Origin: Thermoplasmatales archaeon SW_10_69_26
Lineage (GTDB): Archaea > Thermoplasmatota > SW-10-69-26
NCBI GenBank assembly: GCA_003009755.1
Contig: PXUB01000032.1
Location: forward strand, 62,001 to 126,000
DNA length: 64,000 nucleotides
Direction of reading: 5' to 3'
Part shown: piece after piece, positions 1-64,000 of the stretch
Numbering within the stretch: position 1 is the stretch's first letter
Layout of the letters: the number at the start of each line of letters is the position of its first letter
The notes under the pieces: model-generated
The model's input: only the letters and a program-made list of their open reading frames with translations
Told to the model about the DNA's origin: nothing
Databases searched by the model: none
Position numbers and translations under genes: made by a program

Positions 1-407
1 ACCGGCTCGTAGATCACGGCCAGCGAGAACGTGATGACCAGGACGGCCACCGACAGCATGTAGAACAGGCTCTCCTTGAACACGAGATCGCGGTTGGCCT
101 CCATCGAATCGGCGCTCAACCCGGCCAACGCTGGCACGATCAAGATGTTGAAGATCGCCGACCCGACGATCGCGCCCACGCCGAGATCGAACTCGCCGTG
201 GAGCAGCGTCGAGATCACGGTCGTCGACAGCTCCGGGAAGCTGGACCCGACGGCGATCACGACCGCGCCCTCGACGACGGGCGGGAGGCCGTACAGCGCG
301 CTCAGGCGCGCCGTCGACCGCTCGAGCAACCCGCTGCCGAGCCAGACGACGGCCGAGGATGCCACGGCGAGACCGAGCGCGCCGACGAGCGAGGCCACGT
401 CGGCCAC
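1..407 (-). CDS. Sodium/calcium exchanger-family membrane protein (partial)
   Basis: This is the N-terminal part of a CaCA-family cation antiporter, which exchanges Ca2+ for Na+ or H+ across the cytoplasmic membrane. The 135 visible codons hold hydrophobic helices, and the family's first alpha-repeat is clear: GSSFPEL at residues 54-60 (usual form GTSxPEL) and GAIVGSAIFNI at about 78-88. The start is taken as the GTG at 407-405, because an in-frame TGA lies nine bases upstream of it. The rest of the protein, including the second alpha-repeat, lies outside the window. Family assignment is solid; the ion is inferred. Confidence 0.85.
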   Translation of the reverse strand, partial: MADVASLVGALGLAVASSAVVWLGSGLLERSTARLSALYGLPPVVEGAVVIAVGSSFPELSTTVISTLLHGEFDLGVGAIVGSAIFNILIVPALAGLSADSMEANRDLVFKESLFYMLSVAVLVITFSLAVIYEP

Positions 408-484
408 ATCGGCTCACGGTAGAAGAACGGTCGGTCCAGACATCGGCGTCGCTGGTGTCTGCCACCATCAGCTGAGCGGCGGTC

Positions 485-1747
485 TCAGCGGGGGAGCTCG
501 TCGGGGCCGCTGTCGATCCGGTCCAACAGCCGCCGCGCCGGCTCGAACCCCGGCCGCAGCTCCAGCGCCTGCTCGAGCGCCGCCCGCGCCTCGTCGGTCT
601 CCTCCATCATGAGGCGGGCACGAGCCATGTTCAGGTAGGGGAACTCGGGCGACGCGTAACGCTCGGCCTCGAGGGCCTTCTCGAACCACTCGATCGCCTC
701 GGCGGGCCGACCCTGCTCCAGACGGTAAGCGCCGATGTCGTTGTAGGGGTTGCCCAGCGTCGGGTCCTCGTCGATCGCCTGCCGGCAGTCCTCGATCGCC
801 TCCGAGAGGCGCTCCTGCTGGCTGCGGACCCACCCGCGGAAGGTGTAGGCCTCGGCGGTCGGGAGCACCTCGACGGAGGCCGTGTAGGCGAGGGCCGCCT
901 GCTCGAGGTTGCCCAGCGTCTGCTGCACGTAGCCGAGGTGGAAAGCCACCCGGGCGCCGGCGGCGCGTTCGGGGGCCCGACGCACCAAGCCCTGGTCGGC
1001 GAGCGCGCTGGCGATCGTCTCGTCCACGCTGAGGCCGACCTCGCGCGCCAACCCCGAAGGTCGCTCGTCGGTCCACGCGGTGGCCAACAGCGCTTCCTGG
1101 CGGAGGACATCACCTGCTGTGGGGGCCGGACCGCCGGCTGCGGGCGCCAGCTCGGTGAGCGGCATCGTCGTCTGGGCGTCGCCGTGCTGGACCAACCGAG
1201 CCAGCTCGGGCTCGTCGGGGTCCGGACGCGCCACGAGCACGGTGCCGCCCTCGTCCAACCGGCGCGGCAAGCGGCGGGGAGCGCCCGGGCCGGGATCCCA
1301 CGCCACCACGCGGTCGAAACCGTTCTCGATGCCGTCGGCCTCGTCCAGGCGCACCTGCTCGCGCATCCGGAAGGGTCGCACCGAGCGCCAGCGAGCCCGC
1401 AGCGCCTCGTGCTCCTCCTCGATCCGCACGCGACCGCTGCCGTTCAACGCGTCCGCCGCCAGGCCCAGCCAACCGACGGCTCGGCCCTGCACGAGGACAC
1501 GGTCGCCCGGCGAGATGTCGGCGGCCTCCAGCATCAGCCCCGCGGCCGAGGGCGAGGGGCAGGGAGGGGCCGCCTCGACCGGCGGCAGGCACCCGATCGG
1601 GGCGTCCAGCTCGGCCAGCGGTTCGCACACGCCGGGAACGAGGAGCTTGCGAGGGGTCTGGGCCAGGGCCTGGCGAACCTCGTCGCTGGCGGGAGCCCGC
1701 CGACCGGGCTCGGACGCATCGTCGGGCCGCTGGCTGCCCTCGCTCAT
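485..1747 (-). CDS. PIMT-like methyltransferase-fold domain fused to TPR repeats
   Basis: The protein has 420 residues from the ATG at 1747; an upstream in-frame extension to 1882 is possible but has intergenic-like composition. Residues about 20-180 resemble protein-L-isoaspartate methyltransferase (TPRKLLVPG, a following LPIG-like segment, then GDRVLVQGRAVGW where the SAM-binding GxGxG loop should be). The glycine motif is degraded, so catalysis is doubtful. About 300-415 are at least three tetratricopeptide repeats (EAIEDCRQAIDEDP, EAIEWFEKALEAE, EARAALEQALELRP). A winged-helix-like stretch may lie between. The likely role is a scaffold or regulator; the substrate is unknown. Confidence 0.6.
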   Translation of the reverse strand: MSEGSQRPDDASEPGRRAPASDEVRQALAQTPRKLLVPGVCEPLAELDAPIGCLPPVEAAPPCPSPSAAGLMLEAADISPGDRVLVQGRAVGWLGLAADALNGSGRVRIEEEHEALRARWRSVRPFRMREQVRLDEADGIENGFDRVVAWDPGPGAPRRLPRRLDEGGTVLVARPDPDEPELARLVQHGDAQTTMPLTELAPAAGGPAPTAGDVLRQEALLATAWTDERPSGLAREVGLSVDETIASALADQGLVRRAPERAAGARVAFHLGYVQQTLGNLEQAALAYTASVEVLPTAEAYTFRGWVRSQQERLSEAIEDCRQAIDEDPTLGNPYNDIGAYRLEQGRPAEAIEWFEKALEAERYASPEFPYLNMARARLMMEETDEARAALEQALELRPGFEPARRLLDRIDSGPDELPR

Positions 1748-2525
1748 CGCCTCTCCGTAGAGCCCTGGGGTCTTCAGCCTACCGCTCATGCCCAGCCTCA
1801 CCCAGGTGTCGATCCACGGCGGGAGTTGCCGCGGCCAACCGTCCACTGGACGGAACAGAAACGACTTCGAAACACCCTTCAAGGCGTGTGTTGTTCACCC
1901 GTGCGGGTGGGAACGGACGAACCGGGGCGGGGTCGGTCGGCAACGATCCTTGCTTCTCGCCTCCCAACTGCCTCCCATAGCCTTCCGTCGGTCGGCCTCG
2001 CCCAGCCCACCTCCGTCCGCCCGTCCGCTCTCTGGATCCGTCGAGAGGTCGGTTCGAGCGGATCGCGCTGGCGGCGTCGCTGTATCGGGATACCGCGAGG
2101 GCGCGGTTCCACCCGTGTCTCGGTCGAGAGGGAAACCAACGACGACAAGGCTCTCCACCTCGGACGTTTGCTGCTCTCAAGGGTCGTGACGACGCAAGCG
2201 ATGAGGGGCCGGAGATCGCCGCCGGGCCTTGGAGATCGAATGGACCCCGTCTGAGACAGCTGAATAGCCCTGCCGCAGGTGTATCCCTGCTTCGCGCTGC
2301 TTGCCCGCGAGGGCTCAAACCCGCCGCGGTGGACCGGCGAGCTGTCTCGGTCCGATCGGCGGAGGCCGCTCGCGGTCGAGGATCTGGGGTGTGACACGCG
2401 GTCTCTGCCGAACGCACGCCCGACCGGGACCACCGTCGAGGACATGCCGATCCGAAGGCCGGCGACACGGATCGTCGGATCGCAGGGCCCTCGCGCCCGA
2501 CCCGGGGTCCCTGGAAGACGATGGC
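1748..2525. other. Long intergenic region without a convincing gene
   Basis: No reading frame here has a recognisable family. Long open frames cross it on both strands, as expected in GC-rich DNA. It contains one segment (about 2115-2262) similar to the left flank inside the IS1595-type element, listed separately. The remainder is unexplained. Confidence 0.6.
2115..2262 (+). repeat. Decayed copy of a segment carried by the IS1595-type element
   Basis: About 150 bp here match, in reverse orientation, 39,600-39,778. The shared part reads as codons: TNDDKALHLG here against TSDNKALHHG there, then VVTTQAM against IVTAEAM, then a common GPEIAA. Copies differ often at third positions, but a one-base deletion after the methionine codon shifts the frame here. 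Both end with TCTGAGACAGCT or its near equivalent. It is probably the relic of a mobile-element passenger or of a small conserved gene. Confidence 0.55.
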
Positions 2526-3077
2526 CTAGTCGGCGATGTCGAAGTCGTGGACCGGTTCGCCGGCCTCGGCGGAGAGGATCGACAAGGCGATCGAGGCGCC
2601 GTCGCCGATGCTGTTGGCCGCCTGGACCTTGTGCGGGCGGATGGCCCAACCCCCCGCGAGGACGCCCTCGCGACTGGTGAAGCCCTCCTTGTCGGCCTCG
2701 ATGACGTCGCCGTCCATCGCCAGATCCAGATCCTCGGCCAGCGATCGATCGGTGCCGGTGGCCAGGACGAGCCGGTCGCCGGTCACCGTGTCGCCGTCCT
2801 CGGTCTCGGCGACGAACGAGCCGTTCGTCTCCCCGGCGCCTGTCACGCGCGCCTCGCGAAGGTCGGCTCCGAAGGAGCGTGCCTGCTCGCGGGCTCGCTC
2901 CATGAACGGCGTCCCGTCTTCGTCCTCGATGCCGAGGATGTTCAGCAACCGAGCCTGGTGCATCGGCGTCTCGTCCTCGCCGAGGACGATCGTGTCCTGC
3001 CCGTTCTTCTCGAGCAGGAGGGCGGCGCTCAACCCTGTGGGGCCATCACCGACAATGACGACGTCCGCGTCAGACAT
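2526..3077 (-). CDS. Small FAD/NAD(P)-binding oxidoreductase
   Basis: The 183-residue protein starts at the ATG at 3077, directly before the Rossmann motif VVIVGDGPTGLSAALLLEK (residues about 5-23), the dinucleotide-binding fold of pyridine nucleotide-disulphide oxidoreductases. Near the C-terminus are GGWAIRP and NSIGDGASIALSILS, matching the second FAD contact (GD motif) of thioredoxin reductase-like proteins. It is about 60% of normal thioredoxin reductase length and has no CxxC redox pair, so the NADPH domain is reduced or absent. Similar short flavoproteins occur in haloarchaea. The physiological electron partner is unknown. Confidence 0.75.
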   Translation of the reverse strand: MSDADVVIVGDGPTGLSAALLLEKNGQDTIVLGEDETPMHQARLLNILGIEDEDGTPFMERAREQARSFGADLREARVTGAGETNGSFVAETEDGDTVTGDRLVLATGTDRSLAEDLDLAMDGDVIEADKEGFTSREGVLAGGWAIRPHKVQAANSIGDGASIALSILSAEAGEPVHDFDIAD

Positions 3078-3196
3078 CAACGTCCGAGTCGACCATCCCA
3101 CGAAAAACCTGGCCTCCGACCTGCGGACCCACGAGGGGGACCAGATCCCTACGTCGGTAACGGCTCGGTACCGGATCGCCGTCGAGATCCGCGATC

Positions 3197-3568
3197 CTAG
3201 CCGTGATCCGGCACGAGGTACTCGGCGTTCCGTTTCAGCTTCTGCAGGTTCTCCGTGGACAGCCCCTCGACGTCCTCGCTGCGAAGATCGAGATCGATGA
3301 GATCCTCGATCGACTCGACGCCGTGGGCGTTCAGCTTCTCTGCCGCCGACGGCCCCAGACCGTCGACGAGCGTCAGATCTCCCGTTTCCTGGGCTTCCAG
3401 CAGCCGTCGGGCGTTGTTGCGGAGCTTGTCGACGTGATCGCGGGAGAGGCCGTCGATCGAACGACCACGCATGTCGATCTCGACCAGTTCCTCGACGGTC
3501 TCGATCCCGGTGTCCCGGAGCTTCGTCGCGGCCGAGGCGCCGACCCCTTTGATATCTTCCAGTTCCAT
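3197..3568 (-). CDS. Tandem helix-hairpin-helix protein
   Basis: The 123-residue protein is made of two similar halves, each starting with a helix-hairpin-helix: DIKGVGASAATKLRDTGIET (residues 4-23) and LVDGLGPSAAEKLNAHGVES (about 67-86). Each is followed by a helix and a DLR/MRGRSIDGLS or DLRSEDVEGLS segment. The GxGxxxAxKL hairpin is the non-specific DNA-binding type found in RadA N-termini, ligases and topoisomerase V-like proteins. There is no catalytic domain, so it is probably a small DNA-binding accessory protein. The internal duplication is visible by eye. It is transcribed alone or towards the flavoprotein gene. Confidence 0.8.
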   Translation of the reverse strand: MELEDIKGVGASAATKLRDTGIETVEELVEIDMRGRSIDGLSRDHVDKLRNNARRLLEAQETGDLTLVDGLGPSAAEKLNAHGVESIEDLIDLDLRSEDVEGLSTENLQKLKRNAEYLVPDHG

Positions 3569-3673
3569 CTGGCCACCACTAACAGCTCCTCGTTCATAGT
3601 TGTAAACCCGAAGAACCGTCCCGTTCCCGTCGGGTTCCAGGGGTCGGCGTTCACGCCGACCAGGTCTGAGCTG

Positions 3674-3844
3674 TCACTCGATGAACGCGGTGTCGTCGGG
3701 TCTCCCCTTCGCGAGGATGTCGTGGTCGTCGCAGTAGAAGGTGTCGCCCGCGCGCTTGTACGTCTCTCCGCGCGGCCGTTTGATGTAGGTGGGATCCATC
3801 GCCATCCCGCATTCGGGGCACCGCGGTCGCGGTTTGTTCGGCAT
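3674..3844 (-). CDS. Small zinc-ribbon protein, 56 residues
   Basis: The frame from the ATG at 3844 to the TGA at 3676-3674 begins MPNKPRPRCPECGM and continues with a CDDH segment near residue 40. The C-P-E-C knuckle plus the later Cys/His pair suggest one structural zinc site. A small acidic tail ends in TAFIE. It has normal codon use for this genome and a clean methionine start. No specific function can be given. Confidence 0.6.
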   Translation of the reverse strand: MPNKPRPRCPECGMAMDPTYIKRPRGETYKRAGDTFYCDDHDILAKGRPDDTAFIE

Positions 3845-4142
3845 GCCGTCGGCTGAAGATATTCATCCTCGGTTATCTGTTTACCGGTTCGACGAGAGCG
3901 GAGAAAGGCCGTCTTCGCGATCTCGATCGGACCGACCGTGCGGAGCATCGGGAGCCTGTTGCCGGGTCTCGGCGCCTCCGGCCCGGGATGAGCAGCCAGT
4001 CCCCGCAGCCCGACATCGGGGCCCGGACAGCCCGAGAAGGCACCTTGGATCCCTATTGTCCACCGCGGTGAACGTCCGGCCGAGATGTTCGTACGTCCGA
4101 GCAGATACCTGGAGGCCGCCCCTTCCCCCGACTGGGTCCACA

Positions 4143-4631
4143 ATGCCGATGGACAACATGGAAGCGATGTTCACGCACGAGCTCGAAGACATGTACTCGG
4201 CCGAGCACGAGATCCTCGACGCCCTCGACGAGATGGCCGAGGAGACCGAGGACGAGTCGATCGCGGAGGTGTTCCGCGAACACCGCAACGAGACGGAGGG
4301 CCAGATCGACCGTCTCGAGCAGGTCTTCGACGAGCTCGGCCGATCCCCCAACCAGGAGGAGTGCGAAGCCATCGAGGGCCTGATCGCGGAGCACGAGGAG
4401 ATCAAACAGATGGACCCCAACCCCAAGGTCCTGAACGTCGCGAACACGGTGTCGGCCGAGAAGACCGAGCACTACGAGATCGCAGCCTACGGCAACCTCA
4501 CCAAGCTCGCCCAGCAGATGGGCATGGACGAGGCCAGCGACCTCCTCGGCCAGAACCTCGAGGAGGAGAAACGCATGCTCGGCCGGCTCGAGGACCTCTC
4601 CGAGGAGTACGACTACGAGTCCATCGCCTGA
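4143..4631 (+). CDS. DUF892/YciE-YciF-like helical-bundle protein
   Basis: The 162-residue, strongly acidic protein fits the DUF892 (YciF-like) family, a ferritin-like four-helix bundle. Residues 8-40 (FTHELEDMYSAEHEILDAL) contain the Glu and ExxH-type ligands expected of a dimetal site; further ones are HRNETEGQIDRLEQVF (about 47-62) and ExxxHYEIAAYG (about 112-123). In bacteria these proteins are linked to stress responses, and the exact reaction is unsettled. The start at 4143 excludes an upstream in-frame extension with no family similarity; an ATG two codons later is also possible. It stands alone. Confidence 0.85.
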   Translation: MPMDNMEAMFTHELEDMYSAEHEILDALDEMAEETEDESIAEVFREHRNETEGQIDRLEQVFDELGRSPNQEECEAIEGLIAEHEEIKQMDPNPKVLNVANTVSAEKTEHYEIAAYGNLTKLAQQMGMDEASDLLGQNLEEEKRMLGRLEDLSEEYDYESIA

Positions 4632-4713
4632 CCCCGGCGTCCCCGTCGATCCGGTCCCCGGAGATCGCCGGGGGCCGGTCTCCTCTCCTTCTCCGGATCT
4701 CGCGGCTCCGACA

Positions 4714-4727
4714 CCGTTTTGAATGGG
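4714..4727 (+). promoter_or_regulatory. Candidate TATA-box promoter of the tRNA-Arg array
   Basis: CCGTTTTGAATGGG is the only A/T-rich box in this GC-rich stretch. Its centre lies about 30 bases before 4751, where the first tRNA-Arg-like 5' end begins, which is the normal TATA-to-start distance in archaea. A similar box (CGTTTGAAGG) lies about 25 bases upstream of the secreted-protein start at 18,624. Confidence 0.45.
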
Positions 4728-4750
4728 GAACGGCTACCGCCGCTGCTACC

Positions 4751-5096
4751 GGGCGGGTAGCCGGGCTTGGATGTTCCTGCGCCCTTCGGGCGTACTCGCT
4801 GGGGACCGGGACGGTCCCTCGCAGGCGACGGCTTTCGGTGCCGAACCGAAGGTTCCATGGCGCCCGTCTCGTTCACACGCCACGCACTCTGGGCGGGTAG
4901 CCTAGCTTGGATATTCGTACGCCCTTCGGGCGTACTCGACCGAGACCGCCTCCGGCGCGCTCGGTCAGGCGACGGCCTTCGGAGCCGACCGAAGGCCGTA
5001 TCAAGGACCACACGATACGCACCTTCACCCTGGGCGACGGCCTTCGGAGCCGACCGAAGGCCGTATCAAGGACCACACGATACGCACCTTCACCCT
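4751..5096 (+). repeat. Fragmented tRNA-Arg copies (5' and anticodon parts) with hairpin inserts
   Basis: Two decayed copies of the tRNA's first half are visible. Copy 1 has the acceptor/D-arm at 4751-4772 and the anticodon arm at 4823-4843; copy 2 has them at 4891-4912 and 4967-4987. In both, about 50 bp of hairpin-forming sequence separates GGAT from AGGCGACGG, exactly inside the D arm (intact form GGATAAGGCGACGG). A perfect 65-bp tandem duplication follows (4971-5035 and 5036-5100), each unit starting with the anticodon arm. The final GGGC of the second unit is also the first four bases of the intact tRNA. Confidence 0.85.
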
Positions 5097-5171
5097 GGGC
5101 GGGTAGCCTAGCTTGGATAAGGCGACGGCCTTCGGAGCCGTAGATCAGGGGTTCGAATCCCTTCCCGCCCG
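5097..5171 (+). tRNA. tRNA-Arg (anticodon TCG)
   Basis: A complete cloverleaf can be drawn. The acceptor is GGGCGGG with CCCGCCC, then unpaired G at 5171. The D arm is GCC...GGC. The anticodon stem is ACGGC/GCCGT with loop CTTCGGA, giving anticodon TCG. The T arm is AGGGG/CCCTT around TTCGAAT. CCA is not encoded and there is no intron. It sits in the middle of the fragment array, downstream of the candidate promoter at 4714 and with no convincing box of its own, so it may be processed from a longer transcript. Confidence 0.93.
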
Positions 5172-5525
5172 TACCGCGAAGAGGAAGGGATGAGAACCCC
5201 CTGGGGTTCGTGCTGAGATCCGGTGGAGATCGCTCGGATCTCAGCAGAGTACGAGGCGAGCAGAGCGAGCCTCGTACGGAAATCCCTTCCCGCCCGTACC
5301 GCGAAGAGGAAGGGATGAGAACCCTTGGGTTCGTCCCGAGAGACGATTCAACCGTGCGTCTCTCGGGAGAGGACGGATCTCTGATCCGTCCGGAAATCCC
5401 TTCCCGCCCGTACCGCGAAGAGGAAGGGATGAGAACCCTTGGGTTCGTGCTGAGGCGCGGTGGAGATGGTCGCGTCTCAGGAGACCCCGGATCTCTGATG
5501 CGGGCGGAGGTCCCCTTCCCGCCCG
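5172..5525 (+). repeat. Tandem tRNA-Arg 3'-end repeats interleaved with hairpins
   Basis: The tRNA 3' end AATCCCTTCCCGCCCG (5156-5171) recurs at 5281-5296 and 5395-5410, and in diverged form at about 5511-5525, a spacing of 114-125 bp. Each unit continues TACCGCGAAGAGGAAGGGAT, then a remade T-arm start ending GGGTTCG, then one or two perfect hairpins, then the next AAATCCC. The inserts therefore interrupt the T loop between TTCG and AATCCC. Hairpins are at 5212-5245, 5249-5277, 5335-5367, 5371-5391, 5451-5479 and about 5487-5505. No protein is encoded. Confidence 0.85.
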
Positions 5526-5530
5526 CTTCC

Positions 5531-7447
5531 TCAGCTATCCTCGTCGTCTCGCACGATCGCGCTGACGAGCGTGAGGGCGGACAACGCGGCGAACACGCCG
5601 ACGACCGCCCAGCTCGCCACGCCGAGCTGCAGACCCTCGATCGGCCCGTCGGTGTGGTCCTCACGGTCGTCGGCTTGGGGATCGACGAACCGCGAGGGCT
5701 GGGGGTCTTCCTCGACCGTGAGGACCGAGGACAGGCCGGCCAGCGTGTTGGCCGTCCGGTAGAAGCGGACCGCCGTCGACGGGTTCTCGCTGGTGCTGGC
5801 GAACTCGAACATCGCCACCGGCAGGATCGGCTCGACGTCCAGGCCGCGAGCCTCCTGGATGCTGAGGGCGGCTTGCTGGCGGCTGGCGTTCACCTTCGCG
5901 GGGGAGGGCTCGCCGTTGCGTTGCTCGAGCGTCAGCGAGGCCAGCACCTGGGCCTCGGCTGCCTCGATGATCGCGGCGGCATGGAACCCACGCTCGCGGT
6001 CCTTGTTGGCCTCCTGCAGGGCGTCCTTCGCCGGCTGCGGGTCGCCAGTGTCGCCGCGGACCGAGCTGCTGTAGGCGATCAGTTCGCGCGCCAGGTTCGC
6101 GAACTCGTTGGCCAGGCGCTCGGGATCCTCGGGCAGCGGCGGCTCGTCGCTGAACGGCTGGGACAGATCCAGCCACCAGTGGACGGTGTTGGACCGCTCG
6201 AAGGCCCAGGCCGACTGCAACAGAACCTGATCCACGGAGCCGGTCCCTTGCAGCGCTTCGCGAGCCTGCTGGAGGCGGCGTTCGGCGTCGGAGACGCGCT
6301 CTTGGCCGGCGCCGACCGTGTAGAGGGTGTGCAGACCCTCGACCTCGGCCTCGCTCGCGGTCTCGCGCGCCTCGCGGACGCTCTCGGCGGCGTGCTCGAC
6401 CGTGGCCTCGAGGAAGTCGTCGCTGGCGCCGCGCTCGTAGTAGGTCGCCAGCAGGCGAGCGTGGCGTTCCCGGATCGCCGACTGGAAGGCCTTGCTCGCT
6501 GCGCTGTAGAACCGCTCGTCGGACCACAGCGCCTCGGCCTCCTCGTGCGAGGCGACGGCCGCCTCGATCGCCGACCGGGCGCGCTCCTCGGCGCGGTCCG
6601 GCATCTCGGTGGTGTTCACCTTGTCCCAGGTCTCGTACACGCGCTCGCTGCGGTCGACGATGTCACGCGTTCGCGGGCCCAGGATGTCGGCGTACTGCGC
6701 CGTCGTCGGCGGTTCGCCGAGCTCGGGCTGGGGCAGCTCGCGGTCGGTGGCGACCTCGACCAGCTCCTCGATCGCGGCCACCGATCGGCACGTGATGTTC
6801 AGCTCCTCCTCGCAGAACGAGGGCACGTGGACGGGGGCCTCGCCGTACTCCTCCTGCTCGGGGGGCAGCCGGGGCGTGTAGTTGGCTTCCCCGTCGGGGA
6901 CGAGGAAGATGCTGGCGCCCGCGTCCTCGGCAGCCTTGGCCTTCTCGAGGATGCCGCCCACCGGCCCGATCGAACCGTCGGGGTTGATCGTGCCCGTGGC
7001 CATCACGTCCTCGCGGATCTGCCAGGGATCCTCGCCCTCCGCCAGGTGGGCGTTCTGCATCGCGACCGTCGCCGCCAACGTCATCACGGCGCCCGCCGAG
7101 GGGCCCGAGATGATCGGCGAATCGCTACGCACCGTGTAGAACAGATCGTGGCTGGCCAAGCCCTGCCCGGCGAGCCCGGCGGCCACGCGCGAGGCGATGC
7201 GGGCCGAGCCCTGGAGGTCGGTCCCCGACAGGGGTCGGGTGTCCATGAACACGTGACCCGATCCGTCGGATGAGGCGCGGACCTCGATCGAGGCGTTGGC
7301 GCCGACGAGTTCGCCCGTCTCGTTCAACGACACCGCCAGCGCGGTGACGCGGGCTGGCTGGGTCAGGTTCATCGGCGTGGCGCCCACCGGGGCCGACAGC
7401 GCCGGTCCCAGGAGCACGACCACCGCGAGCAGGCGGGCGACGGACAC
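5531..7447 (-). CDS. Secreted, membrane-anchored Lon-type (S16) protease
   Basis: The 638-residue protein has an N-terminal signal peptide (residues 1-23) and a C-terminal membrane helix (about 610-632) before an acidic DDEDS tail, so the body is extracytoplasmic. Residues about 30-200 form an S16 Lon proteolytic domain: the nucleophile is Ser117 in GPSAG and the dyad lysine is Lys169 in GGILEKAKAA, with TGTINPDGSIGPVGG between. There is no AAA+ module, so it does not unfold substrates with ATP. The remaining 400 residues are helical and of unknown role. Archaeal secreted Lon-like proteases of this layout are known only from sequence. Confidence 0.85.
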   Translation of the reverse strand: MSVARLLAVVVLLGPALSAPVGATPMNLTQPARVTALAVSLNETGELVGANASIEVRASSDGSGHVFMDTRPLSGTDLQGSARIASRVAAGLAGQGLASHDLFYTVRSDSPIISGPSAGAVMTLAATVAMQNAHLAEGEDPWQIREDVMATGTINPDGSIGPVGGILEKAKAAEDAGASIFLVPDGEANYTPRLPPEQEEYGEAPVHVPSFCEEELNITCRSVAAIEELVEVATDRELPQPELGEPPTTAQYADILGPRTRDIVDRSERVYETWDKVNTTEMPDRAEERARSAIEAAVASHEEAEALWSDERFYSAASKAFQSAIRERHARLLATYYERGASDDFLEATVEHAAESVREARETASEAEVEGLHTLYTVGAGQERVSDAERRLQQAREALQGTGSVDQVLLQSAWAFERSNTVHWWLDLSQPFSDEPPLPEDPERLANEFANLARELIAYSSSVRGDTGDPQPAKDALQEANKDRERGFHAAAIIEAAEAQVLASLTLEQRNGEPSPAKVNASRQQAALSIQEARGLDVEPILPVAMFEFASTSENPSTAVRFYRTANTLAGLSSVLTVEEDPQPSRFVDPQADDREDHTDGPIEGLQLGVASWAVVGVFAALSALTLVSAIVRDDEDS

Positions 7448-7536
7448 GCGAGGCGAACCCCCGAGGTGGGAAAGAAGCTTGCGGCTGGCCGGGATCCGCC
7501 GGCCGGCACGTCAGGTCGTGCCGCGAACCCTCCCCG

Positions 7537-7544
7537 CTTATATA
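7537..7544 (+). promoter_or_regulatory. TATA box upstream of hppA
   Basis: CTTATATA stands out in the GC-rich gap between the divergent protease and pyrophosphatase genes. A start site about 26 bases downstream would leave a leader of roughly 35 bases, which carries GGTGACC (7592-7598) a few bases before the hppA ATG, a plausible ribosome-binding site. Confidence 0.55.
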
Positions 7545-7602
7545 CGACCTCTGTTATCGCGTAGCGATTCTGTCGGCAGCCGTACAGCTTTGGTGACCTC
7601 AC

Positions 7603-9816
<2,214 letters not shown>

Positions 9817-9822
9817 TCGCGC

Positions 9823-10536
9823 ATGTATTGGCTTGCTGAGATCGAGGACACGGTCCGCATCCCGCCCGACGAGCTCTCCGAGGACCCGGACGACGTCGTC
9901 CAAGAGCTCGTGTGGCGGACCTTCGAGGGACGCCTCTCGAAGGAACGCGGCTTCCTCGTCATGGCGACCGACGTCGAGCGTCTGGGCCCCGGACGAGTGA
10001 TCCACGGCGACGGAGGCGTCTACCAGCGCGTCCGCTTCAAGGCGCTCACGTTCAAACCGGAGGTCAGCGAACTCGTCGAAGGCAAGGTCTGCGAGGTCGC
10101 CGAGTTCGGCGCCTTCCTGCGCTTCGGCCCGCTCGACGGCCTGCTGCACATGTCCCAGATTCTGAACGACTACCTCAACGTCGACATGGGCAACCAGCGG
10201 CTGGTCGGCAAGGAGTCCGACCGCACGCTCGGCGTCGGCGACAAGGTCCGCGCCCGCCTGGTGACCGTCAGCCTCAACGAGTCCAGCCCGCGCGAGAGCC
10301 GGATCGGGCTCACGATGCGCCAAGACGGCCTGGGTAAGTTCGAGTGGCTCGAGGAGGAGATCGGGGCCCCCATCGATCGCCCGGTCGGCAAGACCGAGAT
10401 CGAGGACGAGCTGGACTACGCCGAGCCCGAGGACGACGAGTCCGACGAGGCGGACGCCGAGGAGGAGGCCGACGAAGAGACCGAGGCCGAGGACGAGGAG
10501 GAAGCCGAGGCCGCAGCCGGGGAGGCCCAAGCGTGA
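9823..10536 (+). CDS. rpoE: RNA polymerase subunit E' (Rpo7) with acidic tail
   Basis: The 237-residue protein is the archaeal Rpb7 homologue that forms the polymerase stalk. It has the N-terminal tip domain (MYWLAEIEDTVRIPP) and an S1 RNA-binding domain at about 80-165 (VEGKVCEVAEFGAFLRFGPLDGLLH). After residue about 190 comes a roughly 45-residue, almost purely Asp/Glu/Ala extension, longer than in most archaea and typical of high-salt or acidic-proteome lineages. Its stop overlaps the GTG start of the Spt4 gene, the first link of a tightly packed transcription/translation operon. Confidence 0.95.
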   Translation: MYWLAEIEDTVRIPPDELSEDPDDVVQELVWRTFEGRLSKERGFLVMATDVERLGPGRVIHGDGGVYQRVRFKALTFKPEVSELVEGKVCEVAEFGAFLRFGPLDGLLHMSQILNDYLNVDMGNQRLVGKESDRTLGVGDKVRARLVTVSLNESSPRESRIGLTMRQDGLGKFEWLEEEIGAPIDRPVGKTEIEDELDYAEPEDDESDEADAEEEADEETEAEDEEEAEAAAGEAQA

Positions 10537-10727
10537 GCCGCAAGAAGGAGAAGGCCTGCCGCGAGTGCCACTCGATCACGACCGAGGACGAGTGCCAGGT
10601 CTGCCACAGCAACGACGTCTCCACCGACTACCTCGGCTACGTCATCGTGATGGACCCGGAGACGTCGATCATCGCCCGCAAGATGCAGATCGACCGCGCG
10701 GGCAAGTACGCGCTCAAGGTGCGCTGA
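10533..10727 (+). CDS. spt4: Transcription elongation factor Spt4 (RpoE'')
   Basis: The 64-residue protein starts at a GTG (10533) whose last two bases belong to the TGA of rpoE. Two cysteine knuckles, CRECH (residues 9-13) and CQVCH (21-25), form the single zinc site, followed by the GYVIVMDPETSIIARKM strand-turn typical of archaeal Spt4. It pairs with Spt5 to raise polymerase processivity. Its own stop overlaps the next ATG, so the three genes are translationally coupled. Confidence 0.95.
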   Translation: MSRKKEKACRECHSITTEDECQVCHSNDVSTDYLGYVIVMDPETSIIARKMQIDRAGKYALKVR

Positions 10728-11215
10728 TGTACGTCTTGCCTGAGTCCCTCCGCGAGGAGCTCAAGGACCCGTTCGGTCCCGTCGTATCCGATGCTCTGAG
10801 CGGACACTTGGGCGATGGTCCGATCGCTACCGTCGGCGACGTCGTGACGTCGGAGGCCCTCGACGAGGGCATCCTGCCGCAACTGATGGTCGTCGACGGC
10901 CATACCAAGCGCACCGAGGATCCCGGGGTCCCGGACTTCCCCGACGAGGTCAACGAGATCCCCGTCGAGAACGACGCCGGGGAGATCACCGACGAGCTCT
11001 GGCAGGCGGTCGCCACCGCCTACGCCGGCTCGAGCTGTACGCTCATCCGCATCGACGGCGAGGAGGATCTGGCTGCTCTCCCCGCCATCGTTCACGCTCC
11101 GAAAGGCGCCAACGTCGTCTACGGTCAACCCGACGATGGCGCCGTCATCGTTACCGTCGATCAGACCACCCGAGAGCGAGCCCTGGATATCCTCGCTCGG
11201 ATGGAGGTCGTCTGA
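10727..11215 (+). CDS. GTP-dependent dephospho-CoA kinase (DUF359 family)
   Basis: The 162-residue protein catalyses the last step of archaeal coenzyme A synthesis, phosphorylating dephospho-CoA with GTP. Family marks are the opening [15 protein letters not shown], the TVGDVVT segment (about 41-47), the MVVDGHTKR stretch (about 58-66), the [15 protein letters not shown] segment (about 106-120) and [13 protein letters not shown] (about 129-141). The ATG overlaps the Spt4 stop. A location between the transcription genes and S24e is the conserved euryarchaeal order, which supports the call. Confidence 0.92.
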
Positions 11216-11217
11216 TT

Positions 11218-11517
11218 ATGGATATGGAAACCGTCGCGAAACGAGAGAACCCGCTCATGCGTCGGGTGGAACTGGAGTTCGAGATCCACCACCCCGGCGA
11301 AGAGACGCCCGAGCGGGACAGCGTCCGTGCCCTCGCTGCCGACCAGATCGGCGGCGAGAAGGCCAGCACCGTGATCGACCACCTCGACACCGATTTCGGG
11401 CGCGCCTCGACGAAGGGCTACGCCAAGATCTACGACTCCCAGGCGGCCGCGCGCCAGGCCGAGCCCGAGCACCTGCTCGAGCGGAACGACCTCGCCGTCG
11501 CCGAGGAGGGATCGTGA
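11218..11517 (+). CDS. rps24e: 30S ribosomal protein S24e
   Basis: The 99-residue ribosomal protein has the expected [18 protein letters not shown] start, the Arg/Glu-rich centre and a [13 protein letters not shown] stretch (about 64-76). A second methionine two codons in is an alternative start. The protein ends in an acidic tail (AVAEEGS). Its stop codon overlaps the ATG of S27ae (TGATG), continuing the operon. Confidence 0.95.
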
Positions 11518-11669
11518 TGACGACGAAGCGCGATCTCTACGAGGTCGATGGCGACGAGCTCGTCCGCAAGCGCAAGCCTTGCCCGAAGTGCGGCGACGGC
11601 GTGTTCCTCGCCGAACACGACGACCGCCTGGCTTGCGGCAACTGCGGCTACACCGAGTTCAACGAGTAG
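11517..11669 (+). CDS. rps27ae: 30S ribosomal protein S27ae
   Basis: The 50-residue zinc-ribbon ribosomal protein has the ligand pairs CPKCG (22-26) and CGNCG (40-44) and the family's ending YTEF. It has no ubiquitin fusion, as usual for archaea. It is the last gene of the rpoE operon. The ORF ends in TAG at 11667-11669, immediately followed by a T-rich run. Confidence 0.96.
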
Positions 11670-11670
11670 A

Positions 11671-11683
11671 ACATTTTCTTTCT
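11671..11683 (+). terminator. Putative T-rich terminator after the rpoE-S27ae operon
   Basis: The sequence ACATTTTCTTTCT starts two bases after the S27ae stop. Oligo-T tracts suffice for intrinsic termination in archaea, and this is the most T-rich stretch for several kilobases. A rough complement (AAAAAGAAAAT) lies at about 11715-11725, so the T tract may also sit in one arm of a larger hairpin. Confidence 0.45.
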
Positions 11684-12358
11684 CAGAGGGGCCTCGACCC
11701 CTCCCGACCCCCGGAAAAAGAAAATCTTCGGCAAGAAGATGCGAGGGTTCGCCTGGCGGCAGGAACCCTCGCAATCCGGCCGAAGCGGAGCTTCGGCCTC
11801 TCCGGAGACCGAACGGTGTCGCCGGTCTCCGGAAGAAAACGGGGGTCGGGAGCGTCCGAAGGCGCCGGTGCCGACCGTCTGGCGCCTCCGGAGAGGACGG
11901 ATCTTCCATCCGTCCGAAACGCAGGCCCCCTCGGCGCTGATCTTGGGCGCGGTTGGATCTTCGCGTTGGGCTATCTTTGCTTGACGGGCAGCGACGCGTT
12001 CGTGGTGTGGCTGCAGGTCCGGTCGGCACCGCCGGCGGGGCCGGTGGGCAACGCGGCGTCTCCGCAGACCACGCCGGAGGTCACGCAAGCGCCTGTTGCT
12101 CTCCTTGGAACCCGTGCAGGCAGCGTGCAGAGTCCGTCCTCGTCCTCCTCGTCTCTGACCGTCCTTGGGTCTCCTGACATCGCTTCTCTCCCCTCTGTGC
12201 CCCCGTGCCTCTGTGGCTCTGTGTGATCACCGCCAACCGCGCTCGCGGCCCCGCCGATGCGACAGCATCGCACATTTCGACGCTTGTTGAAAGCTTCGAG
12301 AGCTCTGAGAAATCCTTCAAGTCCCTCGCGGCGAACGGTGGCGGTGGTGAGACAGACG
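11684..12358. repeat. Gene-free region with a run of hairpins and a short cross-species-type repeat
   Basis: About 675 bp hold no supportable gene. Between about 11738 and 11916 palindromes follow each other: GCGAGGGTTC with GGAACCCTCGC, GGCCGAAG with CTTCGGCC, TCTCCGGAGACCG with CGGTCTCCGGA, and GGACGGAT with ATCCGTCC (11895-11902 and 11908-11915). The last also occurs in the tRNA-Arg array and, changed, in the element at 44599. About 12195-12226 carries a CTCTGTGCC/CCTCTGTGG/CTCTGTGTG run, the reverse complement of an ACAGAG-type short repeat. Confidence 0.6.
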
Positions 12359-13414
12359 ATGCGACCCGCGATCGCCGTGCTGATGACCTGTGCCCTGATG
12401 CTCGCTCCCGCGAGCGCCATCGCCCAAAGCGAAGCCGACGACCGTTCCTACGATCTCACGGTCTCGGACGACCGGGCCGAGATCCAGATGCCGCACAAGG
12501 TCGACGACCGAGCCGCGGAGACCGGGGTCGTCTTCGACACGAGGGAAGGCCAACTGAGCGGCTCCTTCGCGTTCGCCGAGGCGGACGCGAGCGAGGAGCG
12601 CCTCGACGTCCTCCTGCACCAGCTCGTCGAGTTCGAGGACACCAACGACGACGACGCGCTGGACGACGAGGACGAGGTCCGCTCCGCCTGGCGGCTGTCC
12701 AACGCGTCCCGCAACGTCACGATGGAAGCCAACGACACCGTCGAGTGGCGCTCCATGGAGACGGTGAACGTCACCTCCGACGACGGCGTCGACGGCACGA
12801 CGGTGCAGGCCGTCGCCGAGTTCCCCGAGCAGGACCCCGTCGCAGGCGTGCTCGGCGAGCTCGGTCAGGGCGAGAACCGCACGGTCACGTTCAACGTGAC
12901 CGTGTTCGACGAGTCGGCCGAGATCGACGGGACCCAGGTCCCCGCCTCCCACGCCCACGTCGACTGGACGGTCGACAACTTCCCGTACACGGCCGAGGAC
13001 ACCCAGCTGGCGCTCGTCGCCGGCGCCCTCGGCACCGGCGAGCTCCAGGTCGCCGACGGTGACAACACCACCGAGATCGCCAACCGTGCCGCCGTGGACG
13101 GCTACGGCATCGGCGTGGCCGCCCAAATCGCCGACCAGGCGACCGTCGACGACGAGGCCTCCGACGTGAACGCCTCCGCGGTCGAGACCGACGAGGCCGC
13201 CGAGGACGCCGAGGAGGGCGAGCAGGTGCTCGCGCTGAGCTACGAGCGCGGTGACACCGTCGAGCACGAGCTCGTGCTCGGCGCCAGCGCCGCGTCGACC
13301 GACGACGGGCTCGTCGACGCGGCCGACGACGAGGTCTCCGCCGTCCCGTCCGTCGGCGCCGTCGCCGCCCTCGGCCTGCTGGCGACCGCCGCCCTCATGA
13401 CCAAGCGGCGCTGA
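12359..13414 (+). CDS. Secreted, probably glycosylated surface protein with sorting-type C-terminus
   Basis: The 351-residue protein has a signal peptide (residues 1-22, ending ASAIAQ), a very acidic body with many Asn-X-Ser/Thr sequons (NAS, NVT, NDT, NRT, NTT), and a C-terminal VGAVAALGLLATAALM helix followed by KRR. That tripartite end is like archaeosortase substrates (PGF-CTERM type), though the exact Pro-Gly-Phe signal is not present. The ATG at 12359 is chosen because it opens the signal peptide; an upstream extension would bury it. No enzymatic motif is visible. AglB, encoded in this window, could glycosylate it. Confidence 0.75.
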   Translation: MRPAIAVLMTCALMLAPASAIAQSEADDRSYDLTVSDDRAEIQMPHKVDDRAAETGVVFDTREGQLSGSFAFAEADASEERLDVLLHQLVEFEDTNDDDALDDEDEVRSAWRLSNASRNVTMEANDTVEWRSMETVNVTSDDGVDGTTVQAVAEFPEQDPVAGVLGELGQGENRTVTFNVTVFDESAEIDGTQVPASHAHVDWTVDNFPYTAEDTQLALVAGALGTGELQVADGDNTTEIANRAAVDGYGIGVAAQIADQATVDDEASDVNASAVETDEAAEDAEEGEQVLALSYERGDTVEHELVLGASAASTDDGLVDAADDEVSAVPSVGAVAALGLLATAALMTKRR

Positions 13415-13499
13415 TCGCCGCCCACGTCGACACCGTGCCCCGCCGGATCCGCCGGCGGGGCCTTCCTCTTCTCCCTTGTCTGCTCGCGTCGGGTCCGCG

Positions 13500-14558
13500 T
13501 CAGATGACGCGGAACCGCCGCAGCGTCTTCTCGTCGTCGCCGAGCAGCGCGTCGACCACGCGAGCCGTGTACTCGTAGCGGGCGTTCGTCGTCCGCTCGT
13601 CGTAGGCGGCCAGGTGCGGGGTCAGCATGACGCGGTCGTGCCCTGAGAACAGCTCGAGATCGGGCGGGTCGGGTTCGCCGGGCAGCACGTCGGCGGCGTA
13701 GCCGGCGAGCTGCTCCTCCCCGAGCGCATCCGCCACCGCTTGCTGGTCGACGATGCCGCCCCGAGCCGTGTTCACGAGCACGGCTCCCTCGGGCAGCTTG
13801 TTCAGCTCCCGCTCGCCGATCAACTCCTCCGTCGTCTCGTCCAGCGGGACGTGCACCGTGAGGACGTCGCTGTCCCGCAGCAGGTCCTCGAGGCCGTCGG
13901 CGTACGCGAACCCCGGGCGCTGCTCGAGCGAGGAGTCGGGATCGATGTCGTGGCCCCGGACCCGTGCCCCGAACGTGGACAGGATCTCGACCACGCGAGA
14001 GCCGATCTTGCCGGTCCCGAGCACGCCGATCGTGGCGTCCTGGAGGTGACGGTTCATCAACGTCGACCGGTCCCACCCGGCGTCCTCGTCGAGGGTCATC
14101 GCCATCCCCTCCGGCACGCGCCGGAGCGAGGCGAGGATGAACGTCATCGCGTGGTGGGCCACGCTCTCGGTGGCGTAGTCGTCCAGGTGGAAGCCCTGCA
14201 CGTCGTTGGATCGCATCCACTCGCTGGGCAGGTGGTCGTAGCCGTCCGAGCGCGTCACGATCGCGTCCAGGTCCTCGAAGATCTCCAACGTCTCGACGGT
14301 GACCGGGTCGTGGATCATCGGGCTGAGGATGGACACCTCGGCGTGCTCGCGGGCGAGCTCGGGCGACAGCTCGCGGCGCTCGATCCGTGCACCGTCCAGG
14401 TGGTCGCGGGCGAAGGACCGCTCCTGTTCGGGCACGCTCGTCAACAGGGCATCGTCCCGGGGATCGGACACACAGGCCGAACACGAGGCCCCAGCAAAGG
14501 CCTTCTGGCTTCGAGAGCCCCGATCCAACGCCGGCTCGTCGTCGGAGAGGTTGGCCAC
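13500..14558 (-). CDS. D-isomer-specific 2-hydroxyacid dehydrogenase
   Basis: The 352-residue NAD(P)H-dependent oxidoreductase interconverts a 2-oxoacid and a D-2-hydroxyacid. The nucleotide-binding motif GVLGTGKIGSRV lies at about 176-187. Catalytic residues expected in the family are present: Arg in NTARGGIVD, Glu in the PGEPDPP region and His in LTPHLAAY. DDYATESVAHHAMTFILASLRR matches the LdhA/D-lactate dehydrogenase-like branch. The first 25 residues are poorly conserved in type and the true start may be internal. The substrate is not determined. Confidence 0.88.
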   Translation of the reverse strand: MANLSDDEPALDRGSRSQKAFAGASCSACVSDPRDDALLTSVPEQERSFARDHLDGARIERRELSPELAREHAEVSILSPMIHDPVTVETLEIFEDLDAIVTRSDGYDHLPSEWMRSNDVQGFHLDDYATESVAHHAMTFILASLRRVPEGMAMTLDEDAGWDRSTLMNRHLQDATIGVLGTGKIGSRVVEILSTFGARVRGHDIDPDSSLEQRPGFAYADGLEDLLRDSDVLTVHVPLDETTEELIGERELNKLPEGAVLVNTARGGIVDQQAVADALGEEQLAGYAADVLPGEPDPPDLELFSGHDRVMLTPHLAAYDERTTNARYEYTARVVDALLGDDEKTLRRFRVI

Positions 14559-14607
14559 CGCGGTCTCGATCGCTTCCTCGTCGCCCGGCGATCCCTTTTC
14601 CCTTGGC

Positions 14608-15309
14608 CTACCGCTCGTCAGCGCGGATCAGCGATCCCTCGTCCAGCTCGGGCACGACGGCGTACCGATCGTAGGCCAGACACACATCCACGTCGTCCCC
14701 CTTTCCGGCCTCGCGCAGCTTGCGGGCCGAGGTCGATCGCTCCAGCTCCTCGGCCGTCGACGCCGGATCCGGGTTGCCGCCGGTGCAAAGCTCCGCCAGG
14801 AACGTGCAGCAGACGTCGTCGTCCTCCGCGCGGGCCCCCTGCCAGCCTGCCGCGACCAACGCCACGTCCTCCCCAGCCACGGCTCGGCGGAGCGCCTCGG
14901 CGTTGGCCATGCAGCCGACCAGCACGCGGCCGGCACCTTGCGAGGCGAGCAGGGCGCGGGTCCCGTTCGTCGTCGTGAGGACGACCGGGCGCCCGTCCAC
15001 GTCCTCGCGGGCGACCTGAGCCGGCGAGTTGTCGACGAACCCGTCCAGCGACCCCCGGGCACGCTCGCCGACGAGGACCGGGTCCTCGAACCGCTGAGCC
15101 ACCTCGCGCGCTTGGTCGGGGGTCTCGACCGGCACGACCTCGCGGGCGCCGCCGGCGACCGCGACCGTGATCGTCGTCGAGGCGCGCAACACGTCCACCA
15201 CGATCGCCGTCTCGTCCTCCGCCAACTGCTCGGCCTCGCTGGCCTGCAGCGTCCTCAGGTTCGCGACCGTCGCATCGTCGGCTGTCCCACCGCTCACATC
15301 CCAGCCCAA
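14608..15309 (-). CDS. comB: 2-phosphosulfolactate phosphatase (ComB family)
   Basis: The 233-residue protein belongs to the ComB family, which dephosphorylates 2-phospho-3-sulfolactate in coenzyme M synthesis. Signatures are VVDVLRASTTITVAVAGGA (about 39-57), the TTTNGTRAL loop (about 119-127), GCMANA and DVALVAAGW. No other coenzyme M gene is in the window, and ComB relatives occur in non-methanogens, so the physiological product may be sulfolactate itself. It is divergent from lhr, whose ATG is about 70 bases away. Confidence 0.9.
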   Translation of the reverse strand: MGWDVSGGTADDATVANLRTLQASEAEQLAEDETAIVVDVLRASTTITVAVAGGAREVVPVETPDQAREVAQRFEDPVLVGERARGSLDGFVDNSPAQVAREDVDGRPVVLTTTNGTRALLASQGAGRVLVGCMANAEALRRAVAGEDVALVAAGWQGARAEDDDVCCTFLAELCTGGNPDPASTAEELERSTSARKLREAGKGDDVDVCLAYDRYAVVPELDEGSLIRADER

Positions 15310-15378
15310 CCGGTCGCCGCCGGGAAAACCTGACCCTCGGGACCTCCCCGAGGGTACCCCGCAAACCCCTTATGCAGC

Positions 15379-18087
15379 ATGCCGCGTAGCTCCGTGTTCG
15401 TGACCGGGGACACCGGCGAGGGCCGTATCCGTGAAGCGACGGCGGCCAGCGAAGAGGAGATCCGAGAGATCCTCGAACCCGAGGTCGCCGACTGGTTCAC
15501 CGACCGGTTCGACAGCTTCACCCCACCCCAGCGGTACGCGCTCCAACACCTTCACGACCGGCACAACGTGCTCGTCTCCAGCCCCACCGGCACCGGCAAG
15601 ACGCTGTCCGCGTTCCTGGCCGGGATCAACGAGCTCGTGCACGAAGCCAAGGACGGCGGGCTGGAGGACCGCGTCTACATCCTGTACGTCTCCCCGCTGA
15701 AGGCGCTGAACAACGACATCGAGCGCAACCTCGAGGCCCCGCTCGATGGCGTGGCCGACAAGCTGGCCGAGGCCGGCCACCCCGACCCCGGCATCCGCGT
15801 GGGCGTCCGCACCGGGGACACGCCCAAAAGCGAGCGGCAGAAGATGACCCGCACGCCGCCACACATCCTGATCACGACGCCCGAGAGCCTCGGCATCCTG
15901 CTCAACTCGCCGACGTTCAGCGACCACCTGACCGAGACCGGCTGGGTCATCGTCGACGAGGTCCACTCCCTGGCCGAGGGCAAACGCGGCACGCACCTCA
16001 TGCTCTCCCTCGAACGGCTCGAGGCGATGATCGAACGCGAGGCCGACGAGCAGGCCGGCCAGCGACCCGAGCCCCCACCCCAGCGACCGCCGGCCGAGCG
16101 CGGGCCCGTGCGCATCGGTCTCTCGGCCACGATCCACCCGCTGGACGAGATCGCCGGCTTCCTCGTCGGCCGCGACGCGGAGGGGCGCTCGCGGCCCTGC
16201 CAGGTCGTCGACGTGACCTACGCCAAGGACGTCGAGGTCGACGTCTTCTGCCCGACCGACGACATCCTGGCCACCGGCCGGGCCGAGGTCACCGACGAGC
16301 TGTACGAGACCCTCGACGAGCAGATCCGCCAACACGACACCACCCTTGTCTTCACGAACACCCGCGCCGGGACCGAGCGCGTCGTGCACCGCTTGATCGA
16401 ACGCGACCCCGGCCGCTTTGAGGGCACGATCGGCGCCCACCACGGCTCCCTCTCCAAGCAGCGCCGCCACGAGGTCGAGGACGCGCTCCGCGAGGGCGAG
16501 ATGGACGCCGTCGTCACGAGCACGAGCCTCGAGCTCGGCATCGACATCGGCTCGATCGACCTCGTCGTGCTGTTGTCCTCGCCGCGTGGCGTCTCCCGGG
16601 CTCTGCAACGCATCGGCCGCTCCGGGCACAAGCTGGGCGCCAAGAGCCAGGGCCTGCTCGTCGCGCTCGACCACGACGACCTCGTCGAGTGCACCGTGAT
16701 CGCCGAGAACGCCCGCGAGGGCAAGCTCGACCCCCTCTCGATCCCCGATAAGCCCCTGGACGTCCTCTGCCAGCACGTCGTCGGCATGGCCCTCACCCGC
16801 GTGTGGGACACCGACGAAGCCCTGCAACGCATCCGCCAGGCCTACCCCTACCGCGATCTCTCGCGCGAGGACTACGAGGCCTGCCTGGCGTACCTGGAGG
16901 GCCCCGACGAGCTCGAGGACCAACGCGTCTACGGCAAGATCTGGTGGGACGAGGAGGACCAGACCTTCGGACGGCGCGGCAAGAAGACCCGCCCGATCTA
17001 CTACACGAACATCGGCACGATCCCCGACAGCACCCAGCTGTCCGTGCGCTTCGACGACGAGACCGTCGGCACGGTCGACGAGGAGTTCGTCGAGACCCTG
17101 TCCAAGGGCGACGTGTTCGTGCTCGGCGGCAACGCCTGGGAGTACCGCGGTGCCAGCCCCGTCAAGGCCCGCGTCTCGCCCGCCCGAACCCAGCGTCCGA
17201 CCGTGCCTCGGTGGGTGTCCGAGACGCTGCCCTTGTCCTTCGAGATGGCCCAACGCGTGGCCCGGTTCCGCAAGGACCTGGCGACCACGATCCGTCAGGA
17301 CGGCGTCCAGGCGGCCCGCCGCGTGCTCGAGACCGAGCACGAGCTGGCCCCCGAGGCCGCCGAGAGCCTCGCCACGTTCCTGCGCGACCAGGCGCTGTAC
17401 GCCGGCGTCCCCGGGCCCGACGAGGCCCTCGTCGAGGAGCACTCCACCCAGGAGGGCCGCACCCGCATGGTGTTCCACACGCCGATCGGGCGGCGAGGCT
17501 GCGAGGGACTGGCCCGGGCCTTCGCCCACCGCGTCGAGGCCACGAAGGACTGCTCGGTGTCGTGGATGAACAACGACTACGGGTTCGTGCTCACGCTGCC
17601 CGAGCACCGCAAGGTCACCCGGCAAGAGCTGCGGTCGCTTTTCCTCATCGACCTCGACGACGTGCTCTACGAGGCGATCGACGACGCCGAGCTGCTGCGC
17701 CGGCGCTTCCGCTACGTCGCCGGGCGCGCGCTGATGATCTTGCGCAACTACCTCGGCACCGACATCAGCGTCGGCCGCCAGAACGCGAAGGCCCGCCGCC
17801 TGCTGCGCCACCTGCAACGCGAGCGCCCGAACTCGCCCGTGCTCGCGGAGACCTACCGCGAGATCCTGACCGACGCGCTGGACTACCCGAACGCCGAGGA
17901 CTACCTGTTCCGGTTCGTGTCCCGGCAGGCCTCGGTCCGCTTCGAACGCGACCTCCCGGGGCCGAGCCCGCTGGCGTTCAACCTCGTCGCCGCCACGAGC
18001 GCCGCCGGCGTCCTCAACGAGGACGCCAGCTCGCGGCTCGAGCGCTTCCACGAGGACGTGCAGGACGCGATCGCGGCCTCGCCGTGA
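15379..18087 (+). CDS. lhr: Lhr-family ATP-dependent helicase
   Basis: The 902-residue superfamily 2 helicase unwinds DNA or DNA:RNA hybrids with 3'-5' polarity in characterised relatives. Walker A is SPTGTGKT (68-75), motif II is DEVH at about 193-196, motif III is LSATI and motif VI is QRIGRSGH (about 413-420). The C-terminal half (after about 450) carries the winged-helix and Lhr-specific beta-sheet region. Length is that of the archaeal core Lhr, without the long bacterial extension. The start is the ATG at 15379. Confidence 0.95.
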   Translation: MPRSSVFVTGDTGEGRIREATAASEEEIREILEPEVADWFTDRFDSFTPPQRYALQHLHDRHNVLVSSPTGTGKTLSAFLAGINELVHEAKDGGLEDRVYILYVSPLKALNNDIERNLEAPLDGVADKLAEAGHPDPGIRVGVRTGDTPKSERQKMTRTPPHILITTPESLGILLNSPTFSDHLTETGWVIVDEVHSLAEGKRGTHLMLSLERLEAMIEREADEQAGQRPEPPPQRPPAERGPVRIGLSATIHPLDEIAGFLVGRDAEGRSRPCQVVDVTYAKDVEVDVFCPTDDILATGRAEVTDELYETLDEQIRQHDTTLVFTNTRAGTERVVHRLIERDPGRFEGTIGAHHGSLSKQRRHEVEDALREGEMDAVVTSTSLELGIDIGSIDLVVLLSSPRGVSRALQRIGRSGHKLGAKSQGLLVALDHDDLVECTVIAENAREGKLDPLSIPDKPLDVLCQHVVGMALTRVWDTDEALQRIRQAYPYRDLSREDYEACLAYLEGPDELEDQRVYGKIWWDEEDQTFGRRGKKTRPIYYTNIGTIPDSTQLSVRFDDETVGTVDEEFVETLSKGDVFVLGGNAWEYRGASPVKARVSPARTQRPTVPRWVSETLPLSFEMAQRVARFRKDLATTIRQDGVQAARRVLETEHELAPEAAESLATFLRDQALYAGVPGPDEALVEEHSTQEGRTRMVFHTPIGRRGCEGLARAFAHRVEATKDCSVSWMNNDYGFVLTLPEHRKVTRQELRSLFLIDLDDVLYEAIDDAELLRRRFRYVAGRALMILRNYLGTDISVGRQNAKARRLLRHLQRERPNSPVLAETYREILTDALDYPNAEDYLFRFVSRQASVRFERDLPGPSPLAFNLVAATSAAGVLNEDASSRLERFHEDVQDAIAASP

Positions 18088-18090
18088 GGC

Positions 18091-18624
18091 TCACGTCTCG
18101 ACCTGCCAGACGACGAGATCGAGCCGGTACTCGATCTGGGGGTGATCGCATCCGGGCGCCAGCGCGAAGGGCAGGCAGATCGTGGAGCCCTGCTCGGCCT
18201 CGACCGTGACCGTGTAGTTGCCGGTCGGGACGTCGGGAGCGAGCAAGGTCACGTGCCCGTCGTCGCATCCGTCGTAGACCCGCTCGAAGCCGGGCCCGTC
18301 GATCCGCAGATCGAGGTCGTTGGCCTTCGGGCACGGCCCGGTCGATGCGACCGGTCCCGTGTTGTAGCGCAGATCGATCTCCAACCGGTTGGACGCCGGC
18401 TCCACGGGGACCTCGTACGCCTTGAACGTCCCCGCGTCGACGTCCTGCCCCAGTAGGGTCTGGTCCACGCGAGCGTCGACGACGCCGCTGGGGTCGCCGA
18501 CGAACAGCGCGTCCTCGTCTTGGACGTTCACCGTCGTCCGGTCGGCGACGGCAGGGATCGAGGCGGCCACGAGAACCATCGCGGCAGCGATGGGAAGCCA
18601 CGTCGAACGGCTACCCCAGAGCAT
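18091..18624 (-). CDS. Secreted beta-rich hypothetical protein
   Basis: The 177-residue protein has a clear signal peptide (RSTWLPIAAAMVLVAASIPAVA, ending about residue 27) and a beta-rich body with four cysteines (CPK, DGCDD, TICLP, GCDHP) that could form two disulphides. NYTVTV and the DLDLRIDGPG stretch resemble bacterial pre-peptidase C-terminal/CUB-like beta sandwiches that bind calcium or carbohydrate, but this is only a resemblance. A CGTTTGAAGG box about 25 bases upstream of the ATG at 18624 would give a leaderless transcript. It converges on lhr with a 3-base gap. Confidence 0.7.
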   Translation of the reverse strand: MLWGSRSTWLPIAAAMVLVAASIPAVADRTTVNVQDEDALFVGDPSGVVDARVDQTLLGQDVDAGTFKAYEVPVEPASNRLEIDLRYNTGPVASTGPCPKANDLDLRIDGPGFERVYDGCDDGHVTLLAPDVPTGNYTVTVEAEQGSTICLPFALAPGCDHPQIEYRLDLVVWQVET

Positions 18625-18710
18625 GCTACCGTCAGTAGCACGCTGGGCCTTCAAACGTGTGTAGCCACCGAGGGAGACAACAGCCCGTCGGCCGAGCTCG
18701 AAGCAGGCCG

Positions 18711-18917
18711 TCAGTCGAGCTCGAAGGCGACCTTGACCTTGACCTGGTACTCCCTGACGTTGCCGTCGGAGACCGAGCCGCGCTCCTCCTCGACCTCGAA
18801 CCACGAGAGGTCGTTGAGGGTCTGGTCGGCGCGAGCGATCGCGTTGTCCACGGCGTCGGAGAAGGACTCCTCCGAGATCCCGACGAGCTCGATGATCTTG
18901 TACGTACGGTCGGCCAT
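18711..18917 (-). CDS. Dodecin (flavin-storage protein)
   Basis: The 68-residue protein matches the dodecin fold: YKIIELVGISEESFSDAVDNA, then a helix and the DLSWFEVEEERG strand containing the tryptophan that stacks on flavin, and a final beta strand (REYQVKVKVAFELD). Dodecins form hollow dodecamers that bind riboflavin or FMN/FAD pairs and buffer free flavin. Length and the Trp position fit the halophilic archaeal type. It is a single gene. Confidence 0.93.
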   Translation of the reverse strand: MADRTYKIIELVGISEESFSDAVDNAIARADQTLNDLSWFEVEEERGSVSDGNVREYQVKVKVAFELD

Positions 18918-19065
18918 ACACGTTCAGACGCCCGACGGCCTCAAAGGGCTTACGTTGAAGGGCCGGTCGGAGCTGCCGCTCGCGGCGACCTCGGGCCAGC
19001 AGCGGCCGAGGAAGCAGACGCGCCTGTGGGGCGCGATCCCGGCTCCGAGCGTCCACCGCGCTGGG

Positions 19066-19794
19066 CTACCCCACCGGCCGCCACTTCAACCCGTAGCGGG
19101 TCTGGCCCTCCATCGAGAACAGGCGGCGCAGCACCGGCCGCACGCGGTCGCCGATCGACAGCTCGCCCTCGAGGGCCGCCTGCCCGATCTCGCGGCCGCC
19201 CTCGTCGAGGCTCACGATGACGACGTCGTAGGGGCCATCGGCGTCGTGCTGGCGGGCGAACTCGCCCGGCGGCCCGGCCTCGATCGTCGTCGTCGCGGCG
19301 ACCTCGCCCCCGCCGCGGGCTCGGGCCCCGTAGCGGCGCTCGGGGTCGGCATCGTAGACCTCGCGGGACACGTAGGCTCCCTGCGAGGCCTCGCTCCACG
19401 GCTCGGCCTCGGCCTGCTCGCGGCGCCGGTAGATGTCCACGGTCAGCTCCTCGGCCGGGGTGGCCAGGCCGTCGACGGCGATCGCGGGGCCCTCGAGGCG
19501 GACGACGTGGGCCTGCCCGTCGCCGACGTCCCCGACCAGGACCGGGCCCTCGGCCTCGGTCGACCGCTCGAGGATCTCCAGGCCCGCGCCCGCCGGCCCG
19601 GCGCGGCCCACGGACCACCCAACGGCGCCCTCGCTGGCCGTCGAAGCGGTTGCCGGCGGGGCCAGCCGGGGCACGGTCTCGTCGGGGTCGAGCTCGGCGA
19701 AGGCCCGCTGGAGGGCCGCCTCGTCCCCGCCGCCGAGCGGGGCCGCCTCGACGCTGGCCGCGCCCGTGAGGCAGGCGCCCTCGTCGGGGCTCAC
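19066..19794 (-). CDS. DUF35 OB-fold protein with a thiolase-superfamily-like N-terminus
   Basis: The 242-residue frame starts at a GTG (19794) that overlaps the stop of the preceding gene (GTGA). The C-terminal 120 residues fit the DUF35 OB-fold that accompanies archaeal acetoacetyl-CoA thiolase and HMG-CoA synthase: VSREVYDADP, then GEVAATTTIEAGP, VIVSLDEGGREIGQA, IGDRVRPVLRR and YGLKWRPV. The zinc-ribbon cysteines normally preceding the OB-fold are absent. The first about 100 residues resemble part of an HMG-CoA synthase-like domain. In related archaea DUF35 links thiolase and synthase for substrate channelling, which the operon here would suit. Confidence 0.65.
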   Translation of the reverse strand: MSPDEGACLTGAASVEAAPLGGGDEAALQRAFAELDPDETVPRLAPPATASTASEGAVGWSVGRAGPAGAGLEILERSTEAEGPVLVGDVGDGQAHVVRLEGPAIAVDGLATPAEELTVDIYRRREQAEAEPWSEASQGAYVSREVYDADPERRYGARARGGGEVAATTTIEAGPPGEFARQHDADGPYDVVIVSLDEGGREIGQAALEGELSIGDRVRPVLRRLFSMEGQTRYGLKWRPVG

Positions 19795-20045
19795 GCGAAC
19801 GGCGACCCCGGCGCCGCCAAGCCGACCTGCTCGCTGGGGTCCTCGAGGAAGACGCGGATCCGGTCCAGGCCTTCGAGGGCCTCGTCGGGGAGATGGAGGC
19901 CGGCCTCGACCGCCATCGTGAGCCCGTCCTCGTCCCATCCCGGGACGCGCAGCGCCTCGAACCCGCGGGCGAGACCGGCTTGCCGGGCGCGCTTGCCCTC
20001 GATCCGGTGCACGGGCAGGTGGACACCGCCAGCGGTGATCGCCAC
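19791..20045 (-). CDS. Short HMG-CoA synthase-like N-terminal fragment
   Basis: The 84-residue protein begins MAITAGGVHLPVHRIEG and contains GWDEDGLTMAVEAGLHL, which resembles the N-terminal strand and first helices of archaeal HMG-CoA synthase/KAS III proteins (gvyiPryRl, fdEDslTMavEA). It then stops instead of reaching the catalytic Cys region. It starts one base after the thiolase stop and its own stop overlaps the next start. It is either a reduced subunit or the front half of a formerly longer synthase whose remainder is the next gene. Confidence 0.55.
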   Translation of the reverse strand: MAITAGGVHLPVHRIEGKRARQAGLARGFEALRVPGWDEDGLTMAVEAGLHLPDEALEGLDRIRVFLEDPSEQVGLAAPGSPFA

Positions 20046-20046
20046 C

Positions 20047-21210
20047 TCAGGTCCCCCCTCGCTCGAGCACGTGCACCGCGCACGTCGCCCCCGAGCCGCC
20101 GACGTTGTGCGTCAGCCCGGTCTCGGCGTCCGCGATCTGGCGGTCGCCGGCGCGAGAGAGCAACTGGTCGTGGATCTCGGCCACCTGGGCGACGCCGGTC
20201 GCGCCCAGCGGGTGGCCTTTGCCCTTGAGGCCGCCGCTGGGGTTGACCACGCAGGCCCCGCCGCGATCGGTGCGGCCCTCCGCCGTCGCGGGTCCGCCCT
20301 CGCCCTTGCCGGCCAGGCCCAGATCCTCGATCGCCAGGATCTCGGCGATCGTGAAGCAATCGTGCACCTCGGCCAGGTCGACCTCCTCGATCGAGCGCCC
20401 CGCCTCCCTCAGGGCCTCCTCGCCGGCGGTCCGCGTGGCGGAGAGCTCGGTCAGGCTCGGCCGTTCGTGCAGCGCCAGGTGGTCGCTGGCGGCGCCCGCT
20501 CCGGTGATCGTGGTGGCTTCGGCATCGATCTGGTCGGCCCTCGCGGCCGAGGTGAGCACGAGCGCGGCGGCTCCATCCGTGGTGCCGCAGCAGTCGAACA
20601 GGCGCAGGGGGTCGGCCACGGTCGGCGAATCCATCACCCGCTCGAGGCCGACCTCCTTGCTGAACTGGGCGTTGGGGTTGTCGGCGGCGAAGCGGTGGTT
20701 CTTCACCGCGACCTGGGCCAGCTGCTCGCGCGTGGTGCCGTGTTCGTGGGCGTGGCGGGAGGCCATCAGGCCGTAGACGCCGGGGAACGTGGTGCCGGCC
20801 ATGCGCTCCCAGGGCGTCTCGCCGGAGACGCCCAGCCAGTACCCGCTGCGGTGGCTGGGCTGGTCGTTCATGCGCTCGAACCCGACGACGAGCGCCACCT
20901 CGCATCGACCCGCCTCGATCGCTTGCAGCGCCGAGCGGACCGCATAGCCGCCGCTTGCGCAGGCGTTCTCGACCCGGTGGGCGGCTACGCCCTGCAGGCC
21001 CTCGATCCCGTTGACCAGAGCGGCCGGGTTGCCCAACTGGCCGCCGCCGAACGCCAGCGAGGCCCACCAGGCCTCGTCGACGTCCTCGGCCGCCAACCCT
21101 GCATCTCGCAACGCATCGTCGACGACGGACTCGACGCGAGGGAACGCATCGCCGCTGTACGCACCGAAGTTCGACATCCCGCAGCCGACCACGGCCACCT
21201 CGGGGCTCAT
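20047..21210 (-). CDS. Thiolase (acetyl-CoA acyltransferase, SCP-x/archaeal type)
   Basis: The 387-residue thiolase-superfamily enzyme has the nucleophile Cys in ENACASGGYAV (about residue 84), VHDCFTIAEI with the family's His/Cys region (about 252-261) and the C-terminal NPSGGLKGKGHPLGATG motif (about 319-335). It would condense acetyl-CoA to acetoacetyl-CoA for isoprenoid synthesis, or cleave 3-ketoacyl-CoA; the short HMG-CoA synthase-like and OB-fold genes downstream favour the mevalonate-type complex. It is the first gene of a three-gene operon. A mobile element ends 30 bases upstream of its ATG. Confidence 0.9.
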   Translation of the reverse strand: MSPEVAVVGCGMSNFGAYSGDAFPRVESVVDDALRDAGLAAEDVDEAWWASLAFGGGQLGNPAALVNGIEGLQGVAAHRVENACASGGYAVRSALQAIEAGRCEVALVVGFERMNDQPSHRSGYWLGVSGETPWERMAGTTFPGVYGLMASRHAHEHGTTREQLAQVAVKNHRFAADNPNAQFSKEVGLERVMDSPTVADPLRLFDCCGTTDGAAALVLTSAARADQIDAEATTITGAGAASDHLALHERPSLTELSATRTAGEEALREAGRSIEEVDLAEVHDCFTIAEILAIEDLGLAGKGEGGPATAEGRTDRGGACVVNPSGGLKGKGHPLGATGVAQVAEIHDQLLSRAGDRQIADAETGLTHNVGGSGATCAVHVLERGGT

Positions 21211-21240
21211 CTCGGCCGACCATGCGGGACGGGGCCCTTA

Positions 21241-21665
21241 GACTGCCGGTCTTGTTTTGCTTACGCTCTCGCGCCGGCCTCCCGAGAGGACGAGCCCGGA
21301 AGCTCGTGCGAGGGAGCGTGGCAAAATCGCGGAGCCTGAGGAACGCAACCCTCGGGCGTGATCTCCGGGCACGACAACGAGGGGGCCCGCCTTAGACCGG
21401 CGCACCAGAACATTTCCGGTCCCACGGTCTCCCCCTACAAGCGGTTGGCCAGGAGAAGTTCACCGGATCGAGGGGGAGCGGTCTCCGTGACCCCCCTCAC
21501 GGCGAGGCCGCCCTCAGGCCGGTGACGACGCGAGGTCCCCACGTCCGCGGGTTGCAAGCGTTGTCGCCGTCGACCTCGAAAGGCCTGTGGGCCTTCCGTC
21601 GTCTCGGCTCCGCGCTTTCACCGCCTGAGGGCGGCGAGAGCCTAACCCAAGCATCGCCGGCAGTC
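21241..21665 (-). mobile_element. MITE-like element 1, TA-flanked, IS630-type termini
   Basis: A 425-bp non-coding element is bounded by GACTGCCGG and its complement CCGGCAGTC, with TA on both outer sides (21239-21240 and 21666-21667). It is a second copy, inverted, of the element at 44599-44969. Both ends match (one extends through the stretch encoding GGTGAAAGCGCGGAGCCGAG), and an internal 29-nt run (21395-21423 against 44704-44732) is identical. The outer nine bases are the same as those of the IS630-type element at 27547. Inner sequence folds into several hairpins. No gene is carried. Confidence 0.8.
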
Positions 21666-21693
21666 TAGCTTGACGGCCCGGCGGAAGACGCGA

Positions 21694-22452
21694 TCAGCGT
21701 CGGCGCAAGGCGACGGCGCCGGCCACGAGGGCAAGCGGAGCGACCCAGGGACCGAACGGGATGCCGTTGCCGTCCCCGCCGCCGTCCTCGCCACCGTCGG
21801 TGGTGCCGTTGCCGCCGCTGCTGCCCCCGGTCGTCTCGTCGCCATCCGTGGCACCGCCGTCGGTGGTGCCGGCGTCGCTGGAGGCGACCGTGACGGGCAG
21901 GCTCGTCGTTCCCTCGGCGGAGGGGAACTCGCCGTTGCAGCTTCCCTCGGGCGGGCCGTAGTTGCCGCCGGGGAAGGTGCCCGTGACCGTGACCTCGCGG
22001 TCGCCGCCGGAAGCGGTGTTGGCGGCCTGCACGGTGACGGTGGTCTCCTGGGAGTTGTTGTAGCCGCCGGCCGCCGTCCCCGAGTTGTGGATCCCTTGCG
22101 TGTCCGAGAACACGAGCTCGGAGGGATCGGCCAGACCGGTGACGCCGTTCGGGTTGGAGACGCTCACGTTGACCGGGAGCTCCTCGTTCTCGGCGCAACT
22201 GAAGTTGTCACCCGTCAACCGGACCAGCACCGTGACGTCCTTGGACTCGCCCGGCGACAGCTCGCCGGCTTCGTCTTGCGGTTCGAGCTCCACCGAGAAA
22301 GAGGGCTGCTGAGCAGCCGCCAGGCCAGCGATGGCAAGCAGCGCGGCGACCGTCAAAGCCCCGATCGTTCGTGAACCCACGGAGTCACACCCACGCTGGT
22401 GGACGAGGTTCCGGCCCTTGACGATTGTGGATTCGGCCTCGAACACTCTCAC
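21694..22452 (-). CDS. Secreted surface protein with Ser/Thr/Gly-rich stalk and C-terminal anchor
   Basis: The sequence reads as signal peptide (IGALTVAALLAIAGLAAAQ), a beta-sandwich body with sequons (NVS, NNS, NGT) and two cysteine pairs, then a low-complexity stalk of about 50 residues rich in Thr, Asp and Gly, and finally a hydrophobic helix (WVAPLALVAGAVAL) with RRR. This is the layout of archaeal cell-wall proteins. As drawn (252 residues) the signal peptide is preceded by about 27 extra residues; a GTG just before GSRTIGAL would give a normal signal peptide and is the likelier start. Confidence 0.7.
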   Translation of the reverse strand: MRVFEAESTIVKGRNLVHQRGCDSVGSRTIGALTVAALLAIAGLAAAQQPSFSVELEPQDEAGELSPGESKDVTVLVRLTGDNFSCAENEELPVNVSVSNPNGVTGLADPSELVFSDTQGIHNSGTAAGGYNNSQETTVTVQAANTASGGDREVTVTGTFPGGNYGPPEGSCNGEFPSAEGTTSLPVTVASSDAGTTDGGATDGDETTGGSSGGNGTTDGGEDGGGDGNGIPFGPWVAPLALVAGAVALRRR

Positions 22453-22621
22453 CCACGGGTGTGGTCTGGGCCCCGGCCGACGTCCGGCCCCTCATCCCCC
22501 GCAAGGTCGCCAACCACGACCGTGACGTTGCTCTCTGCGATCGCTCGCGGCCTCGTCCGCCAGCGCCGGGTCAGGCAGCTGCTCGAGGCCCAGGACGATC
22601 CCGGCGACCTCGAACGCGGCT

Positions 22622-22990
22622 TCACGCCGGCTGGGACCGCTCGAGCTGGATCTGAGCAGCCCCCATCGTCCCGCTGATCGGTGGGTTGGGCTTGCGGACG
22701 CGGACGACGCACCGCCGCCAGTGCAGGCCCTCGAGCGCGTCGAGGATCTCCTCGGCCAGTCCCTCCAACAGCGGGTGCTCGTCCTCCGAGATGACGCGGT
22801 CGATGCGATCGTGGACCTCGCGGTAGTCGATCGTGCGATCCAACGAGTGAACCGAGCCCTCACCCATGGGGATCTCCAAGTCCACGTCCACCTCGACGTG
22901 CGTGCCGACGGTGCGTTCCTCCTCGGTGTGGCCGATGCGGCCGAAGAAGCGCATCTCGTCGAGGCTCATCAGCGCGACGTCGTCGCTCAT
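22622..22990 (-). CDS. folB: Dihydroneopterin aldolase-family protein
   Basis: The 122-residue protein fits the FolB/tunnelling fold: MSLDEMRFFGRIGHTEEER at the N-terminus (with the conserved Glu/Tyr-type positions partly changed), RTIDYREVHDRIDRVIS in the middle (residues about 52-68), EGLAEEILDALEG and a last strand VRVRKPNPPI. It would cleave dihydroneopterin to 6-hydroxymethyl-dihydropterin, feeding FolP. The ATG overlaps the folP stop (ATGA), and it is the last gene of the folate operon. Confidence 0.85.
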   Translation of the reverse strand: MSDDVALMSLDEMRFFGRIGHTEEERTVGTHVEVDVDLEIPMGEGSVHSLDRTIDYREVHDRIDRVISEDEHPLLEGLAEEILDALEGLHWRRCVVRVRKPNPPISGTMGAAQIQLERSQPA

Positions 22991-23814
22991 CGTGGATCCA
23001 ACGCCTCCGCCGTCCGCACCGCGTCCAGGGTCTCGGGTACATCGTGCACCCGAACGATGGCGGCCCCGTCGCGGGCCGCCAACGTCGCCACGGCCAGCGA
23101 GCCGGGCAACCGCTCGTCCACCTCGCGGTCCAGCAGGTCGGCGAACATCGACTTGCGGGACACGCCGACGAGGAGGGGGTAACCGAGACCGGCCAGCGAG
23201 GAGGTGGCGCGCAACAGCTCGAGGTTGTGCGCGAGCCGCTTGCCGAACCCGATCCCTGGATCGAGCGTGATCGCATCCCGCTCGATGCCGGCCGCTCGCG
23301 CGGCCTCGGCTCGCTCCAGCAGGAACGCGGCGACCTCGGCGCGCACGTTCTCGTAGGAGGGATCGGCCTGCATGACGTCGGGCGTGCCCTGCCGATGCAT
23401 GAGCACGATGTCGGCCCCGTGGTCGGCGACCACGTCGAACATGCGCTCGTCGTCGCGCCCGGCGCTGACGTCGTTCACGATCGCCGCCCCGGCCTCCAGG
23501 GCGCGATCGGCCACCGCGGCCCGGCGGGTGTCGACGCTGATCGGCACGTCGACCACGTCGTCGATCGCCTCGACGGCGGGCACGACGCGCTCGAGCTCGT
23601 CCCTCTCGGGAACCGGATCGGCGCCCGGTCGGGTGCTTTCGCCGCCGACGTCGAGCACGTCGGCGCCCTGCTCGGCCATCCGGCGGGCCCGCCGGACGGC
23701 GTCCTCGGCCTCGGGGGCGCGGCTGTCGGCGTAGAAGCTGTCGGGGGTGACGTTCACGACGCCCATGACGAGCGGGCGCCCGGCCTGCGCGAACCGGTCG
23801 CGGATCGGGCCCAT
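22987..23814 (-). CDS. folP: Dihydropteroate synthase
   Basis: The 275-residue TIM-barrel enzyme joins 6-hydroxymethyl-dihydropterin pyrophosphate to p-aminobenzoate. All signature loops are present: MGVVNVTPDSFYAD (18-31), LDVGGESTRPGADP (about 55-68), NDVSAGRDD (about 113-121), the LDPGIGFGKR loop (about 204-213) and GVSRKSMF (about 236-243). It lies one base after folC and overlaps folB, so the gene set makes tetrahydrofolate, rather than only methanopterin, in this archaeon. Confidence 0.95.
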   Translation of the reverse strand: MGPIRDRFAQAGRPLVMGVVNVTPDSFYADSRAPEAEDAVRRARRMAEQGADVLDVGGESTRPGADPVPERDELERVVPAVEAIDDVVDVPISVDTRRAAVADRALEAGAAIVNDVSAGRDDERMFDVVADHGADIVLMHRQGTPDVMQADPSYENVRAEVAAFLLERAEAARAAGIERDAITLDPGIGFGKRLAHNLELLRATSSLAGLGYPLLVGVSRKSMFADLLDREVDERLPGSLAVATLAARDGAAIVRVHDVPETLDAVRTAEALDPR

Positions 23815-23815
23815 C

Positions 23816-25105
23816 TCAGCCGACCAGGTCCGGCGCGATGTCGAGCACGCGGCCGGCGAGATAGAAGGAACCGAACACGACCACGGCGTCCTCCGGGTTG
23901 GCGGTGCCGAGCATCGTCTTCAGCGCCGTGTGGATGTTGTGGACGGTGCGAACCCGCGAGCAGTGGCGCTCGGCCTCGCCGGCCAGCGCCTTCGCGTTCA
24001 GGCCGCGGTCGCCGCTTCCGGGCGGCTTGGTGACGAACACCTCGCGGCTCTCCGGCGCCATGATCTCCATCATGGAGCCGTAGTCCTTGTCGCGAAGCGC
24101 GCCGAACATGATGAAGTAGCGCTCGAACTCCCTCTCCTGCAGGAAGGACCGCAGCGTCTTCACCGCGTCCGGGTTGTGGGCACCGTCGATGATGAACGCC
24201 GGCTCCTTCTGCGCGACGTCCATGCGGCCCGGCAGATCGGTGGCTTCGATCCCGGCGGGCACGCCGGCGTCCTCGGCCTCGAGATCCGTCTCCTCCCGCA
24301 GCAGCTGGAAGGTGTGCGCGGCGAGGGCGGCGTTCTCGGCCATGTGCTCGCCCGGCATCGAGGAATGCAGTTCCCCCCAGGGCGAGTCGGGGATGGTGAA
24401 CCGGACGCCGTCGAGGTCGTTGGCCTGGATCTGCGGGGAGCCCAGCGAGCGAAGCACCTTCAGCGGCGCGCGTCGCTTCGCGGCCTCGCTCCACACGGAC
24501 TTGAGTGCGAGCCCGTCGGCGCCGGTGACGACCGGCACACCTTTGCGCAGGATGCCGGCCTTCTCGCGGGCGATCTGCTCGTCGCTGGAGCCCAGGTGCT
24601 CGGCGTGCTCGATCCCGACGTTCGTGATGACGGTCGCCTCGGGGTCCCGGAGAACGTTCGTGGCGTCCTTCCTGCCGCCGAGCCCGACCTCGATCACGGC
24701 GTAGTCCACGTCGGCCTCGGCGAAGTGCACCAGCGCCATGGCCGTCAGGGTCTCGAAGAACGTCGGCTCGAGGCCGGCGTCCTCGGCCTGATCCATGACG
24801 CGCTGGGCGACGTCGGCGAACGTGTCCTCGTCGACGTTCTCCTCGTCGACGCGGATCCGTTCGGTGACGGTGTGGACGTGCGGGCTGGCGTACGTGCCGA
24901 CGCGCTGCCCGGCCGAGACGAGCATGTTCGAGAGGAACGCGCACACCGACCCCTTGCCGTTGGTGCCGGCCACGTGCACCGACTCGAACTGGTCCTGGGG
25001 GTTGCCCAGCGCGTCCAGCAGGTTCTCGATCGTGTCGAGCTCGAGGTTGATCTCTCGCTCGCGCAGGGCCTCCAGCCGTTCCATCGTGGACTCTGCCTCA
25101 GCCAT
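23816..25105 (-). CDS. folC: Folylpolyglutamate/dihydrofolate synthase
   Basis: The 429-residue Mur-ligase-family protein starts at the ATG at 25105, whose first codons overlap the purN stop by eight bases. The ATP loop VAGTNGKGSV lies near residue 44-53; ASPHVHTVTERIRVDE (about 73-88) and FETLTAMALVHF are the FolC omega loop region; GLGGRKDATNV (about 134-144) and DGAHNPDAVK (about 302-311) complete the active site. It adds glutamate to dihydropteroate and folates. Position between purN and folP fits one-carbon metabolism. Confidence 0.95.
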   Translation of the reverse strand: MAEAESTMERLEALREREINLELDTIENLLDALGNPQDQFESVHVAGTNGKGSVCAFLSNMLVSAGQRVGTYASPHVHTVTERIRVDEENVDEDTFADVAQRVMDQAEDAGLEPTFFETLTAMALVHFAEADVDYAVIEVGLGGRKDATNVLRDPEATVITNVGIEHAEHLGSSDEQIAREKAGILRKGVPVVTGADGLALKSVWSEAAKRRAPLKVLRSLGSPQIQANDLDGVRFTIPDSPWGELHSSMPGEHMAENAALAAHTFQLLREETDLEAEDAGVPAGIEATDLPGRMDVAQKEPAFIIDGAHNPDAVKTLRSFLQEREFERYFIMFGALRDKDYGSMMEIMAPESREVFVTKPPGSGDRGLNAKALAGEAERHCSRVRTVHNIHTALKTMLGTANPEDAVVVFGSFYLAGRVLDIAPDLVG

Positions 25106-25751
25106 CGTCAGCCACCTCCGGTACGATCCTCCCCTCGATGTCGACGTCTCCCTTGATGTGCACCCGTCCGTCCTCGATCGACAGCCGCCCCTCGGCGAAC
25201 AGGCGGACGCTGGCGGGCAGGATCTCGTGCTCGGTCGCGAGGATCCGCTGGCTGAGCTGCTCCCGATCGTCGTCGGGGCGTACCGGGACCGCCGACTGGA
25301 GGATGATCGGGCCCGCGTCCACCTCTTCGGTGACGAAATGCGTCGTCGCACCAGCGACGCGGACGCCGGCGTCGAGGGCCTGGTGTTGGGCGTCCGTGCC
25401 GCGGAAGGAAGGCAAAAGCGCCGGGTGGATGTTGATCACGCGTTGCGGGAACGCAGAGAGGAACGTGGACGTGAGAATCCGCATGAAGCCGGCCAAGACC
25501 ACGAGGTCGACATCGCGGTCCTCGAGCGCGTCGGCCAGCTCGGCGTCGTAGGCCTCGCGGTCCCTGCCGTCGGGGTCGAGGACCATCGTTTCCACGTCGA
25601 AGTGTCGCGCTCGCTCGAGCGCTCGAGCGTCGTCCTGATCGGAGACGACCACCTCGATGGACGCCGGCCCCAACCGGTCCCCCTGCTCGGCTTCGAGCAG
25701 GGCTCGGAGGTTGGTTCCGCGTCCGGAGGCGAGCACGGCGACGGAGAGCAT
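25098..25751 (-). CDS. purN: Phosphoribosylglycinamide formyltransferase
   Basis: The 217-residue enzyme uses 10-formyl-tetrahydrofolate to formylate GAR in purine synthesis. Visible motifs are ASGRGTNLRALLE (8-20), the catalytic INIHPALLPSFRGTDAQ (about 114-130, with Asn and His of the active site) and THFVTEEVDAGPII (about 146-159, with the catalytic Asp). Its first place in the folate operon makes biological sense, since it consumes the product. GAGGAAGG about 14 bases before the ATG may act as a ribosome-binding site. Confidence 0.96.
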   Translation of the reverse strand: MLSVAVLASGRGTNLRALLEAEQGDRLGPASIEVVVSDQDDARALERARHFDVETMVLDPDGRDREAYDAELADALEDRDVDLVVLAGFMRILTSTFLSAFPQRVINIHPALLPSFRGTDAQHQALDAGVRVAGATTHFVTEEVDAGPIILQSAVPVRPDDDREQLSQRILATEHEILPASVRLFAEGRLSIEDGRVHIKGDVDIEGRIVPEVADDG

Positions 25752-25794
25752 CGTGGATAGACCTTCCTCAGTACGTGCCTTAGGCTTGGCGGGT

Positions 25795-25804
25795 GGTTAT
25801 ACAT
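25795..25804 (-). promoter_or_regulatory. Candidate TATA box of the purN-folCPB operon
   Basis: ATGTATAACC (minus strand) lies about 45 bases upstream of the purN ATG, implying a leader of roughly 20 bases that contains GAGGAAGG. It is the only A/T-rich box on this strand between purN and the helicase gene. Confidence 0.45.
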
Positions 25805-25925
25805 TTCCCTCCGAGGGCGCGCAGGCGACCGCTATCCGTGGTAGGACGTGCCTAGGGACGTTCTCGGCGACCGGGAGCCTGGCATGGGTCTCCGGGGCGA
25901 GCGCGTTCGCGGTTCCTGGTGCAAG

Positions 25926-25933
25926 GGTTATAC
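25926..25933 (+). promoter_or_regulatory. TATA box of a leaderless helicase transcript
   Basis: GGTTATAC is centred about 28 bases before the GTG at 25958. That spacing places the transcription start on or beside the start codon, so the mRNA would be leaderless, and it argues against the longer in-frame extension to 25919, which would overlap the promoter. Confidence 0.5.
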
Positions 25934-25957
25934 GGAACCGTCGGGCTCCCAGGCCGC

Positions 25958-27547
25958 GTGGGTCACGACCAGGTCGACCTCGACACGTTCCTGGAGGAGG
26001 GCATCCCCGAGCCCGCGGACCCGGGCGCGACCGGTGAGCCTTCCTACGTCAGCCACCCGATGGTGGAGCCCGAGACGCTCGAGGAGCGCCCCTACCAGAC
26101 CGAGCTGGCCGAGCAGGCCCACGGCCGTCGAACGCTGGTCGTGCTCCCGACCGGGCTCGGCAAGACGATGGTGGCGGCGTTGCTGGCCGCCGAGGTCCTG
26201 CAGAACCGCGAGGGCAAGGTCGTGTTCCTCGCCCCGACCCGGCCGCTGGTCCAACAGCACGAGGAGACCTTCGAGGAGCTGTTGCGCGCCCGGGACCAGG
26301 TCGCGCTCAGCGGCTCGGTCCCCGCCCAGCGTCGGGCCGAGCTCTTCGCGGAGAACCGGGTCATCTTCTCCACGCCCCAGGGCCTGCGCAACGATCTCGA
26401 GGCTGGGCTCGTCGACATCGACGACGTCGGCCTGCTGGTCTTCGACGAGGCCCACCGCGCCGTCGGCGACTACGCCTACGTCGACATCGGGCAACGCTAC
26501 CGCTACGCCTGTCCCGAGGGCACCGTCCTCGGTCTCACCGCCTCCCCCGGCGGCGACGAGGAGCGCATCCAGGAGGTCGTCGACAACCTCGGCATCCACG
26601 AGATCCTCAGTCGCGACGCCGAGGACCCCAGCGTCAAGCCCTACGTCAAGGAGACGAAGGTCCGCTGGGTCAAGCTGCAGCTCACGCCTGTGATGGAGGC
26701 CGTGCAAGCCCGGCTGCAGAACGTCGTCGACGAGCGTGCCAAGCCCCTGAAAGAGGCCCGCTACCTCGAGCCCAAGCCCTACGTCTCCCGGACCGACGCG
26801 ATCGAGGCCGGCAAGAAGATCCGGGCCGAGCTCGACGACGCCGAGAACAAGGGGCCGCTGTTCGGCATGTTGTTAAACCAGGGCGTCGTCATGCAGGCCC
26901 TGCACTGCCTCGAGCTCGTCGAGACGCAGGGTGTCGAGCCGTTGCAGACGTACCTCGCCCGCCTCATGCAGGACGAGGATCCCTCCCGCAGCGCGGAGGC
27001 CTTCGCCAAGGACCCCCAGGTCACGGACGTCTGGGCCCGCATCCAGGACTGGCCCCACCCCAGCCATCCCAAGATCGAGGCCTTGATCGAGACGTTGACC
27101 CGCGAGCTGGCCGACAACCCCGATGGCCTCGTCATCGTGTTCGCCCAGTACCGGGACACGATCAACTCGATCCTCGAAGCCCTCGAGGACGAGGGCATCG
27201 ACGCCGAGAAGTTCGTCGGCCAGTCCGACCGCGACGGCGACGAGGGCATGAGTCAGGACGAGCAAAAGGAGGTGCTCGACCGCATGCGCGCCGGCGAGTT
27301 CCGCGTGCTCGTCGCCTCCAGCGTCGCCGAGGAGGGGCTGGACATCCCCAGCGTGGACCTCGTCGTGTTCTACGAGCCCGTGCCCAGCGAGATCCGGCTC
27401 ATCCAGCGCCGCGGCCGCACCGGCCGCCAAAGCGTGGGCCGCATGGTCGTCCTCATCACCGAGGACACCCGCGACGAAGCCTTCATGCACGCCGCCATGA
27501 GCCGGGAGAAGAAGATGCGCCGCCTGGTCAAGGATCTGGGCGACTAG
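25958..27547 (+). CDS. Hef/FANCM-like SF2 helicase without nuclease domain
   Basis: The 529-residue protein is the helicase half of archaeal Hef. Walker A is PTGLGKT (about residues 65-71), TRPL motif Ia follows, motif II is DEAH (about 163-166), motif III is LTASPG, and motif VI is QRRGRTGR near residue 480. The alpha-helical insert between the two RecA domains, typical of Hef/FANCM/MDA5, is present. The protein ends in KKMRRLVKDLGD, right after the helicase, so the C-terminal XPF-type nuclease of the usual euryarchaeal Hef is missing. The last stop base is the first base of the IS630-type insertion. Confidence 0.9.
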   Translation: MGHDQVDLDTFLEEGIPEPADPGATGEPSYVSHPMVEPETLEERPYQTELAEQAHGRRTLVVLPTGLGKTMVAALLAAEVLQNREGKVVFLAPTRPLVQQHEETFEELLRARDQVALSGSVPAQRRAELFAENRVIFSTPQGLRNDLEAGLVDIDDVGLLVFDEAHRAVGDYAYVDIGQRYRYACPEGTVLGLTASPGGDEERIQEVVDNLGIHEILSRDAEDPSVKPYVKETKVRWVKLQLTPVMEAVQARLQNVVDERAKPLKEARYLEPKPYVSRTDAIEAGKKIRAELDDAENKGPLFGMLLNQGVVMQALHCLELVETQGVEPLQTYLARLMQDEDPSRSAEAFAKDPQVTDVWARIQDWPHPSHPKIEALIETLTRELADNPDGLVIVFAQYRDTINSILEALEDEGIDAEKFVGQSDRDGDEGMSQDEQKEVLDRMRAGEFRVLVASSVAEEGLDIPSVDLVVFYEPVPSEIRLIQRRGRTGRQSVGRMVVLITEDTRDEAFMHAAMSREKKMRRLVKDLGD

Positions 27548-28674
27548 ACTGCCGGACAGAATGTGCGTAACTTATCGTGGCGTCCGATACTAACTCAAAT
27601 AGGGGTGGGATGCCCTGTCAGCCTTGACGCTGACCCCGACCAAAAGGAACAACGACGCCTCGCCGCAGGCCAAGATCTACTGGACGGCAAACGCCAAGCC
27701 GACATCGCCGAAGGCTACGGCGCCACCCGCACCACCGCCCACCGCTGGGCGCACACCGTCGGAACCGAAGGCCTCGACGGCCTGAAAAGCACACGCACCA
27801 ACGCCGGACGACCCCCGAAACTCGACGCCGAGAACAAACAACGCCTCGCCGAACTTCTCCAACGAGGCGCCCAAGCCCACGGCTGGGACACCGATCTGTG
27901 GACCCGCAAACGTGTGGCCCAGCTGATCGACCGGGCGTTCGACGTCGACTACTCTCCCCGACACTGCTCGCGGATTCTGCACGAGATCGGGTTCCGCCCG
28001 GTCAAACCCAAGCGCGTGGCCAACGAAAAGGACGAGGCCGAAAAACAGCGCTGGCTGGCCGAGGAGGCTGGAGAGCTGAAAAAAACCTAGCCGACGGTGC
28101 AACCGTCCTGTTCCCGGACGAGAGCACCTACCGCTTCACCCCCGTCCGCCAGCGCGGCTGGGCGCCCTACGGACAGCGACCGACCGTCGAGCACACCTAC
28201 GGGGACTGGTGGACGGTGAGCGCGATCAGCGCCTTGGCGATCTGGATCGAGCCCGATGGCTCGTTAGGCACGAAGGTCTTCTTCCGGTTGTACCCGAAGG
28301 AGAGCGTGAACAGTCGACACCTCCGGGATTTCCTGCACCAGGTTCGCTACCAGCGCGAGGGCGAGATCAGCGTGGTGTGGGATCGCGCCAGCCATCACCG
28401 CGCCCGGCGGGTGCAGCGGTTCTTCGCTTCCTACGAGCGGTTCAGCTCGGTGTTGTTGCCGGCATATTGTCCAGAGTTGAACTCGGACGAGGGGGTGTGG
28501 AATTGGTCGAAGACCAAGGATCTGGCCAACGCCTGTCCGAAGGATGTGGATGCCCTGGTGTCGGGGGTTCGAGGGCCCTTGCGTCGGCTCCAGCATCGAC
28601 CGAGTGCGCAGTGGTGGTGTGTGCACGACTCCGAGTTCCCGATCGAAGAGTTACTCACATAATGACCGGCAGTC
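27547..28674 (+). mobile_element. IS630-family insertion sequence, 1128 bp
   Basis: The element is flanked by the duplicated target TA (27545-27546 and 28675-28676), the hallmark of IS630/Tc1-type transposition. About 30 bp of imperfect terminal inverted repeat are visible: GACTGCCGG, then CA, ATGTG, GTAACT and TCG blocks in both ends. It carries two overlapping transposase frames. It is inserted between two convergent genes exactly at their stop codons. The ends are well conserved and the frames open, so the copy may be active. Confidence 0.93.
27605..28662 (+). CDS. IS630 transposase (two frames joined by -1 frameshift)
   Basis: The first frame ends at 28090 and encodes an HTH region (ADIAEGYGATRTTAHRWAH, then GRPPKLDAENKQRLAELL). 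The second continues to 28662 with the DDE core: Asp in FPDEST, Asp in VVWDRASHH and Glu in LNSDEGVWNW. The frames meet at seven A residues (28079-28085): slipping back one base turns KKT-stop into KKNLADG, so a single about 350-residue product results. Frameshifting on A runs is common in this family. A GTG at 27605 is a likely start; an earlier GTG at 27563 lies inside the inverted repeat. Confidence 0.85.
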
Positions 28675-30455
28675 TAACCGCTTTCGGTGGCGACCGAGAG
28701 GTCGCGGTCGAGCATCGCCCCCCACACCCCCCGCGGTGTCCGGCTGCAATCCGTGCACGCGAGATCGGGATCCTCGTACCGGTCACCGGTCCCGTCCCCG
28801 TCGACCAGCAACCCGTTCTCGCCGTTCCAGTCACCGTGCATGCAGGGGTCATCGCAGGCGAGGTCCTCCCCCACGGCGGCCCGGTAGGCGTCCACGCCCC
28901 CGAGGTCCACCAGCGAGGACCCCCAGCCGGCGGTCGCTCCACCGTTGGTCCCCCAAACGCCCGGGTAGGTCTCGCAGCGGGCTTGGCACAGCGCGTGGAC
29001 GTCGACGCCGGCCTCGTAGACGTCATCGCCGCCGGCGTCCACCAGGCGTCCGACACCGAGGTGCCCTCCCCCGTTGGCCCCATGCCCTCCGGCGATGCTC
29101 AGGCATCGGCTGAGATGGGAGGCGTCGCCCAGACACTCGGTCGTGGCGTTCGTCCCGGCCTGGTACACGTCGTCGCCGTCCGAGGAGACGAGACTGCCCG
29201 AGCCGGAATAGCCGCCGCCGTTCACGCCTAGGCCTCCGGCCACCGCCGAGCACTTGGACCCCTCGCAGGTGACCGATGCGTTGACGCCGGCGAGGAACGC
29301 GTCCTCGCCCCCGCCGTCGATCAGCGAACCAACGCCGACGTGGGCGCCGCCGTTGACGCCTGCGCTGCCGGCGCGGGCCACACAGAACTCCGCCTCGCAC
29401 CGCTCCTCCGCCTCGTGCCCGGCGAGGTAGCGGTCGGTTCCCTCGCCTGCGTCGACGAGTAAGCCGATCCCGTTGTCCGCTCCGCCGTTGACGCCGCGTG
29501 CGTTCGCGTGGTAGGTGTCGTTGCCGGTGGCGTCCACGAGCACGCCCGTGCCCTCGAACCCGCCGCCGTTGACGCCACAGCACCGCGGATCGCTTGGCTG
29601 GCCGTACGTGTCGTCGCCGCCGAGGTCCACGACCGCCGCGGCGGGGAACGTTGCGCCGGTGCCGCCGGCGTTGTTCTCGTACTCGTCGTCGCCTCCGAAG
29701 CTCACGATGAGCGCGCAGTCGTTCGCAAACGTGCGGCTCTCGTCACTGGTGTCGAGGGCGACGGCAGGGCATGCGTCGACGGCCGGACGAGCCGCGGAGG
29801 TCGAAGATTCCGCTACCATGGCCAAGTTCTCCACCGCATTCAGGAAAGCGGACCGAGCGGCGAAGACGTCGGCGAGTTCGCCGCCCTCGACGTGGGGGAA
29901 GGGATCGAGGCCCCCGTCGAAACCAGGAACCGCCCCCGTCCCGGCAGCTGGTGAAAGGCGAGCAGGGGAGGCTTGGTCGTCGGTGAGCTTTTTGGCCACG
30001 CTGGTATCCGACACGGCCTCGAGCCGGAGGAACGTCGTGACGAGGTCGGCAAGCGCGTCCGCGAGACCCGGGGACCGTTGCTCGACGATCTGGGCGGCGA
30101 GGCGATCCCCGAGGTCGAGGATCGTCGCGTGGCGGTGGGTCAGGGATTCGAGGGCCGCGAACAAGGACGACGCCGAGCCCGTTGTCGGAGGTTCGTCCGA
30201 CGGGATGCCGAGATCCCCGCTCTGCTGACGAGCCACGGCCTCGGCCACGTCCAGCGATGCAACAGCTGGAATCTCATCTTCGGTATCCGACGCGCCCTCG
30301 TCCGCGATCCCGGCTCCGTGGGCGTCGCTCACCCTTTCCGGAACGAGGGTACCGGCCGCACTCGCCGCGGGAGCGAGGATCATCACAACAGCGAGGGCGA
30401 CCGAAACGCCCCTCAGCCGCCGAGCACGTTGGCCGAAAGAGAGGATATCCGTCAC
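28674..30455 (-). CDS. Secreted protein with repeated DxY/GG units and cysteine pairs
   Basis: The 593-residue protein has a signal peptide (about residues 14-34). From about residue 255 to the end it consists of roughly seven to eight units of 35-50 residues built as GVNGGGxxGxGxLVDxxGDDxYxAG, with a loop holding two cysteines in many units (CEAEFC, CEGSKC, CQARC, CDDPC, CTDC). Such GDDxY repeats suggest a stacked beta structure, probably calcium-binding through the Asp-rich turns and stabilised by one disulphide per rung. The stop TAG overlaps the IS630 target TA. Function unknown; a cell-surface role is inferred. Confidence 0.75.
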   Translation of the reverse strand: MTDILSFGQRARRLRGVSVALAVVMILAPAASAAGTLVPERVSDAHGAGIADEGASDTEDEIPAVASLDVAEAVARQQSGDLGIPSDEPPTTGSASSLFAALESLTHRHATILDLGDRLAAQIVEQRSPGLADALADLVTTFLRLEAVSDTSVAKKLTDDQASPARLSPAAGTGAVPGFDGGLDPFPHVEGGELADVFAARSAFLNAVENLAMVAESSTSAARPAVDACPAVALDTSDESRTFANDCALIVSFGGDDEYENNAGGTGATFPAAAVVDLGGDDTYGQPSDPRCCGVNGGGFEGTGVLVDATGNDTYHANARGVNGGADNGIGLLVDAGEGTDRYLAGHEAEERCEAEFCVARAGSAGVNGGAHVGVGSLIDGGGEDAFLAGVNASVTCEGSKCSAVAGGLGVNGGGYSGSGSLVSSDGDDVYQAGTNATTECLGDASHLSRCLSIAGGHGANGGGHLGVGRLVDAGGDDVYEAGVDVHALCQARCETYPGVWGTNGGATAGWGSSLVDLGGVDAYRAAVGEDLACDDPCMHGDWNGENGLLVDGDGTGDRYEDPDLACTDCSRTPRGVWGAMLDRDLSVATESG

Positions 30456-30726
30456 GTCACCCAGCCTCGTTGCGGTGGTTGGGATGCAGCCCTTTCAAGG
30501 CTTCGTTGTCACAGCCCGAGGGGGAATCGCGTGCCGTCATCGAATGCGCTGGCGCACCCGCCATCCGGGCAGGGACGGTTCCGGGACGGCGTGTCCGCCG
30601 CCGACCAAGGCCGGGACAGCGGGGGCGATCATCAACAGGCCAACCAGGACGGCGCGGACCCTGACGAACATCGAGCAAGAAGGCTTAGCCGGACCCTATC
30701 AGGGTTCTCCGAGTGCGCCTAAACCG
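30456..30726. other. Short intergenic gap in the surface-protein island
   Basis: About 270 bp separate two same-strand secreted-protein genes. No family-like frame, tRNA or clear hairpin was seen; it presumably holds the promoter of the downstream (minus-strand) repeat protein. Confidence 0.4.
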
Positions 30727-32094
30727 TCACTCTTCTCGTCCCTCGCCGCCGGGCACGTCCTCGGGCCCGATACCCAACAACCGCGGCAATGGATCGAACA
30801 GCGCCCGCTCAACCGTCGCCTGATCCACGGCCGCCTCCGAGGAACTACGCGTCCCGTTGTCCCGATGATCGTTGACCCCGTAGACACGGTACTCGTCATC
30901 CCCCGTGAGCTCGAAGCTCGTCCGCCAGGACGTCACACTCGGGTCCAGGTGCGCCACGGGTTGCCACGGGCTCGGGGCCTCGAACGTCGCGTTGGACCGG
31001 CGTTCGACCACGTACCCCGTCAACACCGAATACGAGGTGGGTTTGGGCGGATCCCACGTGACCTCCGTGCTGAACGCATCGCCCTCGCGAACCGGTTCGA
31101 CATCCAAATCTCGGGGCGCGTTCGGCTCCAACGAGTAATGCACGATCTCCGCCAAATCCCCCCGCTCGAACGCCTGGGACCCGCCAAGCAGGATCGCTTG
31201 CCGGCCGGTCCACACGGCGGTCGCCTGGTCACGACCCGTGGGCAACCGGCTATCCATGAACCGGATCTCCTCCTCCCCCGGATCGACCCGCAGGATCGAG
31301 GCCTTGCTCACCCCGTCGTTGATCCCCCCAAGCACGAACGCGTGATGCCCATCCCACACGGCGCTCGGGGCCCGCAACGAAACGTTGAGCTTCACGTCCT
31401 GCAACTGAAGGGTGTCTGTATCGGGGTCGAAGCGCCAGATATCATCGCACTCGCCCGGGCAGCCAGTCCCCCCGAACAGGTAGGCCTCCTCGCCCGTCCA
31501 CACCGACGCCATCCTTTCACGCGGACCGGGGAAGCTCTCCTCCAGCTTCGTTACCGTATCGTTCACCGGATCATAGCGCAAAATCTGGTCCAGGGGAGTG
31601 AACGCGTCCCGGCCACCGAAGATGTAGGCGCGATCGCCGGTCCAGACCGTCGTCGCATCTATCGGATCGTTCGGTAGCGTGGCGTTCATTTCCTCGACCG
31701 TGTCCGTGGACGGGTCATACCGGGTCACGGTGTCCGTCCAGAACACGTACGCACAACCCTCGGGACAGCCTGCCTCCGGCCGCGAGCGATCATCCCACAC
31801 CGCGGTCGCACTCGATCCCGTCCAGGGCAACCGGGCATCCATCACCGTCGCGTTGCCCGTATCCGGTTCGTAGCGAACGATCTCGTCACTGAAATCGCTG
31901 GACCCACCAGTCCGGTTCAAACCCCCGAACACGTACACCGCCTCTCCCGTCCACACGGACGACGGGTTCTTCAACCCCTGCGGCAACTCGGCTTCGACGC
32001 TGGCCGTGTCCGCGCTCGCCGACGGCGCGATGAGGGCGACCACGGCCACGGCAGCCAACAAACCGACGCCGCCAGCGATCCAGGCACCTCCCAT
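30727..32094 (-). CDS. Secreted kelch-repeat beta-propeller protein
   Basis: The 455-residue protein starts at the ATG at 32094, directly before its signal peptide (GGAWIAGGVGLLAAVAVVALIAPSASA). Six kelch-like blades follow, marked by WTGEAVYVFGG, WTGDRAYIFGG, WTGEEAYLFGG, WDGHHAFVLGG and WTGRQAILLGG, each with a YDP/FDPDTDT strand. A fibronectin type III-like domain (about 330-420; PRDLDVEPVREGDAFSTEVTWDPP) follows. The propeller probably mediates binding at the cell surface. The ligand is unknown. No anchor is apparent at its C-terminus. Confidence 0.85.
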   Translation of the reverse strand: MGGAWIAGGVGLLAAVAVVALIAPSASADTASVEAELPQGLKNPSSVWTGEAVYVFGGLNRTGGSSDFSDEIVRYEPDTGNATVMDARLPWTGSSATAVWDDRSRPEAGCPEGCAYVFWTDTVTRYDPSTDTVEEMNATLPNDPIDATTVWTGDRAYIFGGRDAFTPLDQILRYDPVNDTVTKLEESFPGPRERMASVWTGEEAYLFGGTGCPGECDDIWRFDPDTDTLQLQDVKLNVSLRAPSAVWDGHHAFVLGGINDGVSKASILRVDPGEEEIRFMDSRLPTGRDQATAVWTGRQAILLGGSQAFERGDLAEIVHYSLEPNAPRDLDVEPVREGDAFSTEVTWDPPKPTSYSVLTGYVVERRSNATFEAPSPWQPVAHLDPSVTSWRTSFELTGDDEYRVYGVNDHRDNGTRSSSEAAVDQATVERALFDPLPRLLGIGPEDVPGGEGREE

Positions 32095-32256
32095 CGGTTC
32101 TCCCTCGAACATCGGCCAGGAGCCGCATAGACCCCCGCCTGTCACGTCCAATCGTAACACCGCCCTTGGCCAAAGGCATTCTCCAAGCGCGTGTGAACCG
32201 TCATCGAAGCCAAACCAAGCCCGAAGACAACTTATCACCAACTCAATTGGTCAATC

Positions 32257-33348
32257 GGGCTTGCACATAAACTCAGTTCTGACCTGACCGAGCGTCCCAT
32301 CAATCCAACAACCGAACGTTGTGCACGATCTCCCGCGCCAACACCGTGTTCCGCCGACTGGTCCGCAGCCGGCAGCGGAGACGATCGCCGAACAGCAGCT
32401 TGACCGTGGCAAACCGGGACTCCGCGGTCACCCGGCGACGGTACACGTCCTGAAACCGATTGGGGAAGTTGAGCGCGTATCGGGTCTTCTTCTCGAACGG
32501 ATCGGAAGGGAACCGCCACCAGCGAGCGTTGCTCTTCGGCTTGAAGTAGGGCTGCAACCCGGCGTCTTTGACGAGCTGGCAGTTGTCCCGGGTCCAATAC
32601 GCCTTGTCGCCCAACACGGCGTGGACGGCTGCTTCGTCAGGCACCTCGTCGATCAGCTCGGGCAGCTCTTGGCTGTCGTGCCGGTGCCCGGGCGTCAACG
32701 AGACAGCCAACGTGGCCCGGGTCTTGACGCCGTTGAGCACGTGCGTTTTGGCGTACTGGCGAGGCTCAGCGTCGTGTTCTCGCGCATGCCAGGCACCTTG
32801 TCCGGTGAGCACGAGACCCGAGGCATCCACGCTGGCGTTCTCTTCGAGGCTCCAGAAGGGCTGAGCGGTCTCCGCCAGCACTCGCTGAAGCGTGTTCGTG
32901 ATCCCCGTTCTTGGTTGTACTGGCACAGCGTGTTGAAATGGGGCACGTGCTCGATGTCCAGATGGGGCTTGAGCAGGTAAAGCAGGCCTTCGGTGCGGCG
33001 GAAGCTGAGATCGAAGTACGCCCGGACCAGCAAGCCCAAGATGACGGTGCGGCGCGGGATCCGGGGCCGGCCGGTGTTGTAGGACCAGTTGTGGATGCAG
33101 CTGGCATCCACGAGGTCTCGGAGACGGTGCACCACGCGCACCATCTCGCGGGCTTGCCACGTGTTGTATGTGCTCCAGTCGAAGCCGTTGTCGGTGGGTT
33201 CAAGCGTGTGCTGTTCTTCTGTTGTCACTCGGGCATCCATCCCAGCTCGATGGCTCTCGAGCGGGCTTCTCAGGGATGCCCCGTTTTGTCAACGGCAGTG
33301 GTTTGTATCGCGTCAGCTGGGCTCGTAGCCCACTTTATGTGCGAGCCC
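32257..33348 (-). mobile_element. Decayed IS5/IS4-superfamily insertion sequence
   Basis: Inverted ends GGGCTTGCACATAAACT (32257-32273) and its near complement at 33332-33348 (GGGCTCGCACATAAAGT when reversed) match at 15 of 17 positions and enclose one transposase region on the minus strand. No convincing target duplication could be seen outside the ends. The transposase is frameshifted, so the copy is probably not autonomous. Confidence 0.8.
32300..33240 (-). pseudogene. DDE transposase, frameshifted
   Basis: The N-terminal part (33240 to about 32915) carries a DUF772-like region (RRTVILGLLVRAYFDLSFRR, then HVPHFNTLCQYNQ). A one-base shift near 32915 moves to the frame that continues TLQRVLAETAQPFW, VDASGLVL (first Asp), AVLGDKAYW (second Asp) and RRRVTAESRFATVK (Glu), and ends IVHNVRLLD. 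All three catalytic acids survive. The order is that of IS5/IS1182-like transposases. Confidence 0.8.
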
Positions 33349-33365
33349 CGGCCGAAGGCTGAGTT

Positions 33366-33995
33366 TCAGGGATCGAACCCGACGGTGTAGCCCTTCTGTT
33401 CCAAGATCTCCATCGCTTCGCTGGCGAGTTCTCGAGCCTCTTGCTCGTTTGGGACACCGTCGGCAAGCTGGGCATCCCATTCTTCTTGGACGCGCTCCCA
33501 GGAGATCAGGCCTTGGTCGAGAAGCGTCTGGAGATCCTCGATGTCGCGGTCGGGGGTATCCCGCCAGCGGCCGGTCACGCTCTTGAGCAAGAACACGGCG
33601 TTGGCTGGGGCTAGCTCGACGGTCAGGTTGCCCTCGGTGAACCACTCGTCTGTTGCCTCCGCCATGCGCTGGGAGAACTGCAGGCAACCGAAGATCCGTC
33701 CGGGCGGGAACAGATCCATGCTCATCACGTTCTCGCGCTCGCAGTAGATCCACATGTCGAAGGAATCGGTTAGCGGGATCTCCTCGGCCGGCTGGTAACC
33801 CACCCGACCTAGCTCTTCGATGAGGGTGTGGATGGCCCGGTCGTGGTCGACGACGGCGTCCACGTCCTTGGTGGTGTCCTTGATGCCGCGGGCACTCATG
33901 CAGCAGCCGCCGAAGAGGATGAACCGCGTCGGTGCCTGGATGACCTCGCCGATCCGTTCGAGCTCGGTGCGGATCGTGGCGCGGTCAACGGGCAA
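33366..33995 (-). CDS. Nucleotidyltransferase-fold protein, AbiEii/DUF6036-like putative toxin
   Basis: The 209-residue protein has the minimal nucleotidyltransferase signature FILFGGCCMSARG (27-39) followed by TTKDVDAVVDHDRA, that is GG-x-DxD with both metal-binding Asp. LTDSFDMWIY and MSMDLFPP may provide the third acid. This matches the family of nucleotidyltransferases paired with winged-helix partners, as in AbiE-type toxin-antitoxin systems, whose toxins can modify tRNA 3' ends or other targets. It overlaps its HTH partner by 11 bases. The target is unknown, and an antitoxin role for the partner is inferred from context only. Confidence 0.65.
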   Translation of the reverse strand: MPVDRATIRTELERIGEVIQAPTRFILFGGCCMSARGIKDTTKDVDAVVDHDRAIHTLIEELGRVGYQPAEEIPLTDSFDMWIYCERENVMSMDLFPPGRIFGCLQFSQRMAEATDEWFTEGNLTVELAPANAVFLLKSVTGRWRDTPDRDIEDLQTLLDQGLISWERVQEEWDAQLADGVPNEQEARELASEAMEILEQKGYTVGFDP

Positions 33996-35004
33996 GGCTG
34001 CCCTCCTCGACGCCGAAGTCCTCTCGGAACCGCTGGATCTCCTCCTCGAGGGGGTGCTCTCCGGTTTCGACGAACACCTTGGCTTCGTCCAAGAGCCCGC
34101 CGAGCTGGTAGAAGAACGCGCGATCGAAGAAGCTCTCGTGTCGGAGCAAGCGGTGGTCCACTGCAGCCAGGAAGAACGCCTTGGCTCTCAGGGCAACATC
34201 GTCGGCGCTGGAACCGGATGGATCCCGGCGGGGGGTTGCCTGGGCACGACAGTAGAGGAACATGTGATCCCAGGGGTCGAGCTCTCGGGGGCCCAGGTAG
34301 CCGTAGGTTGCCTCGCTCGCAATCGGGGAGAAGAGATCCAGATCCGAGGATGGACCCACGAGTTGGATCGGTGGTTCGAGATCGGCGTTGTTGAAGCGCC
34401 AGGCCACCTCGAGGCCGCGCTGGTGGATGGGATGGTGAGCGAAGACTGCAGCTCGAACCGGGCCTTCCTGTTCTTCCAGCCCTCCCGGGTGGACCGCCTC
34501 GCTGGGCGGTCGGCGGTAGAGGTCGGCGTACTCCTCGATGAGCCATTGCAAACCGCTCAGGCGCGGGTTCGGTTCGAGGCCGCCCTCCGAGGAGAGCAGG
34601 AGGTTGCGGGAGCGCAGGTGGTCGATGGCGTCCTGCCAGGTCGACTTGTGGACGCCGACCAACTCGCGGGCGTCGGGATCACGGTGAGGATAGGGGAAGA
34701 CGGTGAGCGCGGCCAAGTGGGTGGGTGCGGAGAGCTCATCCTCGAGGTTGGGTCGCTCGCTGAGGGCGTCCGCACATGCACTCGCCAGGTCGGCGTGGCG
34801 GGCGGTGAAGGTACGGTTGCGTTTGGCTCTCGATGCTTCCAGCAGGTTCAGCTCCTCGAGCTTGCGTACCCGCCGGTCGAGCGTCGACCGGGGGAGGAAC
34901 TCGAGGTCCCGCAGCTGGAACCCGTCCGGGTCCGCTGCGGCGAGGATCCGGAGATCGCGGCCGTCGAGTGAGAAACGAACGGGGTTTCGCTTATCACTTG
35001 TCAC
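33985..35004 (-). CDS. Winged-helix DNA-binding protein, putative antitoxin/regulator
   Basis: The 339-residue protein is transcribed first in the pair. Its N-terminus has two successive helix-turn-helix-like segments: FQLRDLEFLPRSTLDRRVRKLEELNLLEASR (about 29-59) and ELVGVHKSTWQDAIDHLRSRNLLL (about 112-135). The central and C-terminal part (GLQWLIEEYADLYRR, then a DPWDHMFLYCRAQATP stretch and RAFFYQLGGLLDEAKVF) is not recognised. An N-terminal wHTH followed by a helical C-terminus, upstream of a nucleotidyltransferase, is the AbiEi/AbiEii layout. It probably represses its own operon. Confidence 0.65.
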   Translation of the reverse strand: MTSDKRNPVRFSLDGRDLRILAAADPDGFQLRDLEFLPRSTLDRRVRKLEELNLLEASRAKRNRTFTARHADLASACADALSERPNLEDELSAPTHLAALTVFPYPHRDPDARELVGVHKSTWQDAIDHLRSRNLLLSSEGGLEPNPRLSGLQWLIEEYADLYRRPPSEAVHPGGLEEQEGPVRAAVFAHHPIHQRGLEVAWRFNNADLEPPIQLVGPSSDLDLFSPIASEATYGYLGPRELDPWDHMFLYCRAQATPRRDPSGSSADDVALRAKAFFLAAVDHRLLRHESFFDRAFFYQLGGLLDEAKVFVETGEHPLEEEIQRFREDFGVEEGSLAR

Positions 35005-35263
35005 CGGTTGTTTCCAATCTCGATCAAAGACACTTAAGAGTTCCTCTGATTGGGTGCTTCACAAACGGGTTCACAGACGGTACCGGGAGAGGCGAGGTTC
35101 GCCTTTGGCGACACGCATCGGCGTAGTTCTCTGGATCTGCTTGCAGACGAAGCGGAGACAAGGTGAGTCCCACCTGCATCGTCGAGTAGCTCACGGCACG
35201 TAGCCGCACCCGGCCTGGCTGGGGAAGAACGACATCTGCGATCCTGGGGGGAATCTTGGAGTC

Positions 35264-38200
35264 TCACGGTTCTGCGGCGTCCGCGGGCTCGGTCAACCAC
35301 GGCAGGATGTGGGCGCGACCGATGACGTCGTCGCAACCCGGGCTCGATGGACCCTGGGCACAACCCCACCAGTTCCGCCTCGCTTCGCCGCCCCCGACGA
35401 ACCCGGCCTTCTCATTGCCAGCGATGTTGGAGTTCACTGCCTCCAGGTCGGAACCTCTTGCGTCGACGCCGACCGTGTTGTTGGAGATCTGCATGTGCTG
35501 CAGCTCGGGCTCCAGGATGCTCTGGTCGTTCTCGACCCCGGTAGCGAAACCTTCCACCTTGGTCTCGGTTACGGTGGTCAGCGTGGTTCCGGGGAGCGCG
35601 ATCCCCGTTCGCCCGGTCCCGGAGACGACGGTCCCGTGGATCGAGGAGGAGTCCTGGAAGATGATCCCTGTGACGCCTTCGTAGACGATCCCCTGGCGAG
35701 CGTCGTCGATGTGGCTGTTCGAGACATCGATGTTGACCGTAGCCGCCGCTCGGAGGCCGACCTCTCCCTCTTTCACGGTGACGTTAGAGATCGACACGTG
35801 TTGGCCGCCGAGGACCTGGACGCCGACCCCGGTTTCCTCCAGCTCGATGTCCTCGACGATCGTGCGGTTGGTGTTCGCCAGGATGACCTGCCCTGGTGGG
35901 ACTGGTTCGCCCTTGGACGTCGTCGGTGGCGGCACGAGGTTCCCGTCGCTGTCGCACCACACCTGTGGGATCACGGCATCTTGGGCGTCTTGACAGAAGA
36001 GGACGGGACGGTCGTTGACGGTGTTGGCCCGCGTGATCGCCACGTCCGGGACATTCCAGCTGTCCGGCTCGAAGAAGATTCCCCCCTTCGTCATCGCGTT
36101 CGCGTCGATCCTCGCTTGCTCGACGTCCTGGATCGCGATCGCCTTGGGGAACCCGTCGATGCCGTTCACCGCGATGGTGACGTTGTGGCTCCGTTCTGCT
36201 TGGAGTCCTCCGTCCTCGACCACGGGATACAGGGGGCTGTCAGATTCGTCCGCTGTTCGGTGGATCTCGTTTCCGCGGACGAGGACGTCCTCGGTTCGCT
36301 CCAGGGACAGCCCTGTCCGTTGAGCCCGGAGGACGTTGTCCTCGACGTGGGCAGCGTCGACGTTCTCGAGGGCTACGGCGGTGCGGCCCTCGAGGTTGGT
36401 TCCCTCGAGGCGGACGTCCTGGCTGTCGACGATCTGGATGGGTACAGCTCCATCCTCGATCTGGAGCCCCCTCACGGTGACGTTCTCGGTACCTTCGAGC
36501 ACGACCTGACCGTAACCGGGACGGACGGTTCGGTTGTCCTCGCCGGCCAGGTAGGCGACGGGGCGTCCGCGGACCGTGTTGGAGCGGTCGATATCGTGAC
36601 CGTTCTCCGCATGCCCCCAGAGACCGTCCTCGATGCGGAACCCGGCGTCGGTAAGGCGGTTCCGTTGAAGTTGGAGCTGGTCCCCGTCGAGCATGATCCC
36701 GGTCTCGTTCGCCTCGACCGTGTTCTCTCGGACGGCGTACTGCTCGCCGCCGAGAAGCATCCCGACGTGGGAACCATCGACCAAGTTGTCGACGGCGCGA
36801 CTCCGTTCGCCCGCGAGGAGCACGATCCCGTGAGTGCCTCCCTGGACGGAGGTGTTCGCGACCGTGACGTTGCGGCCAACGGCTAGGACGCCGCCCAGGG
36901 GATCCCCTTCCCCGGGCATGCGAACATCAGCACTGCGGATAGAGCCCCGCTGGTCCGGGGCGTCGCCAGCGACGCCTACGGCTGGTTGAAGGACACCGCC
37001 GATACCGTGCAGGAGGCGGATCCCGAGATCCGAGACGTTGATCTCGACATTCACGAACTCCACGCCATCACCGCCGATGGCGCTCAGGCCTCGCCAACCG
37101 CCGGTGACGCTGACGTTGCGGACGGTCACGTTGTCGGTTTTGAAGGTCTGCACGCCGACCGTGGTGGGGCCGAGCTCGCGGTTCTCGATGACGGTGTCCG
37201 AGACGTTGACGAGGATGATCTGGCCGGCTGGCCCCTCCGGGCTCGCCGAGCTTGTGTCGGTGACGTAGCGGATGGGATCGCCGTTGACGGTGTTCGAGGG
37301 AGGGATCTCGTGGGACCCCGCCGAGCGGTACCCCTCGAGATGGACACCGGTTTCCTGGAACTCGTTCCGGTAGAGCGAGGCGTTGTCCGCCGAGGAGAGC
37401 CGAAGCCCGACGTCGGCGCCGCGGAGCCGGTTGTCCTTCAAGACGATCCCGTCGGACGAGGTGTGAATCCCGACCTCGGTCGCCTCGATCGTGTTGTTGT
37501 GGATTTTGGGGGTGTCCGTCCCCCGCAGCTGGATCCCGTGACGGGCCTCGAGGATTTTGTTCCGACTCAAGGACGTACCGGGAGAGGGCCAGACGAGGTC
37601 CACCCCCTGGTCGACGTTCTCGATGGTGTTCCCCTCGGCCTTCATTGTGGCGTCCCTCGCTCTCAACCCGACCGACCAGTTGACCAGCTGGTTCGCCTCG
37701 AACACCGCGGTTGCACCAACGGCGACACTGAGGGCTGTCCCCGAGGGGAACCCACGGTCGGGGGGAGAACGGCCCAAGAGCGTGTTGTTCTTGGCCACGA
37801 GCGTGGCGGAGCCTCCAGCAGCGAGGCCGTCTTCCTTCCACCCCGGGCGGATCTCGGTGCCGGTCACGATCGCTTCGCTGGCTCCGATGGAGATGGGGCC
37901 GTCGACCCGGCTTCGAGTGACGTTGAGCGAGGAGTCCGTGGTGACGATAGCTCCTTCCGCCTTCACGGCTGTCAGGTTCACCGAGGCCTGTGTTGCGGTG
38001 ATGCCCGCAGAGAACGAGCCGGCCACGCTGTCGAGGGAGGCGTTGGTGACGGAGACCGAGGTCCGCGTCCGCTCGTCGGTCCATCCGTCGAGGACGATGC
38101 TGCCGCCGCCGTGAACGCGCAGGCCCTCGTGGGCGTCGCCCACCTTGTTGTCGGTGAGCTCGGCGGAGGCGTCCGTTTCGAGAGCGGTACGGGCGGAGCG

Positions 38201-39217
38201 GATCTGGTTCTGAGTGAACGCTCGGATCTCCGAGTCGAGGATGCGGAATCCGTCGGGGCCGGGGCGGTGGGGAAGCGGCGTTCCGACAAGGTTGGCCTGG
38301 ACGTCCAGTCCGTTGATGCGTTGGAGGTCCATGGCCACGGCTGGGTCCTCGCCGTAGCAACACAGGGTGGTCGGGTAGGACACCGTGTTCGCTTCGATTA
38401 TCACGTTCGAAGCGTTCGTGACCGAGAGGGCCTGGAAGCTCCGCTCGAACCTGTTGTCGGCGACGTGGAGGTGATCGCTTCCTTCTGCCTCCAGGCTAGG
38501 CGGTGGTGGCGTATCACGAGCGGCGAAGTCGTCGACGGACCCTGGCAGGGGGGAAAACGCCATCTCGTCCTGGGGGAGGATACGGTTATCCTGGATCGTG
38601 ATGTTCGTGGCGTTGGCGAGGAACACCGTCGTCGGTCGGGCCTTGCGGCCGGCATCCTCGGGTGAAGGTTCGCCGCCGATGCGATTGTCTTGGAGGACGA
38701 CGTGGGCGTCCGTGTCCTCGACCCTGATGCTCGTCACGTTCCAGCCCGCGATCAGATAGGGATCCTCGGAGGTGCCCTCGCCGTCGACCACGCCCGAGCC
38801 AGGCCGGTAGGTGGATTCCCCGGTGAGCGGTTCGCGGAGCTCGAATCCCTGTCGAGGCTGGTCGCCATCGATTGTGATGGGTGGATGATGGGGTCGCTGG
38901 GCGTGATCAACGGGCTTAGTTCCTGCTTCGTCCGCGCCGAGGCTGGAGGGACAGCGTGCGGGAGGCTCGCATCGGTTGAAGGTGTGGGCCGAGGCGGGCT
39001 CCTCTCTGGGGAGAGCCTCGAAGTTGGGGGATGGTTGGGTGTCGATGCGGTCCTCCGTGTGGAGGATGCCACGTTCTGCTTGATCGAGGGTGGGAAAGCC
39101 CGCTGCCGCGTTCTGTAGGAAGAGACCGAAGGCGAGGAGGGCCCCCATGCAGGCGAGCGAAGCGGGGATCGGTCGTGTACGCCTGGGGAAACACATGGCC
39201 ACGGGCGGCTGGCTCAC
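35264..39217 (-). CDS. Giant secreted right-handed beta-helix protein (NosD-like repeats)
   Basis: The 1317-residue protein has a signal peptide (residues about 17-39) and then more than 30 parallel beta-helix rungs of the NosD/pectate-lyase type, each marked by N-x-I/V with turns such as IEDNRL, VEGNEIHRT, VRENTVEANETGI and LDGNRL. Sequons are frequent. Four similar segments carry NTVNGxPIRYV / NTVRGRPVAYLAGEDN / NTVNDRPVLFCQD, a NosD-like landmark for sugar-binding helices. The final segment ends GGEARRNWWGCAQGPSSPGCDD. It probably binds or degrades polysaccharide, or serves as an adhesin; no catalytic residues can be named. Start GTG overlaps the stop of the small gene upstream. Confidence 0.85.
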   Translation of the reverse strand: MSQPPVAMCFPRRTRPIPASLACMGALLAFGLFLQNAAAGFPTLDQAERGILHTEDRIDTQPSPNFEALPREEPASAHTFNRCEPPARCPSSLGADEAGTKPVDHAQRPHHPPITIDGDQPRQGFELREPLTGESTYRPGSGVVDGEGTSEDPYLIAGWNVTSIRVEDTDAHVVLQDNRIGGEPSPEDAGRKARPTTVFLANATNITIQDNRILPQDEMAFSPLPGSVDDFAARDTPPPPSLEAEGSDHLHVADNRFERSFQALSVTNASNVIIEANTVSYPTTLCCYGEDPAVAMDLQRINGLDVQANLVGTPLPHRPGPDGFRILDSEIRAFTQNQIRSARTALETDASAELTDNKVGDAHEGLRVHGGGSIVLDGWTDERTRTSVSVTNASLDSVAGSFSAGITATQASVNLTAVKAEGAIVTTDSSLNVTRSRVDGPISIGASEAIVTGTEIRPGWKEDGLAAGGSATLVAKNNTLLGRSPPDRGFPSGTALSVAVGATAVFEANQLVNWSVGLRARDATMKAEGNTIENVDQGVDLVWPSPGTSLSRNKILEARHGIQLRGTDTPKIHNNTIEATEVGIHTSSDGIVLKDNRLRGADVGLRLSSADNASLYRNEFQETGVHLEGYRSAGSHEIPPSNTVNGDPIRYVTDTSSASPEGPAGQIILVNVSDTVIENRELGPTTVGVQTFKTDNVTVRNVSVTGGWRGLSAIGGDGVEFVNVEINVSDLGIRLLHGIGGVLQPAVGVAGDAPDQRGSIRSADVRMPGEGDPLGGVLAVGRNVTVANTSVQGGTHGIVLLAGERSRAVDNLVDGSHVGMLLGGEQYAVRENTVEANETGIMLDGDQLQLQRNRLTDAGFRIEDGLWGHAENGHDIDRSNTVRGRPVAYLAGEDNRTVRPGYGQVVLEGTENVTVRGLQIEDGAVPIQIVDSQDVRLEGTNLEGRTAVALENVDAAHVEDNVLRAQRTGLSLERTEDVLVRGNEIHRTADESDSPLYPVVEDGGLQAERSHNVTIAVNGIDGFPKAIAIQDVEQARIDANAMTKGGIFFEPDSWNVPDVAITRANTVNDRPVLFCQDAQDAVIPQVWCDSDGNLVPPPTTSKGEPVPPGQVILANTNRTIVEDIELEETGVGVQVLGGQHVSISNVTVKEGEVGLRAAATVNIDVSNSHIDDARQGIVYEGVTGIIFQDSSSIHGTVVSGTGRTGIALPGTTLTTVTETKVEGFATGVENDQSILEPELQHMQISNNTVGVDARGSDLEAVNSNIAGNEKAGFVGGGEARRNWWGCAQGPSSPGCDDVIGRAHILPWLTEPADAAEP

Positions 39218-39456
39218 GGTTCCGCCTCCGAGTCGGGCTCGGCCAACCCTGATTCGACCAAGACGTTCCCCTCGATACCGTCTCCGCTGGTCGAGAGACC
39301 GTTCACGGAGGCCAGCCCTGTGCTGGGAACCGGAATCAGGGTGATGGCAACGGTGAGCGTCAGGCTGCGCAGCTCCTCCTGCCTCGGACGTCCAATCGTG
39401 ACAGCCGACTCAAAAGCGTGTGGATAGAACCGAAGGGGTAGAACCGGCTCGGACAC
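39214..39456 (-). CDS. Small hypothetical protein coupled to the beta-helix gene
   Basis: The 80-residue frame (GTG start) ends in a GTGA overlap with the start of the giant beta-helix gene, which suggests translational coupling. It has one hydrophobic stretch (LRSLTLTVAITLIPVPS, about 29-45) and an acidic C-terminus (EPDSEAEP). It could be the C-terminal remnant of a membrane or secreted protein, or an accessory peptide. No family was recognised. Confidence 0.4.
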   Translation of the reverse strand: MSEPVLPLRFYPHAFESAVTIGRPRQEELRSLTLTVAITLIPVPSTGLASVNGLSTSGDGIEGNVLVESGLAEPDSEAEP

Positions 39457-39599
39457 CGTACGACGGTCGCCGACGGTATGCGAGAGGTCGGCTGCCCTCG
39501 CCCTCCTCCAGCGGGTGTTACACCAGCCTAGTGCTTCTCAGCTTGTGTCAGTAGTACCGGGCCACTCCGAACTGAACTCACATCCCGGGGTTCTGTAGC

Positions 39600-39778
39600 T
39601 GTCTCAGCCAGACGGAGCCCATTTGGTCTTCAAGGCCTCTAGCGGCTATCTCCGGCCCCTTCATCGCTTCAGCCGTCACGATCGCTTCGAGCGACAAAAG
39701 TCCGTGGTGGAGGGCCTTGTTGTCGCTAGTTCCTCTCCCAACTGAGAGACGTTTAGAACCTCGCCCACACCCCTCCAC
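39600..39778 (-). other. Small open frame inside the IS1595-type left flank, shared with 2115-2262
   Basis: A 66-residue frame begins MEGCGRGSKRLSVGRGTSDN and continues through KALHHGLLSLEAIVTAEAMK and GPEIAARGLEDQMGSVWLRQ. Codon-level similarity to the copy at 2115-2262 suggests it was once translated. It is oriented against the transposase. No known family was recognised, and it may be a relic of an older insertion rather than an IS passenger. Confidence 0.4.
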
Positions 39779-39795
39779 CGCCCGTCTCCCTGGGC

Positions 39796-40717
39796 ATGAC
39801 CGATGAGTTGCCCAGCCTGACCGAATTCGTCAACACCCACCCCACCGAAGACGACTGCCGGCAATACTCCGCGAGAAACGCTGGGGCGAGGACGGCTTTG
39901 AATGCCTACACTGCGGAGAAGACGAACACTGGGGCTTCATCGAAACGCGCCACCTGTTCCAGTGCCACGAGTGCGGCAAGCAAACCAGTGTGACCGCGGG
40001 CACGATCCTGCAGGACACCAAGCTCGACCTGCAGACCTGGTTTTTGGCGATCTACCACGTCATCAAAACCAAGAAGGGCATCACGGAGCCCGAGCTCGCC
40101 CGCACGCTCGGCGTGCACGCGGAGACCGCGCACAACATCCGCCAGAAGATCTACCGCATCCTGAGACGCGCGCAACACCGGCCGTTAACCGGCGTGGTCG
40201 AGGCCGATGAAACCTACGTCGGCGGCAAGCGCCCCGACGATCCCAGCGGCCGGGGCACCACGAAACAGTGCGTGGTCGCCCTCGTCGAGAACAAAGACGA
40301 GGAAGCCGGCAACCTGCACCTGCAATGCGTGCCCGGCGCCGGCGGCGAGAACCTGGCCCCCACCGTGCGAGCCCGCGTGCAGGAAGGCTCGATGTTGTGG
40401 ACGGACAACGGGGACGGCTACAACGGGCTTGCGGCCTACGAGCGCGAGGTTCGCCAACCCGACGACGATCAGGAGATGCACGACGTGCTGCCGTGGAGTC
40501 ACCGGTGTTCAGCAACCTCAAACGCGTGCTGTACGGGGTGCACGCCTACGTGGAGAACTGGAACGTGCAGCCGTACTTGGACGCGTTCACGTTCCGCTTC
40601 AACCACCGCCCGTTCCTCGGCAAGGCCCTCGAGAAGGCCTTGCAAGGCATCGTTGAGACTCTTCCTCGACCGAACGATCGGCTCAAACGATCCGGGCAGC
40701 TGGGGGCAGCGGCGTAG
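39796..40717 (+). pseudogene. ISXO2-like transposase, two frameshifts
   Basis: The N-terminal zinc-ribbon (CLHCGEDEHWG, then FQCHECGKQTSVTAGT) is reached only after a one-base shift near 39865. The central part has GVVEADETYVGG (first acidic residues of the DDE/DDxxN core), MLWTDNGDGYNGL and, after a second shift near 40490, the final FRFNHRPFLGKAL. All blocks of the IS1595 transposase order are present, but no single frame spans them, so the copy is inactive unless the shifts are sequencing errors. Confidence 0.8.
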
Positions 40718-40818
40718 AGGGGGTTACTGAGACACCCCGAGAAGCACTTAGCCCGGAAGGCCGCTAGCGCCTCCCGGGGGCCGATCGCTGGGCGCGACAC
40801 CGCGTCGCACCGGCCGGG

Positions 40819-40832
40819 CAACGCTTTTATCC
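40819..40832 (+). promoter_or_regulatory. Candidate TATA box of tRNA-His
   Basis: ACGCTTTTATCCTG is the A/T-rich box before the tRNA. Transcription from it would begin about 26 bases downstream and give a short 5' leader before the mature tRNA end at 40879. Confidence 0.45.
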
Positions 40833-40878
40833 TGGACCAGGGTTGGAGACGTTGCCGCGATTCTGCGGCGCTCACCGT

Positions 40879-40951
40879 GGCCCGCGTAGGGTAGTGGTCA
40901 TCCTCACGGCTTGTGGAGCCGTGGAGGCGGGTTCGACTCTCGCCGCGGGCC
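40879..40951 (+). tRNA. tRNA-His (anticodon GTG)
   Basis: A full cloverleaf is present: acceptor GCCCGCG/CGCGGGC, anticodon stem ACGGC/GCCGT around TTGTGGA (anticodon GTG), and T arm GCGGG/CTCGC around TTCGACT. The G at 40879 precedes the seven-base acceptor and can pair with the C at 40951, giving the extra G-1:C73 pair that identifies histidine tRNA; here the G is genome-encoded. No intron and no encoded CCA. Confidence 0.93.
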
Positions 40952-41181
40952 CTCACTTCGACCCTCCGCAGGTTCTCCCATCGATCGAGCTCCGAACAGA
41001 GGGCCTCAGGGTCGTGCTCTGAGGGGAGGCGACCGGAACCTGAGCGCGTCTCGGCGAGCCGACCGGCTCGGCCGGCGGGCGCGTTGCTCGGCGTAGGGGT
41101 CCGCGTGGGCACGAAGGAACGGGTTGCCCAGCGATCGCTGGCGGTGGGCGCTCGACGCGTTCATCGTCGCTCCCCAGCTCC

Positions 41182-41385
41182 TCACGTCCGCGCGAACACG
41201 ACCGTCGTCTCCCCGTCCCGGTGGAGCGGGACGGGCGCGTAGTCGCTCGGGTCGAAGGCGTAGCCACCGCCCCTGCCGGCGTCGACGTGGTCGCAGATGC
41301 GCAGCCGCAACCAGGCCTTGCGGACGTGGTCGACGGCGGCCTCCGCGTCGACGGTGGGCTCGCGGTCGTCGCGGGTATCGATCAT
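41182..41385 (-). CDS. Small conserved-looking protein, paralogue of its neighbour
   Basis: The 67-residue protein contains DHVRKAWLRLRICDHVDAGRGGGYAFD and, later, VPLHRDGETTVVFA. The adjacent downstream-numbered frame (41434-41749) has the same order: DHVRRTWLRDRVMSML, ERGGG, IPVEEDGETGFAFAK. Two tandem copies with conserved order but diverged sequence imply a real small family. No function can be given. Confidence 0.5.
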   Translation of the reverse strand: MIDTRDDREPTVDAEAAVDHVRKAWLRLRICDHVDAGRGGGYAFDPSDYAPVPLHRDGETTVVFART

Positions 41386-41433
41386 CGTCGGCTCACCATC
41401 CCCCTCGTGAACCTCGGAGACCTTGAAGCACCT

Positions 41434-43900
<2,467 letters not shown>

Positions 43901-44048
43901 GTTGCTCGGCTGATCCGGAAGTCCGCTCGCTCCACCGCTTCGGGGGTCGCTTGCGTCCTTCCGGATGCCGGACGAACGCTCGACGTTGCGGGTCTCGCGT
44001 TCGTCCTCTCCGCAGACCGGCCTCTCCAGCGGCATGCCGGTCTGCGGA
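43901..44048. repeat. Triple-hairpin array between gyrB and its duplicated tail
   Basis: Three perfect palindromes stand one after another: ATCCGGAAG with CTTCCGGAT (43913-43921 and 43958-43966), GGACGAACGC with GCGTTCGTCC (43970-43979 and 43997-44006), and CCGCAGACCGGC with GCCGGTCTGCGG (44010-44021 and 44036-44047). Stems are 9, 10 and 12 bp. There is no open frame that matters. The style resembles the hairpin arrays at 5212-5505 and 11738-11916. Confidence 0.8.
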
Positions 44049-44151
44049 CCAAGCCGAGCAGCTGTTCGACGTGCTCATGGGTGACGAGGTGGAGCCTCGC
44101 CGCGAGTTCATCATGGAGCACGCGGATGAGGTCCAGGTGCTGGACGTTTGA
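44049..44151 (+). pseudogene. Second copy of the gyrB 3' end
   Basis: The 103 bases align without gaps to the end of gyrB (43798-43900), 251 bases upstream. About 11 differences are present over the last 100 bases: nine are synonymous and two are conservative (Lys to Glu, Leu to Met), and the stop codon TGA is kept. Such a pattern means the segment diverged while under selection as a GyrB C-terminus. It is probably the tail of a replaced gyrB allele, or an old duplication made when the hairpin array arose. Confidence 0.85.
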
Positions 44152-44227
44152 CGACTGAACCTCATCCGATGCATCCGCGCAGGCTGGAGCCCGAAGCCTC
44201 AAGCCGGTCGGAGGGCCTCGCGAGTCC

Positions 44228-44599
44228 ATGGATCGTCGCCGGGGCCTCGTGGCCCTCGGCGTCGGCCTCGTCGTGTCGTTGGCCGTCGTCTGGGCCTTCT
44301 TCGCCACGCTGCTCCCGTTTGCGGGGCCCAGCACTGGTCATCCGTGGCGAGGCGGCGTCCCGTTCGTCGCCGTCGTCTTCGCCGGCTTCGGTCTCGCCCG
44401 GCGGATCGAGGGATCCGGGCGGCGGATCGGCGTCCTCGTGGGGCTCCCGGGCGCTGCGATCGGCGGCGTGCTGGGCGTGCTCGCCGCCCTGCGCAGGGCC
44501 CACCTGCTCGCTGTTGCAGGCCTCGTCGTCGTCTACCTGGCGTCGGCGAGCCTCGGGGGCTGGCTCGGGGGTCGGCGCGGGATGGTGGCCGGCCGCTAG
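44228..44599 (+). CDS. Small four-helix membrane protein
   Basis: The 123-residue protein has about four transmembrane helices (ALGVGLVVSLAVVWAFFATLL, VPFVAVVFAGFGLA, the IGVLVGLPGAAIGGVLGVLAAL stretch and LLAVAGLVVVYLASASLGGW) joined by short Arg-rich loops. It resembles generic archaeal DUF5518/TIGR04086-type small membrane proteins but no family is certain. The stop codon TAG uses the first base (G at 44599) of the inserted MITE. Confidence 0.65.
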   Translation: MDRRRGLVALGVGLVVSLAVVWAFFATLLPFAGPSTGHPWRGGVPFVAVVFAGFGLARRIEGSGRRIGVLVGLPGAAIGGVLGVLAALRRAHLLAVAGLVVVYLASASLGGWLGGRRGMVAGR

Positions 44600-44969
44600 A
44601 CTGCCGGCTGTGCTTGGGTTAAGCTCTCGCTCGGCCTCAGGCGGTGAAAGCGCGGAGCCGAGACGAAGGAGTAGCCGGAGGCTACTTCGATGTCGGAGAC
44701 CGTGGGACCGGAAATGTTCTGGTGCGCCGGTCTGAGGCGGGCAATCTCGTTGTCGCCCCCTGAGATCTCGCCCGTCCGAGCGATCTCAGGCACGCCCGGA
44801 TCTCTGATCCGGGCAGTGTCCGTCGAAAACCCACAGGGGGTTTCCTTCCTCGGGCTCCGCGACCTTGCCTCGCTCCCTCGCACGAGCCCTCCGGGCTCGT
44901 ACTCTCGGCAGACCGTGCCCGGTCTCCCGAGACCGGCGCGAGAGCTTAAGCAAAACACGTCCGGCAGTT
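44599..44969 (+). mobile_element. MITE-like element 2, inserted in two overlapping stop codons
   Basis: A 371-bp element begins GACTGCCGG and ends CCGGCAGTT, flanked by TA at 44597-44598 and 44970-44971. Its left end matches, over more than 60 bases, the reversed right end of element 1 (21241-21665), and its right end matches element 1's left end. Inside are hairpins, including TGAGATC/GATCTCA (44761-44789) and GCCCGGATC/GATCCGGGC (44794-44814). It carries no gene, and probably moves with the transposase of the IS630-type element. Confidence 0.82.
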
Positions 44970-45532
44970 TAGTCCTTCTTGTACGGCGGCTCGGTCATCG
45001 CTTCCTCGGTCCCGTTGGCAGCATCCGAGCTGGTGATCTCCTTCAGCCTGCGGATGCCGTCGACCTCGCCGACGATGCGAGCCACGGGATCAGGTACCAG
45101 ATCCTTCCAAGTCTGCCTGTCCTGATGCATGAGCTGGCGGATTTGGGTCGCCTCGTAGCGCTCGCGGTCGACGAGATCGAACTCCCGGACCTCGTAGCCG
45201 GCCTCGTGGAACAACCGCTTCGGCAGCGGGTTGTTCATGTAGCAGACGTCGAAGGGCGGGCAGAACGTCTCGACGTGGCTCACCCACAGCGAGTTGCGGT
45301 GGATGTCCGGCACCGGGATGATCGTCGCGTGGATGTCTCGCTCGACGAGGCTCTCGTCCAGCATCCACACCCGCTCGCCGGCCGTGAACGGATTCTCCTT
45401 CGTGTGCGAGTACTGGCTGGAGCCGACCACGATCACCAGGCGGTCCACGTCGGCCACGATCTCCTCGATCACGGAGAGGTGGCCAAGGTGGGGCGGCTGG
45501 AACCGACCCAGGAACATGCCACGCGTGGGCAT
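44969..45532 (-). CDS. nadM: Nicotinamide-nucleotide adenylyltransferase (archaeal type)
   Basis: The 187-residue enzyme makes NAD+ from NMN and ATP. The start is taken at the ATG at 45532 (MPTRGMFLGRFQPPHLGH), four codons inside the longest frame. The HxGH motif in GRFQPPHLGH binds ATP; SQYSHTKENPFTAGERVWML and ATQIRQLM (the ISSTxxR-like segment) complete the fold. There is a C-terminal extension of about 20 residues beyond the archaeal core (SSDAANGTEEAMTEPPYKKD). Its stop TAA is formed with the last base of the MITE. Confidence 0.93.
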   Translation of the reverse strand: MPTRGMFLGRFQPPHLGHLSVIEEIVADVDRLVIVVGSSQYSHTKENPFTAGERVWMLDESLVERDIHATIIPVPDIHRNSLWVSHVETFCPPFDVCYMNNPLPKRLFHEAGYEVREFDLVDRERYEATQIRQLMHQDRQTWKDLVPDPVARIVGEVDGIRRLKEITSSDAANGTEEAMTEPPYKKD

Positions 45533-45662
45533 CAAGCCGGTCAACGCCCGGGGTCTTTAAGATGATGCGGTCGAGGGTGCCAGCGCCGGCCAACCGCCAG
45601 CCAGCGCTGGGGGAGAACGGATGCCGGCCCCCCTCGCGGAGGCCGGAGACCTCGGGACGGGA

Positions 45663-47705
45663 TCAGGCGCCGGCTGGGGTGCCTTGGCCGAGGCTCTCGC
45701 CGCTTTCGCCGGTGGACTTGGTGATCGCCTTCGCCAGCCGGGCGAGCAGCGAATCCTTCTCGTCGCCGACGAGGGCGTGCTCGAGCACCTCGTCGAGCGT
45801 CTCGACGGGCACGACCTCGATCTCGTCGGCGTACTTGTCCTCGAGCAGGACGTCGTCCTCGTTGGCCTTCGGGATGATCGCCTTGCGGATGCCCGCCTCG
45901 GCAGCGGACTCGATCTTGGGCGTGACACCGCCGACGGGCAGCACCTCGCCGCGCACCGACAGGGACCCGGTCATGGCGACCGACTGGTCGATCCCCAGCT
46001 CCTCGAGCGCGCTGATCACGGCGGCTGCGACGCTGATCGACGCCGAGTCGCCCTCCACGCCCTCGTAGGTGCCGATGAACTGGATGTGCACGTCGAGCGT
46101 GCTCATGTCCACGCCGGTGTACTTCTTCACGAGCGCGGACACGTTCTGCACGGCCTCCTCGGCGATCTCGCCGAGCTTCCCGGTCGCGATGACGCGACCC
46201 TCGGACTTGCTCTGCGCCGGCGTGACCTCGGCCACGATCGGCAACATCAGTCCGCTGGGTTCGCCGACGTCGTCGCCGCCCATGACGGCGAGGCCGTTCA
46301 CGCGACCGATGGCCTCACCCTGCCGCTCGAAGGAGCGGTACTCCTGGCGGCGGTTGATCACGTTGTCGGCGATCTGCTGCTCGAGCGAGCGAGCCACGCG
46401 CTTGGCGCGGACCACGTGCTCGGCGGTGACGATCGGGGCCTTCTCCTCGATCGCGACGTCGCCGGCGACGCGGACGAGGCCACCGAGCTCGCGCAGGCGC
46501 AGCGTCAGGCGTCCCCGACGGCCGGAGCGGCGTTGGCCCTCGCGGAGGACCTCGGCGATCGCCGACCGGTCGAAGTGCGGGATCTTGCCGTCCTTGGCGA
46601 CCTCCTGCGCGATGAAGCGGACGATCTTGCGCCGGTTCTCGTCCGTGTCCGGCATGTCCTCGTTCATGTACACCTCGTACCCGTACCCGCGGATGCGGGA
46701 GCGGAGGGCCGGGTGCATGCCTTGGTCGAGCGGGTTGCCCTGTTGGCCCTTGATGGCGTCGAGGTTCCCGCTGGCCACGAGCACGAAGTCGCAGGGCACG
46801 GGCTCGGTCTTCACCATCGCGCCGCTGGAGCGCTCGCTTTGCCCCATGATGGGGTACTCCTTCTCCTGGAGGGCCGTCAGCAGCTGCTGCTGGCTCTCCT
46901 GACGCAGCGTGTTGATCTCGTCGATGAACAACACGCCCTTGTGCGCCTTGTGGATCGCGCCGGCCTCGACCCGCTCGTGGGCGGGCGTCTCGAGACCACC
47001 GGACTGGAACGGGTCGTGGCGCACGTCGCCCAGCAGCGCGCCGGCGTGGGCACCGGTCGCGTCCTCGAACGGCGGCTGAGTGCGCTCGTCGTTGGCGACG
47101 AGCAGCTTGGGCACCAGAGCGGTCTCGCGGTTGCCCATCTGCCGCATCACCATGAACAAGATCGCGGCCGCGATCACGCCGACGAGCAGCACGGTCACGT
47201 CACGCGTCTGCAGGAAGTACAGGAACGCGAACGCGCCGATGGCCAGCATGATGAACAGCTGCAGCGTGGCCTTGCGCTCTTGGCGCTTCTCGGCCTCGGC
47301 CTTCTGGGCGTTGACGATCTCGCGCCCCTTGCCGGAGGGGACGACCCGGATGCGGGGAGTGTGCTCGTCGTCCTGGTTGGGGTAGACGATGATGTCCTCG
47401 AGTTCCTCCGGGGGGAGGAGGTTGGACATCGCTTGCGCGAGCATCGACTTCCCCGTGCCGGGCGGGCCGATCATCATCGCGTGGCGGCGCTGCTCGGCCG
47501 CCTTCTTGATGACCTCGACCGCCAGATCCTGGCCGATGACCTGGTCGACCAAGCGATCGGGGATATCCACGTCGTTCGTGGATTCGATCGGCTGACCCCG
47601 GACCCAGTCAGCGACGGGGATCTCGAGGATCGGTTCCTCCTCCTCGTCGTCCGCGTCGGGGGGAGGGGGCGATTCGTCGTCGATCGGTGAAGTCGTCGGG
47701 GACAT
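45663..47705 (-). CDS. lonB: Archaeal membrane-anchored ATP-dependent Lon protease
   Basis: The 680-residue protein starts at the ATG at 47705. It has Walker A GPPGTGKS (80-87), two transmembrane helices inserted within the AAA+ module (about 148-165 and 169-186), Walker B (GVLFIDEINTL) and a C-terminal proteolytic domain with the Ser/Lys dyad: Ser554 in EGDSASIS and Lys597 in GGVTPKIESA. This is the LonB arrangement, essential for protein quality control in many archaea. The C-terminal tail is low-complexity (STGESGESLGQGTPAGA). Confidence 0.96.
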   Translation of the reverse strand: MSPTTSPIDDESPPPPDADDEEEEPILEIPVADWVRGQPIESTNDVDIPDRLVDQVIGQDLAVEVIKKAAEQRRHAMMIGPPGTGKSMLAQAMSNLLPPEELEDIIVYPNQDDEHTPRIRVVPSGKGREIVNAQKAEAEKRQERKATLQLFIMLAIGAFAFLYFLQTRDVTVLLVGVIAAAILFMVMRQMGNRETALVPKLLVANDERTQPPFEDATGAHAGALLGDVRHDPFQSGGLETPAHERVEAGAIHKAHKGVLFIDEINTLRQESQQQLLTALQEKEYPIMGQSERSSGAMVKTEPVPCDFVLVASGNLDAIKGQQGNPLDQGMHPALRSRIRGYGYEVYMNEDMPDTDENRRKIVRFIAQEVAKDGKIPHFDRSAIAEVLREGQRRSGRRGRLTLRLRELGGLVRVAGDVAIEEKAPIVTAEHVVRAKRVARSLEQQIADNVINRRQEYRSFERQGEAIGRVNGLAVMGGDDVGEPSGLMLPIVAEVTPAQSKSEGRVIATGKLGEIAEEAVQNVSALVKKYTGVDMSTLDVHIQFIGTYEGVEGDSASISVAAAVISALEELGIDQSVAMTGSLSVRGEVLPVGGVTPKIESAAEAGIRKAIIPKANEDDVLLEDKYADEIEVVPVETLDEVLEHALVGDEKDSLLARLAKAITKSTGESGESLGQGTPAGA

Positions 47706-47810
47706 CGAGAGCCTCGATCGGGCAAGCACCCACCCGCCCGTTCGACCCAAGCTTGCGTTCCCTCGGGTATCAACGTTTGGGTGAGCGCGCACCAGCGCGT
47801 AGGGCGGAAC

Positions 47811-47821
47811 CCCTTAAAAGC
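47811..47821 (+). promoter_or_regulatory. Candidate TATA box of prs
   Basis: CCCTTAAAAGC is the A/T-rich box in the lonB-prs gap. A start about 26 bases downstream would leave a leader of about 45 bases that contains a GGGAGCCAGCTCCC palindrome. Confidence 0.45.
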
Positions 47822-47889
47822 CTTCCACGAAGCCTCCCACGGGAGCCAGCTCCCGATAGCCCCTCCGGTGTGCGCGAGCGTCCCACCCC

Positions 47890-48792
47890 ATGGACGAGTT
47901 TAAGCCACCGACGTCCCTGGACGGGTTGATGATCGTCGCGACGGCCCCGCAGCGCAGCGCGATGGGCGAGAGCCTCGCCCGCGAGCTGGGCGTCCGCTAC
48001 GTCGAACTCACCGCCGAGCGGTTCCCCGACGGCGAGTACCATGCTCGCGTGCCTGAACGGATCGACGGGACCGCGGTCCTCGTCGGCGATCTCCGTCCCG
48101 ACGAACGCATCCTCGAGACCGTGGTCGGCGCCGACGCCCTGCGGGAGGCCGGAGCCGACGAGATCGTCCTGGCCGCTCCCTACCTCGCCTACGGCCGCCA
48201 GGACCGAGCCTTCGAGCCCGGGGAGGGCGTCAGCGCTCGCGCGCTCTTGCGGGCTCTGTCGGCCAACGCCGACGCTTTCGCGACGGTCGACCCCCACACC
48301 GACGGCGTGCTCGACCACTTCGACGGAGCCACGAGCGCGGCTACGGCCGCCCAAGAGATCGCCACGCACCTGGCCGACGAGGGCGTCGACCTCGTGCTCG
48401 CTCCCGACGCCGGGGCCCGCGACCGGGCCGAGCAGGTCGCCGACCACCTCGGCTGCCCGTTCGATCACCTCGAGAAGCACCGCAAGTCCGCGCACGAGGT
48501 CGAGATCGAACCCCACGATGCCGACGTGACGGGGCAGACCGTGCTCGTCGTCGACGACATCGTGGCCACGGGCGGGACCATGTCCACCGCGACCCGGCAA
48601 CTGCTGGACGCCGGGGCCGGCCGCGTCCTGTTGGCGGCCACGCACGGCGTGTTCGCCGACGGCGCTCTCAAGCGGTTGGACGACGCCGGGGCCGAGACGA
48701 TCCTCGCGACGGACGCGATCCCGTCGTCGGCGTCGGCGATCAGTCTAGCGCCCGCGCTCGCCCGAGCCGCGCGGCGAGCCCGATCAGGCTGA
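47890..48792 (+). CDS. prs: Ribose-phosphate pyrophosphokinase
   Basis: The 300-residue enzyme forms PRPP from ribose 5-phosphate and ATP. Visible motifs are the N-terminal PDGEYHARVPE (46-56), YLAYGRQDRAFEPGE (about 99-113), VDPHTDGVLDHF, and the PRPP-binding loop VLVVDDIVATGGTM (about 221-234). It is an archaeal class form with a shortened regulatory flag. The last 53 bases overlap, tail to tail, the 3' end of the metallopeptidase gene on the other strand. Confidence 0.95.
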   Translation: MDEFKPPTSLDGLMIVATAPQRSAMGESLARELGVRYVELTAERFPDGEYHARVPERIDGTAVLVGDLRPDERILETVVGADALREAGADEIVLAAPYLAYGRQDRAFEPGEGVSARALLRALSANADAFATVDPHTDGVLDHFDGATSAATAAQEIATHLADEGVDLVLAPDAGARDRAEQVADHLGCPFDHLEKHRKSAHEVEIEPHDADVTGQTVLVVDDIVATGGTMSTATRQLLDAGAGRVLLAATHGVFADGALKRLDDAGAETILATDAIPSSASAISLAPALARAARRARSG

Positions 48793-50680
48793 TCACGGCG
48801 GCCAGCCCCGGCAGCGGAGCCTCGCTGGGCACAGGCTCGCTCACGGTGAACGTCTCCTGCCCCAGCTCGCCCTGGGGGCCGAGGACGCGGACCTCGTGCG
48901 GGCCGGCGGTCAACGGGCCCGTCGTGGCGGACACCGTGCGCACCTGGCCGGCGGCGATGTCGACGTCGCGTTCGACGATCGCTTGCCCGTCCAGCTCCAC
49001 GGTCACCGGGGCACGGTAGGGGGCCTGGCCGGCGTTCGCGATGCGGGCACCCACGGTCACGTTGTCCTCGGTCACCGGGTCGGGCGGCCACAGCGTCACG
49101 TTCACGCTCGGATCCGCGGGCGAGAGGACCTCGATCGTGCGCGAGGCGCCCTGGATCGCCAGCTCGTAGCTGCCGCGGTCCAGCGCCTCCACCTGCGCCG
49201 ACGCTCGGGCCGAGGCGCCGGCGTCCAGCGTCGCCGTCAGCCGGCCGCGCCGGGTGCCGTCGACCTCGACGGGCACCTCGATGCTCGTCTGCTGGGTGTC
49301 GAGGTTCGTGACCTGCACCTCGAGCTCGAAGGGCTCCCCGGCCACCGGCGGCGAGGGGTCCAACCCGAGGATCCGGATCGCCACCTCGCCCGGGAACACC
49401 GATCCCAGCTGGGGCACGTCGGAGTCGTAGACGTAGTTGTGGAAGAACGGGGCGGCGTCGTGGCCGGTGACCTCGGCGATGACGTCGACGACCTGGTTCG
49501 TCTGGATGCGGAACCCGTCGTCGGCCGCGCCGCGCCGGTTCAGCTCCCTGAGGATGTCGGACAACGTGTACTGGTTGCCCGTATCCTGCCGGATCCGGTC
49601 GTCGAGCGCCGTGGTCACGACGGCGCCCTTCGTGTAGGCGGCCTGCTCGTTGCCGCTCCCGTACACGGCCGAGGTCAACGCAACCGCGTGCTCCTCCTCG
49701 GCGCGCTCCTGGCGCTGCTGGAGGAAGTCCCGCGCCTCCTGACGCGTCTTCACGTCGGCGGCGACCTCGAGCAAGACGCCGTGGGCGACCGCCGTGCCCT
49801 CGGCCACCCAGATCGTGGCCTCGCCGGGGTCGCGCGAGAACCGGAAGCCCTGGTAGGCGTGCACCATCTCGTGGGCGACGACGTTGGCGTCGGCGTCGTC
49901 GTGCAAGAACACGCCGGCCGGGCTACCGAGCCCGCCGCGGAACATCGGCGAGGGTGCGACGACGATGAACCGCTCGTGCGCGGTCTCGCCGTAGATGCCG
50001 CCGAGGAACGAGCGCGCCTCGAGCAGGATGCGCTCGGTCGTGTCGTCCTCCTGGGCCCCGGCGACGCGCACGATGCGGTAGCCGTCCTCGCCGCTGCCCA
50101 GCGTGCCCTCCTCGAGCCCGGGCCCGCCGGCCAGGAACCCGCGCGGCAGCGGCCGGTCGAGCTGGAAGCTGGTGCCTGAGGTCGGCCAGGGGCCCTTGAA
50201 CGTCCAGCTGTCGGGGCCCTCGACCGTGAGCTCGCTGTCGAAGGTGGGCGCATCGCCGCGGTAGCTGTACCGGATGCCGGGCACCATGTCGCCGGCCTTG
50301 ACGACGGTGAACTCCTCGTCGAGGTACGTCGTGTGGCCTTCCCCCTCGAGCGTTTGCGCGCGGATGCGGGCGTCGCTCGTCCACGTGGCACTGGCCTGCG
50401 GCGTCTCCTCGAGGTCGGCGACGTACACCCCATCCTCCTTGCGCCACTCGCCGTCGAGCTGCGGGCTGCCCTCCAGCGTGGACAGCTCGCCCAGCCGGAG
50501 CTGAACCGTCGTCAACGGGCCCGGATCTTGGACCTCGAAGACCACGTCCACCGTCCCGTCGGCTGGAGCCAGCTGGAAGGTGAGATCCAGTTCCACCGCC
50601 GAGGACGTCTGCGCGGCGCTCGGCGCGGCCAGACCCACGGCCACGGCGAGCAGGACCACGATCAGCGTACGGGTCCGCAC
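48740..50680 (-). CDS. Secreted gluzincin metallopeptidase (M61-like) with C-terminal anchor
   Basis: The 646-residue protein has a signal peptide (1-23), a beta-rich N-terminal domain, then a zinc site HEMVH (residues 270-274) with a third ligand Glu294 in WVAEGTA, the gluzincin pattern of M61-like peptidases. Residues about 430-620 are two Ig-like (CARDB-type) domains. The C-terminus EAPLPGLAAVISLIGLAARL plus RARALD resembles an archaeosortase signal. It would act on the cell surface. A TATA-like CTTTTCA about 25 bases upstream suggests a leaderless mRNA. Confidence 0.85.
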   Translation of the reverse strand: MRTRTLIVVLLAVAVGLAAPSAAQTSSAVELDLTFQLAPADGTVDVVFEVQDPGPLTTVQLRLGELSTLEGSPQLDGEWRKEDGVYVADLEETPQASATWTSDARIRAQTLEGEGHTTYLDEEFTVVKAGDMVPGIRYSYRGDAPTFDSELTVEGPDSWTFKGPWPTSGTSFQLDRPLPRGFLAGGPGLEEGTLGSGEDGYRIVRVAGAQEDDTTERILLEARSFLGGIYGETAHERFIVVAPSPMFRGGLGSPAGVFLHDDADANVVAHEMVHAYQGFRFSRDPGEATIWVAEGTAVAHGVLLEVAADVKTRQEARDFLQQRQERAEEEHAVALTSAVYGSGNEQAAYTKGAVVTTALDDRIRQDTGNQYTLSDILRELNRRGAADDGFRIQTNQVVDVIAEVTGHDAAPFFHNYVYDSDVPQLGSVFPGEVAIRILGLDPSPPVAGEPFELEVQVTNLDTQQTSIEVPVEVDGTRRGRLTATLDAGASARASAQVEALDRGSYELAIQGASRTIEVLSPADPSVNVTLWPPDPVTEDNVTVGARIANAGQAPYRAPVTVELDGQAIVERDVDIAAGQVRTVSATTGPLTAGPHEVRVLGPQGELGQETFTVSEPVPSEAPLPGLAAVISLIGLAARLGRARALD

Positions 50681-50854
50681 AACTCCAAGCAGACGGCCAG
50701 CTGTGAAAAGGCTTGTGAAGGCGCCATCCGTCCGGCTTGGCCCTCACGGCGCGGGCATGGGGCGGCTCGGCAAGCCCACAATGGCCTAATAGGAGGAGTA
50801 TCATCGCCGGCCGCCCCCGATTCTCAGGAAGGGGTGCTTAGGTGACACTGCGAA

Positions 50855-53800
50855 ATGGACACGGCGCGGAAACGGGTCCTCACGATCTCGCTCCTCGTCT
50901 TGACGGTGATGTCAGGGTTCGCCCTGCGCACGGTCATGAACGTGGATCAGGCTCAGACCGAGGACGGGGAGTTCCTCCTCTCAGGGAACGATCCGTACTA
51001 TCACAAGCACGCCGTGGACCATATCGTGGAGAACGGGGAGACGCTGGAAAACGACGCGATGCTGAACTACCCCGCCGGGTCCGTCAACCCGAACCCGCCG
51101 TTATACGAGTGGAGCATCGCGGTCGGATCCGACCTGGCGGAACCGTTCACCGGGTCGACCGAAGAGGCCACCTGGTGGTCGGCGCTCGTCTCGCCCGCGA
51201 TCTGGGGCACCCTCACCATCGTTCCCGTCTTCCTGATCGCCCGCATGTTCGCCGGGAACTGGGGCGGCCTGCTGGCGGCGTTCCTCATGGCGACCGCCCC
51301 CGAGCACATGAGCCGCTCGAGCTTGGGCTTCGCCGACCACGACGCGATCGTGTTGTTCTTCGTCGTCACAGGGTTCTACTTCCTGCTCAAAGCGATCGAA
51401 GCGACGGGGAAACCGACGGACAGAGCGCAATTATCCGAGCTCGGCGGCGCCTACAAGGACTGGTGGATGAACGAGCGGTACGCAGCCGGTAGCACGCTGG
51501 CTGCCGGAGCCTCGTTCGGCGCCATCGGTCTCTCGTGGAAGGGCTTCCCCTACGTCTTCGGCATCGTGCTCGCCTACGCCGGCCTCCAGTACCTGATCAA
51601 CCATTACCAGGACCGCGACATCGCGCGTCCGTTCTTCATCACCGGCACCGCGTTGCTCGTGGCGGCGCTGATGTCGATGCCGTACTACCTCTCCTTCGAC
51701 CTGGTGCACTTCTGGCAGCCATCGATCTTCCTGGTGGCTGCGCTCGTGGCGTTGAGCTTGTACTTCATCGCCGTGCAGCGCTATCCGAGCGTGCTCGTGT
51801 TGCCAGGGTTGCTCGTCATCCTCGGCATCTTCGCCGCCGTCATGTTCATCGTGTTCCCGAGCCTCAGCCGCGCCCTCCTGGGTCGGCTGATCTACTTCCG
51901 CGGGAACGTGCTCTACGAGACGATCGCCGAGGCCCGCCCAGCGGGGCTGTCGAACCTCTCCTTCGCCGTCGGCCCGATCCCGTTCTTCATGTACGTGGGC
52001 GGGATCGTGGCGCTGATCTGGCAGACGTGGCAGGAGCAAAAGCCCGCGATCATGTTCTTCCTCACGTGGGCGGCCGTCGACCTCGTGTTGGGCATCTCCG
52101 CCATCCGCTTCCTGTCGCTGATCGTCCCCTCGATCGCGATCCTGGCCGCCGTGGCCACCATCTGGCTGCTCGACATGGTGGATCTGCCGAGCTTGACGCA
52201 AGCCTACGACCGCACGGGCGGGCGCATCTTCCGGTCGTTCAACCCGCTGTACGGCGTCGTCGGCGCGGTCATCGCGATCATCTCCGTCGGGCTCGTCATC
52301 GCCGGCGGACTGGCCTTCTCCATCCTGGCCGGCGTGCTGGTGTACGGGTTCGTCCACTTCCTGATCAACGACTCGCTCGGCCTCGAGGCGGGGCAGAACG
52401 CGATCTACATCGCGATCGTGCTCTTCCTCGGCCTCCTCGTGATCGGACCCAACGCCGCGCTCGGCATGGACGCGGCCGTCCCGGCCGGCCTGGAGAACGA
52501 GCGCGTGCAGAACGCTCGCGCCCAAGCGCTGGAGGACGTCACCCAGGAGGCGCGCGAGCTCGACGCCTCCGAGGAGAACGTGCAAGAGTTCCAGTCCATC
52601 GTCAACGAGAGCCAGAGCAAGGACGACTTCCGCTCCCGGCTGCAGGATGCCCAGATTCGGTTGGGCCTCAGCGACGAGACCGTGGACCGCATCTACGAAG
52701 CCGGCGCCGACGAGATGGGCACCGTGTCCTTCTACCGCATGCGCATGGGCGCCTTCGGTCAAAGCTTCATGCCCAGCGGTTGGCACGATGCCCTGACCTG
52801 GCTCTCCGAGCAAGACCGAGACAAGCCGCCGGCCGAGCGGCCGGCCCAGATCGCCTGGTGGGACTACGGCCACTGGACGATCTCCGAGGGCAAGCACCCG
52901 GCCGTGGCCGACAACTTCCAGAACGGGTACAAGGAGTCCGGTCGCTGGTTGGTCGCTCAAAACGAGACCCGTTCCATCCAGATGATGGGCGCCCGCCAGA
53001 TCGGCTACTTCGCCAACGAGCTCTCGATCGACCGATACGAGGAGACGCTCACGGACATGGGCATCTCCGAGGACCGGGCCCAGAGCCTGAGGGAGGGCTT
53101 CCAGACCAAGGACTACCCATTCATCGAGTTCTCCACCGATCCGCAGGAGAACAAGCAGATGAGCATCGAGTGGGTCGACAACCTGGAGGAGATCTCGGGC
53201 AAGCAGATCCGCTACGGGGCCGTCGACAACCGGATGCTCCCGATCGACGATCCGAACACGCCGCGCATCGAGCGGCCGTCGATCTTCTACGCCCCGGTCA
53301 CCCTCGCCGAGGAGGACCCCGACGACTTCGTGGAGACGCAGACCGTCGACATGGACTCGGGTGAGGAGCTGACCGAGGAGGAGATCCGCCAGCTCCGCCA
53401 ACAGAGTCAGGACCAGCAGCCGAACATCGGTCGCCAGCTCAAGTACAAGGAGCCGTTCTTCGAGTCTATGTACTACCGGGCCTTCATGGGCCTGCCCGTC
53501 AAGGAGCCCCAGCAGTTCCGCGGGCAGTCGATCCCGCAGCCGTTCAGCCTGCAGGGCTTCGAGGAGTTCTACCGCAAGGGCGAGCCGATGCTGATGGGCA
53601 GCGGACCCCTCACGGGTACCGCGCTCCTGCGGCAACCCGCTGCGCCCGGCTTCGGGCTCGACCATCACCGCCTGGTGCAGGCCAACGAGGAGGTCCGCAT
53701 CCTCCGCTACTTCCCCGGCGCTCAGGTCGACGGCACCGTGACCGTCGCCGGCGAACCCGCCGAGGGGCTGCGCGTCACCGCGTTCGACGACGCTGGCGAC

Positions 53801-54721
53801 CTCGTGCTGAACGCCAGCCGCGGCGACCGAAGCGAGGCCAACGCCAGCGACTTCGACGTCCCGCACGACAGCGCCGCCACCGGCGCCGACGGGAGCTACG
53901 ATATCGTCGCCCCGTTCAGCACCACCGATCGCGGCGTCGAGATCCGGGTGACCCAGAACGAGGGCACCGGCGCGCCGGCCGGCCTGTTCGGCGGTGGCCA
54001 GCAGTCCACGTTCACGATCGCCAACGAGACGCTGGACATCTCCATCGAGGAGGCTGAAGAACGAGCCGAGTTCTCGGTCGACTTCGACATCCAGCCGGCG
54101 ACCGTGTCGGGCATCGCCTACCACGACGCCAACGGCGACGGCGCTGTGAACGACACCGAGGAACGCATCAGCAACGCCACGATCACGATCTCGGGCGAGA
54201 CGGCCGAGACCGATTCCGAGGGTCGCTACGAGGTCACGAACGTGACCCCCGGCACCCGCTCGGTCTCCGCCGAAGCCGAGGGCTACCAGGTCCGCGGCGC
54301 ACCGCAGCTGGAGCTGCGCAGCGGCGACCAGGTCCCCCGCAACGTCAGCTTCCAGTACGAGCCCGTGCCGGTGAACGCGACCGTGCAGGACGAGCGCGGC
54401 TCCGGTGTCCCGAACGTGCGGACCCAGTTCACGGCCGTCGAGGACAGCCAGACCGCCGAGGACACCTCGGCGATCAGCCGGCGCAACGGCTCGCTGGCGG
54501 CTCAGGGTCCCCAGGGCCGACCGACGGACCTGACGCTGCAACCCGGCGAGTACGAGATCTCCGGCAACGGCACGGACCCGCGCACCGAGGAGACCTACGA
54601 GATCACCGGGTTCGCGGTGACCGGCGGCTCCGGTGTCGAGAAGACCGAGGACGACACCCTCGTGATCGACCGCCAGGCCAGCGACGTCGAGCTGACGATC
54701 CGCGTCCAGGCTCAGGGGTAA
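50855..54721 (+). CDS. aglB: Archaeal dolichyl-phosphooligosaccharide-protein glycosyltransferase
   Basis: The 1288-residue STT3/AglB enzyme transfers lipid-linked glycans to Asn in secreted proteins. The first about 600 residues hold some 13 membrane helices; the acidic catalytic motif DPYYHKH is at 46-52. The sequon-binding motif WWDYG is at about 668-672 (AWWDYGHWTIS), and the extracellular domain follows. Uncommonly, residues from about 950 add two or three carboxypeptidase-regulatory/Cna-B-like beta domains (VDGTVTVAGEPAEGLRV, VSGIAYHDANGDGAVNDTEE). GGTGAC lies about 14 bases before the ATG. Confidence 0.96.
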   Translation: MDTARKRVLTISLLVLTVMSGFALRTVMNVDQAQTEDGEFLLSGNDPYYHKHAVDHIVENGETLENDAMLNYPAGSVNPNPPLYEWSIAVGSDLAEPFTGSTEEATWWSALVSPAIWGTLTIVPVFLIARMFAGNWGGLLAAFLMATAPEHMSRSSLGFADHDAIVLFFVVTGFYFLLKAIEATGKPTDRAQLSELGGAYKDWWMNERYAAGSTLAAGASFGAIGLSWKGFPYVFGIVLAYAGLQYLINHYQDRDIARPFFITGTALLVAALMSMPYYLSFDLVHFWQPSIFLVAALVALSLYFIAVQRYPSVLVLPGLLVILGIFAAVMFIVFPSLSRALLGRLIYFRGNVLYETIAEARPAGLSNLSFAVGPIPFFMYVGGIVALIWQTWQEQKPAIMFFLTWAAVDLVLGISAIRFLSLIVPSIAILAAVATIWLLDMVDLPSLTQAYDRTGGRIFRSFNPLYGVVGAVIAIISVGLVIAGGLAFSILAGVLVYGFVHFLINDSLGLEAGQNAIYIAIVLFLGLLVIGPNAALGMDAAVPAGLENERVQNARAQALEDVTQEARELDASEENVQEFQSIVNESQSKDDFRSRLQDAQIRLGLSDETVDRIYEAGADEMGTVSFYRMRMGAFGQSFMPSGWHDALTWLSEQDRDKPPAERPAQIAWWDYGHWTISEGKHPAVADNFQNGYKESGRWLVAQNETRSIQMMGARQIGYFANELSIDRYEETLTDMGISEDRAQSLREGFQTKDYPFIEFSTDPQENKQMSIEWVDNLEEISGKQIRYGAVDNRMLPIDDPNTPRIERPSIFYAPVTLAEEDPDDFVETQTVDMDSGEELTEEEIRQLRQQSQDQQPNIGRQLKYKEPFFESMYYRAFMGLPVKEPQQFRGQSIPQPFSLQGFEEFYRKGEPMLMGSGPLTGTALLRQPAAPGFGLDHHRLVQANEEVRILRYFPGAQVDGTVTVAGEPAEGLRVTAFDDAGDLVLNASRGDRSEANASDFDVPHDSAATGADGSYDIVAPFSTTDRGVEIRVTQNEGTGAPAGLFGGGQQSTFTIANETLDISIEEAEERAEFSVDFDIQPATVSGIAYHDANGDGAVNDTEERISNATITISGETAETDSEGRYEVTNVTPGTRSVSAEAEGYQVRGAPQLELRSGDQVPRNVSFQYEPVPVNATVQDERGSGVPNVRTQFTAVEDSQTAEDTSAISRRNGSLAAQGPQGRPTDLTLQPGEYEISGNGTDPRTEETYEITGFAVTGGSGVEKTEDDTLVIDRQASDVELTIRVQAQG

Positions 54722-54862
54722 CCCGACACTCCCGGGCCTGGCGGGCCCGACGGCGATCGCGCGTCGATGCGGTCCCTCGGGCCTGCGGCTTGCTTTCGCG
54801 AGCCCGGTCCTTGCCTGCTCGGCCAGCGACCGGTCGGCCCCTGCTTGCCCGTTCGGGGTCCG

Positions 54863-55927
54863 CTACCGGCGTCGGTCGGCCAGCTCGCGGATCGTCGCCA
54901 ACGCTTCGTCCACGTCCGCGTCGTCCACGTCGCGGTGCGTGACGGCGCGGACCCGGTGCTCGGCCATCATGCCGTCCAGGCCCAGGTCTGCTTCTGCCGC
55001 GTGCGCGGCGAAGGTCTCGGCGTCCACGCCGAGGCCCTGCACATCGAAGAACACGATGTTCGTGTCGACCCGGCCGAGGTCGACCTCGATCCCGTCGGTG
55101 TCGGCCAGCCCCTCCGCCAGCTCCCGGGCTCGCCGGTGGTCCTCGGCCAAGCGCCTGGGACCCTCCTTCAGGGCGAGCAGGCCGGCCGCCGCGAGGTGGC
55201 CGGATTGGCGCATGCCGCCGCCGAGCAACGCCTTGGCGCGGCGGGCTCGCTGGACGAACGCCTCGGGGCCGGCCAGCACGCTGCCCACGGGTGCTCCCAG
55301 GCCCTTCGTCAAGGCGAGCATGATGCTGTCTCCGTGGTCGGCGACCTCGGCCGGTTCCACGTCGAGAGCCGTCGCCGCGTTCAGTGCGCGGGCCCCGTCG
55401 ATGTGCACTGGGACGTCGGCCGAGCGAGCGATCGCCGCGATCTCGGCCAGGTGGTCGAGCGGGACGGCGACCCCGCCGGCGTGGTTGTGCGTTTGCTCGA
55501 GGCACACCAACGCCGTCCGCGGCTTGATCGTCGGACCCCCCTCGGGACGGAGCTGGGCTCGGACCGTCTGTGGATCCATGCGGCCCGCGTGGCCCTCGAT
55601 CGGCCGAGCCTGGGCGTGGGCGACGCGAGCGATCGAGCTGGACTCGTACAGCAGGATGTGGGAGGTCGACTCGGCGATGACCTCCGCGCGTTCGACGTCC
55701 TGTGTCCAGGCGACGAGCGCCGCGAGGTTCGCCATCGTCCCGCTGGGCATGAAGACGGCGGCGTCCTTGCCGAAGGTCTGGGCGGCCTCGTCCTCGAGCT
55801 CGTCCACCGTGGGGTCCTCGCCGAGCGCGCTGTTGCCGACGTCGGCCTCGGCCATCGCTTGGCGCATCGCGTCCGTCGGGCGGGTCACCGTGTCCGAGCG
55901 GAGATCGATCGCCGGTTCTTGGGCCAT
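54863..55927 (-). CDS. ltaE: Low-specificity L-threonine aldolase
   Basis: The 354-residue PLP enzyme cleaves L-threonine or allo-threonine to glycine and acetaldehyde, a source of glycine and one-carbon units. It has DLRSDTVTRPTDAMRQAM at the start, the phosphate-binding MPSGTMANL (60-68), His in EQTHNHAGG (about 147), Asp178 in HIDGAR and the Schiff-base Lys208 in LALTKGLGAPVG. Length is normal. The ATG at 55927 is preceded by a TTC-rich box (AACCTTCTTG). Confidence 0.95.
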   Translation of the reverse strand: MAQEPAIDLRSDTVTRPTDAMRQAMAEADVGNSALGEDPTVDELEDEAAQTFGKDAAVFMPSGTMANLAALVAWTQDVERAEVIAESTSHILLYESSSIARVAHAQARPIEGHAGRMDPQTVRAQLRPEGGPTIKPRTALVCLEQTHNHAGGVAVPLDHLAEIAAIARSADVPVHIDGARALNAATALDVEPAEVADHGDSIMLALTKGLGAPVGSVLAGPEAFVQRARRAKALLGGGMRQSGHLAAAGLLALKEGPRRLAEDHRRARELAEGLADTDGIEVDLGRVDTNIVFFDVQGLGVDAETFAAHAAEADLGLDGMMAEHRVRAVTHRDVDDADVDEALATIRELADRRR

Positions 55928-55968
55928 CGTGGCGAGCCAGGGGCCGGCTCGTCAAGAAGGTTCCCGCC

Positions 55969-56811
55969 TCAGCCCTCGGCCTGGATGGCGCGGGCGTCGG
56001 CGACGTCCTGCTCGCCGAACCGCCAGGGGACCTCGCCGCCCTCGCCGATCTCCCGGATGTCGGCGGCGCTGTCGAGCTGCCACCACATGACCGAGGATTC
56101 GTTCGACGAGTGCGAGCGGTTCTCCTGGGCCGGCGTGTCCGGCTCGGGGTCCTCGCTCATCTCGTGGTCTTGCACCATCGGCAGCGGGCTGTTCACGAGC
56201 CCGAGGAGGTGGCCGGCCTCGTGGATGCCGACGGCTCGGGTCACCTTCCACTCGCGTGTGGCCGGCGTCGCTTTCCGCTCGCAGACGACCTCGTCGTCCG
56301 GGCAGGGCAGCTGGCACACGGGGGCGTCGTTCTCGCACGTCGAGTCCCGGATCTCCCCCTTGAACAACGCGAAGGCTCGCGTGTCGAAGGAGAGGCCGAG
56401 GGTGCCCTCTTGCGCGAACCGCCCGTCGAGGAAGAGGACGTGCATGACCTCGGTGTCGTTGGCGACCTCGGTGTCCTGCCGCTCGGCGTGCAGGTCCCGC
56501 AGCTCGCCGAGAGCGTAGGCGTAGTCCTCGCCTTGCTCGGGCAGTTCCTCGTCCACGCGGATCTCGATCTCGGCGGCGGTGACGCGCTCGAGCTCGTCGA
56601 CGAACTGCTCCTCGGCCGGCGTGTCCTCGTCCCAAAGGGCGCCGGGCGCGTGGTCGATCTCGACGACGACCGTCTCGGCCTCGGCCAGGTAGCTGTCGTA
56701 GGCCGCGCCGGGGCCCCGTGCCTGCACGTTGGGGCCCAAGGCGTCGAGGAAGGTGCACCCGGAGCTGGCCACGAGGACGAGAAGGGTTATGCCTAGAGCC
56801 TTGCGCGCCAT
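55969..56811 (-). CDS. Lipoprotein with metzincin-type zinc site
   Basis: The protein has about 280 residues from the methionine at 56811. Its signal ends in a lipobox-like ASSGC (Cys near residue 19), so it is probably lipid-anchored outside the cell. The HEAGHLLGLVN segment (near residue 200) follows the metzincin rule HExxHxxGxxN/H, with Asn in place of the third His/Asp; a later DHEMSED may supply a ligand or Met-turn. Six cysteines, CENDAPVC, CPDDEVVC and nearby, suggest disulphides. It is probably a metallopeptidase, but the changed third ligand leaves activity open. Confidence 0.7.
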   Translation of the reverse strand: MARKALGITLLVLVASSGCTFLDALGPNVQARGPGAAYDSYLAEAETVVVEIDHAPGALWDEDTPAEEQFVDELERVTAAEIEIRVDEELPEQGEDYAYALGELRDLHAERQDTEVANDTEVMHVLFLDGRFAQEGTLGLSFDTRAFALFKGEIRDSTCENDAPVCQLPCPDDEVVCERKATPATREWKVTRAVGIHEAGHLLGLVNSPLPMVQDHEMSEDPEPDTPAQENRSHSSNESSVMWWQLDSAADIREIGEGGEVPWRFGEQDVADARAIQAEG

Positions 56812-56863
56812 CTGGGACCCCATGGCCGCTTGGGGCCTTCTAAGGTTTCCGTTCGTGGACCGG

Positions 56864-58051
56864 TCAGGCCCGTTCGAGCGCGAGCTGGGCGACGTGTTCC
56901 CCGAACGGCAGCGAGCAGGTCAACCCCGGCGAGACGGCGTTCAGCACGTGCACCGTGTTGCCCTGCTCGCGAACGACCAGGTCCATCACGAGCTCGCCCT
57001 CGCGGGAGACCATCTGGGCCCGGTTGCCGGCGTAGCTGTCCACGAGGTCGACGGCCTCGATCTCTGGGACGAGGCGTCGGGCCTCGGCGGCCATCGCTTT
57101 CAGCGACAAGCTCTTGTGCACCTCGTCGCCGATCAGGGAGCGGATCTTGGCGTCGCCCAGCAGACGGTAGAAGCCCGGCCACGACAGCGTGTCCAACAGA
57201 TCGCGGCCGTCGGCCCCCCAGAACGAGTAGGCCTCGCGTCCGAAGGCCAGCATCGCGCCCGGTCCGACGATCAACCGGCCGTCGGCGCGCTTGGATAAGT
57301 GCACCCCGAGGAACGGCAGCTCCGGGTCCGGGGCCGGGTAGACGTGGCCCTCGACCATGTCCCGCTTGTCCGCGACGACCTCGGCGTAGTAGCCGCGGAA
57401 GGGCACGATCCGCATGTCCGGGCACACGTCCTGGCCCAACCGGTCGGCCTGCAGCCCGGCCGCGTTGACGGCCCCGCCCGCCTCGAGGGTGCCCTTGCTG
57501 GTGTGCACGCGCACGCCGCGGCCCGTGTCCTCGATCGCCTCGACCGTCGTGTCGTAGAGGAACTCGGCCCCGGCCGTCATCGCCTCGCCGGTCAGCGAGT
57601 GCACGTAGGCCCGGGCGTCGAAGCTGGCGTAGGCGGGCACGCGGAGCCCGGCCCGGCCGCGGGCCGCCGGCTCGACCTGCTGGATCTCCTCGGGCTCGAG
57701 CATCCGGGCTTCGATGCCGTTGGTCTGCGAGCGTCGGTGGGCTTCCTCGAGGTAACCGATCTCGGTCTCGTTTTGCGCGACGACGAGCAGCCCGTTCTGG
57801 CGCAGCGGGATGTCCCGCTCCCGGCAGTAGGCGATCAGCCGGCGGGCGCCCTCTCTCGCGAACCTCGCCTTCGTCGAGCCCGGCTCGTACTGGTAGCCGG
57901 CGTGCACGACACCGCTGTTGCGGCCGCTTTGATGCAGCGCGGGCCCGGTCTCCTTGTCGAGCACGACGACCTCGTGCCCGTCCTTGGCCAGCCACCGCGC
58001 CACCGAGGAACCGATCGCGCCTGCGCCGACGACGGCGACGTCCGCGTCCAC
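56864..58051 (-). CDS. lhgO: FAD-dependent L-2-hydroxyglutarate oxidase-like protein
   Basis: The 395-residue protein starts at the GTG at 58051, one codon before the FAD-binding VDADVAVVGAGAIGSSVARWLAKDG. The second FAD contact (SGRNSGVVHAGYQYEPGSTKA, split at about 40-60) and the C-terminal NAVSPGLTCSLPFGE match LhgO, which oxidises L-2-hydroxyglutarate to 2-oxoglutarate and passes electrons to the membrane quinone pool. It could equally serve another 2-hydroxyacid. A longer frame reaches 58144, but the added residues are unlike the family. Confidence 0.9.
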   Translation of the reverse strand: MDADVAVVGAGAIGSSVARWLAKDGHEVVVLDKETGPALHQSGRNSGVVHAGYQYEPGSTKARFAREGARRLIAYCRERDIPLRQNGLLVVAQNETEIGYLEEAHRRSQTNGIEARMLEPEEIQQVEPAARGRAGLRVPAYASFDARAYVHSLTGEAMTAGAEFLYDTTVEAIEDTGRGVRVHTSKGTLEAGGAVNAAGLQADRLGQDVCPDMRIVPFRGYYAEVVADKRDMVEGHVYPAPDPELPFLGVHLSKRADGRLIVGPGAMLAFGREAYSFWGADGRDLLDTLSWPGFYRLLGDAKIRSLIGDEVHKSLSLKAMAAEARRLVPEIEAVDLVDSYAGNRAQMVSREGELVMDLVVREQGNTVHVLNAVSPGLTCSLPFGEHVAQLALERA

Positions 58052-58321
58052 GGGGGCCGAACGCGGGAGGGGGCTTTCAGCGTTGGCGAAGACGGTGGCA
58101 CGAGCGCTGGAGGGAAACGCAGAGGAGCGGAGGAGAGCGGACACGGGAAGCAGGACGCGGCTTGCGGCGGCGGGAAAGCCCCAGACACGAAGCCCCGAAG
58201 CCAGGGACCAGCCGTGTCCGGCGGCCGGCGGGACCGCGGCGGGCGGAGGGATCGCTGGCGAGCGGTGTTGCGGCTGTACTTCCGCTGACCGGCCCCAGCG
58301 GGCCTGCCGCCGCGCTGGCCC
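58052..58321. other. Intergenic gap before the unrecognised gene
   Basis: About 270 bp contain no supported gene, repeat or RNA. Frames crossing it on both strands are extensions of neighbouring genes with GC-biased composition. Confidence 0.4.
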
Positions 58322-58822
58322 TCACCAGCCCGACGACGAGCGCGATGGAGACGATGGGTGCACCCATCGTCGATGCAGGGCGAGGTAGCCTGGAGAGATC
58401 ACCCTGTCGGGCCGCTCGATCGGCGACCCGAGGGACGAGGAACGCGAGGCCTTGGCCTTCTCTTTCATCTTCTTCGAGCGTTCCTTGGCCGTGTAGCCGG
58501 TGGCGCCCTGGAGGAAGTCGTTCCACGCCTCGCGGGTCTCCTCGACGGTGTCCATCTCCTCCTCGAAGTCGATGTCCTTGGGGTCCTTCTGGTCGTTGAT
58601 GACCCACAGGGTGCTCTTCTTGTAGTAGCGGGCCTCGACGTTGTTGATGTGGCCGAAGGAGGCCTGGTACCACTCGTCGGGGTCGTGCTTGGCTTCGCGG
58701 TCGGGGATCTCGTTGGCCTCCTCGAAGGCCTCTTCCATGACCTCGCCGAGATCCGTCTCGGCCTTGTGACCGCGCTTCACGGGGTAGGCTTGGGCTTCCT
58801 CGGGCGGCTCCTCGACGACCAT
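58322..58822 (-). CDS. Unrecognised acidic-basic small protein
   Basis: The 166-residue protein starts at the ATG at 58822 (MVVEEPPEEAQAYPVKRG). The part up to about residue 125 looks conserved in kind: FGHINNVEARYYKKSTLWVINDQK with aromatic residues, EEMDTVEETREAWNDFLQGATGYTAKERSKKMKEKAK. After that the sequence becomes low-complexity and the true end may be earlier. I do not recognise the family; ATGYTAKERSKKMKEK suggests a nucleic-acid or ribosome contact. It is divergent from the VKOR homologue, about 57 bases apart. Confidence 0.55.
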   Translation of the reverse strand: MVVEEPPEEAQAYPVKRGHKAETDLGEVMEEAFEEANEIPDREAKHDPDEWYQASFGHINNVEARYYKKSTLWVINDQKDPKDIDFEEEMDTVEETREAWNDFLQGATGYTAKERSKKMKEKAKASRSSSLGSPIERPDRVISPGYLALHRRWVHPSSPSRSSSGW

Positions 58823-58878
58823 CGCTGTTCGTCGACCACAACGCGTGGCCCCTCTTGGCTCTGTCGAAGCCGCCGGGC

Positions 58879-59349
58879 GTGAGGGTGGCCGCCGAGAGGC
58901 ATCGCGAGAACCGAGGCGGCGGGCGAGACGTCGGGCTGCTCGCAATCGCCGCCCTCGGCCTGCTCGTGTCCACGTACTTCACGGCCGTGACCTACCAGTG
59001 GGTGCGGCCGGACGCCTCGTGGATCCCGCAGGTCTGCCGGATGGACGAGAAGACGTGCGCCCGCATCGTGGACACGGGCTACGGGCAGGCCTTCGGTGCG
59101 CCGAACTCCGTGTTCGGCATCGCCTGGTACCTCGCCGTCGCCGGCGTCACGCTGTACCGCTGGACCGGCGACCCGTTGCTGCCCTGCTCGGTGTTGATTC
59201 TGCTCGCGGCGGGCGTCGTCGCTTTCAGCGTGTACCTCGCCTGGGCGCTCGTCCAGCGCTTGGGCGTGCACTGCCCGCTTTGCTACCTCTCCCACACCCT
59301 CAACGTCGGCGTGCTCGTCGGCTTCGTCGGCCTGTGCGCGATCGGTTGA
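58879..59349 (+). CDS. Vitamin K epoxide reductase (VKOR)-family membrane protein
   Basis: The 156-residue protein has four transmembrane helices (about 18-36, 70-88, 95-115 and 130-150). It has the paired cysteines of VKOR: C-x5-C in QVCRMDEKTCARI before the second helix, and the catalytic CxxC in VHCPLCYLSH at the last helix. It would reoxidise a periplasmic thioredoxin-like partner with quinone, forming disulphides in secreted proteins, fitting the cysteine-paired surface proteins in this window. The start is a GTG at 58879; a TTG at 58855 is an alternative. Confidence 0.85.
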   Translation: MRVAAERHRENRGGGRDVGLLAIAALGLLVSTYFTAVTYQWVRPDASWIPQVCRMDEKTCARIVDTGYGQAFGAPNSVFGIAWYLAVAGVTLYRWTGDPLLPCSVLILLAAGVVAFSVYLAWALVQRLGVHCPLCYLSHTLNVGVLVGFVGLCAIG

Positions 59350-59395
59350 CTGGACGAACATCCTTTTCGGCACGCCATCCATGGTGACCCGTCCC

Positions 59396-61123
59396 ATGCC
59401 CTCGTCCAGCGTGATCGATCCTCGACCCGGGGACGACGAGAACTGGTACCGCGAGGACCCGCCCTTGCAGCAGCTGCTGGCTCTACACGTTGACGAGGCC
59501 ACGCTGGGAGCCGCCGAGCACCGGCTCGACGACCTCGGCGAGCTGGCGCCGGCCGACCTGGACCGGTGGGCGCGCGAGGCCGACCGCCACGAACCGACGC
59601 TCGAGCGCCGATCCCCGACGGGCGAACGCGTGGACCGCGTCGACTTCCATCCCGCCTACGAGAACCTGCGGCTGGCCGCGCGCATCAACGGCGTGTTCAC
59701 CGCCAGCTGGCACGAGATGGGCGAGGCCGAGCGCGCCCCGCGAGCGCTCACGTTCGCGCTGGGCTACCTCTACGCGCAGGCCGAAGCCGGCTACTACTGC
59801 CCGGCCTGCATGACCGACGGGGCCGCCTTCGTGCTCGACCGCCACGCCCCCGAGCCGCTGGCCGAGCGCTTCGTCCCCCGCCTGGTCAGCCGGGACCCCG
59901 ACGAGGGGATCGAGGGCGCCATGTACCTGACGGAGAAGGAGGGGGGTTCCGACGTGGGCGCCAGCACGCGCACCCGAGCCCGGCAGGCCGAGGACGGCAC
60001 CTGGCGCCTGACCGGCGAGAAGTGGTTCGCCTCCAACTGCACCGCCGAGGTCGCCATGGCCCTGGCGCGCATGCCCGACGGCGAGGAGGGCACCGAAGGG
60101 CTGGGCCTGTTCCTCGTTCCGCGGCACCTGTCCAACGGCTCCCCCAACCCCGGCCTCCACCTCGAGCGGCTCAAGGACAAGCTCGGCGTCCAGAGCATGC
60201 CCACCGGCGAGATCGTGCTCGACGAGGCCCACGCCCACCTCGTCCAGGGCGCCGGCTCCGGGTTCAAGGCGATGGCCGAGATGGTGAACCTCTCCCGCCT
60301 GTACAACGCCGTCGCCAGCGTCGCGGTGGCCCGCCGGGCCCTGCGCGAGGGCCAACGCGCCGGCCGCCAACGCGAGACCTTCGGCCAGCCCCTGCACGAG
60401 CACGCGCTGTTCCTGCGCGACCTCGTCGAGCTCACCGTCGACGTCGAGGGCGGCCTCGCCTTCACGCTCGACCAGGCCGAGGTCTTCGACCGCTGGGCCG
60501 AGGGCGAGGAAGACGCCCGCGCCCCGCTGCGGATCCTGACCCCGTGCGCGAAGGCGATGACCGCCAAGCTCGGCGTCGCGGCCGCCAGCGAGGGCTGCGA
60601 GCTGCTGGGCGGGCAAGGCTACATCGAGGAGTACGTGACCCCGCGCCTTTTGCGCGACGCCCAGGTCTTGCCGATCTGGGAGGGCACGACGAACATCCAG
60701 GCGCTGGATCTGCTGCGCGCCGTCGCCCGGGACCGGGCGCTGCCCGGCTTCCTCGCCCACAGCTCGGCCCGGTTGGCCGAGGCCGAGGCCGAGGGCCACG
60801 AGGGGCTCGAACCCGCGATCGCTCGCGTCCGCGAGGGGTACGAGCGGATCGAGCAGGCCGGCGAGCGGCTGGCCTCCGTCGACCGCGATACAGCGGAGGC
60901 GATGGCCATCGATCTCACGCGGGACGCCTACCACGTCCACGCCGCCGCGCTGCTGGCCCGCCGAGCCGCCCACCACCCGGACGACGATCGAGCGCGCGAG
61001 GTGGCCCACCTGTATGCGGCCCGCCACGTCGCCGAGGACCGCAGCCTCGGCCGACGCGCGGTCCGGCAGGCGCTGGCCGACCACGGGACCGAGATCGCAT
61101 ACCCAGCCACGTCACACAGCTAG
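59396..61123 (+). CDS. Acyl-CoA dehydrogenase, AidB-like
   Basis: The 575-residue flavoprotein shows the acyl-CoA dehydrogenase core: YLTEKEGGSDVGAS (the FAD/substrate loop, near residues 180-193), LTGEKWFASNC, GLGLFLVPRHL, and late in the protein LLGGQGYIEEYVTPRLLRDAQVLPIWEGTTNIQA with the usual catalytic-base region. The first 160 residues contain a YYCPACMTDGAAF segment typical of AidB/isovaleryl-CoA-type relatives. It probably desaturates a branched or long acyl-CoA. A CCTTTTCGG box at 59360 favours the ATG at 59396 over the one at 59381. Confidence 0.92.
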   Translation: MPSSSVIDPRPGDDENWYREDPPLQQLLALHVDEATLGAAEHRLDDLGELAPADLDRWAREADRHEPTLERRSPTGERVDRVDFHPAYENLRLAARINGVFTASWHEMGEAERAPRALTFALGYLYAQAEAGYYCPACMTDGAAFVLDRHAPEPLAERFVPRLVSRDPDEGIEGAMYLTEKEGGSDVGASTRTRARQAEDGTWRLTGEKWFASNCTAEVAMALARMPDGEEGTEGLGLFLVPRHLSNGSPNPGLHLERLKDKLGVQSMPTGEIVLDEAHAHLVQGAGSGFKAMAEMVNLSRLYNAVASVAVARRALREGQRAGRQRETFGQPLHEHALFLRDLVELTVDVEGGLAFTLDQAEVFDRWAEGEEDARAPLRILTPCAKAMTAKLGVAAASEGCELLGGQGYIEEYVTPRLLRDAQVLPIWEGTTNIQALDLLRAVARDRALPGFLAHSSARLAEAEAEGHEGLEPAIARVREGYERIEQAGERLASVDRDTAEAMAIDLTRDAYHVHAAALLARRAAHHPDDDRAREVAHLYAARHVAEDRSLGRRAVRQALADHGTEIAYPATSHS

Positions 61124-61242
61124 GCGGACAGGGAGCCTCAGCCCGGCCACGAGGGCCAACCCAGCGACCGGGGCGCGCAGAGGCAGCGCTGCCTCGCATC
61201 GGTCCCCTGCGTCCTCGTGAGGGCCTGACCGTTGCCGTTCGG

Positions 61243-61938
61243 TCAGGTGACGACCGGGTCGGCGTCGCCGGGGGCGGTCTCGCCCGCGGTGCGTGTGGCC
61301 CGCTCGTAGTAGGCCGCCCAGGAGGTGGCGATCCACGCGATCGCCGGGATCGCGCCCACGATCAGCAAGATCAAGCCGCCGACGAGGATCAACAAGGACA
61401 CCATCAGCAGGCCGAACAGCGACCACGCGTACCCGCCGGTGGCCGCCCAGCTGGCCCGCAACGCGTCGAGAGGATCCAGCTCGCGGTCGACGATGATGTA
61501 GGGCGTGAACGACAGGCGCACCATCGCGACCAGGCCGGGCACGACGAAGAGGACGAGACCGACCGTGACCGCCAACCCGTAGAGGAGCATCCCGCCCGCG
61601 GCCGCGACGTAGCGGCGGAAGCCGGCCAGCAGGTCGTCCAGCTCGGGCTCGAAGCCGCGCACCGCGCGCAGCGACAGGTAGGCGAGGCCGACGACGAGCG
61701 GTCCGGTGACCAGGATCGACCCCAGGGGGCTGATCACGGACACCACCTGCTGGGGGCCGCCGGGGCCGGGAGGGACGGAGAAGACGTTCGAGAGGGACTC
61801 GACGGCCACGTAGATCAAGACGGCCACGATCAGCGTCCAGACGTGGGCCGTCAGCGTGTGCCAACCCTCCTCCAGCGCGGATCGCACGCTGGGCCGTGCG
61901 CGTTCGACCCTGTCGTCGGAGGGCGGCATCGCCGGCAT
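61243..61938 (-). CDS. Multispanning membrane protein (DUF4013/DUF975-like)
   Basis: The 231-residue protein has about five to six membrane helices with a small-residue-rich pattern (LGSILVTGPLVVGLAYLSL, MLLYGLAVTVGLVLFVVPGLVAMVRLSF, SLFGLLMVSLLILVGGLILLIVGAIPAIAWIATSW). The FVVPGLVAMVRLSFTPYIIVD segment, followed by LDALRASWAATGGY, is the landmark of archaeal/bacterial DUF975-type proteins of unknown function. It lies downstream of the pterin dehydratase gene on the same strand. Confidence 0.7.
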   Translation of the reverse strand: MPAMPPSDDRVERARPSVRSALEEGWHTLTAHVWTLIVAVLIYVAVESLSNVFSVPPGPGGPQQVVSVISPLGSILVTGPLVVGLAYLSLRAVRGFEPELDDLLAGFRRYVAAAGGMLLYGLAVTVGLVLFVVPGLVAMVRLSFTPYIIVDRELDPLDALRASWAATGGYAWSLFGLLMVSLLILVGGLILLIVGAIPAIAWIATSWAAYYERATRTAGETAPGDADPVVT

Positions 61939-61959
61939 GGCGCGGCCTCTTGGACGAGC

Positions 61960-62256
61960 CTAAACGAGATCGCGCTTGCGCAGGACGTCGGTGATGGAGC
62001 TGGCCAGCTCCTCGTCGCGATCGCTGAGGCCGCCGATGTCGTGGCTCCAGGAGGTGATGCGGACCTGGTTGTACTCCTCGATGTGGAAGTCCGGGTGGTG
62101 CATCTGGTCCTCGGCGATCTCGGCCAGCTCGTTGAACAGATCGACGGCCTCGATGAAGTCCTCCGTCTCGATCTCGATCTCGATCATCTTGCCGTCGTCG
62201 GTGACCGTCCAACCCTCGGGGACCTCGATGTCGACGTCGTGTTCGTGGTGGGCCAT
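61960..62256 (-). CDS. Pterin-4a-carbinolamine dehydratase
   Basis: The 98-residue protein matches the PCD/DCoH family: GWTVTDDGKMIEIEIETEDF, then DLFNELAEIAEDQMHHPDFHIEEYNQVRI with the catalytic HHP, and TSWSHDIGGLSDRD, which contains the final conserved HD. In archaea such proteins may act on tetrahydrobiopterin-like or molybdopterin-type pterins, or serve a regulatory role. Its length is normal. Confidence 0.9.
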   Translation of the reverse strand: MAHHEHDVDIEVPEGWTVTDDGKMIEIEIETEDFIEAVDLFNELAEIAEDQMHHPDFHIEEYNQVRITSWSHDIGGLSDRDEELASSITDVLRKRDLV

Positions 62257-62349
62257 CGTTCACCAGCTCGACGACCGAAGGGAGCCTGGCGGGATGAAAG
62301 TGACGCAGGCCACGATGCGGCCCCGAGGGTCCCCAAGCGGTCTCGAGGA

Positions 62350-62583
62350 CGAACAGCTTGCCGCGTCGACGCGCCCGAGAAGGCCAAGGCCGACAGCCGA
62401 ACGTTCGCCGCGCGGCTGACGCGCGAGGTGGGCGTCACCGGTGTCGCCGGTGGCAGCTTCCACCACGAGGAGGGCACGGGCGAGGACCTGAGCCGGTTCC
62501 CCTTCGCCGCCAGCGACGACCGCGTGGACGAGGCCGAGGCCAACCTGCGCGAGGGTTTGACCGCCGACAGGGGACAAGGTTGA
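62350..62583 (+). pseudogene. C-terminal remnant of a PLP-dependent aminotransferase
   Basis: The frame reads EKAKADSRTFAARLTREVGV, then TGVAGGSFHHEEGTGEDLSRFPF, AASDDRVDEAEANLREGL. This is the final segment of class I/II aminotransferases (gv.vtPGssFg..g....lRfsfa...e.l.eal..L), with FAARL before it. No N-terminal part or PLP lysine is nearby, so about 75 codons of an old gene survive. Codon use is like the genome's. Confidence 0.6.
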
Positions 62584-62628
62584 AACGACAGATGGGCCTG
62601 CGCCCCTGACTCCACGCAGGTGAGATAA

Positions 62629-64000
62629 GTGGCAGGATCGGCGCTCTTCCAGGTTGCCGTCATCAGCGTCCTCGGCATCGGGGCCTCGTGGATCGCCTCG
62701 CGCCTAGGGCTACCCTCGATCCTGCTCCTGCTCTTCGCCGGGTTCCTCGCCGGTCCGATCACCGGCTGGGTGAAACCCGGTGTCCTCTTCGGCGACCTCC
62801 TGTCACCGTTCGTGGGGCTGAGCGTCGCCATCATCCTCTTCGAGGGCGGGTTGTCCTTGCGCGCCGTCGAGCTCGACGACATCGGGACCCCCGTGCGGAA
62901 CCTGGTCACGCTCGGCGTCCTGGTGACGTGGGCGATCCTCGCCGCCGCGGCCTACCTCTTCGTCCAGCTTCCGCTCAACGTCGCGCTCCTGCTGGGCGCG
63001 ATCCTCACGGTGACCGGACCGACGGTCATCATCCCCCTGTTGCGCCAGATCCGCCCCAAGCAACCCGTCGGCAACCTCCTCAAGTGGGAGGGGATCTTGA
63101 TCGACCCGATCGGGGTCATCCTGGCCGTCCTCGTGTTCGAGGCGATCCTCGCTGGCGGGTTCCAGGAGGCTACGCAGGTCGTCGCGATCACGATCGGCCA
63201 ATCGCTGATCGCCGGCTTCGTGATCGGCGGGATCGGCGCTTTCGCCACCTACCTCCTCCTGAAACGTCACTGGGTCGACGACCACCTCGAGAGCCCCGTC
63301 ACGCTCGGCATGGTGGTCGCCGTGTTCACGGCCTGCGAGCTCATCCAGGTCGAAAGCGGGCTCGTCGGCGCCACCGTCATGGGCGCCGTGCTCGCGAACC
63401 AGGGCGACGTCGCCAAGCGCCACATCGTCGAGTTCAAGGAGAACCTCCGCGTCCTCCTGATCTCGTTCCTCTTCATCGTGCTCGCGGCTCGACTGGAGCC
63501 GAGCGCGCTCGAGATCGTCGGGCCCGGAAGCCTGGCGTTCCTCGTCGTGCTGTTCGTCGTCGCTCGCCCGGTCGCGGTCCTGTTGTCGACGATCGGCACC
63601 GATCTCGACTGGTCGCAGCGGGCGTTCCTCTCCTCGATGGCCCCCCGCGGCATCGTGGCGGCCTCGATCGCCAGCGTGTTCGCCCTCGAGCTCGAGGAGG
63701 CTGGCGTCCCCGGCGGCGACGAGCTCGTGTCGCTGGCCTTCCTCGCCATCGTCGCCACCGTCGGCGTCTACGGTCTCGCCGCCGGCCCGCTGTCCCGCTG
63801 GCTGGACATCGGCGACCCCGACCCGCAAGGGATCTTGATCGTCGGCGCCCACGAATGGAGCCGGGACCTCGCCCTCGAGCTCCGCAAGACCGGCATCCCG
63901 GTGCTCCTGATGGACTCCAACGAACGGCGACTGCGGGTCGCCCGCGAGATGGGGCTCGACACCGTGTACGGCCAAAGCGTCACCGAGCACGTCCTCGAGG
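62629..64000 (+). CDS. CPA1-family Na+(K+)/H+ antiporter with TrkA-N domain (partial)
   Basis: The 457 visible codons start at a GTG preceded by AGGTGAGATAA, a good ribosome-binding site. Twelve or so membrane helices follow, with ALNVALLLGAILTVTGPTVI-like and EGILIDPIGVI (catalytic acidic residue) motifs of the NhaP/KefB-like antiporters. The last stretch (GILIVGAHEWSRDLALELRK..VLLMDSNERRLRVAREM) is the start of a TrkA-N nucleotide-binding domain, which gates such transporters. The gene runs off the right edge of the window. It would regulate cytoplasmic pH or cation balance. Confidence 0.9.
   Translation, partial: MAGSALFQVAVISVLGIGASWIASRLGLPSILLLLFAGFLAGPITGWVKPGVLFGDLLSPFVGLSVAIILFEGGLSLRAVELDDIGTPVRNLVTLGVLVTWAILAAAAYLFVQLPLNVALLLGAILTVTGPTVIIPLLRQIRPKQPVGNLLKWEGILIDPIGVILAVLVFEAILAGGFQEATQVVAITIGQSLIAGFVIGGIGAFATYLLLKRHWVDDHLESPVTLGMVVAVFTACELIQVESGLVGATVMGAVLANQGDVAKRHIVEFKENLRVLLISFLFIVLAARLEPSALEIVGPGSLAFLVVLFVVARPVAVLLSTIGTDLDWSQRAFLSSMAPRGIVAASIASVFALELEEAGVPGGDELVSLAFLAIVATVGVYGLAAGPLSRWLDIGDPDPQGILIVGAHEWSRDLALELRKTGIPVLLMDSNERRLRVAREMGLDTVYGQSVTEHVLE

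Follow-up and report, generated by a model that had tools for sequence, protein, structure and literature searches.

The E. coli repeats covered by the RtT family (rttR; RF00391) were originally described as 178-bp tyrT repeats. At the tyrT and tyrV loci of strain K-12, the tRNA is followed by a spacer, an inverted T arm (GGATGAGAA / GGGTGAGAACC), the motif GGTTCG, several hairpins and a second tRNA 3' end, and this plan is repeated in tandem; each unit ends in AATCCTTCCCCCACCACCA, and the first unit downstream of tyrV bears the annotation of a 171-nt sRNA, rttR, whose end is at the second CCA. Of the 5426 complete E. coli genomes, 4680 have RtT, with a strain-variable copy number (0 to 4 annotated units at the locus across sampled strains); in ST131, tRNA-Tyr is directly followed by other genes. 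The RNA is described as a product that tRNA transcripts release, with a link to amino-acid limitation, and it is conserved in Pasteurellaceae, with Northern blot signals in Actinobacillus (PMC4986893). No paper explaining the origin of the tyrT tRNA-end repeats was found in the literature searched.

Several mobile systems share some of these traits. Integron attC sites and cassette arrays comprise inverted arms around variable hairpins, whose structure is kept as the sequence changes, and they are arranged in tandem. Integrative elements residing at tRNAs rebuild the end of the tRNA gene, of which a partial copy remains in a displaced position, and tRNA fragments are known footprints of islands (PMC9897764). 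Family-2 casposons mostly insert in tRNA genes as well, and the casposase of A. boonei integrates beside tRNA-Pro, where it reads a TCAAATC motif and duplicates about 14 bp (PMC6614799).

The window analysed here is a whole stretch of 64,000 nt from the genome of Thermoplasmatales archaeon SW_10_69_26 (hereafter G000; an assembly of 2.8 Mb in 49 contigs, 95% complete, with a few masked stretches). Its longest local direct repeats form an array at tRNA-Arg(TCG), the sole other repeat above 20 nt being found at gyrB. Around the intact tRNA, the array has two broken 5' copies, a 65-bp tandem repeat free of mismatches and three repeats of the 3' end, which is more than chance would give: the 13-mer of the 3' end, CCCTTCCCGCCCG, occurs four times in the window vs none in 100 shuffles. 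The parts of the array are as follows:

4717-4724, + strand: AT-rich box TTTTGAAT, the candidate native TATA box, 34 nt upstream of the outermost 5' copy (7 of 8 positions A/T, background mean 4.0)
4751-4880, + strand: broken 5' copy 1, with tRNA positions 1-22 (diverged), D-loop hairpins and an anticodon-arm copy (4824-4843) with inverted arm; fold z -1.6
4891-5032, + strand: broken 5' copy 2, with tRNA positions 1-23 (exact), two hairpins, and an anticodon-arm copy (4968-4988, tRNA positions 24-44) plus its inverted copy; fold z -3.5
4968-5097, + strand: 65-bp tandem repeat, 100% identical (4968-5032 and 5033-5097), holding the anticodon arm, the inverted arm and a box TATCAAGG (5064-5071)
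5097-5171, + strand: intact tRNA-Arg(TCG), 66.7 bits
5172-5296, + strand: 3' unit 1, with spacer, inverted T arm (5183-5199), hairpins (5211-5246 and 5249-5277) and 3' end copy (5281-5296); fold z -7.9
5297-5410, + strand: 3' unit 2, on the plan of unit 1 with different hairpin sequences, and 3' end copy (5395-5410); fold z -5.2
5411-5525, + strand: 3' unit 3, the most diverged, with the last 3' end copy (5513-5525) followed by a pyrimidine-rich flank CTTCCTCAG like that of unit-free tRNAs; fold z -1.6

The initial annotation had described the intact tRNA with its two broken 5' copies, the perfect 65-bp repeat carrying the anticodon arm and the three 3' end repeats, and all of them are found at these coordinates, the match of the third 3' repeat spanning 13 nt only. 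It had also placed the breaks inside tRNA loops, as is the case: in both 5' copies hairpins break the D loop and the anticodon arm resumes beyond them, and the 3' copies begin in the T loop. Its "only promoter-like box" is indeed situated before the first copy, and the best AT-rich box of the region is this one; it is not the only one, since a weaker box, TATCAAGG, lies at the usual distance (33 nt) upstream of the intact tRNA, within the unit directly before it, with an AT-richness about that of the average box of unit-free tRNAs; a single transcript may or may not span the whole array, as the initial annotation had suggested it might. A TATA-like box, TTATATCA, is also present in both copies of the 5' unit of tRNA-Arg(CCT) (upstream flank of L046), in the loop of a long hairpin. 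A split, permuted or intron-containing tRNA needing the broken parts is ruled out by the presence of the intact gene. Elsewhere in the window (60460-60555), ARAGORN calls a tRNA with no normal anticodon that Rfam does not call, and which is probably false.

Each 3' unit is a gene-less segment of about 95-130 nt with a constant order: the tRNA is followed by a short spacer, the T arm copied in inverted orientation, the 5' T strand GGTTC, two to four hairpins and the piece of the tRNA that runs from the T loop to the end. The inverted copy, which was absent from the initial annotation, pairs with the final tRNA piece, so that the unit is closed by a single stem around several hairpins. As read directly from the sequence, the 5' units are the mirror of this plan (5' end piece, hairpins, inverted copy, spacer, tRNA). 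Within the window array, a 44-nt block is identical across three tRNA-unit junctions and the intervening hairpins differ; the folds of 3' units 1 and 2 are far stronger than those of their shuffles, and unit 3 is decayed.

This layout is that of the RtT repeats, and the statement of the initial annotation that no named system has it was mistaken. Like RtT, the window units lie downstream of a tRNA, whose 3' end each of them repeats at its own end. On the other hand, the archaeal units occur at many tRNAs and at protein genes, have mirrored 5' counterparts and carry other hairpin sequences. The Rfam RtT model aligns over its full length to unit 1 (5169-5299) with a weak score of 17.8 bits, under the 45-bit cut-off, and none of 31 archaeal genomes gave an RtT match of at least 45 bits, the E. 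coli control being above it. From the match in layout with the repeats beside E. coli tRNA-Tyr, we consider that both probably share one mechanism.

The arrangement is widespread in the genome. A copy of at least 13 nt of their own sequence lies just downstream of 14 of the 40 tRNAs, compared with 13 of 1560 controls in which tRNAs and flanks were swapped. The 3' part is found downstream in 14 of 39 tRNAs (swapped, 5/1482) and the 5' part upstream in 5 of 39 (swapped, 3/1482), the reverse placement hardly ever occurring. The 3' copies start in the T loop and stop exactly at the last base of the tRNA. Inverted arms are specific for the tRNA that they adjoin, with a complementary run of 10.9 vs 5.8 nt, not reached in any of 2000 permutations. 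Chance and artefact are thus rejected, by the swapped controls and by the independent genomes described below. Downstream of several tRNAs (L039, L058, L061 and L062) there is a second family of structured repeats, of about 150 nt (CTCCCGTCGCCAG ... TTGTCAGC).

The 57 distinct hairpins have stems that are mutually unlike (2.65 of 8 positions identical) yet self-complementary (6.9 of 8 paired; swapped, 2.7), and double changes are seen in 16 of 25 consensus stem pairs. Stem mismatches divide 24:16 between G-U and A-C, with no wobble excess and thus no clear signal of RNA-level selection on the unit stems, the acceptor stems of tRNAs giving 7:0 as a control. The order of hairpins is homologous at unrelated tRNAs (model matches of up to 101 bits), and tandem arrays combine identical linkers with different hairpins. 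In 10 of 26 archaeal units (L047, L052, L054, L061, L063, C14, C29), the inverted T loop reads TGAG rather than TTCG/TTTG (GGATGAGAACC); the E. coli tyrT/tyrV units share this reading, as GGATGAGAAGC or GGGTGAGAACC.

Local direct repeats enclosing an inverted copy were surveyed without bias over 906 kb; most of those found adjoin tRNAs, and others lie at the ends of protein genes. Two of these genes were named from their protein sequences, and we take them to be gyrB and TFB. The former is in the window:

43798-43900, + strand: 3' end of the intact gyrB gene, duplicated downstream
43901-44151, + strand: gyrB unit, with inverted arm (43901-43912), three hairpins and a second gyrB 3' end (44049-44151) that extends to the stop codon; closing stem present in the fold

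The two gyrB ends span 103 nt (34 codons) and differ by nine synonymous and two nonsynonymous changes, which argues that both have served as coding ends, one not being a dead duplicate in decay. They match the related genome G001 at 80 vs 75 of 103 positions, a small gap by which a foreign copy is not clearly marked. The 3' end of the TFB gene is duplicated 166 nt downstream with hairpins in between (L212 815-1037; G000:C22, about 44914-45136), and its copies differ by a synonymous change and by their stop codon (TAG/TAA). The end of a third protein gene is found in an array of five 90-bp units with one hairpin each (L245 5709-6197; G000:C19, about 44.5-45.0 kb). As gyrB and TFB carry such units, the arrangement is not tRNA-specific. 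The initial annotation had named arrays at non-tRNA sites as grounds against its proposal; these genes go part of that way, and they count against a tRNA-specific RNA role, not against insertion. Multi-hairpin arrays in near-exact duplicate are also present between protein genes with no tRNA nearby (L071 440-660 and 4200-4430, G000:C9; L279 16412-16885, G000:C41).

The flanks indicate the side on which the units were added. The 12 nt after unit-free tRNAs contain 8.6 pyrimidines on average vs 6.7 after unit-bearing ones (p = 0.0009), and the 12 nt after the outermost 3' copy contain 8.05, not significantly different from unit-free tRNAs. The normal 3' flank thus follows the outermost copy and not the intact tRNA, so that the units separate the tRNA from its original 3' flank. 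In every array the outer copies are at least as diverged as the inner ones and, wherever the copies are not identical, divergence is greater in the outermost. The displaced flank, this polarity and the recurrence at other genes fit the suggestion of the initial annotation that the locus is a hot spot of repeated insertion at a tRNA.

Within the same class, tRNA end copies were found at 13 of 30 tRNAs in G002, 5 of 24 in G003, 3 of 14 in G004, 1 of 13 in G006 and none of 20 in the fragmented G001; unit content therefore varies among related genomes. Other families included, these relatives keep the inverted-arm design with different hairpin sequences. No event of insertion or excision was seen, nor was a filled/empty orthologous pair found, the nearest genome, G001 (its 20 tRNAs unit-free), being fragmented and of a different genus. 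Downstream of its tRNA-Arg, integrase-like DNA was read by eye; the neighbour genes of the window gave no match at this tRNA, a weak negative as one of the two neighbour proteins was queried out of frame. A covariance model built from G000 (R1) matches 31 places at home and scattered places elsewhere in the phylum (8 of 243 genomes with matches), mostly just after tRNAs; it is tuned to G000 and misses G002, and so understates the spread. When 84,980 species were scanned for the 20-nt inverted-arm palindrome, ten stretches were obtained, nearly all adjoined by a tRNA or a tRNA 3' end copy; among them are stretches of Thermoplasmatota, of a Woesearchaeote, of an alphaproteobacterium and of a Clostridia genome, as well as one from Muproteobacteria, on a contig that is cut off. 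The unit layout downstream of tRNAs is thereby found also in Alphaproteobacteria, Woesearchaeota and Clostridia. In the alphaproteobacterium, a terminator-like hairpin sits between the tRNA and the unit and is part of the duplicated stretch; in the Clostridia genome (L231 1739-1923), matches to Gut-1 RNA (RF01706) occur about 200 nt past a unit. Two exact-pattern scans of viral contigs gave no match, and from phage records came nothing beyond tRNA matches and a single RtT (Salmonella record), with no unit adjoining a tRNA. A literature search, largely of papers outside subscription, found none on the general pattern.

Among known mobile systems, tRNA-resident integrative elements share with the units the regeneration of the end and the displaced partial copy; unlike these elements, the units have no genes, measure about 100 nt, contain an inverted arm and hairpins, and occur also at 5' ends. 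As at an att site, the direct repeat runs exactly to the gene end and the original flank has moved outward; no integrase gene lies between the repeats of these gene-less units. Only three tyrosine integrases were found in the genome, each in a larger element beside a tRNA, with hairpin units at the far ends of those elements. A casposon was rejected as candidate, as its casposase was sought in the genome and no match to Cas1 (PF01867) was found (9 of 14 controls were positive); terminal inverted repeats of casposon type were not seen in the units. As to the target duplication of about 14 bp made by casposons, the end copies measure 13-18 nt at tRNAs but 103 nt at gyrB. REP/RAYT and IS200/IS605 were likewise rejected, no match to the Y1 transposase (PF01797) being found in the genome. 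REP/RAYT and Rickettsia palindromic elements resemble the units as dispersed hairpin modules, some of which lie away from tRNAs here, but the units are tied to gene ends with end duplication. The resemblance to integron attC sites is structural only, as the units carry gene ends and not genes.

Taking these observations together, we lean, with caution, toward reading the window array as a stack of short, gene-less, att-type "end cassettes" inserted at both ends of the tRNA gene. A cassette would enter at or beside the gene end and bring a replacement end, so that the gene would remain whole; the original end would be pushed outward and persist as the broken copy farthest out, which at the 3' side would retain the native 3' flank. 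As a single strand, a 3' cassette (~95-130 nt) would form one closed multi-hairpin fold, which may be the signal for a mobilising enzyme, as in integron attC sites; stems that change yet stay paired, with no wobble excess (24 G-U : 16 A-C), point to such a recognition role. The candidate enzyme would be the tyrosine recombinase of the tRNA-resident integrative elements. Since a double-stranded circle of about 100 nt is hard to integrate, a single-stranded or carried-along route must be assumed. Arrays may grow by repeated insertion or by unequal crossover between identical ends, and the tyrT/tyrV RtT repeats would be the same kind of cassette. The negative results on filled/empty pairs and on viral and phage carriers count against end cassettes. 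So do the retention of RtT in most complete E. coli genomes, its conservation in Pasteurellaceae and its Northern signals, as they suit a function.

These latter data would favour an RtT-type structured RNA, in line with the other suggestion of the initial annotation (a structured RNA locus made of tRNA modules), in which the units belong to the tRNA transcript, form a minihelix like the acceptor/T stem with hairpins, and are excised by the tRNA end-processing enzymes to act as small RNAs or processing aids. The plan of the units equals that of the annotated 171-nt rttR, and RtT is described as freed from tRNA transcripts and linked to amino-acid limitation (PMC4986893); unit folds reach z -7.9, the hairpin stems covary, and the weak full-length RtT match (17.8 bits, cut-off 45) falls exactly on 5169-5299. 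Nonetheless, the recurrence at protein gene ends, the stems with no excess of G-U over A-C, the terminator-like hairpin between tRNA and unit in the alphaproteobacterial case and the unequal unit content of related genomes render this reading rather unlikely as a full account. Both readings may be true together, as a mobile element with a by-product RNA.

It is less probable still that the copies are scars of large elements, each one the attR of a tRNA-resident island that lost nearly all its DNA, with the hairpins as remnant of its right end: tRNA fragments are known as island footprints (PMC9897764) and the three integrase-bearing elements end here in hairpin units, but some 25 remnants, most of them 95-130 nt long with the same inner order, would demand repeated precise deletion, and tandem arrays have identical linkers but different hairpins. 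Replication errors, by which template switching and slippage at hairpin-rich gene ends would copy the end directly and inverted with neither mobility nor function, would account for partial copies of both orientations adjoining their source and for the near-perfect palindromes; we hold them to be very improbable, as hairpin order is homologous in units at unrelated tRNAs (up to 101 bits), boundaries fall exactly at gene ends and both gyrB copies are under coding constraint. The number of contigs (49) and the few masked stretches invite the thought of an assembly artefact, a concern already raised by the initial annotation, which has a negligible chance of being right: the copies have diverged, and the pattern is seen again both in independent genomes and on complete chromosomes of E. 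coli.

The architecture, the target-specific inverted arm, the spread (many tRNAs, several archaeal families and some bacteria), the presence at gyrB and TFB and the displaced flank are features read from the DNA itself. Such repeats as such were already known; what is new is their archaeal form spread over a whole genome, the mirrored units at 5' ends, the cases at protein genes and the connection with RtT. More tentatively than for the end cassettes of the window, and with some doubt, we suggest that the units could represent a class of integrative elements, unrecognised until now and common to both domains, which would lack genes, enter at the end of a gene, be recognised in folded single-stranded form and restore the end at which they enter, with tyrT/RtT as the first known example and this archaeon as a genome-wide outbreak. 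With the design present at a third of its tRNAs, on either side of the gene, and at protein genes too, this genome offers the comparisons needed to tell a mobile element from a processed RNA. In the former case, the units would be a minimal integrative element devoid of genes; in the latter, they would be a tRNA-linked RNA family across both domains.
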